From Candidatus Caenarcanales bacterium (lineage in GTDB: Bacteria > Cyanobacteriota > Vampirovibrionia > 2-02-FULL-35-15): DNA of 55,354 nucleotides. A program made the position numbers and the translations under genes. The DNA lies in the NCBI GenBank assembly GCA_020050435.1, contig JAGVKQ010000010.1, positions 1 to 55,354 on the forward strand. The letters run 5' to 3'. The notes beneath the pieces were generated by a model. It saw only the letters and a program-made list of their open reading frames with translations. It did not search any database and had not been told where the DNA came from. Shown here one piece after another: positions 1 through 55,354 of this stretch (the stretch's first letter is position 1; each line of letters begins with the position of its first letter).

Positions 1-14
1 ATTAGGAGAATTTT

Positions 15-440
15 ATGAACTCTATGGAAAGTCTTCCAGACTATATAACAAGCCAATTTAGTAAGTCTGCTAACAAATTAGGACAAAGTGGTGGAAATGG
101 ATATAACAACCATGTTGCAAATATGTATGCAATGATTGCTGGTAAAGCTGGCGAAGCAATGAAAGGGAACGGAGATAAAACACAACTTCTATTAGCTATA
201 GTGGAGGAAGTGGGGAAGATGAGAGATAGCAGAGTTGGACAATTTGGAGATCCATTTGGCTTGCTTGGAAATCAGATAAAGCAACAACATGCAAATATTG
301 CAGAACAAATTAAACAGGATGGTGGTAAATCATCTCCACTTTCTATCTTAAAATATATAGTTGCTCAAACAATGGGTGGTGGTATACCGTCCTGGTTAAA
401 CAATGTAAAAGAAGATGGCTATTTAAAAGAAAATAGTTAA
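15..440 (+). CDS. Hypothetical protein, 141 aa
   Basis: I do not recognise this protein. The ATG at 15 follows a good Shine-Dalgarno (AGGAG at 4-8), so it is probably a translated gene, and since the window opens here it may be an internal operon gene. The product looks soluble: there is no signal peptide or membrane segment. It has a Gly/Asn-rich stretch near residues 23-33, an alpha-helical middle rich in Lys, Gln and Glu, and a Gly-rich turn near residue 122. It ends 58 nt before a long kelch-type gene on the same strand. No function can be assigned. Confidence 0.7.
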   Translation: MNSMESLPDYITSQFSKSANKLGQSGGNGYNNHVANMYAMIAGKAGEAMKGNGDKTQLLLAIVEEVGKMRDSRVGQFGDPFGLLGNQIKQQHANIAEQIKQDGGKSSPLSILKYIVAQTMGGGIPSWLNNVKEDGYLKENS

Positions 441-498
441 ATATTGTATAGTTGTTATTTTTGATTTTTTACTCTTTAAAAAGTGTTAAAACTTATAT

Positions 499-3400
499 AT
501 GAGTAAAAAAATCTTTTTTGTATTTCTATTTTTTATATACAGTGTACTTTTTTCTATTTCAGAAGTTTATTCTGCTGATTTTATAGTACCGAATTCCAGT
601 GGTGAACCTATAACCATTGATGTTTCTAATTTAAGTCTTACTTCTGGAATCGATGTGACTATTGGTGGACTTAGTGGACAGCCCAGACCTTATAGAGATT
701 CTAATAATAGATCTTTAGTTATCTTCCCCCCCGCATTTTCTTCTTCAGAAAAGACCATAGAAATAAAATCCGGCAATTCTACGATTACTAAAACCATTAG
801 TTTTAGACCATCTCCACAGGGGACATTAAAAAGTGCACTATTACCTGAAGCTCAGGAAGCCAGAGCAAATAATACTATTACAAAAATATCAGATGGAAGG
901 GTAGTTTTAATTGGTGGAAGTAAAGGACTAGTTGATACTCCTGTTGATACTCTTGAAGTATTTAATCCTGAAAGCGGAAAATCTGAGAGACTAAAAACCA
1001 GTAATGGTTTGGCTAATGCAAAACTTAAAATACCCAGGAGTGCACATACTGCTACATATATTGGAATTAGCGAATCTCCTATCGGTATGATTTCTGGACC
1101 AGTTGAGCAGATTTTAATTGCTGGTGGATTTTCTACTGGAAGTATTATCCAGGACTCCATAGAGATACTTGAAATAAAAGTTGGTACCAATCAATCGGTC
1201 AGCACCACGTTGAATGCTAAAAAAGCTAAGTTGAAAAAAGGAAGAATCTTTCACACAGCAAACTTATTACCAGATGGAAGGGTCGTATTTATTGGTGGGC
1301 AAGGTCGCATAAGTATGACTGCACTCGGTGCTATAAGCAGTATTGAAGTTTTTGATCCTTCTTCCCGTTCTATTGTTGCTTCTGGTATTTCTTTAATCAC
1401 ACCTAGGATTTTACACACGGCTACTAATCTCCAGGATGGAAATATTTTAATTGTAGGTGGTTTCACTAACGATGAACCCGGTGCTTTTGGACTTGGTATG
1501 GCTGCGCAAACCTGTGAACTTATAACTGCTAAAACCCTTAAGCTAAAGAGTGTTGATTCATTGGTTGATGAAATGGGAACAGGTGGACATAGTGCTACTC
1601 TTCTTACTAATGGACTGGTTCTTATTAGCGGTGGAAGTTCAGATTTCTTCAGTCAGGTAAAAGATGGTGTGGTTAGAGGCGTAACTAAAAATACCTTACA
1701 GTTTTTTGACCCTTCTACAGAGTCATTTGCTCCTGTTCAAAATAAAAGTGGCGCAAACTTAACTTTACAAACATCTAGATTTTTACACTCATCTATTCTT
1801 TTACCAAATGGAAACATTGCTTTTATAGGTGGTTCAAATATTAAACAAATAAACTCTACATCACTTGTAGCATCCCCTATTTCACTCATAGAAGTTATTA
1901 GTCCTGATCTTGTTAGCTATGCTGGCAGCTCACTTAAAGCAGAAGCTAAAACAAATCTTGATACGTTTAATGGAAGAATACTCCCCACTGCAATTTTAGT
2001 TACTCCAAAAACTAAAACTAGTGGATTCTTTTTAAGCTCAGATATTGATACATATACTAATTCAGGCATTTATTTAACAGGTGGTTATACAAATGGATTT
2101 GGGACATTGCCTAGTAAGAGTTCAGAATTCATACAAAACGTTTCTAGTAACAGCGTAGAAGGCAGAAAATTAAAATTGAGTCCTGAAGGTTTAATTAAAG
2201 GTTCATATATTAGAAATTTTATTGTCCAATTAGATAAATTTTCAACAGTCCCTGCCTTACATACCAACCCTCAAACGGTAAATCTTTCTACTTCAAATAA
2301 TTTCAAACAAGACATTAAAGTTTTCTCTACTAATAATGAGCAGACTCTCTTAAAAGCTACTCCATCAAATAGTTCAGTTATTGTAAGTCCTTCTTTATTT
2401 CAAGTCGGAGAAACCATCAGTATAAGCAGGAAAGACACCTCAGTGAATGGGGAATTTGAGATTTCTATTGAGCCATCTGTGGAAGGGGCATTTTTTATTC
2501 CCGCCAAAGTAAATGTTAATGTTTCAGATGCTGCTAAACCTTTCTTGGCATCTGTATCTGGATATGGAATTTCAATTAGTGATGAAAGTGGAAATAATTC
2601 TGACACTGTAAAACTAAAGATATTATCTCAGGATGGTTCCAGTGAAATTTCTTCTATTCCTACTTCTACTCAGGTAACTGCTACCATTGTAAACCCTGAA
2701 ATTGCTAATTTAGGTGGAGTGGGAGTATCTTCAGTAACTGGAAATCTTTCTACACAATTTACAGTTAATGGCGTAAAGCCTGGAAATACTGCTATTAATT
2801 TTACTATTGACTCTGCTGATATCCTTGGACTTTCAATACCTGTTCAAGTTAGTGGAACTCCTTCTTTTGCAAGTATTCCTATTGATATAAGTGTTTTATC
2901 AGGATTGCTTTCTAGTGGTGTTGGCATATCAAGTGCAAATAAACTTAATTCAACTACATTTTCTTTAGATGATGTAAGACTAAGTCCTTCATCTTCTATA
3001 TTTCCTTTTTATGTGCCTATAGGCTTAACTAGCTCTATAGATGGCTCTAATAAAACAGGTATTTTTACACTTAGACCTTTATTTGGTGTAGATCTTTTAA
3101 CTGCTATATCAAGAGCATTAGTAAATCCACTTGAAACAGATTTTAGAACAACTATAACTGAAGAACCGTCTAGCCTTGCTGCTATTGTTTCATCAGATTC
3201 TTCTATACAGCCCATTGCATTACTTGGGTTGAGTGATGGACTTAAGGGGTTAACTTTTGAAAATGATACTACAAAGAATTTAAACCAATCATTAAATAAA
3301 TTAAATGGAATTACCGGACTTACAGATTTAGAAGCTTTTGAGTTTTTCTCTCCAGGGAATCTAAAAATTGTAGCTCTTAAAGAAAATATGCTTTCTTTTA

Positions 3401-4152
3401 TTGATGGAGATACTGGTGATGCTGATACTACAGCCAGCCTTTCTGCTATAGGTAATGATGTCATACTTACTAAAATTAATGATCAGGATGCAGCAGTAGT
3501 AGCAGTGGGTAGAAGAGGAGTAGATCTTATTTTCCCTATTACTGATATTGAACCTAGAGTCGTTAACTTTCAGTTACCTGGAGACACAGAATCTATATCA
3601 GTGGTTGATGAGCTTTCAGGCGTGACTGGTCCATTTGTCATTTCTTATGATGGACTATCAAATATTTCTATAGCAAATCTTGTAGACCTTGAGCAAACTG
3701 TTGAAACTATAGAAGTGGGTTCTCAAAAACTTTCTAAGATAGCTTATGCCGGCAGATTTAATATAAATGGTTCACTTGCTGACTTGGTGGTAGCTTCAAC
3801 ATCTAGAAAATTAATTCTTATTGACCTTACTAATAGAACAGTTATTCCAGTAGTTGATAATTTAAAAATCAAGACAAATATAGAAGACTTAGTGGTTATA
3901 GATGGAGTTGCTTATCTTGCTCTGGGAACTGGTGGAATCTCTGCTATTAGTATAGGCTCACTTTTAGATGGAAATTCTACAAAAGCTGAAATAACAGTCT
4001 TTAAAGAAAATAGACTTCTGGTTAATAAAGCAAATGGAACTGTAGAAATAAAAACAAAACCTATAAATGCTAAAAAGCTTAAAGCAGCTAAGCCATATTT
4101 ATTAGCTAGTGGTACTGGAAATCCTATATCAATAATAAAAGTAGTGCCTTAA
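499..4152 (+). CDS. Large secreted kelch-repeat / beta-propeller protein
   Basis: A 1217-residue exported protein. Residues 1-26 form a signal peptide (basic start, long Phe/Ile-rich core, cleavage near YSA-DF). Residues about 110-560 hold six or so kelch-like repeats, each with an HTAT/HSAT-type strand, a DGR/NGN turn and a hydrophobic strand ending in a GG pair (IGG, AGG, VGG, SGG); this predicts a beta-propeller. An Ig-like or invasin-like beta region follows (about 600-830). The C-terminal third is another beta-rich region with weak repeats, possibly a second propeller. No LPxTG, membrane anchor or PEP-CTERM is visible. It is probably an extracellular or cell-surface protein for adhesion or glycan binding; the ligand is unknown. 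There is no Shine-Dalgarno before the ATG. Confidence 0.8.
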   Translation: MSKKIFFVFLFFIYSVLFSISEVYSADFIVPNSSGEPITIDVSNLSLTSGIDVTIGGLSGQPRPYRDSNNRSLVIFPPAFSSSEKTIEIKSGNSTITKTISFRPSPQGTLKSALLPEAQEARANNTITKISDGRVVLIGGSKGLVDTPVDTLEVFNPESGKSERLKTSNGLANAKLKIPRSAHTATYIGISESPIGMISGPVEQILIAGGFSTGSIIQDSIEILEIKVGTNQSVSTTLNAKKAKLKKGRIFHTANLLPDGRVVFIGGQGRISMTALGAISSIEVFDPSSRSIVASGISLITPRILHTATNLQDGNILIVGGFTNDEPGAFGLGMAAQTCELITAKTLKLKSVDSLVDEMGTGGHSATLLTNGLVLISGGSSDFFSQVKDGVVRGVTKNTLQFFDPSTESFAPVQNKSGANLTLQTSRFLHSSILLPNGNIAFIGGSNIKQINSTSLVASPISLIEVISPDLVSYAGSSLKAEAKTNLDTFNGRILPTAILVTPKTKTSGFFLSSDIDTYTNSGIYLTGGYTNGFGTLPSKSSEFIQNVSSNSVEGRKLKLSPEGLIKGSYIRNFIVQLDKFSTVPALHTNPQTVNLSTSNNFKQDIKVFSTNNEQTLLKATPSNSSVIVSPSLFQVGETISISRKDTSVNGEFEISIEPSVEGAFFIPAKVNVNVSDAAKPFLASVSGYGISISDESGNNSDTVKLKILSQDGSSEISSIPTSTQVTATIVNPEIANLGGVGVSSVTGNLSTQFTVNGVKPGNTAINFTIDSADILGLSIPVQVSGTPSFASIPIDISVLSGLLSSGVGISSANKLNSTTFSLDDVRLSPSSSIFPFYVPIGLTSSIDGSNKTGIFTLRPLFGVDLLTAISRALVNPLETDFRTTITEEPSSLAAIVSSDSSIQPIALLGLSDGLKGLTFENDTTKNLNQSLNKLNGITGLTDLEAFEFFSPGNLKIVALKENMLSFIDGDTGDADTTASLSAIGNDVILTKINDQDAAVVAVGRRGVDLIFPITDIEPRVVNFQLPGDTESISVVDELSGVTGPFVISYDGLSNISIANLVDLEQTVETIEVGSQKLSKIAYAGRFNINGSLADLVVASTSRKLILIDLTNRTVIPVVDNLKIKTNIEDLVVIDGVAYLALGTGGISAISIGSLLDGNSTKAEITVFKENRLLVNKANGTVEIKTKPINAKKLKAAKPYLLASGTGNPISIIKVVP

Positions 4153-4156
4153 TCAG

Positions 4157-4753
4157 TTAAAGGATAAAAGGATTTCTTTCATCAAATTTACTTCTGACAA
4201 GCTCAGAAATAGCATTTCCAATGAGGTTAGCATATTGATTGAGATCTAAGGGATTTTGAATCTTTTGTCCTGCTTTTAAAGTTACAAGTCTTTGAAAGTC
4301 TTCATCGGGCAATTGAACAATTTCTTCTATAACAGCCTGAAAATCTTCTCTAAAAGCACTAACATAATCCATTCCTGTTTCTTTATTGTATCCATCACCA
4401 TCAGTTTGCCATTCGGCTAAATGGTTAATAATCCCGCCTTTTATAGCTGAGCATTTTTCAGTGTTAAAATCATGTCTTCCTAGTTTCTCATCTAGAAGAA
4501 TATTTAATTCACACACGCAATCGTGAGATAAAGCTAATGCATCTTCTAAGTCTTTGCCTTCTAGATCTAAACCATATTCTCTTTGAAAAGTATGTAATAG
4601 CCTGTCATAATTACCCCCTACTCCAGTATTAGATCTTAAAAATGTTTCTGAGGAGTATGTGCGAGCATGTTTAGCTCTGCCTTCTTGTTCAAGTCGATGG
4701 CGAAATGTTGCTAATGCAGCTACAGGAATAGCAGTGACTAAACTCATTATCAT
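4157..4753 (-). CDS. Hypothetical protein, 198 aa
   Basis: Not recognised. A mainly helical, acidic soluble protein. The N-terminal 15 residues are hydrophobic (ending in an AIPVAALATF stretch) but too short and too soon followed by charged residues for a clear signal peptide. GGAG lies 3 nt before the first ATG and 9 nt before a second in-frame ATG at 4747, so the real start may be 4747. It is the second gene of a two-gene minus-strand unit (10 nt behind the 201-aa gene). It ends 4 bp from the convergent kelch gene, leaving almost no room for a terminator. Confidence 0.65.
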   Translation of the reverse strand: MIMSLVTAIPVAALATFRHRLEQEGRAKHARTYSSETFLRSNTGVGGNYDRLLHTFQREYGLDLEGKDLEDALALSHDCVCELNILLDEKLGRHDFNTEKCSAIKGGIINHLAEWQTDGDGYNKETGMDYVSAFREDFQAVIEEIVQLPDEDFQRLVTLKAGQKIQNPLDLNQYANLIGNAISELVRSKFDERNPFIL

Positions 4754-4763
4754 TTTCTCCTTT

Positions 4764-5369
4764 TTAACCTACTAAAATTGCTTCTTTTTGTCTGGCATTT
4801 TCAAGAATTGACTTAAGTAATCTAGATTTCTTACTATAGTCTTTAAAAGATAAAATTGACTTGCTATTTGCTTTTGGTACATCTATTTTTAATTCTATCC
4901 AAGACTTACATCCTGCGTATTCTGGCTGATTAGTAATTAAGATGTGATCACTAATGGCATGAACTCTAAGTAAAAGAACTTTACCGATATGATTTGGATA
5001 AAGATTCCATGATGATCTTAAATGTTCTTCATTGTTTATGATTTCACTAGATATAGCTAAAAGCTCATCAAGTGTATTTATTTCAATGGTTTCTAAAACC
5101 TCTGCCCAATATTTAATTTTCACTTGATTGTCTTTATTAGGCTTAGCGTTTTGATCAAAGGAAGATAAATATTCTTTTTTAATTTTATTTGCACTTTGAT
5201 GTGAATAGGTTGGGAATAAAACAAATTGATTTTGTTCTACATTAAAGCTTTCAAAAGAGGTTTTTATATTTGGAAGGTCTTCTAATCCACCTTTTCTCCA
5301 AAGAGCAACGATTTGTCCTTTACCTAGGGTTTCTATTGTTGTTGACCATTCCTTCAGTGCATACTTCAT
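4764..5369 (-). CDS. Hypothetical protein, 201 aa
   Basis: Not recognised. A soluble protein of mixed composition with no signal peptide or membrane span. It has alternating hydrophobic/charged strands at 15-60, a helical central part, and a Lys/Arg-rich C-terminus. AAAGGA sits a suitable distance before the ATG. It is the promoter-proximal gene of a unit with the 198-aa gene downstream, and is divergently arranged with the 83-aa gene at 5537 across a 167-bp AT-rich spacer. Confidence 0.65.
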   Translation of the reverse strand: MKYALKEWSTTIETLGKGQIVALWRKGGLEDLPNIKTSFESFNVEQNQFVLFPTYSHQSANKIKKEYLSSFDQNAKPNKDNQVKIKYWAEVLETIEINTLDELLAISSEIINNEEHLRSSWNLYPNHIGKVLLLRVHAISDHILITNQPEYAGCKSWIELKIDVPKANSKSILSFKDYSKKSRLLKSILENARQKEAILVG

Positions 5370-5494
5370 ATATTTATCCTTTAATAATTGTTCTTGATAT
5401 AGGCAGCTAAATTAAATTGATTTAACTTTCAAATATACTACTATAAAGTATTTTTACTTACATTAAATCTGTTTAATCTTTTCCTTGAGTAATG

Positions 5495-5503
5495 TGATAT
5501 ACT
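5495..5503 (+). promoter_or_regulatory. Extended -10 promoter for the 83-aa gene
   Basis: TG-A-TATACT forms an extended -10 element about 34 nt upstream of the ATG at 5537. There is no clear -35. The mRNA would carry a normal leader with a perfect AGGAGG at 5525-5530, unlike the leaderless-type starts elsewhere in the window. Confidence 0.5.
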
Positions 5504-5536
5504 AATTAAATTAATTGCAGTTTTAGGAGGAATCTC

Positions 5537-5788
5537 ATGAATAATATTCATGCCATTGGCTTTGGTGTATCTGGGCAGCCACTAACTTGGCAAAATCTAG
5601 GTTCAGTTGAATGTCCTAGTCCTCTTGCTTCTGAAAACTTTCATAATGCTATAGGAGTAGAAGGTTTATCGGCATTTGAAAGAGGTCTTGCTCTTGGGTT
5701 TCATGCTAGAAGGCAGGCTTTAGATTTAGGTACAGCTCTTGATATTAATTCAAGAGTGGCTAACTCAAATTCTGAATCAAAGCTTTAG
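5537..5788 (+). CDS. Small hypothetical protein, 83 aa
   Basis: Not recognised. A complete AGGAGG at 5525-5530, six bases before the ATG, and an extended -10 promoter support real expression. The product is soluble with no export signal. It is Gly/Ala/Leu-rich, with a helical segment around residues 44-66 (FERGLALGFHARRQAL). The last 29 bp overlap tail-to-tail with elbB on the other strand, so the two mRNAs are complementary at their 3' ends. Confidence 0.6.
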   Translation: MNNIHAIGFGVSGQPLTWQNLGSVECPSPLASENFHNAIGVEGLSAFERGLALGFHARRQALDLGTALDINSRVANSNSESKL

Positions 5789-6443
5789 ATCTAGATAACT
5801 GAGTTATTGCTTTAACTAACTTAGTAATTCCTGATTCTATCTCTTTAAGACTCGTTCCTAGCATGTAAGCCGGTGTAGTCACTATAAGGTTTTTATTATC
5901 CAAAACTATATCATCAGCAGCTTTATCTATGTGTTTAGCTCCCATATCTTCTAATTTCCTGGCTGTAGAAGTATCATTTCCTATCGTTAGCTCTACATCA
6001 TTATTTCCGAAAACCTTAGCAAGGATATTCGGAGCAATGCACATAGCACCGATAGGTTTTTTTTGTTTGTGAAACTCTTTTAAAACCTTTTCTACTTCTT
6101 CTAAAACAGAGGCATGACTACCATCTTTAGCAAAAGTGCTTAAGTTACAGGCTGCACCAAAGCCACCAGGAAGTATAACTGCTTCAAAGTCATTTGGATT
6201 TAATTCTTTTACGTCTCTTATTCTTCCTCTGGCAATTCTGGCTGCTTCAACAAGCATATTTCTTTTTTCATTTTCAAGTTTATTGTTTAGGTGATTAACT
6301 ACCTTTGGTTGTTCTCTATCTGGAGCAAAGCATTCATATGCAAAGCCTTCTTTTTCAATGGCCAATAAAGCAATTACTGACTCATGGATCTCTGATCCAT
6401 CCATCACACCACATCCACTTAAAATTACTGCTATTTTATGCAT
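5760..6443 (-). CDS. elbB: ElbB-type DJ-1/PfpI glutamine-amidotransferase-like protein
   Basis: A 227-residue protein of the DJ-1/PfpI superfamily, close to E. coli ElbB (about 217 residues; described as a glyoxalase and linked to isoprenoid synthesis). Family landmarks seen: the N-terminal strand with SGCGVMDGSEIHE (9-21), RNMLVEAARIARG (61-73), LPGGFGAACNLS (91-102), the nucleophile-elbow MCIAP with Cys135, and the C-terminal TTPAYMLG (189-196). Cys135 in this elbow is the expected reactive residue, and no key residue looks missing. It is a single gene between small hypothetical genes. Its 3' end overlaps the convergent 83-aa gene by 29 bp. Confidence 0.92.
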   Translation of the reverse strand: MHKIAVILSGCGVMDGSEIHESVIALLAIEKEGFAYECFAPDREQPKVVNHLNNKLENEKRNMLVEAARIARGRIRDVKELNPNDFEAVILPGGFGAACNLSTFAKDGSHASVLEEVEKVLKEFHKQKKPIGAMCIAPNILAKVFGNNDVELTIGNDTSTARKLEDMGAKHIDKAADDIVLDNKNLIVTTPAYMLGTSLKEIESGITKLVKAITQLSRSKALIQNLS

Positions 6444-6576
6444 TCTTATATCCTTCTTTCATTATCTTATTTTAACATTTAGGGATATCCTTTTCTCTTC
6501 ATTCCCTTATCTTTCCATTGTTTTACCATAAAGCCTGGCTATTACTAGAGTTATTCAAGAAATAGAAAAATATACC

Positions 6577-6582
6577 TATAAT
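6577..6582 (+). promoter_or_regulatory. -10 box of a predicted leaderless transcript
   Basis: Consensus TATAAT ending 7 nt before the ATG at 6590, with no Shine-Dalgarno in between. Transcription would start at or next to the A of the start codon. The -35 is weak (TTCAAG at 6554-6559, 17-bp spacing). Confidence 0.55.
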
Positions 6583-6589
6583 TCAATAT

Positions 6590-7042
6590 ATGAGAGAAGA
6601 ATTCGTAGATAGAGAAGAAGAAAATAAATGTTTCGCATTTACTATGCAAGATACAAAGCTTTTATTATTTTTATATAATACGACCTGTTTCTTTTTCTAC
6701 TGGATGTTTTTTAATAGCGATTTTAATACAGCATTTACATTTGCAATGTTGGCTTCACTTCTAGGACTTTTTGTTATAACGATGAATGATATTTTTCAAA
6801 TGCAAGCAAAAAGTGAAGTTGAAAGAAGAAGAGAAGAAGTTCTAGTTCAGGAGAAACTTAAAGCCGAATATCAAAAAGTCTACAGAATAAAGAGGAGAGA
6901 AGATCTAATTAAAAGATCAGCACACTCCCATGCGGAAAATAAAAAAAATAAAATCTGTAATGTGGATAGCCCCCCTCAACAAAATTCTACAAGTCAAAGT
7001 TCGCTAAAAAGTATTCATTTTAGTTATTTAGATGCATTTTAA
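6590..7042 (+). CDS. Small membrane protein with a coiled-coil tail, 150 aa
   Basis: Not recognised. Two hydrophobic segments (about residues 24-45 and 49-66) predict two membrane spans. A long, highly charged helix follows (about 70-118, rich in Glu, Lys, Arg), probably a cytoplasmic coiled coil, then a disordered Asn/Ser/Gln-rich tail. There is no Shine-Dalgarno; a TATAAT box lies 7 nt before the ATG. It precedes the sigma factor gene on the same strand by 133 bp, but that gap contains its own leader structures, so the two may be separate units. Confidence 0.65.
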   Translation: MREEFVDREEENKCFAFTMQDTKLLLFLYNTTCFFFYWMFFNSDFNTAFTFAMLASLLGLFVITMNDIFQMQAKSEVERRREEVLVQEKLKAEYQKVYRIKRREDLIKRSAHSHAENKKNKICNVDSPPQQNSTSQSSLKSIHFSYLDAF

Positions 7043-7063
7043 ATTATGATTTGTATAAGAAAA

Positions 7064-7132
7064 CCTTAGTCTCAGCCCTAAGGGTCTCAGCTTCATTTGA
7101 ATAGCCGATTAGAGAAGCGCATGAAAATGCGC
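7064..7132 (+). ncRNA. Candidate structured 5' leader of the sigma factor gene
   Basis: The 133-bp gap before the sigma gene can fold into successive hairpins. They are CCTTAG/CTAAGG (7064-7083) with an 8-nt loop, a longer-range GCTTC/GAAGC pairing (7090-7094 with 7114-7118), and GCGCAT-GAAA-ATGCGC (7117-7132), a 6-bp stem closed by a GNRA tetraloop. A TATAAG at 7054-7059 could start a transcript near 7066. It matches no riboswitch consensus that I can recall. It could be a regulated leader or an unrelated structure. Confidence 0.35.
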
Positions 7133-7175
7133 ATAGTAACGTTGTAAGCAGTTTTTAAAACCAACAGGAAAAAAT

Positions 7176-7997
7176 ATGACGACTAAAAAAGAAACAATGT
7201 CAAAAATGATAAAAGAACATTCTGCACAAGCTATATTCTCTGCACAGGAGAGAAATAAGAAAACTATTTGTTTTAGTAAATCAAATAGTAAAAACGAAAA
7301 TGCCTCTACTCAGTTAAATAGAGATGAGCTAATAAGAAAACACCTTCATTTGGTTAATTGGATTGTTAATAGATTTCCTATAGCTAGTATAAAAGGATAT
7401 GAAAGAGAAGATTTAGTTGGATATGGAATTATTGGTTTAATAGAATCTGTAGATAGATTTGATCCTGCTAGAAACATAAGTTTTGAATCTTATGCCGTCT
7501 CAAGAATTAGAGGAGCTATTTATGATGAGCTAAGAGCTTCAGATATACTTTCACGAGGAGCAAGAAAAAAGGTAAAAACCCTTTCAAAAGCCATTGCTGA
7601 TTTAGAGAATAAACTAGGAAGAATACCTTCTGATGGAGAAGTTGCCAATGAACTTTCAATATCACTAGAAGACCTTAGACAAGTACAACAAGAAGCACAA
7701 TTAGGTGTCTATTCACTCGATGAAACTAGAGAGAGTGGTGACGACACTATGACAATTGCTGATACTATTTCTACAGGAGCTACTTCAGCCCTTGAAGATA
7801 TGGAAGAAAGTGAATTGAAAGATATTCTTGCTAAAGCAATTGATGGTTTGCCTGAAAGAGAAAAAACTGTAATTGCCCTGTATCACTATAAGAGATTGAC
7901 TTTTAAAGAAATTGCTCAAATTATGGACTTTTCAGAGTCTCGTGCTAGTCAACTGCATGCTAGAGCAATAACACTTTTAAAGTCAAAGATGATTTAA
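7176..7997 (+). CDS. FliA/WhiG-family RNA polymerase sigma factor
   Basis: A 273-residue group-3 sigma-70 factor. After an unconserved N-terminal tail (1-48), region 2 runs about 51-125, with the core-binding/-10 motif around EREDLVGYGIIGLIESVDRFDP and the SYAVSRIRGAIYDELR segment typical of FliA/WhiG. Region 3 is about 128-175 and region 4 about 217-270, with the helix-turn-helix TFKEIAQIMDFSESRASQLH contacting the -35. Region 1.1 is absent, as in this group. AGGA at 7166-7169 supports the ATG at 7176. No flagellar genes are nearby, so it could serve motility, cell-surface or stress genes; the target promoters cannot be read from here. Confidence 0.9.
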   Translation: MTTKKETMSKMIKEHSAQAIFSAQERNKKTICFSKSNSKNENASTQLNRDELIRKHLHLVNWIVNRFPIASIKGYEREDLVGYGIIGLIESVDRFDPARNISFESYAVSRIRGAIYDELRASDILSRGARKKVKTLSKAIADLENKLGRIPSDGEVANELSISLEDLRQVQQEAQLGVYSLDETRESGDDTMTIADTISTGATSALEDMEESELKDILAKAIDGLPEREKTVIALYHYKRLTFKEIAQIMDFSESRASQLHARAITLLKSKMI

Positions 7998-8037
7998 GTC
8001 CTCTTTTCTCAAAAATTAATCTTTCTTTTATATTTGT

Positions 8038-8058
8038 TGTAACCCTGGGTTACATTTT
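8038..8058 (+). terminator. Possible intrinsic terminator after the sigma factor gene
   Basis: TGTAACC-CTG-GGTTACA forms a 7-bp stem (8038-8054) followed by TTTT (8055-8058). It lies 40 bp after the sigma stop codon and just ahead of the dprA -10 box. The U-tract is short, so efficiency is uncertain. Confidence 0.4.
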
Positions 8059-8074
8059 CAAAATTCTGATTTAT

Positions 8075-8080
8075 TAGAAT
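8075..8080 (+). promoter_or_regulatory. -10 box of predicted leaderless dprA mRNA
   Basis: TAGAAT ends 6 nt before the dprA ATG at 8087, with no Shine-Dalgarno between. TTACAT at 8050-8055 could be a -35 with a long 19-bp spacer, but it overlaps the preceding hairpin. Confidence 0.5.
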
Positions 8081-8086
8081 TATGTA

Positions 8087-9214
8087 ATGAACCTTATAAC
8101 AGAAGATATTTTTTTACTTTTATCTAGCTCATTAGACCTTCAACGGTTTAAAATTCTGGTAAAGAAAATTTATGATAAGACTGGTGATTTGTCCTTTCTC
8201 TTATCTGGTGCTGAAAGTGGTAGTGAAACCTCACTCTCCTTCTTTGATAAAGAAAAAATTGACTTTATAAAAAAAGAAATTAAAAAAACTTCCCTTGAGC
8301 AGGTAAAAAAAGATCTCGAATATGAAGCTGTAAGTTTTATTGCATATTCTGACAAACACTACCCCAAAAAACTAAAAGAAATGAATGATTCACCCTTGGG
8401 GCTTTTCTATAGAGGAAATCTAGATCTTTTTAACTCTCTTTCTGTTGCTATAGTAGGAACAAGAAACCCTACAAATTATGGTATTAAGATAACTAAAAGA
8501 ATAACTGAGTTGTTTTCTGAAAAAAAATTAACAATTATAAGCGGGTTGGCTTCTGGGATTGATTCTTGTGCTCATGAAGAAGCCATTATCCTTGGTAAAA
8601 CCATTGCAGTTCTTGGGACGGGGCTAGATAGAATCTATCCTCAGGAAAATAAAAAACTTTTTGATAAGATCATAAAAAATGATAGTTTGATAATATCTGA
8701 ATATCCTTTAGGTGCTGAAGGTATGCCATGGAATTTTCCTCAAAGAAATAGAATTATAAGTGCTTTAAGTGATGCTGTAATAGTAGTTGAAGGAAACCTT
8801 CAAAGTGGTTCTTTAATTACAGCTCGCTTTGCTATAAAACAAGATAAACCTTTATTTGCATTGCCAGGACCTATTGATTCGGCTGAATCTAATGGTCCTA
8901 ATATGCTTATAAAATCTGGTGTGGCAGAGCTTTTGACGTCTGTAGATGATGTTTTTGAAAAAATATCAGATTTAAAATCTTGTGGAGTTCAGGTTCAGAT
9001 TGATTTTAAAGAAAAGACTAAATCTCTAGAGGGATTAAATGAAGCTCAGAAATCTATTTATAAATTGTTGGATAAAGAATCAAAAAGCTTCGATGCTTTG
9101 GTAAATGATACAAAGCTTAATTCAAATGAGCTTCTTAGAAATCTTTCAATGCTTGAATTGAAAGGATATGTTGAGAAGAAGCTAAGTGGTAATTATGAGG
9201 TGATAGATAATTGA
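8087..9214 (+). CDS. dprA: DNA-processing protein DprA
   Basis: A 375-residue DprA/Smf. The protein binds incoming single-stranded DNA and loads RecA during natural transformation. The Rossmann-like core spans about 104-295, with SVAIVGTRNPTNYG (119-132), the SGLASGIDSCAHEEAI motif (152-167), AVLGTGLDRIYPQEN (174-188) and the FPQRNRIISALSDAVIVVE segment (217-235). An N-terminal helical part precedes it and a C-terminal winged-helix-like domain (about 310-375) follows. With ComF at 26837 this hints at competence, though no pilus or ComEC gene is in the window. The start is supported by an adjacent -10 box rather than a ribosome-binding site. Confidence 0.95.
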   Translation: MNLITEDIFLLLSSSLDLQRFKILVKKIYDKTGDLSFLLSGAESGSETSLSFFDKEKIDFIKKEIKKTSLEQVKKDLEYEAVSFIAYSDKHYPKKLKEMNDSPLGLFYRGNLDLFNSLSVAIVGTRNPTNYGIKITKRITELFSEKKLTIISGLASGIDSCAHEEAIILGKTIAVLGTGLDRIYPQENKKLFDKIIKNDSLIISEYPLGAEGMPWNFPQRNRIISALSDAVIVVEGNLQSGSLITARFAIKQDKPLFALPGPIDSAESNGPNMLIKSGVAELLTSVDDVFEKISDLKSCGVQVQIDFKEKTKSLEGLNEAQKSIYKLLDKESKSFDALVNDTKLNSNELLRNLSMLELKGYVEKKLSGNYEVIDN

Positions 9215-9226
9215 AAGGATCCCCCT

Positions 9227-10675
9227 TTATTCACAAATATCAGGAATATTGTTTTGATTTAAATCTTTTTTAGTATTTTTATTTATAGATTTAATTAATC
9301 GTTTGAAAACTGGACTAAAATAGTTTTCATACTTTGTGTATGTGCATCCAGGTTTGTTTCGTTTGGGATTTAGAATCACTCCATTTTGAATATTTGATTT
9401 ACAAGTTAAATCATCTAGGCTTAAAAGAATTGACCTCTCTAAAGAGAGTAAATTAGAGGTGGATTTTTTGCAATTAACTTGGTCAATATTAGTAACAGTC
9501 TCATCTATTAGTTGAGCTTGTTCTAAAATCTTGTCTGTTATGTTACCTGAACTTAAACTATTAAGAATTTTAGCCTTCTCAACTAGTGATTTGGAGTCAT
9601 TTATAAGTTCATTAATAGGCTCAGTTTCAGGTTCTGATGTAGTATCTATTACGGAAATCATATTATAAAATGGATTTGATATATAAAGTAAATTTGAATT
9701 TGGATTTAAAGATAAGTGAATATCTTTTTGAAATACTGGGAAAGCATTAAAGCTATTCGTTTGTTCCACATGTACTAAATCTTTAATTTTATTAGAAGCA
9801 CCATCCACAATAATCAGAAGATTTAAATTTTTATCAAACAAATAGACTTCATTACTATTAGAGTTAACTGCGATATCAGTTGCAAAACCAATATTTATAG
9901 GTTTAATCTTTGTTTGACTAACTTTATTTGTAAAACCATTTATTACTTTTAATGAAGAGGAACTGCCAGATGCATATATGTTGTTTGTTTTACTGTTAAT
10001 AGCTATAGAAGAAAAATCATCAATATGAAAAATGCTTATAGTTGATTCTAATGTATCAGTTTCTCCATTAATCACAGTTAGATTTTTTGAATCTAATGCA
10101 TATATTTTATTTGTTTCCTCGTTTATAGAAATATCATTGGGCGTATTAAAAGAAGCAGTTTCTATAGTTTTTATTTTTTCATTTGTAAAGCCATTTAAAA
10201 CAACAATTGCATCTTTAGATGTAGCGTATATCTTGTTGGTTTTTGAATTAAATTCAACGTTTTTATTATCAGTAGCGACATAAGTTAGTATGCCTGCTAA
10301 TGGTTCACAACTATTTTTTTCTATACTTACTATGTCTATTTCACTTGTACAACTGGAACCATAGATTTTATCTGCACTTGAATTTATAGCTATTCCACAG
10401 CGTATTAAACAAGGGTTTAGTTGTGACAAAACAGTATTTGAGCTACCATCAATAACTAAGATCCCATCTAGGGATTTATCATTTTCCACATCAAAACCTG
10501 ATTTTACTATATATATTTTATTTTTTTCTTTATCTATAGATATTGATCCTGGTTCAGCGTCTACATCAATAGTCTTAAGTATTGATGCTGCATAAACATT
10601 TTTGGTGCTAATAAAAAAAGAGAAAATAATAAAACTAATAATGAACAATATTTTTTTATTTAATTCTTGGTTCAT
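9227..10675 (-). CDS. Secreted YVTN-type beta-propeller protein
   Basis: A 482-residue exported protein. Residues 1-29 are a signal peptide (lysine, then an Ile/Phe-rich core, cleavage near VYA-AS). Residues about 30-340 contain repeats of the YVTN/NHL type, recurring as INxxTNKIYAxxx followed by LxVINGxTN, that build a beta-propeller. The C-terminal region holds four Cys and ends with DLNQNNIPDICE, an EF-hand-like calcium loop of the kind seen at the ends of secreted proteins. The gene starts 3 bp after cimA and is probably cotranscribed with it, although no shared role is evident. Such proteins usually act in surface binding or as scaffolds; the ligand is unknown. Confidence 0.8.
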   Translation of the reverse strand: MNQELNKKILFIISFIIFSFFISTKNVYAASILKTIDVDAEPGSISIDKEKNKIYIVKSGFDVENDKSLDGILVIDGSSNTVLSQLNPCLIRCGIAINSSADKIYGSSCTSEIDIVSIEKNSCEPLAGILTYVATDNKNVEFNSKTNKIYATSKDAIVVLNGFTNEKIKTIETASFNTPNDISINEETNKIYALDSKNLTVINGETDTLESTISIFHIDDFSSIAINSKTNNIYASGSSSSLKVINGFTNKVSQTKIKPINIGFATDIAVNSNSNEVYLFDKNLNLLIIVDGASNKIKDLVHVEQTNSFNAFPVFQKDIHLSLNPNSNLLYISNPFYNMISVIDTTSEPETEPINELINDSKSLVEKAKILNSLSSGNITDKILEQAQLIDETVTNIDQVNCKKSTSNLLSLERSILLSLDDLTCKSNIQNGVILNPKRNKPGCTYTKYENYFSPVFKRLIKSINKNTKKDLNQNNIPDICE

Positions 10676-10678
10676 ATG

Positions 10679-12307
10679 TCAATTTGTAATATCAATATGT
10701 GCTGAATGTGATGGTTTTGTTGTGGATTCGCTAAGAGGTTTTTGTTTAGACTTAAACCATAAACCATATTCAAGACTATCTGTAATTGCTGACCAGGTAG
10801 CTTCTATAATATTTCCACTGACACCGATAGTATCCCAAATGTTTTCTCCATCAGTGGTTTCTACGTGAACTCTTGTTTTTGCTGCTGAACCATCGTGACT
10901 GTCTACAATTCTTACTTTGAAATCTAAAAGTTTAAATTCTTTTAAAATTGGATAATAGTGATTCAATGCTTTTCTAAGAGCATTGTCCAAAGCATTTCCT
11001 GGACCTACTCCAAGGCTAGCTGTATGAATAACTTCACCTTTAACTTTAATTCTTACTGTAGCCTCTGCAAGCTGTTTAGAGCTGGTAGTTACTCTATAAT
11101 CAATCAATTCGAAAAACTTAGGCTTTTGATTTAAAAGCTCGAGAAGTAAAAGTGTGAAGCTGGCATCTGCTCCTTCAAATTGGTAACCCTTGTTCTCTAA
11201 TTCTTTAATCTTCTTTAAAAGATCTTTTGCTGTTTCTTTTGGATCTAAGCCTAAATCTAAATCATATTTTTTTGCAACTGAAAGAACATTTGAAATGCCT
11301 GACTGCTCACTTACGATAATTCTGTTTGTATTTCCAATGCTTTCTGGACTTATATGCTCATATGTTCTGCTGTCTTTTTGAACTGCACTAGCATGTAATC
11401 CACCTTTATGTGTAAAAGCAGAAAAGCCTACAAAAGCCTGGTGATCATTAGGGTTTAAGTTTAAGATACTGGATATTTGTCTGGAAATAGGAGTTAATGT
11501 TTTTATATTTTCACCAGGCAAAACATTTTTTTTATATTTAAGTTCTAGATTAGCAATGATAGAAACAAGATTTGCATTTCCACAACGCTCACCTATACCA
11601 TTGATAGTGCCTTGTATTTGCCTTGCTCCAGCTTCGTAGGCTATTAGAGAGTTTGCTACTGCTAATTCACAGTCATTATGACAGTGAACACCAATTATTG
11701 TTTTATTTCCAATTGTTTCTTTAGCTTTACTTACTGCTATTTTTACTTCTTCAGGGAGTGTTCCACCATTTGTGTCACAGAGAACTACGCCATCAGCTCC
11801 AGCATCACTGGCAGTTTTAATTACACTTAAAGCATATTCAGGGTTTGATTTAAAACTATCAAAAAAATGTTCTGAATCAAAGAAAACTTTTTTACCTTGT
11901 GATTTTAAAAACTCAATACTGTCTTTAATCATGTTTAGGTTTTCTTCTTTAGAAACACCGAGAGCAATTTCTACGTGCATGTCCCAAGTTTTGCCTACAA
12001 TTGTTATGTATTCTGTTTTAGCTTGAAGCAGAGCACTTAAGATAACATCATTTTGTGGCTTTGCATTTGCTCTTCTTGTACTTCCAAAAGCCACTAACTT
12101 TGCATTTTTTAAATTTAATTCATTTGCTTTTTTGAAAAACTCTACATCTTTTGGATTTGCACCAGGCCATCCACCTTCTATGAAATCTACTCCTAATTCA
12201 TCTAGTAATTTTGTAATTTTTATCTTGTCATCAGCAGAGAGTGAAATGCCTTCCATTTGGGCACCATCTCTTAATGTTGTATCGTATATTTGTATATCTT
12301 TTGACAT
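10679..12307 (-). CDS. cimA: (R)-citramalate synthase
   Basis: A 542-residue enzyme of the LeuA/citramalate synthase family. It would condense acetyl-CoA with pyruvate to give citramalate, the threonine-independent route to 2-oxobutanoate for isoleucine. The DTTLRDGAQMEGI motif (9-21) opens the TIM barrel; GVHCHNDCELAVAN carries the metal-binding His pair. A C-terminal allosteric LeuA_dimer-type domain begins around residue 400, with GVGPGNALDNALRKAL and HDGSAAKTRV. The length and GGWPGANPKD (41-50) fit the CimA subclass rather than LeuA or homocitrate synthase. The YVTN gene follows 3 bp downstream. Confidence 0.92.
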   Translation of the reverse strand: MSKDIQIYDTTLRDGAQMEGISLSADDKIKITKLLDELGVDFIEGGWPGANPKDVEFFKKANELNLKNAKLVAFGSTRRANAKPQNDVILSALLQAKTEYITIVGKTWDMHVEIALGVSKEENLNMIKDSIEFLKSQGKKVFFDSEHFFDSFKSNPEYALSVIKTASDAGADGVVLCDTNGGTLPEEVKIAVSKAKETIGNKTIIGVHCHNDCELAVANSLIAYEAGARQIQGTINGIGERCGNANLVSIIANLELKYKKNVLPGENIKTLTPISRQISSILNLNPNDHQAFVGFSAFTHKGGLHASAVQKDSRTYEHISPESIGNTNRIIVSEQSGISNVLSVAKKYDLDLGLDPKETAKDLLKKIKELENKGYQFEGADASFTLLLLELLNQKPKFFELIDYRVTTSSKQLAEATVRIKVKGEVIHTASLGVGPGNALDNALRKALNHYYPILKEFKLLDFKVRIVDSHDGSAAKTRVHVETTDGENIWDTIGVSGNIIEATWSAITDSLEYGLWFKSKQKPLSESTTKPSHSAHIDITN

Positions 12308-12445
12308 TGATTCTAGAGTTAATATATTAACCCGTTATTACTGCTTTGTGATCACTTTTAGAAAGTCTTAAACATTGATAGAATTAATCCTTGTGAATTA
12401 GATTTTTCTAATTTCCTGAAGTCTGATTATCTAGTGTTCTAATAT

Positions 12446-12525
12446 GTCCGAGTGGCGGAATTGGTATACGCGCACGTTTAAGGGGCGTGTGAGCAATCAT
12501 AAGGGTTCAAGTCCCTTCTCGGACA
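12446..12525 (+). tRNA. tRNA-Leu, anticodon AAG by folding
   Basis: A complete class II tRNA. The acceptor stem is GTCCGAG/CTCGGAC (12446-12452 with 12518-12524), discriminator A at 12525, no encoded CCA. D stem GCG/CGC with a GG-containing loop. T arm AAGGG-TTCAAGT-CCCTT. The short variable arm is TGA-GCAA-TCA. The only 5-bp anticodon stem that pairs is CACGT/GCGTG (12473-12477 with 12485-12489), leaving loop TTAAGGG and anticodon AAG (12480-12482). G37 fits a CUN-reading tRNA-Leu. Reading the loop one base earlier gives TAA, but then the stem does not pair. A34 would need TadA deamination to inosine to read CUC and CUA. Confidence 0.9.
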
Positions 12526-12574
12526 GATTAGAGAACTAGTAAAAGCTAATGGTGTAAATCCGTAGAATAGTTTT

Positions 12575-13942
12575 TTATAAACTATCACGAAACTCTTCTA
12601 GTTTATGAAGCGATTTTGAGGAATCAGTTCCTACTATAAATACTGCAAAGTTTTCTTTTGTGAAAATTTCATTTGCTAGCCTTTTTAAATCTTCTGAAGT
12701 TATTGAATATGATCTAATGTATCTCTCAGTCATGTCTCCCGAGAAATTAGGATCTAGAATATGTGTTCTAGAGTTATACCAGTTTATTGTATTTAAATCT
12801 TCTGACCTGGCTAAATGAGACTTTTTATAAATCCTCTGAACTTCTTTTAAGTCTTTTTCGGGGATACCATTTTTTTTCATTTCATGAATAATTTCACTCA
12901 TTAGTTCTAAAGCCCTATTTAACTTATCATTTGATAATGAGGAGGAAATTATAGTTGCTCCACCACCCCAAAGATCATAATTATATGAACCAATACCATA
13001 TACGAGCCCATTTTGGTGTCTAATTCTTTTTTCAAGCTCTCTACTTAAATAAGAGCATAAAAAATGGATCTTGTAACAGTCATTGTTTAAAGCTAAAGGA
13101 ACAGATTTGAATCCCATTGTGAAATGAACTAAATCTGTTCTTTGCTCTAGACAGCCAATGGTAGGAGTAAATGATAATTCTGGAACAGGATGTGGATTTA
13201 AATTTCTAGTTTGGAATAAAGAAGAAAACTCTTCTATCTGATGAATGTTTGTTCCTAAATCTGTAAAGTTTCCCGAAAGAGTAAAAATTGTATTATTAGG
13301 AGGAAAATATAATGAGTGAAAATCTTCTACATCTGTAATTGCTATTTGACGAATTGAATCTTTATTTCCTATTCCATATTTAGAGTAGGGATGATCTTTC
13401 CATATCCCATTGAGTAATTCCCAAAAAGCTATATCTGCTGGTTCTAGAGAATCATAATGTTTGTCATGCTCATTTTCTATTACTGATCTTTCTAATTCCA
13501 TTGCTTCAACTCTTACATCTCTTTCATATAATAAATGCAATTGTAGAGATAAAGCTGGATTAAATGCTTCACGAGTAGTTTCTATATAGAACTCACTAGT
13601 ATCACGACTAGTCTTGGCATTTCTATTAGCGCCTAAACTTTTACATGCACTTACTGCCTCTTCTTTGGTTATACCTTTTGCTCCAGCAGAAATCATATGT
13701 TCTGTATAGTGAGCTAAACCTGGCAAACTCCCATCATTTCTTGAACCACCTCTAACATATGCAGTAAATCTAACGTTTGCTGCTTTTGTATTTTCAGCAA
13801 TAACTAAAGCCCCAGATGATAATCTATGGATTTGAGGATAACCAAAAGGAAATAACTCATCTCTGGTAGGTACTATTACTGGAGTCGTGGCATACATTGC
13901 AATGCCACTTTTCACAGCTTCAATACCAGTTACTAAAATCAT
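12575..13942 (-). CDS. M16-family zinc metallopeptidase (insulinase-like)
   Basis: A 455-residue single-unit M16 peptidase. The inverted zinc motif HxxEH is at His78-Tyr-Thr-Glu81-His82 (LAHYTEHM), and the distal zinc ligand is Glu158 in ENEHDKH, resembling insulysin's SEHEKN. The conserved R/Y pair near the C-terminal half-domain seems retained (HQNGLVYGIGSYNYD). It would degrade peptides; there is no signal peptide, so it is likely cytoplasmic. Many bacterial M16 proteins work as pairs with an inactive partner, but no second M16 gene is adjacent. The start has no Shine-Dalgarno; TATAAT lies 10 nt upstream. Confidence 0.9.
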   Translation of the reverse strand: MILVTGIEAVKSGIAMYATTPVIVPTRDELFPFGYPQIHRLSSGALVIAENTKAANVRFTAYVRGGSRNDGSLPGLAHYTEHMISAGAKGITKEEAVSACKSLGANRNAKTSRDTSEFYIETTREAFNPALSLQLHLLYERDVRVEAMELERSVIENEHDKHYDSLEPADIAFWELLNGIWKDHPYSKYGIGNKDSIRQIAITDVEDFHSLYFPPNNTIFTLSGNFTDLGTNIHQIEEFSSLFQTRNLNPHPVPELSFTPTIGCLEQRTDLVHFTMGFKSVPLALNNDCYKIHFLCSYLSRELEKRIRHQNGLVYGIGSYNYDLWGGGATIISSSLSNDKLNRALELMSEIIHEMKKNGIPEKDLKEVQRIYKKSHLARSEDLNTINWYNSRTHILDPNFSGDMTERYIRSYSITSEDLKRLANEIFTKENFAVFIVGTDSSKSLHKLEEFRDSL

Positions 13943-13952
13943 AATTGTGACT

Positions 13953-13958
13953 ATTATA
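13953..13958 (-). promoter_or_regulatory. -10 box close to the M16 peptidase start
   Basis: On the minus strand TATAAT ends 10 nt before the ATG at 13942, so the 5' leader would be about 3-4 nt. No ribosome-binding site lies between. Confidence 0.45.
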
Positions 13959-13999
13959 CAATATAAGAAATATCAAAAATGTATATCTTAGAAGTCAAT

Positions 14000-15958
14000 C
14001 TAATTCTTTTTCTTCCTAAAAAGTGAGAATTTCTTCTTTTTTGGATTAAGAGATTTAGGACTCTCAGAGCTCATAGCTTCAGAATTTTGTGGCTTTGTAG
14101 TTTCTTGTTTTTGATTAGTCTTATTTTCAATAGTAGGGTTTTTAAGTTCTTCTGGACTTGGTGAAGGGGAAGGTGATGGTAAAGGCTCAGCCTGTTTTAT
14201 TTTTTGTGTAAAGTAATGCTCATAAATTTTCTTAGCAACCGGTGCTGCTACTGAGCCACCATGCCCTGCTTTTTCAGCAAAAACTACTACTGCTATTTCA
14301 GGATTTTCAGCTGGTGCATAAGATGCAAACCAACCATGTGTTTTATGTGAACCTGGTACTTCTGCTGAACCCGTTTTTCCTGCAACCATAGCTAATTCAA
14401 TTTTGCTAGCTCCACCAGTCCCACTTTCTACACATGTTTCAAGACCTGCTTTAACTACTCTCATAAGCGCTGGGTCGAGCTTATAGGTGTCTGGTGGCTC
14501 TACAGGTTTCAAGTAATCATTTATTTTTCTTACTACATGTAATTTTGGAACTGTACTTCCAGTAGCAATCGCACTATACATTCTTGCTGCCTGAACGGGT
14601 GTAATTAAAAGAAAGCTTTGACCGATTGAATAATGAAGAGTATTCCCAGGATACCAATCTTCTTTTATATGTTCTTTTTTCCACTTTGGATCGGGAATAA
14701 TTCCTTTTTCTTCTGCCAGAAGCTCAATTCCAGTTTTCTTTCCACCACCTAATTTTTTACCCCACCATCTAATTTGATCTGGTTTAAGTCTTTTTCCTAT
14801 TTGATAAAATGCAGTATCACGAGACCATGCAAGTGCCTGTACTAGATTTAAATTATCTTCTTTAGATGTCCAGTCACCAAACCTTGTACTGCCTAGATAA
14901 ACAGCACCGCTTACATGAAATATTTCATTAGGTTGTACTACCATAGCAGAGAGCCCTGCAATTAATGTAATGGGTTTCCAGATGCTTCCTGGCACATAAC
15001 CCAGAAGAGCTCTATTTATAAATGCTTTTTTAGTTATAAGACTTGACCAGAGTGCACCTGGTAGGGGTTTTGTAAAAATATTCGGATCAAAGTTTGGGTA
15101 ACTTGCTAATGCTAAAACTTCTCCGTTATTTGGATTTACTGCTACTACTGCACCATTGATTTTTGCATCTTTCATAGCATCTTCTGCTGCTTTTTGTAAG
15201 TCTAAATCTAATGTTAAATAAACATTTTTTCCAGGTATTGGATCGACATGAATAATGCCTTTATCAAAATCAGGATAAATAGGTTTCCCAAATCTGTCTA
15301 CTGCTACTATTGTTTTTCCATCAGTACCACGGATGATTTCATCAAAAAGTTTTTCAACACCAGACTTTCCTACGATATCTCCGAGTTTTCTTTCTGGTCT
15401 ATTATTTAATTCACGCTCATCTATTTGTGCTGTATAGCCCAGTACATGAGAAGCAAGTGCCCCATTTGGATAAAATCTTATTGGTTCTTCCTGAATGCTT
15501 ATCCCTGGAAGAAGGTGTTGCTTTTCAACTATTTGAATAGCCTCTTCAATACTTATGTCACTTACAATTCTTACGGGTAATGCAGCATCTTCGGGAAGAT
15601 TGAAAAATCTTTGTTTAACTTTTCTTGAATTATTCTTTAGTATCTTGGAAAGGGTCTTATAAACTTTTACTTTATCTTCTTTCTTTTTCAATTTGTTTGG
15701 ATAAGCAATTATTGAAATTGATTGTCTGCTTGTAGCAAAAACTTTTCCATTTCTGTCATAAATAATTCCTCTTGGAGCAAATAAAATAGAAATTCTGGAT
15801 GTGGAATATTGGGCTCTTTCAGCAAAAGACTTATATTTAAAAACTTGAAGATAAAAAAGTCTAAAAATTAGTACTATTCCGATTAATATAGTAATTCCAT
15901 ATAAAACTGAAATTTTAAAGTCTTTTGTTTTTGAATCTTCAATATCTTGGGAAAACAT
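14000..15958 (-). CDS. mrdA: Penicillin-binding protein 2
   Basis: A 652-residue class B PBP, the transpeptidase of the elongasome that works with RodA, MreB and MreC (mreBC are at 32793). One membrane anchor at about 17-38. The dimerisation (pedestal) domain includes APRGIIYDRNG (61-71). The transpeptidase motifs are SxxK Ser325-Ile-Trp-Lys328, SxD Ser379-Arg-Asp381 (the PBP2 variant of SxN) and KTG 528-530. The C-terminal tail after about 590 is unusual: a Ser-Pro repeat, then a disordered Lys/Gln/Thr-rich stretch ending in a strongly basic cluster. TAGAAT lies 9 nt before the ATG and there is no Shine-Dalgarno. Confidence 0.93.
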   Translation of the reverse strand: MFSQDIEDSKTKDFKISVLYGITILIGIVLIFRLFYLQVFKYKSFAERAQYSTSRISILFAPRGIIYDRNGKVFATSRQSISIIAYPNKLKKKEDKVKVYKTLSKILKNNSRKVKQRFFNLPEDAALPVRIVSDISIEEAIQIVEKQHLLPGISIQEEPIRFYPNGALASHVLGYTAQIDERELNNRPERKLGDIVGKSGVEKLFDEIIRGTDGKTIVAVDRFGKPIYPDFDKGIIHVDPIPGKNVYLTLDLDLQKAAEDAMKDAKINGAVVAVNPNNGEVLALASYPNFDPNIFTKPLPGALWSSLITKKAFINRALLGYVPGSIWKPITLIAGLSAMVVQPNEIFHVSGAVYLGSTRFGDWTSKEDNLNLVQALAWSRDTAFYQIGKRLKPDQIRWWGKKLGGGKKTGIELLAEEKGIIPDPKWKKEHIKEDWYPGNTLHYSIGQSFLLITPVQAARMYSAIATGSTVPKLHVVRKINDYLKPVEPPDTYKLDPALMRVVKAGLETCVESGTGGASKIELAMVAGKTGSAEVPGSHKTHGWFASYAPAENPEIAVVVFAEKAGHGGSVAAPVAKKIYEHYFTQKIKQAEPLPSPSPSPSPEELKNPTIENKTNQKQETTKPQNSEAMSSESPKSLNPKKKKFSLFRKKKN

Positions 15959-15967
15959 TTGAGAACT

Positions 15968-15973
15968 ATTCTA
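15968..15973 (-). promoter_or_regulatory. -10 box close to the mrdA start
   Basis: On the minus strand TAGAAT ends 9 nt before the mrdA ATG at 15958, with no Shine-Dalgarno between, predicting a leader of about 2 nt. Confidence 0.45.
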
Positions 15974-16192
15974 ACTTTTTAAGAACAAGGACTATAGGAC
16001 TATGAAGGCAAATAAGGCATATATGATAACAATGTGTGATACTTCAAGTATTCTCTATGATTTAACAATCAGTTCTGTATTTATGAAATAATAGAAGTGA
16101 ATTTGGGTAGATATTTATTGGATTAAAGTTTATCTAAAGACGTCTAAGAAAGTAGGGTAGCACCTAAATTAATTTTCTAATTCACAAAGTAA

Positions 16193-16269
16193 AGGATCTG
16201 TCCGATTTATTCGGCAGATCCTGTCAAGTGAAAGGGGTTAGCAAAAAAAGCACAAGCTTGTCTTGTGCT
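16193..16269 (+). promoter_or_regulatory. Double-hairpin leader before the glutamate dehydrogenase gene
   Basis: The 338-bp gap between divergent mrdA and gdhA holds no ORF. It contains two strong hairpins just before the gdhA ribosome-binding site. The first, 16193-16222, pairs AGGATCTG with CAGATCCT and extends with CCGA/TCGG. The second, 16249-16269, pairs AGCACAAG with CTTGTGCT around a 5-nt loop and follows a run of seven A. Neither is followed by a U-run, so they look like leader regulation or mRNA stabilisation rather than termination. I see no match to the glutamine riboswitch. I recognise nothing in 15974-16190. Confidence 0.45.
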
Positions 16270-16296
16270 AAATAAATTAACAAAGGAGTTAATTTT

Positions 16297-17580
16297 ATGG
16301 CAATTATGGATTTACCTATACCAAAAGTTGAAGGAAAGATTTGTTTTGATGCAGAGAGCTGTTTTTTAGAAGCGGTCTCCCAAAAAATCAGCATCATTGA
16401 TGAAAATGTTTTAAAAGTTTTAAACTCTTATAGAAGAGAAATATGTTTAGAGATTCCACTTAGAAAAGATAACGGTGAAATTATTACCGTAAAAGCTTAT
16501 AGAGTTCAGCATAATAATGCCAGAGGACCATTTAAAGGTGGAGTAAGAATTCATGCTAGTTCAGATCTTGATGAAGTAAGAATGCTTTCAAATCTTATGA
16601 CATGGAAGTCTGCTGTTGTAAATATTCCTTTTGGTGGAGCTAAAGGAGCCATTGCTATAGACCCATATACTTTAACTAAAAATGAACTTGAAAGATTAGT
16701 TAGAGCTTATGTTCATAATCTTGGTGAAAATATAGGACCTCATACAGATATTCCTGCACCAGATATAAATTCAAATGCTCAAATCATGGCATGGTTTTAT
16801 GATGAATATGCAAAATCACATTCCACTAATGCTCTTGGTGTGGTTACTGGAAAGCCAATTGCTATAGGTGGTTCAGCTGGAAGAGAAGAGGCTACTGGTA
16901 GAGGTGTAATGTACATCTTAAGAGAAGTAGCAAAAGATCTTAAGCTGGATTTAAAAGAAACAAAAATCTTAATAGAAGGATTTGGAAATGTAGGTTCTAA
17001 TGCAGCCAAATTGATTTCTAAAGAGTTAGGTGGAAAAATCGTAGGAGTTTCTAATCGTGATGGCGGAATCTATAATCCAAATGGAATAGATGTTTTCGCT
17101 GCATATGAATACAATATGAAAAATCATACGTTGAAAGGTTTTCCTGGCTGTGAATTTGTCGGTTCAAGGGAATTTATTTTTCTTGACTGTGACATATTAA
17201 TTCCATGTGCATTAGAAAATACCATCGATGATGAAGTGGCTAATAAAACCAATGCAAAAATAATAATAGAAGGTGCAAATGGTCCAGTTACATCTACTGC
17301 AAATGAAATATTGATAAATAATAGAAGAGTAGTTGTTCCAGGTATTTTAGCTAATGCTGGTGGTGTAATAGTTTCATACTTTGAATGGGTTCAAAATCTT
17401 CAGCAGTTTTACTGGGGAGTAGATGAAGTTAATACAAAGCTTGAAAGAATACTAGTCTCAGCATATGAAAATGTAAGAGATTTATCTAGAGCTAGAAAGA
17501 CATCTCTTCGTCAGGCTTCATATACGATTGGGCTTGAGAGAGTAGCTAATGCTTGTATATTACGTGGGATAGGGTATTAA
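16297..17580 (+). CDS. gdhA: Glutamate dehydrogenase (Glu/Leu/Phe/Val dehydrogenase family)
   Basis: A 427-residue enzyme catalysing reversible oxidative deamination of glutamate to 2-oxoglutarate and ammonium. The substrate domain has GPFKGGVRIHASSDLDEV and MTWKSAVVNIPFGGAKGAI; the first Lys binds substrate and the Lys of FGGAKG is catalytic. The Rossmann domain carries EGFGNVGSNAA. GDH is favoured over leucine dehydrogenase by the length and the KGGVR/GGAKG motif set. The ATG follows a good AAAGGAG. The double-hairpin leader suggests post-transcriptional control. It is a single-gene unit divergent from mrdA. Confidence 0.93.
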   Translation: MAIMDLPIPKVEGKICFDAESCFLEAVSQKISIIDENVLKVLNSYRREICLEIPLRKDNGEIITVKAYRVQHNNARGPFKGGVRIHASSDLDEVRMLSNLMTWKSAVVNIPFGGAKGAIAIDPYTLTKNELERLVRAYVHNLGENIGPHTDIPAPDINSNAQIMAWFYDEYAKSHSTNALGVVTGKPIAIGGSAGREEATGRGVMYILREVAKDLKLDLKETKILIEGFGNVGSNAAKLISKELGGKIVGVSNRDGGIYNPNGIDVFAAYEYNMKNHTLKGFPGCEFVGSREFIFLDCDILIPCALENTIDDEVANKTNAKIIIEGANGPVTSTANEILINNRRVVVPGILANAGGVIVSYFEWVQNLQQFYWGVDEVNTKLERILVSAYENVRDLSRARKTSLRQASYTIGLERVANACILRGIGY

Positions 17581-17606
17581 TGTCATTGTTGTAAAGGTTA
17601 GATTGA

Positions 17607-18191
17607 TTATCTAGGAGATATAGCAATTCTTTGTGATTCTGCTAAGAATTGAGAATTATCTTCTAACAAATGCTCTCTATATTGAGCCCCTTCTTTATAA
17701 GTTCCTCGTAAAGCATTTAACTTAGTTTCTATTTGAATTTTAGAGACACCTTCTTTTTCATATGCTTTTTCCAAAGCCTTTAAAATTATACCTGTATATT
17801 TTTTATACTTTTCTATACTATCTTTTGTAATGGTTTGTGTAATGACTCCTCTAATAGGCTCATAGAATGGATCATTTTTTACAAAGTCTTGTACATCTTT
17901 TGTAGTAACAGTTCCAGATTTTATTAGTAATTCAAGCCTTTGTGCTTTCAGTTCAATAACCTTTGATTTTAGAGCTTGTTTTTGTGTAGGATCGGTTTCT
18001 TTTTGAGCAATAAGTTCTAAGTCACTAATGCTTTTATCTAAAGGAAGTATAGTTACCGTATCAGATTTTTGAGCTGTTCCAGTTTTGCTTGTAGCCTCTG
18101 CTTTTTCTCCACCTTGAGCTTTAACTCCAGCAGCAGGTGTTGCTTTTTGTTGTCCACTTATTGGGGGCATGCCAGCATCTAATATAAACAT
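17607..18191 (-). CDS. Hypothetical protein with low-complexity N-terminus, 194 aa
   Basis: Not recognised. Residues about 8-45 are low-complexity Ala/Gly/Lys/Thr/Gln, probably disordered. Residues about 50-190 are mostly helical and charged and look like a coiled-coil or helical-bundle domain. There is no signal peptide or membrane span. AAGGAG lies a suitable distance before the ATG, supporting translation. Converges with gdhA (26-bp gap). Confidence 0.65.
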   Translation of the reverse strand: MFILDAGMPPISGQQKATPAAGVKAQGGEKAEATSKTGTAQKSDTVTILPLDKSISDLELIAQKETDPTQKQALKSKVIELKAQRLELLIKSGTVTTKDVQDFVKNDPFYEPIRGVITQTITKDSIEKYKKYTGIILKALEKAYEKEGVSKIQIETKLNALRGTYKEGAQYREHLLEDNSQFLAESQRIAISPR

Positions 18192-18333
18192 AAAATTTCT
18201 CCTTGGAATTTATTCTTCTTTGTATATATTTTTATGCTACAAAACTGTAGTTATTAAACGGTTAAGTAGGGGTATTACTACGAAGATAATTTGTTTTGTA
18301 TAGAGAAGGTTGAGCTTATTAAGTGAGACGTGT

Positions 18334-18361
18334 GAAGGTTAGAGCACGTGCTCTAACCTTC
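18334..18361. repeat. Perfect 28-bp palindrome downstream of gatB
   Basis: GAAGGTTAGAGCAC is followed directly by its exact reverse complement (14-bp arms, no spacer). It begins 11 bp after the gatB stop codon. Neither side has a T-run, so it is not a standard intrinsic terminator. It could be a transcript 3' end processed by RNases or a dimeric protein-binding site. Confidence 0.75.
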
Positions 18362-18372
18362 CTGTTCAGGCA

Positions 18373-19827
18373 TTATTTAATCAATTCATCAATAATCTTA
18401 TTAACAATAGCTGGATTTGCTTTGCCGCCCATTTTCTTCATGGTTTGACCGACAAAAAATCCTTTTACTTTTTCTTTTCCTTCTTTTAATTCTTTTACTT
18501 GTCCTGGATTTGCATCTAAGATTTCTTTTACAGCTTGTCTGATGGGACCTTCATCAGACACTTGAGCTAATCCTTTTTCTTTAATTATTTCTTCTGCATC
18601 TGTTCCTTTACTGAGCATTTCACCTATGATTTCAGTCTTAGCTGTATTATCGTTTACTAAACCTTTTTCAATGAAACCTAACAAATCAGCTAATTGTGTA
18701 GGTGTCATGCAACAACCGATAATATCTGTTTTATGTTCTTTTAAATATGCAGTGATAGGACCGATAAGCCAGTTCGCAGCTTTTTTAGGAATTGCACCCA
18801 TTCTAACTACAGCTTCATAGTATTCAGCCATATTTCTATCTTCAGTTAGAACCTTGATGTCATCTAAGCTTAATCCATAATCTTTAGGATATCTAATTTT
18901 TTTCTGATTCGGAAGTTCAGGAATTGTTTCTCTAATTTCTTCAATCCACTTATTTGATATTTCAAGAGGAACAAGATCTGGCTCAGGGAAATAACGATAG
19001 TCATGAGCTTCTTCTTTACTTCTCATGGATACAGTAGTTCCAGTGGCTTCATCAAACAATCTTGTTTCCTGAATAATTCTGCCACCACTATTTAAAATCT
19101 CTGTTTGTCTTTCTATTTCAGATTCCACTGCTCTTGTAACTGATCTAAAACTATTTACATTTTTAATTTCCGTTCTTGTTCCATAAGTCTCAGTCCCCTC
19201 TGGTCTCAAGCTTATGTTTACATCACATCTCATGGATCCTTCTTCAAGGTTTCCATCACATACATCTAAGTATCTAAGAATACTTCTTAAAATCATGGCG
19301 TAATCTCTGGCTTCTTCAGCCGATCTAATATCTGGCTCACTTACTATTTCAATAAGTGGTGTGCCTGTTCTGTTATAGTCTACTAAGCTATATTCAGAAC
19401 CATGTAATCTATCAGCACCAGCATGGACAAGCTTTCCAGCATCTTCTTCCATGTGTATTCTTTGAATACGGATTTTTTTATCTTCCACCATTAAAAAACC
19501 ATTTTTACAAATAGGTTGATCGTACTGGGAGATTTGATAATTTTTAGGTAAGTCTGGATAAAAATATTGTTTTCTATCAAACTTACAATGTTTCGTAATT
19601 TCACACCCTATTGCTAGTCCCATTTTAATAGCGTAGGCAACTACTTGTTTATTTAATACAGGTAAAACTCCAGGCATTCCAAGACAAACTGGACAAACAT
19701 TTGTATTTGGTTCAGAACCAAAATCAACTGGACATGAACAGAAAATCTTAGTCTTAGTTTTTAACTGAGCATGTACTTCAAGACCAATTACTACTTCATA
19801 TTTTGTTTGTGGTGGTGATACTGCCAT
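18373..19827 (-). CDS. gatB: Asp/Glu-tRNA(Asn/Gln) amidotransferase subunit B
   Basis: A 484-residue GatB, the tRNA-binding subunit of GatCAB, which converts Glu-tRNA(Gln) and/or Asp-tRNA(Asn) to the amidated forms. The signature is VVIGLEVHAQLKTKTKIFC near residue 8. Two CxxC-like pairs follow: CSCPVDF, and CPVCLGMPG around residue 43. The family motif YYPDLPKNYQISQYD appears as YFYPDLPKNYQ. The C-terminal helical tail/YqeY domain ends with KGFFVGQTMKKMGGKANP. gatA and gatC are not in the window. The predicted start is close to a minus-strand TAAAAT. Confidence 0.96.
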   Translation of the reverse strand: MAVSPPQTKYEVVIGLEVHAQLKTKTKIFCSCPVDFGSEPNTNVCPVCLGMPGVLPVLNKQVVAYAIKMGLAIGCEITKHCKFDRKQYFYPDLPKNYQISQYDQPICKNGFLMVEDKKIRIQRIHMEEDAGKLVHAGADRLHGSEYSLVDYNRTGTPLIEIVSEPDIRSAEEARDYAMILRSILRYLDVCDGNLEEGSMRCDVNISLRPEGTETYGTRTEIKNVNSFRSVTRAVESEIERQTEILNSGGRIIQETRLFDEATGTTVSMRSKEEAHDYRYFPEPDLVPLEISNKWIEEIRETIPELPNQKKIRYPKDYGLSLDDIKVLTEDRNMAEYYEAVVRMGAIPKKAANWLIGPITAYLKEHKTDIIGCCMTPTQLADLLGFIEKGLVNDNTAKTEIIGEMLSKGTDAEEIIKEKGLAQVSDEGPIRQAVKEILDANPGQVKELKEGKEKVKGFFVGQTMKKMGGKANPAIVNKIIDELIK

Positions 19828-19835
19828 AGGTGATT

Positions 19836-19841
19836 ATTTTA
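19836..19841 (-). promoter_or_regulatory. -10 box of predicted leaderless gatB mRNA
   Basis: On the minus strand TAAAAT ends 8 nt before the gatB ATG at 19827, with no Shine-Dalgarno in between. No good -35 is visible. Confidence 0.45.
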
Positions 19842-19903
19842 CCGCATTTTTATTGCAATGACGTATTGCAAATAATCTCATAAGTCATAGTACGCTATCA
19901 TTT

Positions 19904-20004
19904 CCAATTTGAATTAAAAGCGAACAGACCAATTTTTTGTGTAGCCGGACACTTGGATTGGAAGGCAAGCAAAAAAATTCGGACTGTAAGCTAATTCAAA
20001 TTGG
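19904..20004. repeat. Long imperfect inverted repeat spanning the panB 3' end
   Basis: CCAATTTGAATTA (19904-19916) is perfectly repeated in inverse at 19992-20004. Inside it, GC, ACAG, CC and an A/T tract also pair, giving about 30 paired positions over 101 bp. The apex contains a smaller GTGT/ACAC hairpin. The distal arm encodes the last residues of PanB. It could be the 3' structure of the panB transcript or a MITE-like insertion. Confidence 0.6.
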
Positions 20005-20851
20005 GGCTTTTTAACTTCTCAGATTCACATTCAGCAAGGAAAAAAGATTCATTTGTATCAGGGTATTTCCCATTTTGAACATCACTTATATATTTTTGAA
20101 TTGCTGTTTCTGTACTCTTTGCAAAGTCTGCATACTTTCTAACAAATGATGGTGTAAAGTCTGAAAACTTTCCTAGTAAATCATCTATAACTAATATCTG
20201 CCCATCACAATTTATTCCAGCTCCAATTCCAATCGTAGGAATAGAAATATTTTCAGTTACTAACTTTGCAACTTCAGATGGTACAAGTTCTAAAACCACT
20301 GAAAAACATCCAGCTTTTTCTAGGGCTTTGGCTTGAGCTAAGATATCTTTTGCTGCAGTTGCTGTCTTTGCCTGAACTCTATTTCCACCTAGAGCATTTA
20401 CTGACTGTGGAGTAAAACCGATATGCCCCATTACAGGAATGCCAATTTTAACCATCTTCTCAATAGTCTTTAAAATATCTTCTGATGCACCTTCTAGCTT
20501 TACTGCATGTGCTCCAGCCTGAAGGCATTTGCCTGCATTATAAATAGCGTCTTTGGAATCTACTTGATAAGTAAGGAAAGGTAAATCTACAACTACAAGA
20601 GAACGTTTTACACCACGAATAACTGCTCTGGCGTGATGAAGCATTTCATCCATAGTTAGAGAAAGTGTATTTTCATAACCAAGAACTACTTGAGCTAAAC
20701 TATCGCCGACTAAGATTAAATCAATGCCAGAGTTATCTAAGACTTTTGCTGTGCTGTAATCGTAAGCTGTTAAGCAAGTAACTTTTTTGCCTTTTTTCTT
20801 ATATTCTTTAATTGTATGAGTTGTAATTCGCATAGGAAAATTATACGGCAT
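19991..20851 (-). CDS. panB: 3-methyl-2-oxobutanoate hydroxymethyltransferase
   Basis: A 286-residue PanB, the first step of pantothenate synthesis: transfer of a hydroxymethyl group from methylene-THF to 2-oxoisovalerate. Motifs: LTAYDYSTAKVLDNSGIDLILVGDS near the N-terminus, VVDLPF, INAGKCLQ-like YNAGKCLQAGAHAVKLEG, the GHIGFTPQ motif, and VLELVP, where the Glu is catalytic. Normal family length is about 265. The first six residues may be extra, because Met7 (MRITTHTIKEYKKKG) is a plausible start; neither Met has a clear Shine-Dalgarno. Last gene of the rpiB-to-panB run; the HAD gene ends 5 bp upstream. Confidence 0.95.
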   Translation of the reverse strand: MPYNFPMRITTHTIKEYKKKGKKVTCLTAYDYSTAKVLDNSGIDLILVGDSLAQVVLGYENTLSLTMDEMLHHARAVIRGVKRSLVVVDLPFLTYQVDSKDAIYNAGKCLQAGAHAVKLEGASEDILKTIEKMVKIGIPVMGHIGFTPQSVNALGGNRVQAKTATAAKDILAQAKALEKAGCFSVVLELVPSEVAKLVTENISIPTIGIGAGINCDGQILVIDDLLGKFSDFTPSFVRKYADFAKSTETAIQKYISDVQNGKYPDTNESFFLAECESEKLKSPNLN

Positions 20852-20856
20852 AAAGG

Positions 20857-21549
20857 TTAAACTGCCAAAAAATCAATAATTTCGCCCAAAGAGGTTATTT
20901 TTTTAACCATATTAATATTTATTTCATTATTTCTATCTATTAAATAGGCATTTATATTAAGAGATTGAGCAGGATAATAATCTGCATTAATGTCATCTCC
21001 TATATAAATGGTTTCTTCGGCAATAATATTTAATTCTTTCAATGCATAATTAAAAACCCCTAAATCTGGTTTGGATAAACCAATTTTTCCTGAATAAACC
21101 AAGCTATCAAAATATTTTACTAGACCTATTTCTTTTAAAATTATTTCTAATCTGTTATCAAAATTAGATATAAGACCTATTTTTATTGACATTGATTTTA
21201 ATTTTTCAAAAGTGGGTATTACATCGCTATAAATTCCCCAAGCACTTTTTCTCGTAAACTCTTTAAAGATTTCCTCAAACACAAGATCAAATTTGTCACC
21301 CAGATCATATCCAGATGTTTTAAATGTTTCAAAAACCAAATCTTTCCACCAAAGTTTTTCTTTTTCATTCCCTCCAGAGGGTGAGCTTTTAGATTTGAAA
21401 ATTAGGTGAAAAGCATTATCTAATTTATATGAATCCAAGTCAAATCCAAATGAAGATGCTACTGTAGAATAAACTGTGCCTACTGAGTCTTTTACATAGA
21501 CAAGAGTGCCTACTAAATCAAATAAAACTGCTTTTGTTTTTAAAACCAT
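20857..21549 (-). CDS. HAD-superfamily hydrolase with a DxV motif
   Basis: A 230-residue HAD hydrolase with a C1 helical cap. Motif I is LFDLVGTL: the nucleophile Asp is present, but the second Asp of the usual DxDGT is Val, as in dehalogenase-like and REG-2/HDHD3-like members. Motif II Ser lies in LISNFD, motif III Lys in SKPDLGVF, and motif IV is YIGDDINAD. Without the second Asp, normal phosphatase acid/base catalysis is doubtful; substrate unknown. It sits between the ROK kinase (10 bp) and panB (5 bp). TATAGT overlaps the ROK stop, so an internal promoter is possible. Confidence 0.85.
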   Translation of the reverse strand: MVLKTKAVLFDLVGTLVYVKDSVGTVYSTVASSFGFDLDSYKLDNAFHLIFKSKSSPSGGNEKEKLWWKDLVFETFKTSGYDLGDKFDLVFEEIFKEFTRKSAWGIYSDVIPTFEKLKSMSIKIGLISNFDNRLEIILKEIGLVKYFDSLVYSGKIGLSKPDLGVFNYALKELNIIAEETIYIGDDINADYYPAQSLNINAYLIDRNNEININMVKKITSLGEIIDFLAV

Positions 21550-21559
21550 TTACTATTTA

Positions 21560-22483
21560 CTATAAGCTTTGACTAGCTAATAATGCAGCACCTATAAATC
21601 CTGCATCATTTCCTAAAACACTACTTTCTATGTGAATTGCTTTTGAAAGAGCAGGTAGAGATAATTTCCTAGTTTCATTGGTTAAATATTTAATATCAAT
21701 TTCACTGGACAAACCTCCTGATAATACAATTTTCTCAGGGTCAAATACGTGAAATAAATTACAGATCCCTACTGCTATATAAAAATGCCAGTCTTCTATT
21801 GCTCTTTTAGCAAGTATTCCATCCTTAGTTTTTGATTTAGCAAGTTTAAAAAGATCTCTTGTAGTCATTTTTTTATATTTATGAGGGAAATAATGTTTTA
21901 TTAAAGCTAAGATTCCATTACCTGAAGCATATGCTTCAAAGCAGTCGTATCTGGAACAAGTACAATGTCTTTGTTTATCATGGCTGAGTTTAATATGTCC
22001 AATTTCACCGCCAGCGTAATGTGCTCCTCTAACGAGTCTTCCATTTACTACTATGCCACCACCTACTCCAGTCCCTAATGTAATCATAAGAAGTGGGTTG
22101 GCACCTTTTGCATGTCCTATCTGGTATTCAGCATAAGCTGCTGCATTAGCATCATTTTCTACTACTACAGGAAGGTGATATTTTTTCTGCAAGATAGCTT
22201 TTACTTTCGTTCCTTGCCAGCCAGGAATGTTTCCAGTAGAACCTACTATAGCTCCATCATCACTCACCATACCAGCTGTAGAAATCCCAATTCCTGCAAT
22301 TAAATATTTTTTTGAAAACTGTTCGTAATATTCTTCTACTACATTTAATATTTTAGAACCATGTGGAGTTTTAGCCTTATAAACTGGTGTCATTAATTTT
22401 CCGCTGGAGACTAGTGCAAATGCAATCTTTGTTCCACCAATATCGACTCCCATAATTGCTTTTTTATTAGATCTTTTTTTCAT
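21560..22483 (-). CDS. ROK-family sugar kinase (glucokinase-like)
   Basis: A 307-residue ROK protein lacking the N-terminal helix-turn-helix of ROK repressors, so probably a kinase. The ATP phosphate motif is MGVDIGGTKIAFALV. The catalytic Asp lies in VENDANAAAYAE. GTGVGGGIVVNGRLVRGAHYAGGEIGH forms the ROK signature. The zinc site follows as a His and CTCSRYDCFEAYASG, a CxCxxxxC arrangement. The substrate is probably glucose or another hexose. The start overlaps the end of lgt by 17 bp, implying translational coupling. Confidence 0.9.
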   Translation of the reverse strand: MKKRSNKKAIMGVDIGGTKIAFALVSSGKLMTPVYKAKTPHGSKILNVVEEYYEQFSKKYLIAGIGISTAGMVSDDGAIVGSTGNIPGWQGTKVKAILQKKYHLPVVVENDANAAAYAEYQIGHAKGANPLLMITLGTGVGGGIVVNGRLVRGAHYAGGEIGHIKLSHDKQRHCTCSRYDCFEAYASGNGILALIKHYFPHKYKKMTTRDLFKLAKSKTKDGILAKRAIEDWHFYIAVGICNLFHVFDPEKIVLSGGLSSEIDIKYLTNETRKLSLPALSKAIHIESSVLGNDAGFIGAALLASQSL

Positions 22484-23288
22484 ACATTGCCCCCATAAGA
22501 TTCATTAACGATATTAATATTACAATAATACTTATTACTTGTGCTGATGCATACAATCCAAATAAATGTAAACTATCTGATCTTAAAAATTCAAGAAAAA
22601 ATCTAATTATTGAATATGAGAGTAAATAAACCCAGAAAATCTTCCCAGGTTTTTCTTTCCAATTACTATAGTTTTTAAATAGAAAAACGAAAATTATAAA
22701 GTCAAAGAATGACTCATATAAAAATGTTGGGTGAAAATATTCATTGTTTAAGAAGTTCATTGGTCTAGATTCACTCGGAATATATAGTTTAATAAAACCA
22801 TTAAAAAATGGCTTTCCAAAGGCTTCATTATTAAAGAAGTTTCCCCATCTACCTATTGCTTGTCCTAGAGGAAAGACTGCTGCAAGAAGATCCATATATT
22901 TATAAAAAGATATCTTTTTTATCTTACAAAACAAAAGAGCTGCTAATATGGCACCAAGTATTCCCCCATGAATGGATTGTCCACCTAGCCATATTTTTGG
23001 TATTTCATCTGTGTGAAACTTGAAATAATCAAAGCTTAAAAAAACAAACCATAATCTTGCACAAACAATGCTTGAAATTAGAACATATAAGATTAAATCA
23101 TTAAAAACATCTAAGTTTAAATCATTGTCTTTAATTAGCTTTTCAATAATCAAGTAACTTAAAAAAAATGCCCCTGATATAAGAATCCCATACCATCTGA
23201 CAGGCCAACTCCCTATATGAAATGCAATTGCTCCTGGTGATGAAAGTATAATCATGGGGAGATTACTTGGCATCATAAATACCATCAC
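22467..23288 (-). CDS. lgt: Prolipoprotein diacylglyceryl transferase
   Basis: A 273-residue integral membrane enzyme that attaches diacylglycerol to the lipobox Cys of prolipoproteins. About seven hydrophobic helices are visible. The Lgt signature appears as GQAIGRWGNFFNNEAFG, with the essential Arg and the NxE element; QSIHGGILGA upstream is also typical. The first residues are Met-rich (positions 1, 2, 5, 6 and 12), so the exact start is uncertain. The reading frame overlaps the upstream sugar transferase by 26 bp and the downstream ROK gene by 17 bp. Confidence 0.95.
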   Translation of the reverse strand: MMVFMMPSNLPMIILSSPGAIAFHIGSWPVRWYGILISGAFFLSYLIIEKLIKDNDLNLDVFNDLILYVLISSIVCARLWFVFLSFDYFKFHTDEIPKIWLGGQSIHGGILGAILAALLFCKIKKISFYKYMDLLAAVFPLGQAIGRWGNFFNNEAFGKPFFNGFIKLYIPSESRPMNFLNNEYFHPTFLYESFFDFIIFVFLFKNYSNWKEKPGKIFWVYLLSYSIIRFFLEFLRSDSLHLFGLYASAQVISIIVILISLMNLMGAMYEKKI

Positions 23289-23835
23289 GTCTTAGAACAA
23301 CAATAAAGGTTTTTAGAATAATTTTTATATCGAGAAATATGCTCCAGTTATTTGCATACCAACAATCCAGCTCCATTCTTTTATTGTAGGGAATAGAATT
23401 TCTTCCATTTACTTGAGTCCATCCTGTAAGACCTGGTTTTACTAAAAGTTTGTCTTTTTCTTCTTTTGTGAATTTTTCAACCTGGCTGGGTAAGGCAGGT
23501 CTTGGTCCGACAATTGACATGTCACCAAGAAAAACATTTATTAACTGAGGTAATTCATCTAAGCTACTGCTTCTCATAAATTTTCCAACCAAAGTAACTC
23601 TATCATCGTTAGAATCACTAACTAATTTATTTGGATCCACTCCTACGTACATTGATCTAAATTTATAACAAGTAAAAATTTTTCCACTTTTTCCTACCCT
23701 GGGATGTGTATAAAAAACTGGTCCTTTAGAATCGATCTTTAGTGCAATAGCAATTGCTATAAAAAAAGGTGAAAAAACTAACATCGCCATGGAAGACATG
23801 GAAATATCCATTAATCTTTTAATAAAGTTTGTCAT
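23263..23835 (-). CDS. Undecaprenyl-phosphate sugar (phosphoglycosyl) transferase
   Basis: A 190-residue monotopic phosphoglycosyl transferase of the WcaJ/PglC small-PGT type, lacking the extra N-terminal membrane domain. It would move a sugar-1-phosphate to undecaprenyl phosphate to begin O-antigen, capsule or glycoprotein glycan. One re-entrant membrane helix at about 10-33, the PRVGKSGKIFTCYKFRSM element, the catalytic Asp-Glu dyad in SSLDELPQL, VGPRPALP, and KPGLTGWTQVNGRN are all present. It lies next to an epimerase, suggesting a small surface-sugar pathway. Confidence 0.92.
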   Translation of the reverse strand: MTNFIKRLMDISMSSMAMLVFSPFFIAIAIALKIDSKGPVFYTHPRVGKSGKIFTCYKFRSMYVGVDPNKLVSDSNDDRVTLVGKFMRSSSLDELPQLINVFLGDMSIVGPRPALPSQVEKFTKEEKDKLLVKPGLTGWTQVNGRNSIPYNKRMELDCWYANNWSIFLDIKIILKTFIVVLRRDGIYDAK

Positions 23836-23849
23836 CTTTACCCTCAGCT

Positions 23850-24791
23850 TTATAATTTCACGGTCTGCCGCCCCTGGCGAGCCTCGCCTTCGGCGGGTAA
23901 CATATCACTTAGACCACCTTTTAGATTGTATTTGCAAGACCAGTTTGTGTCTAGTTTTAATTTATCTGCTGACAAATATATGCCATTACTTAAATATACG
24001 TCATTTGATTCTAAAACCGCTTTAGGAGCATTAGGAAAATATTCATATAAAGCATCTAAGAGATCTTTCATTGTTGTCGGTTTACCAGAAGCTAAATTGT
24101 AACTCCCACTAATATCATATTGAGGAGAAGTTGCTTTAACAAGAGCGCTTGCAAGGTCTTTTACATATAAGAAATCTGAAAAAGTCTCAAGATTATTGAA
24201 AACAATGGGAGCTTCATTATTCTTCATTCTATGTATAAATTTTGTAATCACACCGGATTTTTTGTAATCCTGATTTGGTCCATAAATGCTGGAAACCCTG
24301 AATATTAAATAATTAAAACCACTTTCTATGATTAACTTTTCAGCTTTTAATTTATTTTCACCATAAATACTTTTGGGAGATGTTTCATGATCTTCCGTTA
24401 CAGGTAGTGATTTTGGTATTCCATAAACAGCTTGGCTTGAAAGATAAATTATTTTTGGTTTGCTGGATAAATCTTTCAAAGAATTAAGCAGATTTTCAGT
24501 AGATGTTACGGTGTCAATATATTCTTTTTCTTTTTCTTCATTTGCTCTTGAAATGTTTGAGCCACTAGCAAAATGAAAAATAAGAGATGGTGAAATTTCT
24601 TTTATTATATTTTTTAAATCTTTGCTACTTAGATCTAAGTTGAAATCTTCTTTATTTCCTCTGCCTAAACCTAATACTTCATAGCCGCTGAGTTCAAGAG
24701 CAGATTTTACGTGAGAGCCGATGAATCCTGTACTACCAGTGATTAGTACTTTCTTATCTTTTCTTTCATAAGCAAGCTTATCTTTTTCCAC
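23850..24791 (-). CDS. NAD-dependent epimerase/dehydratase (extended SDR)
   Basis: A 313-residue nucleotide-sugar epimerase/dehydratase. Rossmann motif TGSTGFIGSH near residue 18, the SSQAVYGIP strand and the active-site YGENK (Tyr-x-x-x-Lys). It likely supplies an activated sugar for the adjacent phosphoglycosyl transferase. It starts with GTG at 24791. The last 16 codons run through a 31-bp palindromic repeat (23867-23897) that encodes the Gly/Arg-rich segment LPAEGEARQGRQ, so the natural C-terminus has probably been replaced or extended by a repeat insertion. Confidence 0.88.
   Translation of the reverse strand: MEKDKLAYERKDKKVLITGSTGFIGSHVKSALELSGYEVLGLGRGNKEDFNLDLSSKDLKNIIKEISPSLIFHFASGSNISRANEEKEKEYIDTVTSTENLLNSLKDLSSKPKIIYLSSQAVYGIPKSLPVTEDHETSPKSIYGENKLKAEKLIIESGFNYLIFRVSSIYGPNQDYKKSGVITKFIHRMKNNEAPIVFNNLETFSDFLYVKDLASALVKATSPQYDISGSYNLASGKPTTMKDLLDALYEYFPNAPKAVLESNDVYLSNGIYLSADKLKLDTNWSCKYNLKGGLSDMLPAEGEARQGRQTVKL
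23867..23897. repeat. 31-bp GC-rich palindromic repeat, copy 1 (inside the epimerase gene)
   Basis: Starts GCCGCC and ends CGCCTTCGGCGGG, with GGCGAG-C-CTCGCC hairpin in the middle. A second copy at 34803-34833 differs at only three central bases. The GC content is far above the neighbouring DNA. This copy is in-frame within the 3' end of the epimerase gene. Confidence 0.8.
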
Positions 24792-24798
24792 TTTGTAT

Positions 24799-24823
24799 AG
24801 CCGCCCCGCAGGGTGTCTCTCCT
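24799..24823. repeat. Degenerate short palindromic element between rpiB and the epimerase gene
   Basis: A GC-rich patch (GCCGCCCCGCAGGGTGTCTC) in an otherwise AT-rich gap. Its GTCTCTCC end recurs at about 25300-25307, and a GTCTCTAC variant occurs near 25384-25391. The pieces look like decayed copies of a GAGACG-type dispersed palindrome. Confidence 0.35.
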
Positions 24824-25268
24824 ACTTTTCTAAATCTCTAATTTCCTGAATTCTTCTTTGATGTCTTCCACCTTCAAAATCTGTTTCTAACCATATTTTT
24901 ACAATCTCTCTAGCCTTTTTTTCATCAATCATTCTTCCGCCAACAGTAAGAATGTTTGAATTATTATGTAGTCTTGAAAGCTTTGCAGTTTCTGTATCGT
25001 TACAATTAGCAGCGATAATTCCTTTTATTTTATTTGCAGCTATAGACATTCCAACACCAGTACCACAAACCAAAATGCCTTTTTGCGGATGTTTATTTGC
25101 TACTGAAACCGCCAATGATTTTGCTATTAATGGATAATCAACAGAATCAGTAGAATCCGTTCCAAAATCCTTAACTTCATATCCTAAGTCTTTTAAAATA
25201 TTTTTTATTTTTTCTTTTAGTTCAAACCCTGCATGATCTGCACCTATTGCAATCAAATTTTCTTCCAT
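24822..25268 (-). CDS. rpiB: Ribose-5-phosphate isomerase B
   Basis: A 148-residue RpiB, interconverting ribose-5-phosphate and ribulose-5-phosphate in the pentose phosphate pathway. Motifs: IGADHAGFELKE at the N-terminus, the Cys-containing GILVCGTGVGMSIAANK with the catalytic Cys, RLHNNSNILTVGGRMI, and the C-terminal phosphate-binding FEGGRHQRRI. Full family length. AGAGG precedes the ATG. First gene after the HU terminator and probably the start of the minus-strand run to panB. Confidence 0.96.
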   Translation of the reverse strand: MEENLIAIGADHAGFELKEKIKNILKDLGYEVKDFGTDSTDSVDYPLIAKSLAVSVANKHPQKGILVCGTGVGMSIAANKIKGIIAANCNDTETAKLSRLHNNSNILTVGGRMIDEKKAREIVKIWLETDFEGGRHQRRIQEIRDLEK

Positions 25269-25327
25269 GTAACCTCTTTGTTAGACGTCCCACCTGAACG
25301 TCTCTCCCACCCTTGAATTATAGCAAT

Positions 25328-25359
25328 AAAAAAAGCGCCTTCTCCATTGAAGACGCTTT
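25328..25359 (-). terminator. Intrinsic terminator of the HU gene
   Basis: On the minus strand AAAGCG-T-CTTC pairs with GAAG-G-CGCTTT around a 6-nt loop (25332-25359) and runs directly into seven T. It is 34 bp after the HU stop codon and separates it from rpiB. Confidence 0.8.
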
Positions 25360-25392
25360 ATATATGCAGATATCCCAAGGGGGCGTCTCTAC

Positions 25393-25770
25393 CTATTTTC
25401 TTTTTCCTGATTTTTTCTTTGCTTTTCCTTTAGGCGCTGTCCAGGTTGAACCCTTTTTAGCAACTGGCATAAGATTTAACTTAGGAAGTTTGCCTGTAGC
25501 AACTGCTTCTTTTAGTTCTGATCCTGCTGAAAATGCTGGAGCTTTCTTTGCAGGGATTTTAATTTTTTGTTGTGGATTTTGTGGATTTACACCCATACGT
25601 GCTTTTCTATTTCTTCTTTCAAATGTACCAAAACCTACAAAAGTTACTTTCTCACCACGTGAAAGTGATTCAGAAATTGTGTAGATGAGTCCTTTAATTG
25701 AACGATCGATGTCTGTTTTTGATAAGCCAGTTTTTTTTGAAACTGCATCAACTAATTCAGATTTATTCAT
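25393..25770 (-). CDS. hup: HU-family nucleoid DNA-binding protein with basic tail
   Basis: A 125-residue HU/IHF-type protein. Residues 1-91 match the HU fold: MNKSELVDAVSKKTGLSK, then GEKVTFVGFGTFERRNRKARMG and the DNA-clamp ribbon PQNPQQKIKIPAKKAPAFSAG. Beyond the normal 90-residue end is a Lys/Pro-rich extension of about 30 residues ending in a KKKSGKRK-like cluster, reminiscent of HU variants with histone-H1-like tails. Strong AAGGAG ribosome-binding site and a TATAAA/TAAAAT -10 near 25796-25803. Monocistronic, with its own terminator. Confidence 0.93.
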   Translation of the reverse strand: MNKSELVDAVSKKTGLSKTDIDRSIKGLIYTISESLSRGEKVTFVGFGTFERRNRKARMGVNPQNPQQKIKIPAKKAPAFSAGSELKEAVATGKLPKLNLMPVAKKGSTWTAPKGKAKKKSGKRK

Positions 25771-26017
25771 TGAGTATTCTCCTTGTTTATTTACTATTTT
25801 ATACCTTGGGCCCTGGAAACCTCTGCTAAAAGGCTTTTTAGAAGAAAGGAATTCTTTTAAAAAACTTCCTGCATTTCAGTTCCCTAGGAAAACCACTGTT
25901 TATCAGGGTTTAATTGGACAACCCAATTAACAAATTGAAGTATGACAAACAATATAAAGGTCGTCAATAGGGTCGTTATGGGGATCGTAGGCATGTAACA
26001 AATTCTTTTGATAGAAT

Positions 26018-26086
26018 GTCATACCCGCGAAAGCTGGTATCCAGAACTAGTTGTAAGGTCTGGATTCCCATTTTCATGGGAATGAC
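26018..26086. repeat. 69-bp dispersed inverted repeat, copy 1
   Basis: Begins GTCATACCCGCGAAAGC and ends GGGAATGAC; the CCAGA/TCTGG pair and the outer arms are inverted. A second copy of exactly 69 bp lies at 29071-29139. This copy is slightly degenerate in its left arm. The type resembles the common GTCATTCCCGCGAAAGCGG repeat seen in many bacterial genomes. Confidence 0.8.
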
Positions 26087-26114
26087 AGAACAGGCTGGCT
26101 TACCAAAACCAATG

Positions 26115-26120
26115 TATAAT
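26115..26120 (+). promoter_or_regulatory. -10 box of a predicted leaderless transcript
   Basis: Consensus TATAAT ending 7 nt before the ATG at 26128, without a Shine-Dalgarno. No -35 is recognisable; the position where it should be lies just past the 69-bp repeat. Confidence 0.55.
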
Positions 26121-26127
26121 AAGAAAC

Positions 26128-26775
26128 ATGGCAAATATAACTAAAGATAAAGAAACATTAAAACCATTTTCAGAAGTGGTTTTCTCCACAAATGAACTAA
26201 TTAAGGCTGAATGCTACAAAGAAGCCTTGATGAATAAAGACTTAAAATCAAGCATTTCACAAGGTTGTACAGTTAAAATCATTAGTTCGTATGACAATTC
26301 CTATATTGCTTATGGAATAGTTGGAAGAATCAACAATTCAAGCTTAGATAGTGTCCATAAGCCTTCTGCATTGGGTTTATCATCTCAAGAACTAGAAGAA
26401 TTACAACCTCAGCTTTATGAGCTTTTAAAGAAAGAGCTTGAAATCTTTCTTTTTGCACATCAGGAAAAAGATGAAGAAATAATGCTTTATCCTCCATTGA
26501 AACCCATGATGATACATGATTTTGTTTACAAAACCACAGATGATGAGGTGATTAAACTAACTTCTGATTTATCCAATTTAATTACTTTAATTAAGAAAAA
26601 CCAACTTAATTTAGACATAGTTATTGATTTTATTAAAACAGGATATAAGTTAAGAAACTATGATAACCAATACCTTTTAAGGGCTGGTCAGCAAATTACA
26701 CAAGTTTATAATGATGAAATAGAATCTTTAATGCAAGTTTTAAAGAGACTTTCTGAACTAAGAAAATTAAAGTAA
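26128..26775 (+). CDS. HAS-barrel-like conserved protein (cyanobacterial type)
   Basis: A 215-residue soluble protein. The N-terminal half (about 15-115) reads like the HAS-barrel domain found in a conserved cyanobacterial protein: a STNELIKAECY strand, GCTVKI, then YIAYGIVGRI and the SLDSVHKPSALGLSSQELEELQPQ segment. The second half is helical. HAS-barrels are known from HerA-type and F1-type ATPases, but no ATPase domain is present here. The function is unknown. The family assignment rests on my recollection of the cyanobacterial homologues and is moderate. comF follows 61 bp downstream. Confidence 0.6.
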   Translation: MANITKDKETLKPFSEVVFSTNELIKAECYKEALMNKDLKSSISQGCTVKIISSYDNSYIAYGIVGRINNSSLDSVHKPSALGLSSQELEELQPQLYELLKKELEIFLFAHQEKDEEIMLYPPLKPMMIHDFVYKTTDDEVIKLTSDLSNLITLIKKNQLNLDIVIDFIKTGYKLRNYDNQYLLRAGQQITQVYNDEIESLMQVLKRLSELRKLK

Positions 26776-26836
26776 AGATTCCTTACAAATACTTTTTATT
26801 TTTCTTATGTTTTGATACATTCCTTCAGGTTGTTAT

Positions 26837-27490
26837 ATGGAAAATATATTTAAGAAATTAATAAATCTTTTATTTGAGAACTCTTGTCCAGTTTGTAGAA
26901 GTGGATGTGCTGATTTGATGATTTGTAACTCTTGTGAAGGTAATCTCGAAGTAAGAAAAGATTTATATATAAAAGAACTAGATGGTATAAAAATATATAG
27001 CTGGGGTCTTTATGATGGCAACCTTAGGCAAGCAATAATATCATTGAAGAATGGAAAGAAAGAACTGTCATCTTTATTTGCAAATAAGCTAATAGATTTT
27101 TGGAAGAGCATAAATAAAAACAACTCAAATGACTTTTTAGTGATTCAAATACCTTCACATAAAAAAAGAGTTAAAGAAAGAGGTTATTGTCAGACCACTT
27201 TAATTTCTGAGCACTTTGCTAAGAAGTTGAATTACTCATTTTCGAGTTCTCATATTGCTAGGAAAAAAGAAACAAATTTTATGAATAAGTTAAATCTGGA
27301 GGAAAGAATTGAAAATATAAAAGATGCTTTTGAAGTTGTGAAGCCTTTCCAGAACAATTTTAAAGTGATTGTCATTGATGATATTTTTACTTCTGGTAGT
27401 ACTATGCAAGAGATAGAAAGAACTATACATAAAGAATATCCAAATGTTGAGTTGATTGGGCTAACTGTGGCGGCGGGAGATACTTGGTAG
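26837..27490 (+). CDS. comF: ComF-family phosphoribosyltransferase-like protein
   Basis: A 217-residue ComF/GntX-type protein, implicated in DNA uptake or use of extracellular DNA. An N-terminal zinc-finger-like CPVCRSGC...CNSC (residues about 16-35) is followed by a type I phosphoribosyltransferase fold. The PRPP loop is VIVIDDIFTSGSTM near residue 176. RVKERGYCQTTLISEHFA is also typical of the family. The length is near the usual 210-240. DprA at 8087 is another competence-type gene. It converges with mlaF, with 3 bp between the stops. Confidence 0.9.
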   Translation: MENIFKKLINLLFENSCPVCRSGCADLMICNSCEGNLEVRKDLYIKELDGIKIYSWGLYDGNLRQAIISLKNGKKELSSLFANKLIDFWKSINKNNSNDFLVIQIPSHKKRVKERGYCQTTLISEHFAKKLNYSFSSSHIARKKETNFMNKLNLEERIENIKDAFEVVKPFQNNFKVIVIDDIFTSGSTMQEIERTIHKEYPNVELIGLTVAAGDTW

Positions 27491-27493
27491 CAA

Positions 27494-28225
27494 TTAAGTT
27501 TTTATCAGATCCATCGGTCCTTTTGCTTCCCCAGCTCTAAATTGTTTTGCATATGGATCCTCAGATGTGAAGAGTTCTTTAGTTTTTCCTTGCCAGACAA
27601 TTTTGCCATTATAAAGAAGAACAAGTCTCCCATCTACTTTTGATATGGAGTTTAAATCATGGGTAACAAGAATACTGCAGGCATTTAATTCTTTTTGTAA
27701 TTTAATAATGTAGTCAATAATCATGTTGGAAGCTACAGGGTCTAAACCACTAGTAGGTTCATCGTAAAGTATTACATCAGGATTGTTTATGATAGCTCTT
27801 GCAAAACTAACTCTTTTTTTCATTCCTCCTGAAAGTTCATCAGGTCTTAAATCTTCAACCTCATTTAACCCAACTAAGGTTAGTTTTTCATGAACCTTTT
27901 TTTTCAATTCTTCTTCTGGCATTTTTTTATCACTATTTATAATAGGGAAAGCTACATTTTCAAAAATGCTCATTGAATCAAAAAGTGCTGCACCTTGAAA
28001 AACCATTCCTAAATTTGTTGTTTTAATTTCAATTTCTCCAGAGTCAGACTCATCTAGTCCTGAGATAAGTTTTAATAGAGTAGACTTTCCAGTACCAGAA
28101 AATCCTATGATTAAAAGCAATTCATTCTTATATATATCAAGACTTACATCGTCTAATACTTTATGATCACCAAATGACTTGGATAGATTTTTAACGCTTA
28201 TAATTACTTCAGAATTATTAGACAC
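27494..28225 (-). CDS. mlaF: ABC transporter ATP-binding protein, MlaF-like
   Basis: A 243-residue ABC ATPase. Walker A GFSGTGKST, Q-loop MVFQGAALFDSM, signature LSGGMKKRVSFARA, Walker B VILYDEPTSGLD and switch His in VTHDLNS. The GxALFDSMS and C-terminal KQFRAGEAKGPM segments match MlaF/Ttg2A, the ATPase of the MCE-type outer-membrane phospholipid transporter, rather than LptB. The partner permease (MlaE) and MCE protein (MlaD) are not in the window. The ORF overlaps kdsA by 8 bp, coupling it to LPS precursor synthesis. Confidence 0.88.
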   Translation of the reverse strand: MSNNSEVIISVKNLSKSFGDHKVLDDVSLDIYKNELLLIIGFSGTGKSTLLKLISGLDESDSGEIEIKTTNLGMVFQGAALFDSMSIFENVAFPIINSDKKMPEEELKKKVHEKLTLVGLNEVEDLRPDELSGGMKKRVSFARAIINNPDVILYDEPTSGLDPVASNMIIDYIIKLQKELNACSILVTHDLNSISKVDGRLVLLYNGKIVWQGKTKELFTSEDPYAKQFRAGEAKGPMDLIKT

Positions 28226-29045
28226 TTGCTTTTCTCAAAGCTTCTTTTATTCTTAAAACTTCTTTAAGTAAATCTTCTACCTGATCTAGTGGAACCATGT
28301 TTGGACCATCGCTTAGTGCATTGTCAGGATCAGGATGAGTTTCCATAAAAATTCCGTCACATCCAGCTGCTACTGCTGCTTTTAATAATGAAGGTACAAA
28401 CTCTCTTTGACCACTGGATTTATCCCCAGCTCCACCAGGAAGCTGAACAGAGTGTGTAGAATCAAAAACTACAGGTATTCCTAGTTTATGAATAATGTCA
28501 AAAGATCTCATATCTACTACTAAATTATGATACCCAAAAGATGTACCTCTTTCAGTAATCAATATATTTTCATTTCCTGTACTATATGCTTTTTTTACAA
28601 TATTTAAAACATCATCAGGTGCTAAGAACTGACCTTTTTTAATATTTACTACTTTCCCGGTTTTTGCTGCTTCGATTATAAGATTTGTTTGTCTGCACAT
28701 AAAAGCAGGAATCTGAATGACATCTAAAACTTCTGCTGCTGCTTTTACTTCTGAGATTTCATGTACATCAGAAAGAACAAATACATCAAACTCTTTTTTT
28801 AAATCACTGAGGATTTTTAAGCCTTCTTCCATGCCATTTCCACGAAAGCTGTTTACAGATGTTCTATTTGCTTTATCGTAAGAAGATTTGAAAATGAAAG
28901 GAAGTTTTAACTTCTCAGTTATTTTCTTTAACTTTTCACAGGTTTTAAAAACTAAATCTCTATTTTCAATTACACATGGTCCAGCAATGAATGGAAGAGT
29001 TTCTCCATTTCCCCAGATTATATTTTTAAGTTTTACTGTTTTCAT
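28218..29045 (-). CDS. kdsA: 3-deoxy-D-manno-octulosonate 8-phosphate synthase
   Basis: A 275-residue KdsA, condensing PEP with arabinose 5-phosphate to Kdo-8-phosphate for LPS inner core; it implies a diderm envelope. Motifs: FIAGPCVIENRD (19-30), FKSSYDKANRTS, QIPAFMCRQTNL, NIKKGQFLAPDD, RGTSFGYHNLVVDMRS, and METHPDPDNALSDGPN. Cys24 in AGPCVIE sits where metal-dependent KdsA enzymes place their metal-binding Cys (Asn in E. coli), so this is probably the metal-dependent class. It overlaps the mlaF-like gene by 8 bp. Confidence 0.96.
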   Translation of the reverse strand: MKTVKLKNIIWGNGETLPFIAGPCVIENRDLVFKTCEKLKKITEKLKLPFIFKSSYDKANRTSVNSFRGNGMEEGLKILSDLKKEFDVFVLSDVHEISEVKAAAEVLDVIQIPAFMCRQTNLIIEAAKTGKVVNIKKGQFLAPDDVLNIVKKAYSTGNENILITERGTSFGYHNLVVDMRSFDIIHKLGIPVVFDSTHSVQLPGGAGDKSSGQREFVPSLLKAAVAAGCDGIFMETHPDPDNALSDGPNMVPLDQVEDLLKEVLRIKEALRKASV

Positions 29046-29070
29046 ATAGCAATAATAATAACATTATTGT

Positions 29071-29139
29071 GTCATTCCCGCGAAAGCGGGAATCCAGAAA
29101 GAATGTTTGTCCTGGATTCCCAGTCAAGCTGGGAATGAC
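29071..29139. repeat. 69-bp dispersed inverted repeat, copy 2
   Basis: Between recR and kdsA. The left half is the hairpin GTCATTCCCGCGAAAGCGGG, the right half TGGATTCCCAG...GGGAATGAC. It is the better-preserved copy: the whole unit is an inverted repeat of GTCATTCCC. Same length as the copy at 26018-26086. It begins 2 bp after the recR stop in the transcribed direction. Confidence 0.85.
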
Positions 29140-29141
29140 AA

Positions 29142-29738
29142 TCAAGAGATTAACGTTCTACTTTCTAAAGCCCTGGATAATGTTAACTCATCAGCATATT
29201 CTAACTCTGCCCCTACCGATAATCCAAATCCAAGTCTGGTAATTCTGTTGCATAAGGGTGAAAGTATTCTATGTAAATATAAAGTAGTGGCCTCACCTTC
29301 AGTACTACTATCCAGTGCCACAATTATTTCTTTTATATCATCTTTTCCTAATCTACCTATTAATTCTTTAATCGTTAAATTATCCGGACCTATGCCATCG
29401 ATAGGTGAAATAAGCCCACCAAGCACATGATAAAGCCCTTTGAAATCAGCTCTATCAATTGCTGCTAGGTCTTTGGATTCTGAAACCAAACAAATAGTGG
29501 TTTTATCTCTTTCATAATTCGTACATATTTCACAGGGATCATTTGAACTCAAGTTCTGACAAATAGAGCATTTTTTTATTTGAGTTTTAGCTTCTATAAT
29601 TGCTTTTGAGAATTCTTCTAATTGGCTCATTTCTTGATTTATTAAGTGGAAAGCCATTCTCTCTGCAGACTTTGGACCTACACCAGGAAATCTTTGAAAT
29701 TGTTCAATTAATTTTAAAAGTGGTTTTGTGTATTTCAT
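29142..29738 (-). CDS. recR: Recombination mediator protein RecR
   Basis: A 198-residue RecR acting with RecF/RecO to load RecA at gaps. The helix-hairpin-helix RFPGVGPKSAERMAFHL (about 16-32), the four-Cys zinc finger CSICQNLSSNDPCEIC (about 57-72), and the Toprim domain with GGLISPIDGIGP (about 106-117) are in order. Full length. Follows the YbaB/EbfC gene by 5 bp, a very common recR partner. Confidence 0.96.
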   Translation of the reverse strand: MKYTKPLLKLIEQFQRFPGVGPKSAERMAFHLINQEMSQLEEFSKAIIEAKTQIKKCSICQNLSSNDPCEICTNYERDKTTICLVSESKDLAAIDRADFKGLYHVLGGLISPIDGIGPDNLTIKELIGRLGKDDIKEIIVALDSSTEGEATTLYLHRILSPLCNRITRLGFGLSVGAELEYADELTLSRALESRTLIS

Positions 29739-29743
29739 TTATA

Positions 29744-30046
29744 TTAAAAAGGAAATAAATCTTTCCCACCAGTAAGTTTTGAAAGTTTTTCTTTTGATAC
29801 TTCAGCCGCTTTTGTATGGGCATCTTTAAACGCTGCCATTATCAAGTCTTCCACAGTTTCAGTATCATTTTCAAGGGTTTCTTTTTTTATTTTAATGCCT
29901 TTCAATTCACCTTGACCGTTCATTGTTATTTCAATAAGTCCGCCGCCTGAAGAACCTTGTACTTCTACTTTTTCAAGATCAGCCTGGGCTTGCATTAATG
30001 ATTTTTGCATAACCTGAGCATCTTTAATCATTTTTTGGATGTCCAT
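29744..30046 (-). CDS. ebfC: YbaB/EbfC family nucleoid-associated protein
   Basis: A 100-residue DNA-binding protein of the YbaB/EbfC family, almost always next to recR. MIKDAQVMQKSLMQAQADLEKVEVQGSSGGG is characteristic, as is the strand ITMNGQGELKGIKI. I place the start at ATG 30046 because GAGGAAA lies just before it and it matches the family N-terminus. An in-frame upstream ATG at 30136 would add 30 residues encoded by palindromic repeat DNA and has no homology support. Confidence 0.93.
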   Translation of the reverse strand: MDIQKMIKDAQVMQKSLMQAQADLEKVEVQGSSGGGLIEITMNGQGELKGIKIKKETLENDTETVEDLIMAAFKDAHTKAAEVSKEKLSKLTGGKDLFPF

Positions 30047-30080
30047 AATTTCCTCTTTCAGGAAACTATTGTAACAAAAG

Positions 30081-30130
30081 CGTAGGGACTTGCCATGGCT
30101 TGTAGGGACTTGCCATGGCAAGTCCCTACA
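30081..30130. repeat. Palindromic repeat with tandem half-copy upstream of ebfC
   Basis: A perfect 30-bp palindrome (30101-30130) made of TGTAGGGACTTGCCA and its reverse complement is preceded by a direct partial copy of its left half (30081-30100). It lies 35 bp upstream of the ebfC start codon. It belongs to the GTAGGGAC-type dispersed palindromes. Confidence 0.85.
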
Positions 30131-30154
30131 TCGCATAACGTTATATTTTAATTA

Positions 30155-30364
30155 CTACTTACAACAACAAATCTGATTTTCTTCGTCCTGAGTAAAACCT
30201 TCTTGGCAGGCTGCTCCAGGTTCTTGAGCTAAATAATGTCCATCAGTGTTACCATTCGCTGTACAAAAATCTATGCATTCCTGATCCAGATCATCTTCAG
30301 CAAATGATGGAAGGAAGCTAGTAGCTAGTATTAAAATTAAAATAAATAAACCTGTTTTTTTCAT
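30155..30364 (-). CDS. Small secreted cysteine-rich peptide
   Basis: A 69-residue precursor. A lysine start and a hydrophobic core (MKKTGLFILILILATSF) make a signal peptide, cleaved near SFA-ED. The mature part of about 48 residues is acidic and has six Cys in the pattern C-x3-C-x18-C-x12-C-C-C, ending in CCCK. The start at ATG 30364 is preceded by GAGG; the longer ORF start at 30400 lacks support. Not recognised: disulfide-rich peptides may be bacteriocin-like, inhibitor-like or envelope proteins. The serine-protease gene lies 286 bp upstream on the same strand. Confidence 0.7.
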   Translation of the reverse strand: MKKTGLFILILILATSFLPSFAEDDLDQECIDFCTANGNTDGHYLAQEPGAACQEGFTQDEENQICCCK

Positions 30365-30650
30365 AATTACCTCGATAAGACTCATATAGTTTTTATACAC
30401 TGCTTTTAGGCAGGGTACTCAGGGATAGCCCCTGGGGAGATTAAAACTGTATGAGAAAGATAGATGAATTGCTTGGATTAGACAAAAAACTAATCGAATT
30501 TTAGACGATTGTAGGCAAATGTTCTTTGCTTAAATAGTATTCTAACTCTCAAACCCATATTAGCTGAACATTGTGTTTGCCACGAAAAGGTGGGTCGCCT
30601 TTGGCGAGGAGATGGGGCAGAAATAAAAAAAATTAAAACCTAATTATTTT

Positions 30651-31715
30651 TTATTCAAACTTATATTTAACTTCATATCTATCTAATGCACTTAAAACAG
30701 TATCATTACCAATAGCTCCTGAGATATCATTAGTACTAACCAAGGGAGCTTTAAATAAAGCACGTTTAGCAGCATCCATCCAATTATAGGAACGACTTGA
30801 AGAAAGACCTAACAAGTTCTCACATCCAAGTTCAGTTGTAGCCACGACTCTCCCATCTTTATCAAAAATAGGTCCTCCAGAATTGCCTGGTTTTGCGCTA
30901 AGTCTTAATACATAACTAGCATCAAGGACGTCTGGGTTTGTTCTTTCCTCATGAAACCCAGCTTTTGGAAAGATACTTATACGTCCCCTAATGAAACCCT
31001 CCATAGAAGCACTTAAAGCATTTCGATAAGCTCCAGCAACTAAGCCACTAATACTTTTACCTGATTGTGTTGTGATCTCCCCCCTCTTCTCTCCCCTGTA
31101 ACCATACTGACTTGTAACTGGTGGACTTGTAACTATTCCACTGGTTAATGTTAAGTTTAAATCAGGACCTGGGTATCCAATAGAAAAACATAGATCATCA
31201 ACTTTTAATCCATCTTTAGCAAAGGTTAGAGGCTCTAAATTTAAATCTCTAGTCTTTTCTAGTTCAGAACCAGAAACTACTAAAAATCCTAATCCTGCTT
31301 GTTTGTCATAAATTGCCTGTTCGACACTAACTCTTCTATATTTAACTTCATGTTCATCATTATTTATTATAGGTAAATGAATCGTCCATGCACCAGGCTC
31401 CTTCTCTTTTACATTTGGTAGAAGTACATGATCATTTGTAAGAAAAATTAAACCTTTATTCCCCTTAGCTATTAAGTAACAGGTTCCACTTCCATATTCT
31501 TTCAATTGTTTGTCATATACTGATACTTGCCCGATAGAACTTATTGTTCGTGCAATTTCGGGATTAATATTTTGTGTTTTTATTAGTTCTTCAATATTGA
31601 CAGGTGAAGGATTAACGTTTCTCAGTCTTCCATGTCTATCGTAAGTTGCTAAATTAGGAATAAGCTTGTTACATGTAGGTAAGGAGATTGGATTCATAAG
31701 TAAATAACTTCCCAT
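30651..31715 (-). CDS. Trypsin-like serine protease domain protein
   Basis: A 354-residue protein of the S1/HtrA-like fold. His96 is in LTNDHVLLP and the nucleophile Ser279 in KPGNSGGPIFDKDGRV, both in proper context. The Asp of the triad is not clear: the expected strand reads KQAGLGFLVV, with Gly where Asp is normal, though Asp137 is nearby. No PDZ domain. No convincing signal peptide, so it may be cytoplasmic. The start has no strong Shine-Dalgarno; Met7 is an alternative. The Cys-rich peptide lies downstream on the same strand. Confidence 0.75.
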   Translation of the reverse strand: MGSYLLMNPISLPTCNKLIPNLATYDRHGRLRNVNPSPVNIEELIKTQNINPEIARTISSIGQVSVYDKQLKEYGSGTCYLIAKGNKGLIFLTNDHVLLPNVKEKEPGAWTIHLPIINNDEHEVKYRRVSVEQAIYDKQAGLGFLVVSGSELEKTRDLNLEPLTFAKDGLKVDDLCFSIGYPGPDLNLTLTSGIVTSPPVTSQYGYRGEKRGEITTQSGKSISGLVAGAYRNALSASMEGFIRGRISIFPKAGFHEERTNPDVLDASYVLRLSAKPGNSGGPIFDKDGRVVATTELGCENLLGLSSSRSYNWMDAAKRALFKAPLVSTNDISGAIGNDTVLSALDRYEVKYKFE

Positions 31716-31828
31716 TTCAATTAAGCCAAATTTTGAAAGGAGAAAGCAATAGTCAAAGATTAAATCTCTCTAACAAATCATCTTAATCTTAACTTCTTAA
31801 CTTGCTTTAAGCCATATTCTCAGGCAAA

Positions 31829-32716
31829 CTAACTATTCAAAATCCCAATTATCTCAGGCAAAGCAGCTTCTTGTCCTACAGCCATTACATGAATACCACC
31901 TAGATTAAGTTTTTTAATTTCCGAGACTATTTCTTTAGAGATAGTTAGTCCTTCTTTTTTTTGATCTTCTGGATCAGTATATTTTTCAATTCTTTCTAAT
32001 ATATTTTTAGGTACTGAAACTCCAAAAACTTTTTCATTCATAAAGTTTGCCATCTTAATTCCCTTGAGCGGTGTAATTCCTACTATTGTTTTTTTAGAAT
32101 ATTCACCTAATGAATCAGCAAACTTTTTTATACTTTCTATGTCATATGAAATCTGAGTTTGAATAAAAGATGTACCACATTTAAATTTTTCTTCGATGAC
32201 TTCTCTTTGTTTTTTTAAATCTGGTACTCCAGGGTGTGCTGTACAGCCTATAAATAAATTGGTTTTTCCTTTTAGTTCTTTGCCTGACATATCTAAACCT
32301 TTGTTTAAATTATTAATTGCTTTAATTAATTCAATCGACTCCAGATCGAATACAGGTTTTGCATCAGGATGATCACCAGATTTAGGATCGTCACCTTTCA
32401 TTGGTAAGACATTTCTAATTCCTAAAAGGCTAGCGCCTAAACAATCTGCTTGTAAAGCAATTCTGTTTCTGTCCCTACACGTTAATTGCCAAATTACATC
32501 AACATCATTTTTTAAAATAATAGTCGCTACTGCAAGTGGACACATTCTCATGTTTCCACCTTGACCATCTGTTAGATTAATGGCAGTTACTATATTTTTT
32601 AGCTTTAAAGAAATTTCAGATAAGAATGATGCGTCTGTACCTTTTGGTGGAGCAAGTTCACATGTAACAATGAATTTCCCATCTGTATTTTTGATAATTG
32701 CTTCTTCTAACGTCAT
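31829..32716 (-). CDS. metF: Methylenetetrahydrofolate reductase
   Basis: A 295-residue MetF-type flavoprotein reducing 5,10-methylene-THF to 5-methyl-THF for methionine synthesis. It shows the catalytic-Glu strand VTCELAPPKGTD, LTDGQGGNMRM, the QLTCRDRNR motif, GDDPKSGDHP, and FIQTQISYD. It probably feeds homocysteine methylation; no metH or metE is nearby. Divergent from mreB, with a 76-bp shared upstream region. TAAAGT lies 6 nt before the ATG, a weaker example of the leaderless pattern. Confidence 0.92.
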   Translation of the reverse strand: MTLEEAIIKNTDGKFIVTCELAPPKGTDASFLSEISLKLKNIVTAINLTDGQGGNMRMCPLAVATIILKNDVDVIWQLTCRDRNRIALQADCLGASLLGIRNVLPMKGDDPKSGDHPDAKPVFDLESIELIKAINNLNKGLDMSGKELKGKTNLFIGCTAHPGVPDLKKQREVIEEKFKCGTSFIQTQISYDIESIKKFADSLGEYSKKTIVGITPLKGIKMANFMNEKVFGVSVPKNILERIEKYTDPEDQKKEGLTISKEIVSEIKKLNLGGIHVMAVGQEAALPEIIGILNS

Positions 32717-32792
32717 TTGCTCACTTTAAAAATTTCATTTACACTAGAATACGATTATAGCTTAATAAATGAAATAAGGAAGAAAAGGTAAT

Positions 32793-33833
32793 ATGTTTTG
32801 GAAAAGCTTTTCAAGAGATATAGGAATTGATTTAGGAACTGCAAATACTTTAGTTTGTACTTCAGAGCGTGGAATTGTATTAAGAGAGCCTTCTGTCGTA
32901 GCTGTAAACATTGAATCAAAAGAAGTTCTTGCAGTAGGTGAAGAAGCTAGAGCCATGATTGGCCGTACACCAGCTCATATTATTGCTACAAGACCTCTTC
33001 GTGATGGAGTTATTGCAGATTTCAAACATGCAGAAATGATGCTCAGATATTTTATCGACAAAGTAAATGGTAGAAGTCATTTCGGCAGACCGTTAGGAAA
33101 ACCTAGAGTTTGTATTGGTATACCCTCAGGAATTACAGAAGTTGAAAGAAGAGCTGTAAGAGAAGCAGCAGAAAATGCAGGCGCAGGCCCTGTTTATTTA
33201 ATTGAAGAACCGATGGCAGCAGCAATTGGTGCTGGGCTTCCTGTAGCAGAACCGATTGGAAGTATGATTGTTGATATCGGTGGTGGAACTACTGAAGTTG
33301 CAGTTATTTCACTTTCAGGAATTGTTGTTAGTGAATCTATTCGTGTGGCTGGAGATGAATTGAATGAATCTATTATTCAATACATGAAAAAAGTTTATAA
33401 CCTTGCAGTAGGTGAAAGAACAGCTGAAGAAATTAAATTTAGACTCGGATCAGCATATAAAAATAGTGAAGATGGGGAAAAATTAGAAGTTCGTGGATTG
33501 AACCTTATAAATGGCTTACCTAGAACTGTAGTTATTGGAAGACCTGAAGTTAGAGAATCCATGCAAGACCCACTAGCCACTATTGTTGAGGCAGTAAAAA
33601 GAACTCTTGAAAGAACTCCTCCTGAATTAGCTGCAGATATTTATGACAGAGGAATAGTAATTGCAGGTGGTGGAGCACTACTTACTGGACTTGATGAATT
33701 GATTGCAAATGAAACTGAAGTGCCTGTTCATATCGCTGAAGATCCTTTATCATGTGTAGTTATCGGTACTGGTAAGGTGTTAGTGGATAAAACACTGCGC
33801 AGAATCCTAGATGCTGCTGCACAATTCGATTAA
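32793..33833 (+). CDS. mreB: Rod shape-determining protein MreB
   Basis: A 346-residue actin homologue forming the scaffold of the elongasome. Actin-fold motifs: phosphate-1 [12 protein letters not shown] (10-21), [13 protein letters not shown], phosphate-2 [15 protein letters not shown], and the adenosine motif [18 protein letters not shown]. Length is typical. A purine-rich GAAAAGG precedes the ATG. mreC follows 5 bp downstream; mreD is not next, its place being taken by the SRP RNA. Confidence 0.97.
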
Positions 33834-33838
33834 GGCAA

Positions 33839-34660
33839 ATGCGAAAAAGAAAAGCTTCATTTACTCCAAACTTAGAACCTAAAACAATTCTAAAAATCAT
33901 AGTTTGGGTTATTGTTTTTTGGGTTTTATCCAGACCATTAAATGGAATTGGTCAGAATATTTATCTTTATTTGGGGTCTTTTACAAACAATGCATATGTG
34001 GGAATTTCACAGAGTAAATCTCAGGCAGAAAAATTAATTAAAGCTGAAAAGCTTGCAAAAAGACAATCAAAAGTAATCTCCACATTGAAAATAAATAATC
34101 AGCATCTATCAGAACAAAATAAAGAAGTAGAAAAACTTAGAAATTTGCTTGATTTAAAAAAACATTTAAATTATAAATCTATTAGTGCTTCTGTTATTGG
34201 AAGAAGCTCTGACAATTGGCATAAGCAGCTAGTCATAGATAAAGGATTAAATGAAAATATTATGCTTGGGGATTCCATTCTAAGTAATAAAGGAATAATT
34301 GGGCAAATTGTTGAAGTTGGAAAAAATACATCTATTGTGGAATTAATTTCAGATCCCAGTTATAGAATTGGTTGTAAGCTGGATAAAGAAAATGTTCTTG
34401 GAATCCTTTCTGGTAAAACAAACTCTATTGGACTACTGGAATTTATACCAATAGGAACCAACGTAATGGTTGGAGATGAAGTTATTGCATCTGGACTTGC
34501 TAGTGGCGGATTGAAACCTACTTATCCGCCTGGCTATCCTGTAGGTAGAGTAATTAAAGCAAGCAAAAAGAAAAGTAAATCATCAGACTTATATATAGAA
34601 GTACTTTTAAGTGAAGATTTAAACTCCTTAAGTGATGTAATTGTATTTTCGCCAAATTGA
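33839..34660 (+). CDS. mreC: Rod shape-determining protein MreC
   Basis: A 273-residue bitopic protein linking MreB filaments to PBP2 in the periplasm. A basic N-terminus, one membrane helix (about 17-33), a coiled coil (about 58-105), and a beta domain with VIGRSSDNWHKQLVIDKG, GIIGQIVEVGKNTS, and GDEVIASGLASGGLKPTYPPGYPVGRV, the MreC C-terminal signature. Translated from AAGG just after mreB, so cotranscribed. Confidence 0.94.
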   Translation: MRKRKASFTPNLEPKTILKIIVWVIVFWVLSRPLNGIGQNIYLYLGSFTNNAYVGISQSKSQAEKLIKAEKLAKRQSKVISTLKINNQHLSEQNKEVEKLRNLLDLKKHLNYKSISASVIGRSSDNWHKQLVIDKGLNENIMLGDSILSNKGIIGQIVEVGKNTSIVELISDPSYRIGCKLDKENVLGILSGKTNSIGLLEFIPIGTNVMVGDEVIASGLASGGLKPTYPPGYPVGRVIKASKKKSKSSDLYIEVLLSEDLNSLSDVIVFSPN

Positions 34661-34669
34661 TACATGCGT

Positions 34670-34675
34670 TATAAT
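34670..34675 (+). promoter_or_regulatory. -10 box of the SRP RNA gene
   Basis: Perfect TATAAT ending 5 nt before the predicted 5' end of the SRP RNA. The -35 is poor. Confidence 0.7.
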
Positions 34676-34680
34676 GAAGC

Positions 34681-34772
34681 TGCTGTTAGGTATGGCAAAT
34701 GCTTTACGAACCTGGTCAGGTAGGAAACTAAGCAGCCATAAGTTAAGTTTTTGGGTATACCTAATGGCACTA
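34681..34772 (+). ncRNA. ffs: Signal recognition particle RNA, small bacterial type
   Basis: The conserved Ffh-binding apex reads CCTGGTCAGG-TAG-GAAA-CTA-AGCAGCC (about 34710-34737), equivalent to the E. coli helix 8 with its asymmetric loop. The tetraloop is GAAA instead of GGAA. The ends pair: TTAGGTAT (34686-34693) with ATACCTAA (34757-34764), plus further G-C and wobble pairs out to 34681/34769. Size is about 90 nt, with no Alu domain. TATAAT at 34670-34675 sets the 5' end. The 3' end is approximate. Confidence 0.9.
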
Positions 34773-34802
34773 GAAACTAGAGGACCAGAGAATTAAATAC
34801 TA

Positions 34803-34833
34803 GCCGCCATAGGCGAGCCTCGCCTTCGGCGGG
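34803..34833. repeat. 31-bp GC-rich palindromic repeat, copy 2
   Basis: Same unit as 23867-23897, differing only in the three bases after GCCGCC (ATA instead of CCT). It folds as an inner GGCGAG-C-CTCGCC hairpin bordered by CCGCC/GGCGG. It lies downstream of the SRP RNA, where it may block 3' readthrough or decay. Confidence 0.8.
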
Positions 34834-34937
34834 AAGATTAGAAGGAAGCATGAATAGTTCTAGTGTTTCCCCTGTTTAAATTAACAAATTTTTTCCAGAT
34901 AATAATATAATTAAATCGGAGAATAAAAAAAGGCATT

Positions 34938-35156
34938 ATGGAACCACAAAAATATAGATTGGGTGAAATTTTAGTAAGTCTAGGGGTGCTCACAGAAGAC
35001 CAATTAAATTCTGCATTAAAAGAACAAGAAGTATTAGACAAACAAGGTAAAGAGCACAAGCCCGTAGGGCAGATCCTACTTGAACAGGGATATATCTCTC
35101 CAAATGATTTAATTGAAGCTATAAAGATACAGACAAAACAAAAAGAGCCGATATAG
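34938..35156 (+). CDS. Stand-alone MshEN/GspE-N-like protein, 72 aa
   Basis: Two tandem 24-residue units typical of the MshEN (GspE_N) domain fill the whole protein. Unit I, residues 7-30, begins RLGEILVSLG, has LxxALKEQ at its end and fits the known cyclic-di-GMP-binding consensus. Unit II, residues 42-65, starts PVGQILLEQG, so the leading Arg-Leu is replaced by Pro-Val, and ends IEAIKIQ. In characterised proteins this domain is attached to a type IV pilus or type II secretion ATPase; here no ATPase domain follows. It may be a free second-messenger receptor. Preceded by AGG. Confidence 0.75.
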   Translation: MEPQKYRLGEILVSLGVLTEDQLNSALKEQEVLDKQGKEHKPVGQILLEQGYISPNDLIEAIKIQTKQKEPI

Positions 35157-35263
35157 ATATTGGGTGATTAAAAGGGTATTAAGAACATTTATTTAGAAAA
35201 CTTTTAATTTCTCAGCTCCTTAATAAACACTTAACTAAAAAGAACTAAGGTATTAATTACACC

Positions 35264-35770
35264 ATGAGTAATAGATCCTACTTACTATCTTTTCTTATAG
35301 CAGCCAGTCTATTGGCAAGCTCGCTAAAAGCTAATGCTTTAGATAAACAAGAGATAAAAACATTTCCGACAATTTTAAAAGGTAATGTCCAAGAACAAGT
35401 TAAACAAGAAATTCCGAAAACTGGAATTGGAGTAATTGGATTGAGGTTTATCCACCAAAGCGGATTCCCTTCATTTATAGAACAAGTGTATTCAAATTCT
35501 CCAGCTAGTAGGGCCGGAATAAGATCTAAAGATTTAATTTTTGCAATTGATGGAGTGAGAACTGATAAATTAAACTCTGATGGGGTTTATCAGCTTCTTG
35601 CTGGACCACCAGGATCAACAGTAAGAGTTTTTGTTACCAGAGGACAAAGCATGTTTAATGTAGAAATGCTTAGAGAAGACCTTGCAAATTTTCCTGCTGA
35701 AATTCAAAACAGGTATTTAGCTGGACCTATTATTATGCCTGTAGGCAATGACTACTCTCCATACCATTAA
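35264..35770 (+). CDS. Exported PDZ-domain protein, 168 aa
   Basis: A signal peptide (residues 1-25, cleavage near ANA-LD) is followed by a short linker and one PDZ domain (about 52-138): GIGVIGLRFIHQ, then VYSNSPASRAGIRSKDLIFAIDG, and LLAGPPGSTVRVFV. No protease domain is attached, so it may be an adaptor or a regulator of periplasmic proteolysis. C-terminal Pro/Tyr-rich tail. TATTAA lies 7 nt before the ATG; no clear Shine-Dalgarno. Confidence 0.8.
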   Translation: MSNRSYLLSFLIAASLLASSLKANALDKQEIKTFPTILKGNVQEQVKQEIPKTGIGVIGLRFIHQSGFPSFIEQVYSNSPASRAGIRSKDLIFAIDGVRTDKLNSDGVYQLLAGPPGSTVRVFVTRGQSMFNVEMLREDLANFPAEIQNRYLAGPIIMPVGNDYSPYH

Positions 35771-35963
35771 TACCAATTAATCAAGATTTTATTCTCAATT
35801 ATCAATTCTTAAATTTCAATTAATTAGCTATGCTTGCGATACAGATTTTACCTTAAAGTGCATGTTAAAATACCTAAGCTATTAATTTCTGACTCTATGT
35901 TTTTGCATGAGTTTAGAGACATAAATGAGATTAAATTTAAAGGAAAAAGGAAAGCATATATAA

Positions 35964-36749
35964 ATGGAAACAGTAGAAATTAAAGAATTACTAGAAGCAG
36001 GCGTTCATTTTGGTCACCAAAAGAAGAAGTGGAATCCAAAAATGAAACAATATATTTATTCTGATAAAGGCGGAACCTGCATAATTAATCTAGAAAAAAC
36101 CTCAGAATTACTTGAACAAGCCTGTATGTTTTTAAAAGAAGCAGCAGCTCAAAAGAAAAACATAGTTTTTGTTGGAACTAAAAAGCAAATATCTGATTTA
36201 GTGAAAGATGAAGCTATTAGATGTGGGGCATTTTTCATAAACAGAAGATGGTTAGGTGGACTTTTAACAAACTTTGACACCATGAGAAAGAGATTGAACA
36301 GATTAAAAGAATTAGAAGAAATGCAAGATAGCGGTACAGTTGTTCATACTAATAAAAAAGAACTTTCTGTATTCAATAAAGAACTAGAAAAGCTAGATAA
36401 AACTCTTGGTGGTATTAAAAATATGAGAGGGAAGCCAGATATCCTTTTTGTAATTGACCAACAAGAAGAAGACATAGCAATCAAAGAAGCTCAAATGATT
36501 GGAATTAAGATTGTGGCTCTTGTGGATACTAACTGTGATCCAGATGGAATTCATTTCCCAATCCCTGGAAATGATGATTCAATTAGATCAGTTAAGCTGA
36601 TTTTAAAAGCAATAGCTAATTCAATTATTGAAGGACATGCAGGTCAAGTTCCTGATGTTCATAAATTAAGTTCAAAAAACAGTTTAGCTAAGAACATTGT
36701 TAGACAACCTATTAAGCTTGTCCAAGAAGTTACAGTTCAACCTGTATAA
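35964..36749 (+). CDS. rpsB: 30S ribosomal protein S2
   Basis: A 261-residue uS2. VEIKELLEAGVHFGHQKKKWNPKMKQYIYSDK is diagnostic, with RWLGGLLTNFDTM and the NMRGKPDILFVID segment. An SD-like AAAGGAAAAAGGAAAG precedes the ATG. The 193-bp upstream region contains TTAAAAT near 35867 and a small hairpin ACTC-T-ATG/CATGAGT at 35892-35912; autoregulation by S2 is possible but not shown. It heads the rpsB-tsf-pyrH block. Confidence 0.97.
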   Translation: METVEIKELLEAGVHFGHQKKKWNPKMKQYIYSDKGGTCIINLEKTSELLEQACMFLKEAAAQKKNIVFVGTKKQISDLVKDEAIRCGAFFINRRWLGGLLTNFDTMRKRLNRLKELEEMQDSGTVVHTNKKELSVFNKELEKLDKTLGGIKNMRGKPDILFVIDQQEEDIAIKEAQMIGIKIVALVDTNCDPDGIHFPIPGNDDSIRSVKLILKAIANSIIEGHAGQVPDVHKLSSKNSLAKNIVRQPIKLVQEVTVQPV

Positions 36750-36762
36750 AACAAGGGAAAAA

Positions 36763-36803
36763 AGGCAGATTATTTGCCTGTAGAGACTTGATTCATCAAG
36801 TCT
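36763..36803 (+). promoter_or_regulatory. Tandem hairpins in the rpsB-tsf gap
   Basis: AGGCA-gattatt-TGCCT (36763-36779) is followed by the stronger AGACTTGA-TTCA-TCAAGTCT (36784-36803). There is no T-run, so full termination is unlikely. A role in setting the rpsB to tsf ratio, by attenuation or mRNA processing, is plausible. Confidence 0.4.
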
Positions 36804-36847
36804 AATCTTCGGTAAAAAGAATAATAAGGTAGATAAGAGGAATAAAA

Positions 36848-37762
36848 ATGACATTCACTGCAAAAGATGTAGCTGACTTAAGACAAAAAACCGGCGCTGG
36901 CATGATGGAGTGTAAAAAAGCACTTACTGATGCAAATGGTGATATTGAAAAGGCATCTGAGATTTTAAGACAAAAAGGCATTGTTGCTGCTGCTAAAAAG
37001 GCAGATAAAGTTGCTATGGAAGGTATAGTAGCCAGTAAGATTTCTGATGATAAAAAATCTGGAGTTATTATTGAATTAAGTGCTCAAACTGACTTTGTCG
37101 CAAAAAATGAGCTCTTCATTGATCTTTCTCAAAAAATTCTTGATGCTGCACTTGCTAGCAAATCAAAATCTTTAGAAGATTTACTTCAAGTAAAAGTAGA
37201 AGGCTCACCACTTTCTGAATTAATCAAGTCAAGAATCTCTACAATTGGTGAAAATATTCAGCTTAGAAGAGTTAATGTGTTTCAGTCTGATAAAGGTGTG
37301 ATTGGTACATATATCCATCCTGTTGGTAATAAAATTGGCGTGTTAGTAAAACTTCAAGCATCATCAGACTCCAGTAAATCTGATCTTGATGAACTTTCAA
37401 AAAATATTGCAATGCATATAGCTGCATCACAACCTCAACCAGATTTTATTGATAAATCAGAAATCCCTGCAAATATAATCGAAGAAGAAAAAAGAATTGA
37501 AATGGGTAAAGAAGACTTAGCTAAAAAGCCTAAAGAAATTGCAGAAAAAATTGTTCATGGAAGACTAGATAAGCTCCTTGCACAAAGATGCCTTTTAGAA
37601 CAACCTTTTATTAAAGATCCAGGACTTACTGTAGAAAAAATGGTTTTAGAAAAAGGTAAACAATTAAACATTGAAATTAAAGTTGCACAGTTCATACGTT
37701 ACAATGTTGGAGAGACACAAGATAAATCTCAGTTAGAAGAGAAAGAACCAGCAGCAGTTTAA
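36848..37762 (+). CDS. tsf: Translation elongation factor Ts
   Basis: A 304-residue EF-Ts, the nucleotide exchange factor of EF-Tu. The N-terminal UBA-like domain reads [25 protein letters not shown]; the core has [17 protein letters not shown], including the TDFV motif that contacts EF-Tu; MHIAASQPQ and the C-terminal [14 protein letters not shown] follow. AGAGG precedes the ATG. pyrH begins 2 bp after its stop. Confidence 0.97.
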
Positions 37763-37764
37763 AT

Positions 37765-38508
37765 ATGAAAAAACCAGTATATCGAAGAATTCTATTAAAA
37801 CTTTCAGGTGAAGCTTTAATGGGGGGACAAACCTCAGGTATTGATCCTAAAATCGTACATCAAATCGCAGAAGAAATTAAAAGTATTCATCAGCTAGGCA
37901 TTCAGATTGCCATTGTCGTGGGTGGGGGAAATATTTTTCGTGGTGTTCAGTCTAGTGCAGCTCTTGGCATGGATAGAGCAGCGGCAGACTATGTAGGAAT
38001 GCTTGCCACTGTTATGAATAGCCTTATTTTACAGGGTGTTCTTGAGTCCATTGGTGTAAACACTAGAGTCCAGTCAGCTATTGGCATGCAAGCGATTGCT
38101 GAACCATACATAAGAAGAAGGTCTACAAGGCATCTTGAAAAAGGAAGAGTAGTTATTTTTGCAGCAGGTACTGGAAATCCATTTTTTACTACTGATACTA
38201 CAGCAGCACTTAGGGCTTCAGAAATTGATGCAGATATTTTACTCATGGCAAAACACGGTATTGATGGGGTTTACGATAGTGATCCAAAGAAAAACTCTGG
38301 TGCTAAAATATTTGCACATCTTACATATAATGAATTTTTAAGTAAAGATTTGAAAGCCATTGATGCAGCAGCTATTGCTCTATGTCAGGAAAGTAAAATC
38401 CCTATTGTTGTTTTTGATTTTGGTGCAAAAGACATTGTTCAGCAAATAGTTACTGGTGAAAAAGTTGGAACTTTAATAGGCAGCAAGCAACCAGAAGTTT
38501 GTAAGTAG
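37765..38508 (+). CDS. pyrH: UMP kinase
   Basis: A 247-residue bacterial UMP kinase (amino-acid-kinase fold) making [15 protein letters not shown] (phosphate binding), [38 protein letters not shown] and [17 protein letters not shown] are all characteristic. Translationally coupled to tsf (2-bp gap), the standard gene order in many bacteria; frr would be expected next but smpB is found instead. Confidence 0.97.
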
Positions 38509-38539
38509 AGGTGTCCCAGTGAGATGTCTAGATATGCTT

Positions 38540-38545
38540 TATAAT
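38540..38545 (+). promoter_or_regulatory. -10 box of predicted leaderless smpB mRNA
   Basis: Perfect TATAAT ending 7 nt before the GTG start at 38553. No Shine-Dalgarno lies between. The pyrH stop is 32 bp upstream. Confidence 0.55.
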
Positions 38546-38552
38546 CTTCATT

Positions 38553-39035
38553 GTGGCTAAAGACAAAAAATCTAAAGAAAACAAATCTGAAAGTATTCAA
38601 AATAGAAAAGCTCGTTATGATTACTTTATTGAGGATACTATTGTCTGTGGGCTTGTTTTAAGTGGTACTGAAATTAAATCCATTAGAACAGGTAGAGCCC
38701 AGCTGAAAGACAGTTATGCAAGGATTGAAAAGGGAGAGGCCTGGCTATATAACTGCAATATTTCCCCATATCAGTTTGGGAATAGATATAACCATGAACC
38801 ACTTAGAAAAAGAAAGCTTTTATTAAATAAAAGAGAAATATTAAAGCTTGACCAAAAAATTAAAGAGAAAAACTACAATTTAATACCCTTAAAAATCTTC
38901 TTTTTAAGGAATTGGGCAAAGATGGAAATAGGTCTTGGTAAGAGTAAAAAGACGTATGACAAGAGAGAAACAATTAAGAAAAAGGAATTACAAAGATCCC
39001 TTAAAGAAACAAAGAACACTGTAAATAAAAGATAA
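38553..39035 (+). CDS. smpB: SsrA-binding protein SmpB
   Basis: A 160-residue SmpB, partner of tmRNA in rescuing stalled ribosomes. The OB-fold landmarks are RKARYDYFIEDTIVCGLVLSGTEIKSIRTG, QLKDSYARIEKGEAWLYN, the RKRKLLLNKREI segment, and the KIFFLRNWAKMEIGLGKSKKTYDKRE C-terminus. The initiation codon is GTG at 38553 and there is no ribosome-binding site; a TATAAT box lies 7 nt before it. tmRNA itself was not found in the window. Confidence 0.95.
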   Translation: MAKDKKSKENKSESIQNRKARYDYFIEDTIVCGLVLSGTEIKSIRTGRAQLKDSYARIEKGEAWLYNCNISPYQFGNRYNHEPLRKRKLLLNKREILKLDQKIKEKNYNLIPLKIFFLRNWAKMEIGLGKSKKTYDKRETIKKKELQRSLKETKNTVNKR

Positions 39036-39106
39036 CGTATAGCGTATAGATGTCCTCATAATTCTCCTCTCTCTATAAGTTGTTTTATGTTAAAATATTT
39101 ATCCTT

Positions 39107-39559
39107 ATGTACGCAATAATAAAAACTGGCGGTAAACAAATCAAAGCGGAAGCCGGCCGTTTTATAGATGTAGAAAAACTCCCACAAAATGAGGGTGAAA
39201 AAGTTTCACTTGATAGCATTGTTATGCTAGTTTCAGGTCAGGATTCTAAGATTGGTAGTCCTTTTGTTAAGGGAGCTACTGTTAATGGTCTTATCCTAAA
39301 GAATTCAAAAGATGGAAAAGTTATTGTTTTCAAAATGAGACCTAAAAAAGGTACTAGAAAGAAACAAGGTCATAGACAGCACTACACCAGACTTTTTATT
39401 GAAAGTATTGAACTAGATGGAAAAGTAATGGCTAAAGCTGAATCTGCTCCAAAAGAAGGATTAGGCATAAAACGTACTCGTACAGTACTTAGTAAAAAAG
39501 TTGTTTCTGAACCAAAAGTTAAAAAAACAAAATCAAAGAAAGTATCAAAGGTAAAGTAG
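39107..39559 (+). CDS. rplU: 50S ribosomal protein L21
   Basis: A 150-residue bL21. I start at ATG 39107 because [19 protein letters not shown] matches the family N-terminus; an upstream in-frame start at 39080 adds nine unsupported residues. The RNA-binding core [21 protein letters not shown] is present. bL21 is usually about 103 residues; here a C-terminal extension of about 45 residues, rich in Lys/Ser/Val ([11 protein letters not shown]), is added. TAAAAT lies 10 nt before the ATG. Confidence 0.95.
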
Positions 39560-39596
39560 GGGTTGGTTTAAAACCAACCATTACAGGAGAAAGATT

Positions 39597-39848
39597 ATGG
39601 CATCTAAAAAGGGCGTAGGCTCAACAAAAAACGGAAGAGATAGCAATCCACAGTATCTTGGAGTTAAGTTATTTGGTGGACAACAAGCAATAGCTGGAAA
39701 TATTATAGTTAGACAAAGAGGCACACATTTTCATCCAGGTGAAAATGTAGGAATTGGAAAAGACCATACTATATTTGCTGTTAAAAACGGTACCATTAAG
39801 TTTACTACTAAAAAAGGCAAGCAATTTATTAACGTTTTACCTGCGTAG
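39597..39848 (+). CDS. rpmA: 50S ribosomal protein L27
   Basis: An 83-residue bL27. It begins [24 protein letters not shown] without the cleavable N-terminal extension seen in Firmicutes, and contains [15 protein letters not shown] and [15 protein letters not shown] precedes the ATG. In the usual rplU-rpmA pair, 37 bp apart. Confidence 0.97.
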
Positions 39849-39862
39849 ATACGCCGTCCGTG

Positions 39863-39868
39863 TAAAAT
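39863..39868 (+). promoter_or_regulatory. -10 box of predicted leaderless DoxX-family mRNA
   Basis: TAAAAT preceded by TG, ending 6 nt before the ATG at 39875; no Shine-Dalgarno. Confidence 0.5.
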
Positions 39869-39874
39869 GTACTA

Positions 39875-40306
39875 ATGAAAATAAATGAGATATCTCTTTT
39901 TGCTCTTCGTTTGTCCTTAAGTTATATTTGGATTACTGCTGGCAGCAGCAAACTTTTTAATGATAAATTTATTGCTTCTTTTCCAGCTACTTTAGATAGT
40001 TTTGCTAAAGGCTGTCATTTTTCTTTTTATGTAGGATTTTTAAAGCAGTATATAATGCCCAATGCGCATTTATTTGCTCAGTTAACTATTTGGGGTGAAA
40101 TACTTGCTGGAATTGCTTTTCTTCTGGGTTTTCCAATGATGCTAGCGGCATTTGTCGGCATTTTTATGAATGTAAACTATTTTCTTATAGCTACAAGCCC
40201 ACCATCTCAGTTCTTAAACATCTTAATGATTTTTGCACAGTTAACAGCAGCTACCTGTGGAGCGGGTAATGTTTGGGGATTAAGTGCTCGAATTGGTAAG
40301 AAATAA
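39875..40306 (+). CDS. DoxX-family membrane protein
   Basis: A 143-residue DoxX/DoxD-like protein with four hydrophobic helices (about 7-25, 58-77, 82-103, 107-130). LRLSLSYIWITAGSSKLFND at the N-terminus and the GEILAGIAFLLGF helix are typical. The biochemical role of such small DoxX proteins is poorly defined; links to redox or quinone chemistry have been proposed. Its own -10 box sits directly before the start. Confidence 0.82.
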   Translation: MKINEISLFALRLSLSYIWITAGSSKLFNDKFIASFPATLDSFAKGCHFSFYVGFLKQYIMPNAHLFAQLTIWGEILAGIAFLLGFPMMLAAFVGIFMNVNYFLIATSPPSQFLNILMIFAQLTAATCGAGNVWGLSARIGKK

Positions 40307-40363
40307 ACAATTTGTTACTAACCCATTGATTTATTATTACTTATTAGATACGATTCCATTAAT

Positions 40364-40753
40364 ATGATTATTGGAAGAGATTGTTCTGGGCTACCTTTAA
40401 TTCATCATAGTTCTATGCGAATGAATGAAAGTCAATTGCAAGATGAGCTGTTGTGGCATACGCTAGAAGAAAGTGCAGAAAAAATTAATGCTGAGCTAAA
40501 TAAAAGTGGTTGGGATCTAAAAGTCACTGTAGAAAAAGACACTTCAAGATTTTATAATAAGGGATATTCTCTAAGAGTTAATGGGGAAATAGATTATTCC
40601 GGTCGCCATATGAATATGCCCTTAACAGTTCAAAGAGCAGGTGTATTAATAGCCGAAACAATAAAAAAACACCTACCACCCCAATATAAAGACAGGTGTC
40701 CTAATTTTAGTATTGCTAAACATGATCCTGTATTTGTAGTTAACCAAGATTAA
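40364..40753 (+). CDS. Hypothetical protein, 129 aa
   Basis: Not recognised. A soluble alpha/beta protein without a signal peptide. LLWHTLEESAEKINAELNKSGWDLKVTVEKD looks like a helix then strand; two strands follow and a conserved-looking His/Pro-rich end (HDPVFVVNQD). TACGAT lies 9 nt before the ATG, with no Shine-Dalgarno. Sits between the DoxX gene and dnaE. Confidence 0.6.
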   Translation: MIIGRDCSGLPLIHHSSMRMNESQLQDELLWHTLEESAEKINAELNKSGWDLKVTVEKDTSRFYNKGYSLRVNGEIDYSGRHMNMPLTVQRAGVLIAETIKKHLPPQYKDRCPNFSIAKHDPVFVVNQD

Positions 40754-40776
40754 ATTCTTCTATCTTTTAATAATGT

Positions 40777-40782
40777 TAAAAT
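40777..40782 (+). promoter_or_regulatory. -10 box of predicted leaderless dnaE mRNA
   Basis: TAAAAT ending 6 nt before the dnaE ATG at 40789; no Shine-Dalgarno; -35 weak (TTCTTC at 40755-40760, 16-bp spacing). Confidence 0.5.
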
Positions 40783-40788
40783 TCCTCT

Positions 40789-43700
40789 ATGGATGTAGCA
40801 ACTAAAGATATTCCACAACATGTGCCATTGCATTTGCATACTGAGTACAGTCTCCTAGATGGTGCCAGTAGAATAAAAGATCTTGTACAAAAAGCAAAGT
40901 TGCATAATATGCCGGCTTTAGCAGTTACAGATCACGGTGTAATGTATGGTGGCTTAGAATTATTTAGAACTTGTAAGGCAGAGGGTATTAAGCCCATTAT
41001 TGGGTGTGAAGTTTATACAGTAAATTGTGATCACAAAGATAAATCTGTTCGAAATCCACTTTATCATTTAATTTTACTAGCTAAAAATGATGAAGGATAT
41101 ATAAATCTATCTAAAATTGCTTCTGAAAGCAGCTTAAATGGTTTTTACTATAAACCTAGAATTAGCAAAGAATTTTTACAAGAACATAATAAAGGATTAA
41201 TAGCTCTCACCGCATGTCTTGGTGGAGAAGTCCCGAATAATTTACTTAGTAAAAATTATGACAGAGCCAGAGATGTCGCTGAGTTTTATAAGAGTATTTA
41301 TGGTGAGGATTTTTATTTAGAAATTCAAGATCATGGTTTTGCTGAGGAAAAATTTGTAAACACTCAGATGATAAAACTAGCTGGTGAATTAGGCATTAGT
41401 CTTGTTGCTACTAATGATAGCCATTTTACAAATAGAGAAGATGCTATTGCACAGGATGCAATGCTTTGTCTGCAGACGAATAAGTCTGTAAAAGATTTTC
41501 CTAGAATGCGTTTTACAGGAAATGAGTTCTTGAAAAATGGTCTTGAGATGATGAGATTGTATCAGGATCAAATCCCTGAAGATGAGATAAAAAAAGCTGT
41601 TTTAAGGACACCACTTGAAATTACTGAAAAAGTTGGAGAATATAAAATACTCTCTGAAAATTTCATAAGATTGCCTGAATTCCCTTTGCCAGAAAGACAA
41701 ACAAAAGAAAGCTATCTCTCTGAGCTTGTATGGAAGGGTATACAAGAAAGATACTCACAAATGACTGCTCAGATTGATGAAAGAGTAAGAATTGAACTCG
41801 ATGTTATTTTTAAACAAGGATTTGCAAACTATTTTTTAATTGTCTGGGATTTTATAAAATATGCTAAAGATCACAAAATAGCAGTAGGTCCAGGGAGAGG
41901 ATCAGCAGCAGGTTCCATCGTAGCCTATGCCCTTAGAATTACAGATATTGACCCTCTTAGATATAATCTACTTTTTGAAAGATTCTTAAATCCAGAAAGA
42001 AAGTCTCTACCAGATATTGATACTGATTTTTGTATAGAACGTAGAGATGAAATTCTTGAATATGTAAGAAATAAATATGGAAAAGATAGAGTATCTCAAA
42101 TAATTACATTTAACAAACTTGCATCCAGGGCAGTTTTAAAGGATATGGCAAGGGTTTTAAATTATCCATATAGTGAGTCTGAAAAACTTGCAAAACTAAT
42201 CCCTGTAGTAAGAGGAAAGCCGCGTGAGTTGGAGTGGATGAAAGAAAATCACTCAGAATTTAAGCAACTTTATAAAGACAATTCTGAGGTCAAGGAAGTT
42301 GTAGATCTTGCTGTAAAACTAGAAGGTATAAATAAGTCATTTGGAGTTCATGCTGCAGGAGTTGTAATTTCAGATAAACCATTGGAAGAGATCGTTCCAA
42401 TTTCTAAAAACAATGATGGCGCAGTAATTACTCAGTACAGCATGGATGATTTGGCTTATTTAGGTCTATTGAAAATGGACTTTTTAGGTCTTAGAAATCT
42501 AACAATGATAGATAGAGCCATTGAAATAATATCCCATACTAGAAATGTTGAAATAGATATTACTCAGATCCCTACAGATGATGAAAAAGTATTTAAAATG
42601 ATTTCTTCTGGAGACTTGGCTGGAATCTTTCAGCTAGAAACATCTTCTGGCATGAAACAAGTTGCAAAAGATATGAAGCCATCTACCCTTGAGGATTTGT
42701 CTGCTCTTATCGCTCTCTATCGTCCTGGTCCACTTGATACAGGGATGGTTGATGATTTTATCGAAAGAAAAAATGGAAAGAAGGAAATTAGATATTTAAT
42801 TCCTGAGCTTGAACCTGTTCTAAAAGATACATATGGAACCATTGTCTATCAAGAACAAATAATGCAGATTGCTCAAAGGCTTGCTAACTTTTCTCTTGGG
42901 GAAGCAGATCTTTTAAGGCGTGCAATGGGTAAAAAGAAACCACAGGAAATGGCTAAGTATAAAGGCAAATTCTTGGACGGTTTTAAGAAAAATAATTTTA
43001 GCTCAAAAGTTGCAGAAGAATTATTTGAAATGATGGTTAGCTTTGCTGAGTATTGCTTCAATAAATCACATAGTGCTGCATATGGTCTTATTACATATCA
43101 AACAGCTTATCTTAAAGCAAATTATCCACTTGAATATTTAACAGCACTTTTATCTAGTGTGCTTGATGATCAAGATAGGATTAAATATTATATGGCAGAG
43201 TGTAGAAGAATGGGAATTAAAATTCTCCCTCCAAATGTAAATATATCAGGAGTGAACTTTACAGCTGATCCTGAAACGAATTCTATAAGATTTGGCTTGG
43301 GAGCTATTAAGAATGTAGGAATTCCTGCAGTTCATGAAATTATTAAAGCTAGATCAGAAAATGGAATATTTAAATCCTTTACTGAATTTTGTGGATTGGT
43401 AGATTTGAAAATCGTCAATAAAAAATCTTTAGAAGGATTAATTAAATGTGGTGCTATGGATTCTTATGGTGAAACCAGAAAGGGTATGGTTGAATCACTA
43501 GAAAATATTGTTGGTCAAGCTCAAAGAAATAAAGGAATGCTTTTAAGTGGTCAGTTAAATTTATTTGGTACTATAAGTGACTTTATTGATAAAACCACCA
43601 CTAATGTAAATGGAAAATCTGTAATAAAAGATGAATATCTTCAAAAAGAACTTTGCTTAATGGAAAAAGAACTTACAGGTTTTTATATTACAAGTCATCC

Positions 43701-44319
43701 CATGGACGGTGTGCCTGAAATGATTATGAAGGCTGCTAATTGTAATTTGTCTGAGCTTGCTGAAAACCCAGATAATGCAGAAGTTCTTTTAATTGCTGTA
43801 ATTTCTGGAGTGACAAAAAAACTTACAAAAACAAATAAATTAATAGCTATTATTCAACTTGAAGACATGCTTGGAAAAATTGAAGCGGTAATGTTCTCTG
43901 AGCCATTTTCCCAGTTTGAATTAATGCTTATTCCTGAAACTACCGTTGCTGTGGTGGGACGAGTTCAGCATAGAAGTGAAGGTGACTTGAGTTTTCAAAT
44001 TAAATCGGTTCAAAGAGTTGAAGAGATGGAAATGCTCTCTATAGAACTTGATGAAAAAATTACAAACGATAAAGAAATTTATACAAATATACATTTTTTA
44101 AGAAGCCTTTTACAAAAAGAAAAACCAAATGCTTTTTATCCAGTATTGTTGACTGCAAATAAAAATAATAAGAAAAGTTCCTTTTTATTAGATAGAAGAT
44201 TTTGGGTGAAACCAAATGACGATTTAGTCAATAATATTTCTAAGCTTTCACCTAATATTACTGTGAAGATTGTTAGACCTTTTAACTCCCCAAATCAAGC
44301 CTTAGCCCTAAGTATCTAG
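40789..44319 (+). CDS. dnaE: DNA polymerase III alpha subunit
   Basis: A 1176-residue replicative polymerase catalytic subunit (DnaE type, not PolC). The N-terminal PHP domain starts PLHLHTEYSLLDGASR. The polymerase active-site Asps are D409 and D411 in LPDIDTDF and D564 in KMDFLGLRNL. GRGSAAGSIVAYAL, the FGVHAAGVVIS segment, and ALYRPGPLDTGM are present. The tau/beta-binding and OB-fold region with QLEDMLGKIEAVMF is near residue 1030. Not split and no intein, unlike dnaE in many photosynthetic cyanobacteria, where it is split by an intein. Confidence 0.97.
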   Translation: MDVATKDIPQHVPLHLHTEYSLLDGASRIKDLVQKAKLHNMPALAVTDHGVMYGGLELFRTCKAEGIKPIIGCEVYTVNCDHKDKSVRNPLYHLILLAKNDEGYINLSKIASESSLNGFYYKPRISKEFLQEHNKGLIALTACLGGEVPNNLLSKNYDRARDVAEFYKSIYGEDFYLEIQDHGFAEEKFVNTQMIKLAGELGISLVATNDSHFTNREDAIAQDAMLCLQTNKSVKDFPRMRFTGNEFLKNGLEMMRLYQDQIPEDEIKKAVLRTPLEITEKVGEYKILSENFIRLPEFPLPERQTKESYLSELVWKGIQERYSQMTAQIDERVRIELDVIFKQGFANYFLIVWDFIKYAKDHKIAVGPGRGSAAGSIVAYALRITDIDPLRYNLLFERFLNPERKSLPDIDTDFCIERRDEILEYVRNKYGKDRVSQIITFNKLASRAVLKDMARVLNYPYSESEKLAKLIPVVRGKPRELEWMKENHSEFKQLYKDNSEVKEVVDLAVKLEGINKSFGVHAAGVVISDKPLEEIVPISKNNDGAVITQYSMDDLAYLGLLKMDFLGLRNLTMIDRAIEIISHTRNVEIDITQIPTDDEKVFKMISSGDLAGIFQLETSSGMKQVAKDMKPSTLEDLSALIALYRPGPLDTGMVDDFIERKNGKKEIRYLIPELEPVLKDTYGTIVYQEQIMQIAQRLANFSLGEADLLRRAMGKKKPQEMAKYKGKFLDGFKKNNFSSKVAEELFEMMVSFAEYCFNKSHSAAYGLITYQTAYLKANYPLEYLTALLSSVLDDQDRIKYYMAECRRMGIKILPPNVNISGVNFTADPETNSIRFGLGAIKNVGIPAVHEIIKARSENGIFKSFTEFCGLVDLKIVNKKSLEGLIKCGAMDSYGETRKGMVESLENIVGQAQRNKGMLLSGQLNLFGTISDFIDKTTTNVNGKSVIKDEYLQKELCLMEKELTGFYITSHPMDGVPEMIMKAANCNLSELAENPDNAEVLLIAVISGVTKKLTKTNKLIAIIQLEDMLGKIEAVMFSEPFSQFELMLIPETTVAVVGRVQHRSEGDLSFQIKSVQRVEEMEMLSIELDEKITNDKEIYTNIHFLRSLLQKEKPNAFYPVLLTANKNNKKSSFLLDRRFWVKPNDDLVNNISKLSPNITVKIVRPFNSPNQALALSI

Positions 44320-44387
44320 TTTTCATTAAGAAAGAGTAAAGAGACTAGGAAACATATATATAGGGAATATTAGCTAAAATAAGTTTT

Positions 44388-44416
44388 TTGATGTTTTAAA
44401 AAAATTAAAGTAAGAT
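44388..44416 (+). promoter_or_regulatory. Promoter of the bifunctional-nuclease gene
   Basis: -35 TTGATG (44388-44393), 17-bp spacer, -10 TAAGAT (44411-44416), then 6 nt to the ATG at 44423. Both elements and a canonical spacing are visible, and the start point would fall on or next to the start codon. Confidence 0.65.
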
Positions 44417-44422
44417 ATTTAT

Positions 44423-44935
44423 ATGGATATCAAGATGATAGAAATGTTTGTTACTGGCATCGCTATTGATGTTAGAAATAATCATCCGTTGGTTATCCTT
44501 AATGACTCTACAAAAAAACGAGCATTACCTATATGGATTGGGCAGGCCGAAGCTCAGGCAATAGCTAGGGCATTGGAAGGATTTAAGCCTGAAAGACCAT
44601 TAACTCATGACTTAATGATTAATGTCGTTGAATCTACAGGATTTAAGGTCCATCATATAGAAATAAATGATTTGAATGAAAATACTTATTTCTCTTCTTT
44701 AGTTATAGAAAATGCTATAGGTGAACTTATAGCCATCGATTCCAGACCCAGCGATGCAATTGCTATTTCTATTAGGGTTGATTGCCCTATTTATATTACT
44801 GAAAAAGTATTTGATGATGGGACTATTCCTACTGAAATAGAAGAAGATGATGAAGAAGAGGAAGAAGACAAAGAAGCATTTAAAAACTTTGTACAAAATG
44901 TTAAGGCATCTGATTTTAAATTGACAGATAACTAA
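44423..44935 (+). CDS. Bifunctional nuclease (DUF151/BFN) family protein
   Basis: A 170-residue BFN-domain protein. VTGIAIDVRNNHPLVILND, LPIWIGQAEAQAIARALEG and RPLTHDLMINVVESTGFKVHHIEIND, with SRPSDAIAISIRVDCPIYI, are the family motifs. Plant and bacterial members have been described as DNase/RNases; some act in regulation. The C-terminal tail is strongly acidic (a run of 12 or so Glu/Asp), unlike the compact family core. The promoter lies directly against the start codon. Confidence 0.9.
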   Translation: MDIKMIEMFVTGIAIDVRNNHPLVILNDSTKKRALPIWIGQAEAQAIARALEGFKPERPLTHDLMINVVESTGFKVHHIEINDLNENTYFSSLVIENAIGELIAIDSRPSDAIAISIRVDCPIYITEKVFDDGTIPTEIEEDDEEEEEDKEAFKNFVQNVKASDFKLTDN

Positions 44936-44942
44936 TTATTTC

Positions 44943-45041
44943 ACGTCATTGCGAGCCGAATGAAATGAGGCGTGGCAATCTACTTACTTAAATACGTTTT
45001 CGAGATTGCTTCGTTGGGTAAAACCCTCCTCGCAATGACGT
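44943..45041. repeat. 99-bp inverted repeat between convergent genes
   Basis: The ends ACGTCATTGCGAG and CTCGCAATGACGT are perfect inverted copies; the interior has a second AGATTGC/GCAATCT pair. The type matches the widespread CGTCATTGCGAG...CGCAATGACG family seen in unrelated bacteria. It lies between the convergent bifunctional-nuclease and REC-GGDEF-REC genes and may terminate both. Confidence 0.85.
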
Positions 45042-45045
45042 TCTT

Positions 45046-46413
45046 CTAAAGCAATATATTCGATCTTATCCTAGTTCTTAATAAGTACCTTATTTCAGAA
45101 AATAATACTTGTAATTCATAAGGTTTTGGTAAATAAAGATCAGCACCACATTCTAAAGCTTTCATGTGGTCTGAATTCTTAGTAGTAATAATTAGCCATA
45201 TACCAGCAAGATTTACATCCTGTTTTATTTTTCTTGAAAGCTCAAAACCATCAAAATTTCCTGCGAAAAGCTCTGTCTCAAGAAGTATAAGTTCTGGTCT
45301 CCAGTTATTAATTAATTCCCAGGACTCATCAGTGCTGTGAGCTGCTTCTACTACGTAACCTTCTAGCTCTAGTGTGTCGCGAAGCAAAAGTGACATTGAG
45401 GCATCAGGCTCAATCACGAGTATTTTAATTCTTTTATCGCTGCGTGCTGACTCGCTGGATGAAAGTCTAAGTCTGTCACTTACCCAGTCAGAGCCATTTT
45501 TACTTTTAGCTAGATACCTCATATCACGGGCTGCTTGTAAAATTTCAACGGCACTTGAAAAATTTCTTCTCCCTTTTGCTGTAACACCTATACTAATAGA
45601 AACTAGAGGAACTCTTCTTTTCATTCCTTTTGCTCCAACGCCAATTACATAACCTCTTGAAGCATCCTCTTTTGTGTAAAATCTTGGAGAAATAAAATCA
45701 AATCTTCTGCAGATCTCTTCAGCCATGGCTTCAGCTCTATCACTTCTTGTAATAAATAAGAAATCATCACTATCTCTATGTGCTAAAAAATCATCATTGT
45801 TTACTACTGATTTTAAAACTGCTGCTAGAGCTTTAATCATTTGATCACCCAGGCTTTCACCGTAGGTTTCATTGTAAATTCTTAAATTATCTAAATCGAT
45901 TGAAAGTATTGCCCAGTCATCTAATTCTAATAAACAATTTTCTAAAACATTACTTGCAACTACTCCATCGGGTAGACCTGTTAAGAGATTAACGTGAGTT
46001 TCTTGTCTTCTTCTGAGATGTGCCATGACTCTAAATGCAATTTCTTTTGTGGACATTGGATAAGAAATTACATCGTCTGCACCAGCTCTTAATACTTCTA
46101 TTCTCTCATCAGAACTATCCTCGTGCACTAGAGAAACAATAATTGGTCTTGGATTTATCTCTAACCCTTTTATTGTTTGAAAAAAGTTTAAACCATGATC
46201 ACTTGTTATGTTACTGTAAATTAAGATAAGATCAGGCTTTAAAAGTTTTAAATTGCTTTCTGCAGAATTAACATTATCAATTACGTCTACTTTAAATCCG
46301 GCTTGCTCTAATGACAAAGAAATAACTTTACTCTCCTCATTTGAGATAAATAGTATTTTTGGTTGTGGTTGGATTGATGGCATTTGTTTATAGTGGGATT
46401 GCTTGACTGGCAA
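45046..46413 (-). CDS. REC-GGDEF-REC protein with degenerate active sites
   Basis: A 455-residue protein. REC1, about 17-135; GGDEF domain, about 142-318, opening LLTGLPD and containing LSIDLDNLRIYNETYGESLGD; REC2, about 328-448. In REC1 the phosphoacceptor position is Tyr66 (PDLILIYSN) and the conserved Lys position is Tyr118. In REC2 it is Glu379 (PELILLETE) with Lys430 kept. The GGDEF motif reads RDSDDF (213-218). So neither normal phosphorylation nor cyclic-di-GMP synthesis is expected; the protein may be a scaffold or binding protein. Overlaps the histidine kinase gene by 26 bp. Confidence 0.88.
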   Translation of the reverse strand: MPVKQSHYKQMPSIQPQPKILFISNEESKVISLSLEQAGFKVDVIDNVNSAESNLKLLKPDLILIYSNITSDHGLNFFQTIKGLEINPRPIIVSLVHEDSSDERIEVLRAGADDVISYPMSTKEIAFRVMAHLRRRQETHVNLLTGLPDGVVASNVLENCLLELDDWAILSIDLDNLRIYNETYGESLGDQMIKALAAVLKSVVNNDDFLAHRDSDDFLFITRSDRAEAMAEEICRRFDFISPRFYTKEDASRGYVIGVGAKGMKRRVPLVSISIGVTAKGRRNFSSAVEILQAARDMRYLAKSKNGSDWVSDRLRLSSSESARSDKRIKILVIEPDASMSLLLRDTLELEGYVVEAAHSTDESWELINNWRPELILLETELFAGNFDGFELSRKIKQDVNLAGIWLIITTKNSDHMKALECGADLYLPKPYELQVLFSEIRYLLRTRIRSNILL

Positions 46414-47449
46414 CTACTGCAGGTAACGTTACACTAAAGGTTGTTTCACCGACCTTACTTTTTACTGATATTTCTCCCTTAAGTGCAAGAACTAATGACT
46501 TTGTTATAAAAAGACCAAGACCCGTCCCTTGAGCCTGTCTTGTTAATGGATTATCAAGTCTTCCAAACTTTGTAAAAATCTTTTGTTGGTCAGATTCACC
46601 AATTCCAATTCCATAATCTGTTATTTCTATTTTTAAGTAATCCTTTACATTATTTTCATTTTTTAAAGAACTAGCTTTTATGTTCACTCTTCCTTGATTC
46701 GGAGAATATTTAATAGCATTATCGATTAAATTGGTTAATATTTGTTCTAGTCTATCGGCATCTGCGTAAACGTTTGGAAGATTCTCTTCAATGTCTTTAA
46801 TTATTTTATGAGTTGTCCATTTTGCATTTAAAGATTCACATACTTTATTAATGTATTTTTTTAAATCCAATGCTCTTATTGTTAATTGTTGACCTTGAGA
46901 TTCCAGCCTCGAAACAGCAAGAAGATCTTCAACAAGTCTTGTAAGTCTATCTGCTTGTTCTTTGATTATTGCTACATATTTTTTTTTATTTTCTTCTGTT
47001 AACTTTTCTCCGGACCGAATTAAAGTTTCTGCAAAACCTTTAATACTGGTAAGTGGAGTTCTTAGTTCATGACTGACGGTACTAACAAAATCAATTTGAG
47101 CTCTATCTACCATGGAGTCTAAAGAACTTTCTGTATAAAAAGTTGTAAGATAGCCACCACTATTTACTTCTATCTGCATTGCTTTAAGGGTAATTCTTTT
47201 CCCATCGTTTCTATTAAAAATGGCAGCCTGGGGTTTTATGTCAGATTCACCATCAGGGTTTACAAAGCTTTCAGGTAGAGAAAAAAGTTTTGATACATCC
47301 TGATTAATTAATTCTTGATTGCTGTATCCTGAAATCTTTTCAATAACACTATTGATAAAAATAATTTTTCCTGACTGATTAGACAGTACGTAGCCATTTG
47401 GAGAAGACAAAAGGATTGCATTAAGTAATTCTTCTCTGTTAATAGTCAT
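46388..47449 (-). CDS. PAS-domain sensor histidine kinase, soluble
   Basis: A 353-residue cytoplasmic kinase with no membrane segment. PAS domain about 8-110 (SPNGYVLSNQSGKIIFINSVIEKISGYS). HisKA at 117-180 with phospho-His127 in VSTVSHELRTPLTS. HATPase_c at about 215-345 with the N box NLIDNAIKYSP, G1 DYGIGIG, and GTGLGLF. The H box and ATPase motifs are intact, so the kinase should be active. Its overlapping partner lacks the acceptor Asp in both receivers, so the phosphate target is probably another protein. Likely cytosolic redox or ligand sensing. Confidence 0.92.
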   Translation of the reverse strand: MTINREELLNAILLSSPNGYVLSNQSGKIIFINSVIEKISGYSNQELINQDVSKLFSLPESFVNPDGESDIKPQAAIFNRNDGKRITLKAMQIEVNSGGYLTTFYTESSLDSMVDRAQIDFVSTVSHELRTPLTSIKGFAETLIRSGEKLTEENKKKYVAIIKEQADRLTRLVEDLLAVSRLESQGQQLTIRALDLKKYINKVCESLNAKWTTHKIIKDIEENLPNVYADADRLEQILTNLIDNAIKYSPNQGRVNIKASSLKNENNVKDYLKIEITDYGIGIGESDQQKIFTKFGRLDNPLTRQAQGTGLGLFITKSLVLALKGEISVKSKVGETTFSVTLPAVVASQAIPL

Positions 47450-47630
47450 CTTGTATGGATATCTTTCATTTTATATTTTCATGATAGGACCATTGTTAAA
47501 AATCCTAGTTAAAATCAGTATTTTCTTAATAATTTTATCTATTTATAGCATCTTATCTATACTGAAGAAAAAAATAATCTTGCCTTTACAATTTACTAAA
47601 CATTAATTATTCAAATAACATCGAAACCAT

Positions 47631-47660
47631 TTGAAAAGAATCAGTAAAGTATTGTAGTAT
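47631..47660 (+). promoter_or_regulatory. Probable rpsL-rpsG promoter
   Basis: -35 TTGAAA (47631-47636), 18-bp spacer, -10 TAGTAT (47655-47660). The start codon is 36 nt downstream and has a proper Shine-Dalgarno (GGGGAAAAAAGG), so this unit is not leaderless. Confidence 0.5.
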
Positions 47661-47696
47661 TTAATTCCGCTTAATTTGCAGGGGAAAAAAGGAAAA

Positions 47697-48089
47697 ATGC
47701 CTACAACAAATCAATTAATCAGAAAAGGTAGAAAGAAAATAAAAGTTAAAACTAAGTCACCAGCTTTACAAAGCTGTCCTCAGAAAAGAGGAGTTTGTAC
47801 TCAAGTTAAAACTACAACACCTAAAAAGCCAAACTCAGCACTTAGAAAAATTGCAAGAATCAAGTTAACTAATGGCATTGAAGTAACAGCTTATATACCA
47901 GGAGTTGGACACAATTTACAAGAGCACTCTGTTGTTTTAATCAGAGGTGGAAGAGTTAAAGATTTACCTGGTGTTAGATATCACATTATCAGAGGTACTC
48001 TTGATGCACAAGGTGTTAAGGGTAGAAAACAAAGCCGTTCAATGTATGGTGCAAAGAGAGAAGTTGTTAAGGCGCCAGCAGCAAAGTAA
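47697..48089 (+). CDS. rpsL: 30S ribosomal protein S12
   Basis: A 130-residue uS12. I start at ATG 47697 ([15 protein letters not shown]) with AAGG just before; a TTG in frame at 47676 adds seven unsupported residues. [41 protein letters not shown] is the decoding-centre region, with Lys at the usual streptomycin-resistance positions (TTPKKPNS). rpsG follows 47 bp downstream. Confidence 0.97.
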
Positions 48090-48136
48090 AGTATGGGCAG
48101 GTTTGAAACCAGCTCTAACAAAGAAGAAGGAAAGCT

Positions 48137-48610
48137 ATGACTAGAAAAGATACAGGCGATAGAAGAAGAAAAATTGGGCCAGATCCAAAATTTAAAAGTC
48201 CACAAATTCAACGTTTCATAAATAGAATTATGCAAAGTGGAAAGAAATCTACAGCACAAGGTATTATTTATGATTCATTTGACATAATCAAAGAAAAAAC
48301 AAAACAAGACCCTCTAGATATTTTTAAGAAAGCTCTAAAGAATGTAACCCCACTTGTTAAAGTGAAAGCAAGAAGAATTGGTGGAAGTACTTATCAAGTA
48401 CCTGTTGAAGTCGGAAGCTTCGAAGGTGAATCATTAGGCTCTAGATGGTTAATCATTGCTGCTAGAAAAAGAAATGGCAGATCAATGAAAGATAAATTAG
48501 CTTCTGAATTCTTAGATGCTGCAGCTGGTCAAGGAGCTTCAGTTAAAAAAAGAGAAGAAGCTCATAAGATGGCTGAAGCAAATAAAGCTTTCGCTCACTA
48601 TCGCTATTAA
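48137..48610 (+). CDS. rpsG: 30S ribosomal protein S7
   Basis: A 157-residue uS7, primary binder of the 16S 3' domain. Motifs: KFKSPQIQRFINRIMQSGKKSTAQ, NVTPLVKVKARRIGGSTYQVPVEV, and the C-terminal KKREEAHKMAEANKAFAHYRY. AGGAAAG precedes the ATG. In most bacteria fusA and tuf follow; here the next genes are two minus-strand unknown proteins, so the str operon is cut after rpsG. Confidence 0.97.
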   Translation: MTRKDTGDRRRKIGPDPKFKSPQIQRFINRIMQSGKKSTAQGIIYDSFDIIKEKTKQDPLDIFKKALKNVTPLVKVKARRIGGSTYQVPVEVGSFEGESLGSRWLIIAARKRNGRSMKDKLASEFLDAAAGQGASVKKREEAHKMAEANKAFAHYRY

Positions 48611-48621
48611 AAAGAGATCCC

Positions 48622-49782
48622 TCATAAAGCAACTGACACAGGTCTTTGATCGGTCCTTACATCAAATTGATCGTCCTTTAGCCTTATTATATCTTCAGGT
48701 TCTCGGCTCCTAGGCTTTTTGGGGTCTTCAGAATTAGAATGTTCATGTTCTGCATGCGGTTTAACTTCTCCATTGAACTCGACAACTACATTTCCATTGT
48801 TGTCTAAGAAATATAATGGTGGATTACAGCCTAAGAACTCAAAGATTCCTTTTAAATGTTTTCTAAGACCATTGTTTCCTTCTTCAGATTCAGTGCCTAT
48901 TAAAAACTTTAAACTCTTTTCATTGAATGGGAAACCCAATGAATATTTTAATTCTGGGGATTTCTTTTTGGAAGAAAGCGCTGAAAGTGGATCTGAAATT
49001 ACATGTATTGTTTTTTGAAGGACAGAGCTTTGAAATCTTTCAGGTAAGAATGTTACTTTTCCTTGATCTACAAAAGTATCTAATCCATCGGCAAGTGCTG
49101 AGTAAGTAATTCCAATATCCACAAGAGTTTTTACTGGTCCAAAATTTAAAACCCATGGTACAACAGAAAGTAATCCAGATTCAATAATGGCTCTTCTGTC
49201 TGCCTGCGCACTTGTTAAACATGTTCTATGTTCACTTTTACTTGAATGTCCATCTCTGTCTGCTTTATTATATGAAACCATTAGTAAAAGACTCTTTTCC
49301 ATATAGGTAGAAGCTAATGAAGCAATATTTAATAAAGAAGAACCACTTAGGGCAATTTTATTAGACAACGATGTATTGCTGAAATCTTCATCTTCATGTT
49401 TAAAAAGTAAACTTTTACCAACACTAAGAAATCCTACACTTCCTGCTATAACTTGAAACCAGGCAAGGGCGCCCTCTTTAGCGATTTTGGGTAGGGTCTC
49501 TGATTGTGAAACTACTATTTGTGCAGATTCAGCTATTGTTGAAAATAAATTTACTAAAGTCGGAAGTCCTGGTAAACATTTTGCTAAAGAAATAGCATTT
49601 ACTGTTTCAATTACTTTTGATGCGGCTTCAGGTCCATATGGGAAACGATGAAATTCTCTATAATACTCATCTGCTTTTTTTGAATTATATTCTTTTGGTG
49701 TTAGTCCGTTACTCGTATAATCTTTTGTGCTAGAAACGATAGCTCCATTTTGGTTGTAAACCGTTCTTGCAATTAATGCCAT
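48622..49782 (-). CDS. Hypothetical protein, paralogue of the 426-aa protein (386 aa)
   Basis: No known family recognised. No signal peptide. Several moderately hydrophobic helical segments (about 45-75, 105-125, 140-165, 205-230). Residues about 142-245 and 285-325 align with the 426-aa protein encoded upstream: LSNKIALSGSSLLNIASL, VDIGITY, FLIGTESEEGNNGLR and FLGCNPPLYF. The C-terminal tail is disordered and charged. A weak GAGAG precedes the ATG. It converges on rpsG with an 11-bp gap, and lies 145 bp downstream of the related gene. Confidence 0.7.
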   Translation of the reverse strand: MALIARTVYNQNGAIVSSTKDYTSNGLTPKEYNSKKADEYYREFHRFPYGPEAASKVIETVNAISLAKCLPGLPTLVNLFSTIAESAQIVVSQSETLPKIAKEGALAWFQVIAGSVGFLSVGKSLLFKHEDEDFSNTSLSNKIALSGSSLLNIASLASTYMEKSLLLMVSYNKADRDGHSSKSEHRTCLTSAQADRRAIIESGLLSVVPWVLNFGPVKTLVDIGITYSALADGLDTFVDQGKVTFLPERFQSSVLQKTIHVISDPLSALSSKKKSPELKYSLGFPFNEKSLKFLIGTESEEGNNGLRKHLKGIFEFLGCNPPLYFLDNNGNVVVEFNGEVKPHAEHEHSNSEDPKKPRSREPEDIIRLKDDQFDVRTDQRPVSVAL

Positions 49783-49927
49783 CTACAGTTTTCTCTCAAA
49801 GATCATTCTTTACCACCTAACCTTATTAATATATTTTTACAGGATATAGGCAAAAAATTGTTTACTAAAAGAGGAAATCTTTTAAAAAAGTTATGTTAGT
49901 GAAAGTTGTTTGAATTGTGTTCGTAAT

Positions 49928-51208
49928 TTACCTGGATGAAACTTTTCTAGTTGGTCTAGAATCTGCTTCAGATTGGGCTTGCCCACTCAAGTTTGTAGAA
50001 TCAGTTTGAGGCTCGGATATTGGGCTGCGTGATTCATTTTCAGTTCTAGCATTTATATTTTCTGATTCGACTTCACAAACCACTTCTCCTCCTCTTATAT
50101 AGACTTTAGGAGGTTTAGAGCCTGTTAGTTCTAAAAATGGAGCGATATACTTTTCTCTAATACCAGGCTTACTTTCTGTTCCTAGGTAAAGCTGCTTGCC
50201 AAAATCCCATCCAAATACATTGCCCATTAAGTTTTTTCCAGACTCAACTTTTTCCTCTTTACCAAACTTTCTGAAATATTCACTACCTTTTAATATAGCT
50301 TTTGTACTTATGCCAATATCAAATGCATCCTTAACGCTGAAATTCTTAAAGCTCAGGTTCTTAAACCAGGTGAAAAATGCCATTCCTGTCCATTCCAGAA
50401 AACATCTAAAGTCGCTCTCAGCGTTTAGTCTAATACTATTTCCATGACCAAAAACAGGTTGAAGCTTTTTACCATCTTGTTCTAATCCTCTATTTTCAAT
50501 AAGAGTTGAAATAAGAGTTTTTTCTCCAGAAGCAAAAAGCATAAGACCAGCATTTACTAAAGAGGCTGCACTTAGCCAGATTTTGTCAAAAAGAGGTATT
50601 TCACTTTCTTCTTTTTCATTCCCAGAGATTTTACTGCCTAGGCTAAATAAGGTTTGAATGCCACCTGCTATACCAGCACTCAGTTGAACACCAGAAATGT
50701 ACATTTCTGCTTTTTGTTCAGATCCTTTTTCTGCTCTAGTCCAAGCATTTTTACCTTCTCTATTTTTCAATTCTTCAAGTTTAAGCTCCAATTCTTCTTG
50801 CTTATCTGGATCCTTGATAATTGAATTTTTTTCAGCCTCTAATTCAATTCTTGCTTTAGCCTCATCTTTATCTTCTAAAATGTTGGTCCCACCTATAATA
50901 GTTTCAAAAAGTTCTGCTCCGCTGGTGAGAAGGTTAACAGCTGTTGCTGCACTAAATGATTTCCATGCAAGAGCTCCTGCACCAAATAACTCTAAAATTG
51001 CAGTCCCAGGTCCTACACCAAACCCAAAACCTTCTTTACTTGGAAGTTTATTTATCCCATCTTTAAAATATGATCTAATAACTCTTGCAAAGGGAGTTCG
51101 TCTTTTTGCTTCATCTGTTTTGTTTGTGTCAGAAGGAATTAAGGCTTCACCACATAATGAATACGTGGCCTGAATTTTTCTATTTGTTTGAGTTATAGCT
51201 GCTGTCAT
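49928..51208 (-). CDS. Hypothetical protein, paralogue of the 386-aa protein (426 aa)
   Basis: No known family recognised. A Gly/Ala-rich hydrophobic region (about 62-108) precedes a highly charged coiled coil (about 112-160, rich in Glu/Lys), then more hydrophobic segments. The conserved C-terminal module includes LFDKIWLSAASLVNAGL, FDIGIST, YLGTESKPGIREK and LTGSKPPKVY, homologous to the 386-aa protein. The tail after about 375 is Ser/Glu/Asn-rich and probably disordered. AGAG precedes the ATG. Three Fur-box-like sites lie 11-86 bp upstream of its start codon. Confidence 0.7.
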   Translation of the reverse strand: MTAAITQTNRKIQATYSLCGEALIPSDTNKTDEAKRRTPFARVIRSYFKDGINKLPSKEGFGFGVGPGTAILELFGAGALAWKSFSAATAVNLLTSGAELFETIIGGTNILEDKDEAKARIELEAEKNSIIKDPDKQEELELKLEELKNREGKNAWTRAEKGSEQKAEMYISGVQLSAGIAGGIQTLFSLGSKISGNEKEESEIPLFDKIWLSAASLVNAGLMLFASGEKTLISTLIENRGLEQDGKKLQPVFGHGNSIRLNAESDFRCFLEWTGMAFFTWFKNLSFKNFSVKDAFDIGISTKAILKGSEYFRKFGKEEKVESGKNLMGNVFGWDFGKQLYLGTESKPGIREKYIAPFLELTGSKPPKVYIRGGEVVCEVESENINARTENESRSPISEPQTDSTNLSGQAQSEADSRPTRKVSSR

Positions 51209-51218
51209 TTAACTCTCT

Positions 51219-51294
51219 TGATAATTATTCTCAACAGGTACTATTAAACTGCAAATTATTCTCAATTGGAAGACTCTATTGATATTAATTCTCA
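51219..51294. promoter_or_regulatory. Three phased Fur-box-like sites
   Basis: Three 15-bp 7-1-7 sites share the half-site ATTCTCA: TGATAATTATTCTCA (51219-51233), TGCAAATTATTCTCA (51250-51264) and TGATATTAATTCTCA (51280-51294), spaced 31 and 30 bp, about three helical turns. The first is one base off TGATAATnATTATCA. They lie between the minus-strand 426-aa gene and gcvPB, nearer the former. A Fur-family repressor is the natural candidate. Confidence 0.5.
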
Positions 51295-51350
51295 AAAAGT
51301 TACAAAAGACATGTATTACGTTATTCTTTGGGTTTTATACCGTTATTACA

Positions 51351-51379
51351 TTGTGCACAACGTCTCTAGCAGTTAAAAT
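51351..51379 (+). promoter_or_regulatory. gcvPB promoter
   Basis: -35 TTGTGC (51351-51356), exactly 17 bp, -10 TAAAAT (51374-51379), then 8 nt to the ATG at 51388. No Shine-Dalgarno, so the mRNA should be leaderless or nearly so. Confidence 0.65.
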
Positions 51380-51387
51380 AGCATTCT

Positions 51388-52845
51388 ATGACAAAACTTA
51401 TCTTTGAAAAATCAAAAAAAGGCAGAATTTGCGCAAACTTACCTGAAATAGAAGCAGAAGAAAACAAAGAAATCTCTTCTTTAATACCAAAAAGCTTTTT
51501 AAGAGAAGAATTAAATTTACCTGAAGTTTCAGAACTTGAACTTATAAGGCATTTTACAGAGCTTGGCAGAAAAAACTTTTCAATTGATTCTGGATTTTAC
51601 CCACTGGGCTCTTGCACAATGAAATATAATCCAAAAATTAATGAACAGATTTCAAGAATTGAAAAAATAAATAATTTACACCCTTATCAGCCCATTGATC
51701 AAGTACAAGGTGCATTAGAAATAATGTATACATTGAGTGAATATTTAAAAGAAATTAGTGGATTTAAAGGAATTACTTTGCAGCCAGCAGCAGGAGCTCA
51801 TGGTGAACTTACTGGTTTGTTGATGATAAAGAAGTATTTTGAAAAAATAGGGGATAAAAAAAGAATAAAGGTTTTAGTTCCAGATACAGCACATGGTACA
51901 AATCCAGCTACAGCAGCAATGTGTGGATTTACAGTAGTAGAGCTTAAGTCAAATTCTAAAGGTCAAGTTGATGCTGAAACATTAAAAGAAAATCTGGATG
52001 ATACTGTAGCTGCTTTAATGATGACTAATCCAAACACTTTGGGAATCTTTGAAGAAGATATTTTAACGATCAGTGGTCTTGTACACAAATCTGGTGGATT
52101 ACTCTATTATGATGGTGCAAATCTAAATGCAATTATGGGTTTAGCTAGACCTGGAGATATGGGTTTTGATGTATGCCATTTAAACTTACACAAAACTTTC
52201 TCTACTCCTCACGGTGGTGGTGGTCCAGGAGCAGGCGTAGTTTGTTGTAATGAGAGATTAGAACCATTTCTTCCAGTACCTATTCTTAAGAAAGAATCAG
52301 ATGGAACATATAACTGGGATTATGACAGAAAAGATTCTATTGGAAAGGTAAAAGCATACTATGGTAATTTTGGAATGTATGTAAGAGCACTTACTTATAT
52401 TCTTGCAAATGGAAAAGAAGGTATTAATCAAATTAGCAAAGATGCAGTTTTGAATGCTAATTATTTGAAAGAAAAATTGAAAGATACTTTTGATCTTCCC
52501 TATGATATTCCTTGCATGCATGAATTTGTTTTATCTGGAAAAAGTTTAAAGAAAACTGGTGTTTCTACCCTTAATTTTGCTAAGAGATTATTGGACTATG
52601 GAGTTCATGCCCCGACTATTTATTTCCCTCTTGTAGTTCCTGAAGCCATTATGATCGAACCTACAGAGACTGAAACAAAAGAACAACTTGATGAATTTAT
52701 TTCAATAATGAAAAAAGTGGCTGAAGAATCTGCTACTAATCCAGAGATGGTTATAAAAGCTCCTCATAATACTCCTGTAGGAAGAGTAGATGAAGCTCAA
52801 GCAGCAAGAAGCCTTAATCTTTGCTGGAGCACAAGCTGCAATTAA
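51388..52845 (+). CDS. gcvPB: Glycine dehydrogenase (decarboxylating) subunit 2
   Basis: A 485-residue C-terminal half (P2) of the split P-protein of the glycine cleavage system. It holds the PLP-lysine K269 in HLNLHKTFSTPHGGGGPGAG. FYPLGSCTMKYNPK and LQPAAGAHGELTG are also diagnostic. It must pair with GcvPA and use GcvH and GcvT, none of which are in the window. First gene of a plus-strand run (SpoIID-domain, argF, rsmH). Confidence 0.95.
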   Translation: MTKLIFEKSKKGRICANLPEIEAEENKEISSLIPKSFLREELNLPEVSELELIRHFTELGRKNFSIDSGFYPLGSCTMKYNPKINEQISRIEKINNLHPYQPIDQVQGALEIMYTLSEYLKEISGFKGITLQPAAGAHGELTGLLMIKKYFEKIGDKKRIKVLVPDTAHGTNPATAAMCGFTVVELKSNSKGQVDAETLKENLDDTVAALMMTNPNTLGIFEEDILTISGLVHKSGGLLYYDGANLNAIMGLARPGDMGFDVCHLNLHKTFSTPHGGGGPGAGVVCCNERLEPFLPVPILKKESDGTYNWDYDRKDSIGKVKAYYGNFGMYVRALTYILANGKEGINQISKDAVLNANYLKEKLKDTFDLPYDIPCMHEFVLSGKSLKKTGVSTLNFAKRLLDYGVHAPTIYFPLVVPEAIMIEPTETETKEQLDEFISIMKKVAEESATNPEMVIKAPHNTPVGRVDEAQAARSLNLCWSTSCN

Positions 52846-52859
52846 TTCCACAATTAAAT

Positions 52860-54017
52860 ATGAACAAGTTCATATATTTTTTAGCTCTTATATTTATTAG
52901 CTTTTTCCCATTAATTGCTTATGCTTCAGATATAAAAATTGGATTAGTAACTTCTAATAAACAAATCAGAGTAGGCTCAGATGTAAAAGCAGACCTAATT
53001 GATCTATCTAAAAAAAACAACCAAGCTACACAAAAAACAATTAGCATTGTGAATAAAAGAGAAACTTTATATGTTGTGAATAAAAATGGACGAATTTCAG
53101 TTTTTAATAAAACAAAAAATCTAAATTTAGGAATATTTACGGGACCAATTCTATTAAAGCCTAATATTAAGAATGGTTTGGTCTTTTGCCAAGATCGTTG
53201 GTATAGAGGTGACCTTTTAATTTTTACCAATGCAGATGTAAATAATTTAACAATTGTAAATGTGGTTGATTTGGAAAATTATTTACTAAGCGTTTTACCC
53301 TCTGAAATGCCCTATAAATGGAATCATGAATCATTAAAAGCCCAAGCTGTTGCAGCAAGATCTTATACATTAGGTTATCTTGGAAGAAGAAAAGAAAAAG
53401 GATATGATCTTGAATCTACAGTGGAAGATCAGGTTTATACCGGTGTTTTAGCTGAGAAATGGTCAACTACACGTGCAGTAAAAGATACAAAAGGAGTAAT
53501 ACTCTTAAATTCTGAAGATACTCCCCTAATAGCACTTTATCACTCTAGTGGTGGAGGGTATACGGATAGTATTGAAAACCTTTGGGATGAAACTCCTTCC
53601 CCTCACATACAGCCAAGACCAGACTATGATGACAAATCCCCTCATTTTAAGTGGACAAGAACTTTTAAAATCTCTGACTTAAGTAATGCTCTAAGTAGCC
53701 TAAATCTTGGAGAAATAAAAAATATAATTCCTTTATCCGTAAGTGTTTCTAGAAGAGTGACTATGCTTGAAATCGTTGGTTCTAAAGGTAAGACCCAGAT
53801 CAGGGGTGAGCAATTAAGGAGAATCTTAAAATTACCAAGCTCGAAATTTAATTTGGAAATTTCTAAAGGTATTGTGAACTTTGCTGGAAGAGGGTATGGT
53901 CATGGGCTAGGACTTTCACAATGGGGAAGCAAATCGTTGGCAGATAATGGATTTAATTTTAGGCAGATATTAGCTCACTATTACACAGGGGCCAAATTGG
54001 TAAAGGTTGAAGATTAG
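52860..54017 (+). CDS. Secreted SpoIID/LytB-domain protein
   Basis: A 385-residue exported protein. I start at ATG 52860 because MNKFIYFLALIFISFFPLIAYASD is a signal peptide; the longer frame from 52821 overlaps gcvPB and spoils it. The SpoIID domain covers about 130-380: ENYLLSVLPSEMPYKWN, with the Glu that is catalytic in SpoIID, LKAQAVAARSYTLG, and GYGHGLGLSQWGSKSLA. SpoIID is a lytic transglycosylase acting on denuded peptidoglycan in sporulation; homologues in non-sporulating bacteria are common and presumed wall-remodelling enzymes. No Shine-Dalgarno; starts 15 bp after gcvPB. Confidence 0.88.
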   Translation: MNKFIYFLALIFISFFPLIAYASDIKIGLVTSNKQIRVGSDVKADLIDLSKKNNQATQKTISIVNKRETLYVVNKNGRISVFNKTKNLNLGIFTGPILLKPNIKNGLVFCQDRWYRGDLLIFTNADVNNLTIVNVVDLENYLLSVLPSEMPYKWNHESLKAQAVAARSYTLGYLGRRKEKGYDLESTVEDQVYTGVLAEKWSTTRAVKDTKGVILLNSEDTPLIALYHSSGGGYTDSIENLWDETPSPHIQPRPDYDDKSPHFKWTRTFKISDLSNALSSLNLGEIKNIIPLSVSVSRRVTMLEIVGSKGKTQIRGEQLRRILKLPSSKFNLEISKGIVNFAGRGYGHGLGLSQWGSKSLADNGFNFRQILAHYYTGAKLVKVED

Positions 54018-54034
54018 GTTACGTAGTGTAAAAT
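54007..54034 (+). promoter_or_regulatory. Possible argF promoter
   Basis: TTGAAG (54007-54012), 16 bp, TAAAAT (54029-54034), then 12 nt to the ATG at 54047; an alternative TAATAT at 54034-54039 would leave only 7 nt. The -35 overlaps the end of the SpoIID-domain gene. Confidence 0.45.
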
Positions 54035-54046
54035 AATATCTGTCAT

Positions 54047-54967
54047 ATGAAAACGCATAAGAAAAGCTTGGTTAGCATGGCTGACTTCTCAAAAGAAGAT
54101 TTAGCTTCTATTCTTGATTTAACAAAAAGAATTAAATCAAAGCCATTGTCGAAATCAAATATACTGAAAAATGAATCAGTTGCACTTATTTTTGCAAAGC
54201 CAAGTTTAAGGACAAGAGTAAGTTTTGAAGTAGGCGTAAACCAACTAGGCGGTAGCTCTATAACCATAAGAATGGATGAAATAAGTATTGGTAGTAGGGA
54301 AAATGTAGAAGATATAGCAAAAGTTCTTAGTAAGTATGTGAAAGCTATCGTTATAAGAACTTATGAACAAAAACAAATATCTGATTTAGACAAGTACTCT
54401 ACTGTTCCTGTAATAAATGCTCTAAGTAATGAAGAACATCCTTGTCAAATTGTAGCTGATTTGCATACTATAAAAGAAACCTTTGGGAAATTAGCTGGTC
54501 TGAAAATTGCTTATATTGGAGATGGAAACAATGTAGCCCAAAGTTTAATTATTGGTGCTGCATTAAGTGATATGAATATTAGCCTAGGTTGTCCTGAAAA
54601 ATATAGCCCAGTTCCAGCTTTTATAAAGCTAGCTAAAAAAATTAATCCTAAAATAAAAATTGAAATTGTGAAAGATCCAAAAGTGGCAGCAAAAAATGCA
54701 GATGTTCTTTATACAGATGTTTGGACTAGTATGGGACAGGAAAAAGAGTTTAAGAAAAGAAAAAAAATATTCTCAAACTATCAAATTAATGATGGTTTGC
54801 TTAAAATTGCTCATAAAAATGCAATTGTTTTACACTGTTTACCAGCCCACAAAGGACAAGAGATTACAGCAAAAGTCTTTGATCAATTCTCAGAAGTTAT
54901 TTATAGGCAAGCAGAAAATAGGCTTCATGCTCAAAAAGCAATATTAATAAGATTATTGGAAGGGTAA
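54047..54967 (+). CDS. argF: Ornithine carbamoyltransferase
   Basis: A 306-residue OTC converting ornithine and carbamoyl phosphate to citrulline. The carbamoyl-phosphate loop reads [13 protein letters not shown] (Leu in place of the usual Thr of STRTR). VIRTYEQ, the [14 protein letters not shown] segment, the ornithine loop with DVWTSMGQE and [12 protein letters not shown] are present. The HCLPA motif and EHPCQ favour OTC over aspartate carbamoyltransferase. rsmH starts 1 bp after its stop. Confidence 0.93.
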
Positions 54968-54968
54968 C

Positions 54969-55354
54969 ATGCATGTCCCTGTTTTATTAAATGAAATCAT
55001 TGAAAACCTAAATATTAAAGAAGATGGTATTTACGTAGACTGTACTTTAGGATTAGGCGGTCATAGCAAAGAAATTCTAAAAAGATTATCTGAAAAAGGG
55101 TTATTAATAGGCATTGACCAGGATGAAGAAATACTAAAACAGGCAAAAGAGAACTTGAAAGATTTTAAAAATGTACTTTTCTTTAATGAAAACTATACTG
55201 CTTTGCCGGAAATCTTAAAAAAGACTGGCATTGAAAAGATAACAGGTGGAGTTTTGCTGGATTTAGGTGTTAATTCTTTGCACTTAGATATAAAAGAAAG
55301 AGGGTTTAGTTTTCAAAATGAAGCTCCTCTTGATATGAGAATGGATATTAGGTC
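54969..55354 (+). CDS. rsmH: 16S rRNA (cytosine-N4) methyltransferase RsmH, N-terminal part
   Basis: The first 128 codons of RsmH (MraW), cut by the window end. [14 protein letters not shown] is the usual start. [17 protein letters not shown] is the SAM-binding motif, [11 protein letters not shown] the acidic loop, and [12 protein letters not shown], with [15 protein letters not shown], is diagnostic. It would methylate C1402 of 16S rRNA. RsmH normally heads the division and cell wall (dcw) cluster, so dcw genes probably lie just beyond the window. The ATG overlaps no other frame and follows argF by 1 bp. Confidence 0.95.

Follow-up and report, generated by a model that had tools for sequence, protein, structure and literature searches.

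A tRNA-Leu with A34, probably in the place of tRNA-Leu(GAG), in Candidatus Melainabacteria

In the majority of bacteria A34 occurs in tRNA-Arg(ACG) alone, as the original prediction for this DNA rightly held, with TadA as the editor, and tRNA-Leu with A34 is an established exception (PMC13249217, PMC11472039), already known from Lactobacillales, Oenococcus, Prochlorococcus and Mycoplasma. Almost all bacterial tRNA-Leu(AAG) genes have been placed in Bacilli, with Mycoplasma and Prochlorococcus noted in a brief survey (PMC13249217). In Lactobacillales (Streptococcus, Lactobacillaceae, Oenococcus) A34 replaces G34 in the CUY-reading tRNA-Leu (PMC13249217, PMC11472039), and CUU and CUC gain in frequency at the expense of UUA (PMC13249217). 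Editing of tRNA-Leu(AAG) by TadA is described in Streptococcus (PMC11472039, PMC13249217), where it is complete in vivo; E. coli TadA does not accept this tRNA (PMC11472039), and AAG substrates are lost to the E. coli enzyme when position 32, 37 or 38 is changed (PMC11066159). Of the four A34 tRNAs in Oenococcus oeni only two undergo editing; left unmodified, an A34 tRNA reads U well but C weakly (PMC11066159). In vitro, CUC is read faster than CUU by G34 tRNA-Leu, and the streptococcal I34 tRNA-Leu shows little difference in speed between the two codons (PMC13249217). The locus described here represents a modest extension of the A34 tRNA-Leu known from lactic-acid bacteria and Prochlorococcus.

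The tRNA-Leu(AAG) gene and the tRNA set of its genome

The window, the whole stretch of 55,354 nt that was analysed, contains a single tRNA, called by ARAGORN as tRNA-Leu(aag) at 12445-12526 on the plus strand, and Infernal scores 12446-12525 at 48.6 bits on RF00005 (cut-off 29 bits). The features of the locus are as follows.

10679..12307, minus strand: cimA, citramalate synthase, divergent neighbour (TIGR00977, 694.5 bits, cut-off 450)
12446..12525, plus strand: tRNA-Leu(AAG) gene, type II, A73, CCA not encoded (ARAGORN; Infernal RF00005; kept in nine family members)
12478..12484, plus strand: anticodon loop UUAAGGG, positions 32-38 (sequence reading)
12480..12482, plus strand: anticodon AAG; 12480 is A34, G in most relatives (ARAGORN, sequence reading, relatives)
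12490..12499, plus strand: variable arm UGA-GCAA-UCA, with a 3-bp stem (UGA/UCA) and a GCAA loop (sequence reading, relatives)
12575..13942, minus strand: ORF, M16-type peptidase-like, convergent neighbour (weak sub-cut-off matches to PqqF/YfmH/pitrilysin models)

The ends and the AAG anticodon given by the original prediction agree exactly with ARAGORN, Infernal and our reading by hand, and the gene is confirmed as real and correctly read. Read by hand, all arms close: the acceptor stem has 7 bp (12446-12452/12518-12524), the D stem 3 bp and the T stem 5 bp (T arm 12501-12517), and A73 is 12525. The anticodon stem (12473-12477/12485-12489, CACGU/GCGUG), followed in the loop by A34 at 12480 and then A35, G36 and G37, had been described as fully paired; the stem and the placing of AAG at 34-36 hold, but one of the five pairs is a G.U pair (U31.G39) beside four Watson-Crick pairs. 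With its cloverleaf, long variable arm, A73 and a score above the tRNA model cut-off, the gene belongs to the bacterial type II tRNA-Leu. The minimum-energy fold of the tRNA alone shows no cloverleaf; such folds are common for tRNAs. The Rfam gathering scan of the window does not contain the 12446-12525 tRNA, although the direct RF00005 search lists it, and we read this absence as a filter effect. Promoter-like matches upstream of the tRNA (3 vs 1.2 expected) are near the chance number. The tRNA is in all likelihood functional, and presumably expressed. Elsewhere in the window lies a bacterial small SRP RNA (4.5S; 34679-34774, plus strand, RF00169, 52.6 bits).

The host genome (G000), from a member of Candidatus Melainabacteria (class Vampirovibrionia in GTDB), is a 2.49-Mb draft in 30 contigs that is 96.6% complete; it contains 40 tRNAs by RF00005 search. 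ARAGORN on these loci gives leucine isoacceptors TAA, CAA, TAG, CAG and AAG and arginine isoacceptors ACG, CCG, TCT and CCT; A34 occurs in only two of the 40, Arg(ACG) and Leu(AAG). A GAG tRNA-Leu was not found in the 96.6%-complete genome by ARAGORN on the tRNA loci, by BLAST or by a GAG pattern search, and BLAST with the tRNA-Leu(AAG) matched only its own locus and the TAG isoacceptor. CUU and CUC are therefore without a detected G34 reader, and within this draft AAG is the sole CUU/CUC-type tRNA-Leu detected, standing where GAG would be expected. The tRNA calls and the isoacceptor set thus support the earlier claim of a CUN-reading tRNA-Leu with A34 in place of GAG: five leucine tRNAs are present, the gene was not assigned to TAA, and a second, GAG-bearing copy was not found.

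Our preferred explanation, to which we give a probability of roughly three in four, is that a functional tRNA-Leu(AAG) replaced tRNA-Leu(GAG) through a change of position 34 in situ beside cimA, that its A34 is most likely edited by TadA, and that it reads CUU and CUC. The tRNA would then be the dedicated CUU and CUC reader of the genome; its A34 would most likely be deaminated to inosine by the single TadA, which would serve tRNA-Arg(ACG) as well; and the I34 tRNA-Leu could read CUU, CUC and, alongside tRNA-Leu(UAG), CUA.

Position 34 in the family, the class and beyond

The orthologous tRNA was matched in nine other genomes of the family at 84-94% identity, compensatory stem changes included, which places it far beyond chance, and tblastn synteny puts cimA next to it in all nine. 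The anticodon is AAG in G000, G003, G009 and G010 and GAG in G001, G002, G004, G005, G007 and G008. Within one genus, the tRNAs of G009 (AAG) and G005 (GAG) are identical except at position 34, so that nature offers near-isogenic pairs with one tRNA base of difference. Compensatory changes include an anticodon-stem pair, C-G to U-A, and a variable-arm pair that is A-U in G000 and G-C in relatives. Such a substitution pattern would be expected from selection that keeps the tRNA working but leaves position 34 free to vary. In a further genome of this family (f1), G006, which is 96% complete, GAG and AAG tRNA-Leu were both not found and only TAG was, which reflects either a draft gap or real loss.

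Among 289 genomes of the class (Candidatus Melainabacteria), the AAG pattern was found in 11 and the GAG pattern in 202, and the two together in none of the 289. Since pattern searches miss some tRNAs, such as those of two further AAG species (G017 and G027) found by ARAGORN, all pattern counts are lower bounds. A34 tRNA-Leu occurs in at least 13 species of the class from five families (f1, f2, f5, f6 and f8), and parsimony on a 39-genome ribosomal-protein tree requires at least nine changes between A and G at position 34; parsimony gives no direction for these changes, and GAG is by far the commoner state, the change from G34 to A34 being the presumed direction. Because the orthologues share one locus, A34 recurs, a single base differs within a genus and the two patterns never occur together, the G34/A34 variation at the cimA-linked locus is a repeated switch in place and not a pseudogene or an assembly error. 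A damaged or misassembled copy in a draft that had missed an intact GAG tRNA-Leu would draw on the 30 contigs and 96.6% completeness of the genome, but all stems and A73 are intact, the variable-arm pair is compensated, several independently assembled genomes of the family share this A34 gene, which other families have too, and a GAG match was not found in G000, so that we consider this reading extremely improbable.

The switch is most simply accounted for by point mutation in place. Alternatively, species could have exchanged the short tRNA allele and so produced the patchy A34, given that G003 and G010, which belong to different genera, have identical AAG tRNAs while their respective congeners, G008 and G005, have identical GAG tRNAs. 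Against this, every one of the nine family members with a matched tRNA has the gene beside cimA, the bodies of the A34 tRNAs are specific to their respective families, and strong conservation means that two tRNAs may be identical through common descent combined with parallel change. Exchange therefore seems unlikely to us; it concerns history only and is compatible with the preferred explanation of a tRNA-Leu(AAG) in the place of GAG.

As in Lactobacillales, AAG and GAG are mutually exclusive, the genomes are AT-rich and TadA would also serve tRNA-Arg(ACG); the present species, however, belong to another phylum, and their switch is patchy even within a genus rather than family-wide. A34 tRNA-Leu is more widely distributed and more labile than the papers cited here report.

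In a collection of genomes from 84,980 species, 99 stretches fit an AAG pattern specific for the stem, and for 96 of these the locus has an ARAGORN AAG call. By title, the taxa comprise about 60 Clostridia, 16 Caldisericota, 3 Cryosericota, 4 Bacilli, 4 Melainabacteria and a few others. The known range, mainly Bacilli with Prochlorococcus and Mycoplasma, is hereby widened to Candidatus Melainabacteria, Caldisericota, Cryosericota and Clostridia. The frequent tRNA-Leu(AAG) of Caldisericota, Cryosericota and uncultured Clostridia (L115-L213) is hardly mentioned in the papers cited here. The sample of the phylum includes 27 genomes from family f38 in which the AAG pattern occurs with the loop CUAAGGA, four of them checked with ARAGORN; the data suggest that f38 represents picocyanobacteria and that its gene is probably the Prochlorococcus tRNA-Leu(AAG) (mentioned in PMC13249217). 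The gene of G000 resembles it in its anticodon stem and comes from the same phylum in the genome collection, but from a separate class, and the f38 loop is closer to that of tRNA-Arg(ACG). The same tRNA-Leu(AAG) is shared by a collection entry titled 'Synechococcales cyanobacterium' (L186) and by G015, which belongs to family f6 and to the genus of the Caenarcaniphilales genome G039; the title of L186 is probably wrong.

Leucine codon usage and editing by TadA

Codon usage was compared between A34 species and G34 species of the same family on 5-40 kb per genome. The shares of leucine codons are 28.4% CTT, 3.6% CTC and 39.6% TTA in the former, and 26.8%, 3.2% and 40.1% in the latter. In G000, CTT makes up 27.9-29.2% of leucine codons, against 28.9% and 31.3% in the GAG relatives G002 and G007. 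The original prediction had taken a common CTT as fitting A34; CTT is indeed common, but this carries no weight, being about equally common in GAG relatives, and the comparison of codon use that it proposed does not discriminate A34 from G34 species. Ribosomal-protein genes likewise show no consistent leucine codon shift between the two. A recoding of the Lactobacillales type, with CUU and CUC raised and UUA lowered relative to GAG relatives, was seen neither in bulk nor in ribosomal-protein genes; the A34 species of Melainabacteria differ from Lactobacillales in this respect. The natural pairs separate the tRNA change from codon recoding.

One TadA is encoded in G000 (L046:9257-9715, minus strand), with HAE and PCAMC motifs; its closest solved chains are TadA (E 1.8e-33), and so is its best NCBIfam match, at 135.2 bits under a cut-off of 150. 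tRNA-Arg(ACG) and TadA are both present (L027; C11:27260-27715), and tadA occurs in all 13 A34 genomes. A TadA match is absent from G011, G021 and G130, all with GAG, but these are three drafts, which prove little. As with tRNA-Arg(ACG) of most bacteria, the putative pairing is of an A34 tRNA with TadA as editor, although the tRNA body, anticodon and loop context are different. Compared with CUACGAA, the loop of tRNA-Arg(ACG), the loop UUAAGGG has other bases at positions 32, 35, 37 and 38, whereas the corresponding loops of S. pyogenes differ only at 35 and 37 (PMC11472039).

Of the two states that the original prediction allowed, editing by TadA and unmodified use, editing of A34 to I34 is likely, given that one tadA is present in G000. 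The departure of the loop from CUACGAA, the sub-cut-off score of TadA and the lack of a leucine codon shift count against the preferred explanation. A functional tRNA with unmodified A34 would read strictly CUU, and CUC would be read weakly by A34 or through extended wobble by tRNA-Leu(UAG). Such a state would agree with the four loop differences from the TadA substrate, the rarity of CTC (3.6%), the good reading of U and weak reading of C by unmodified A34 tRNAs, and the unedited A34 tRNAs of O. oeni (PMC11066159). Poor reading should deplete CTC, however, and A34 species use CTC as often as their G34 relatives do, in bulk and in ribosomal-protein genes; TadA accompanies A34 in 13 of 13 genomes, and the streptococcal tRNA-Leu(AAG) is fully edited (PMC11472039). 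As unmodified A34 reads C weakly, the undepleted CTC mildly favours editing, and we consider an unmodified A34 improbable.

A candidate for a second TadA acting on tRNA-Leu, L046:4989-5480, was rejected; it scores 86.3 against the TadA cut-off of 150, adjoins an adenosine-deaminase-like ORF and, 4 kb from tadA, looks like a GuaD-type deaminase. The GuaD-like and adenosine-deaminase-like ORFs lie directly side by side on the same strand (L046:3975-5480, contig C11), are easily mistaken for a second tadA, and are perhaps a purine salvage pair. In family f6, the TadA of the A34 genomes G015 and G039 (L244, L247) has lost GA-x-GS, a stretch that most relatives conserve after the PCxxC motif.

TadA residue 71

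When 152 TadA columns were scanned for residues that are enriched alongside A34, over 13 A34 and 29 G34 genomes, Asp at residue 71 ranked first (8 of 13 A34 vs 1 of 29 G34 genomes), and 2 of 200 label shuffles were as good over all columns. In tree-independent pairs, Asp71 goes with A34 in 5.75 of 8 on average and against it in none, and the next best of 603 column-residue tests reached 3.99 pairs; this test is post hoc, with a sign test alone of about 0.03. A total-variation scan of the TadA columns was not significant (0.69, with 95% of shuffles at 0.73). Five genomes have A34 without Asp71 (G009, G017, G027, G035 and G122), and Asp is fixed in all 30 f38 genomes, both those with a match to the AAG pattern and those without one, so that it is not a specific A34 marker. 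Asp71 may be a permissive residue, or chance. That in-place toggling of G34 and A34 without recoding goes with Asp71, which would let TadA accept the tRNA-Leu loop, is a tentative idea to which we give a little more room than to an unmodified A34 or allele exchange while still doubting it; if true, a single residue would largely determine which substrates TadA accepts. With the natural pairs, a small number of naturally occurring enzymes would suffice to test how TadA takes up a second tRNA, a question that PMC11472039 raises. In G000 numbering, residue 71 lies just before a W-R-L motif and aligns with N of E. coli TadA (N72 by count), with S in the S. aureus-type chain 2b3j and with T in the best PDB match.
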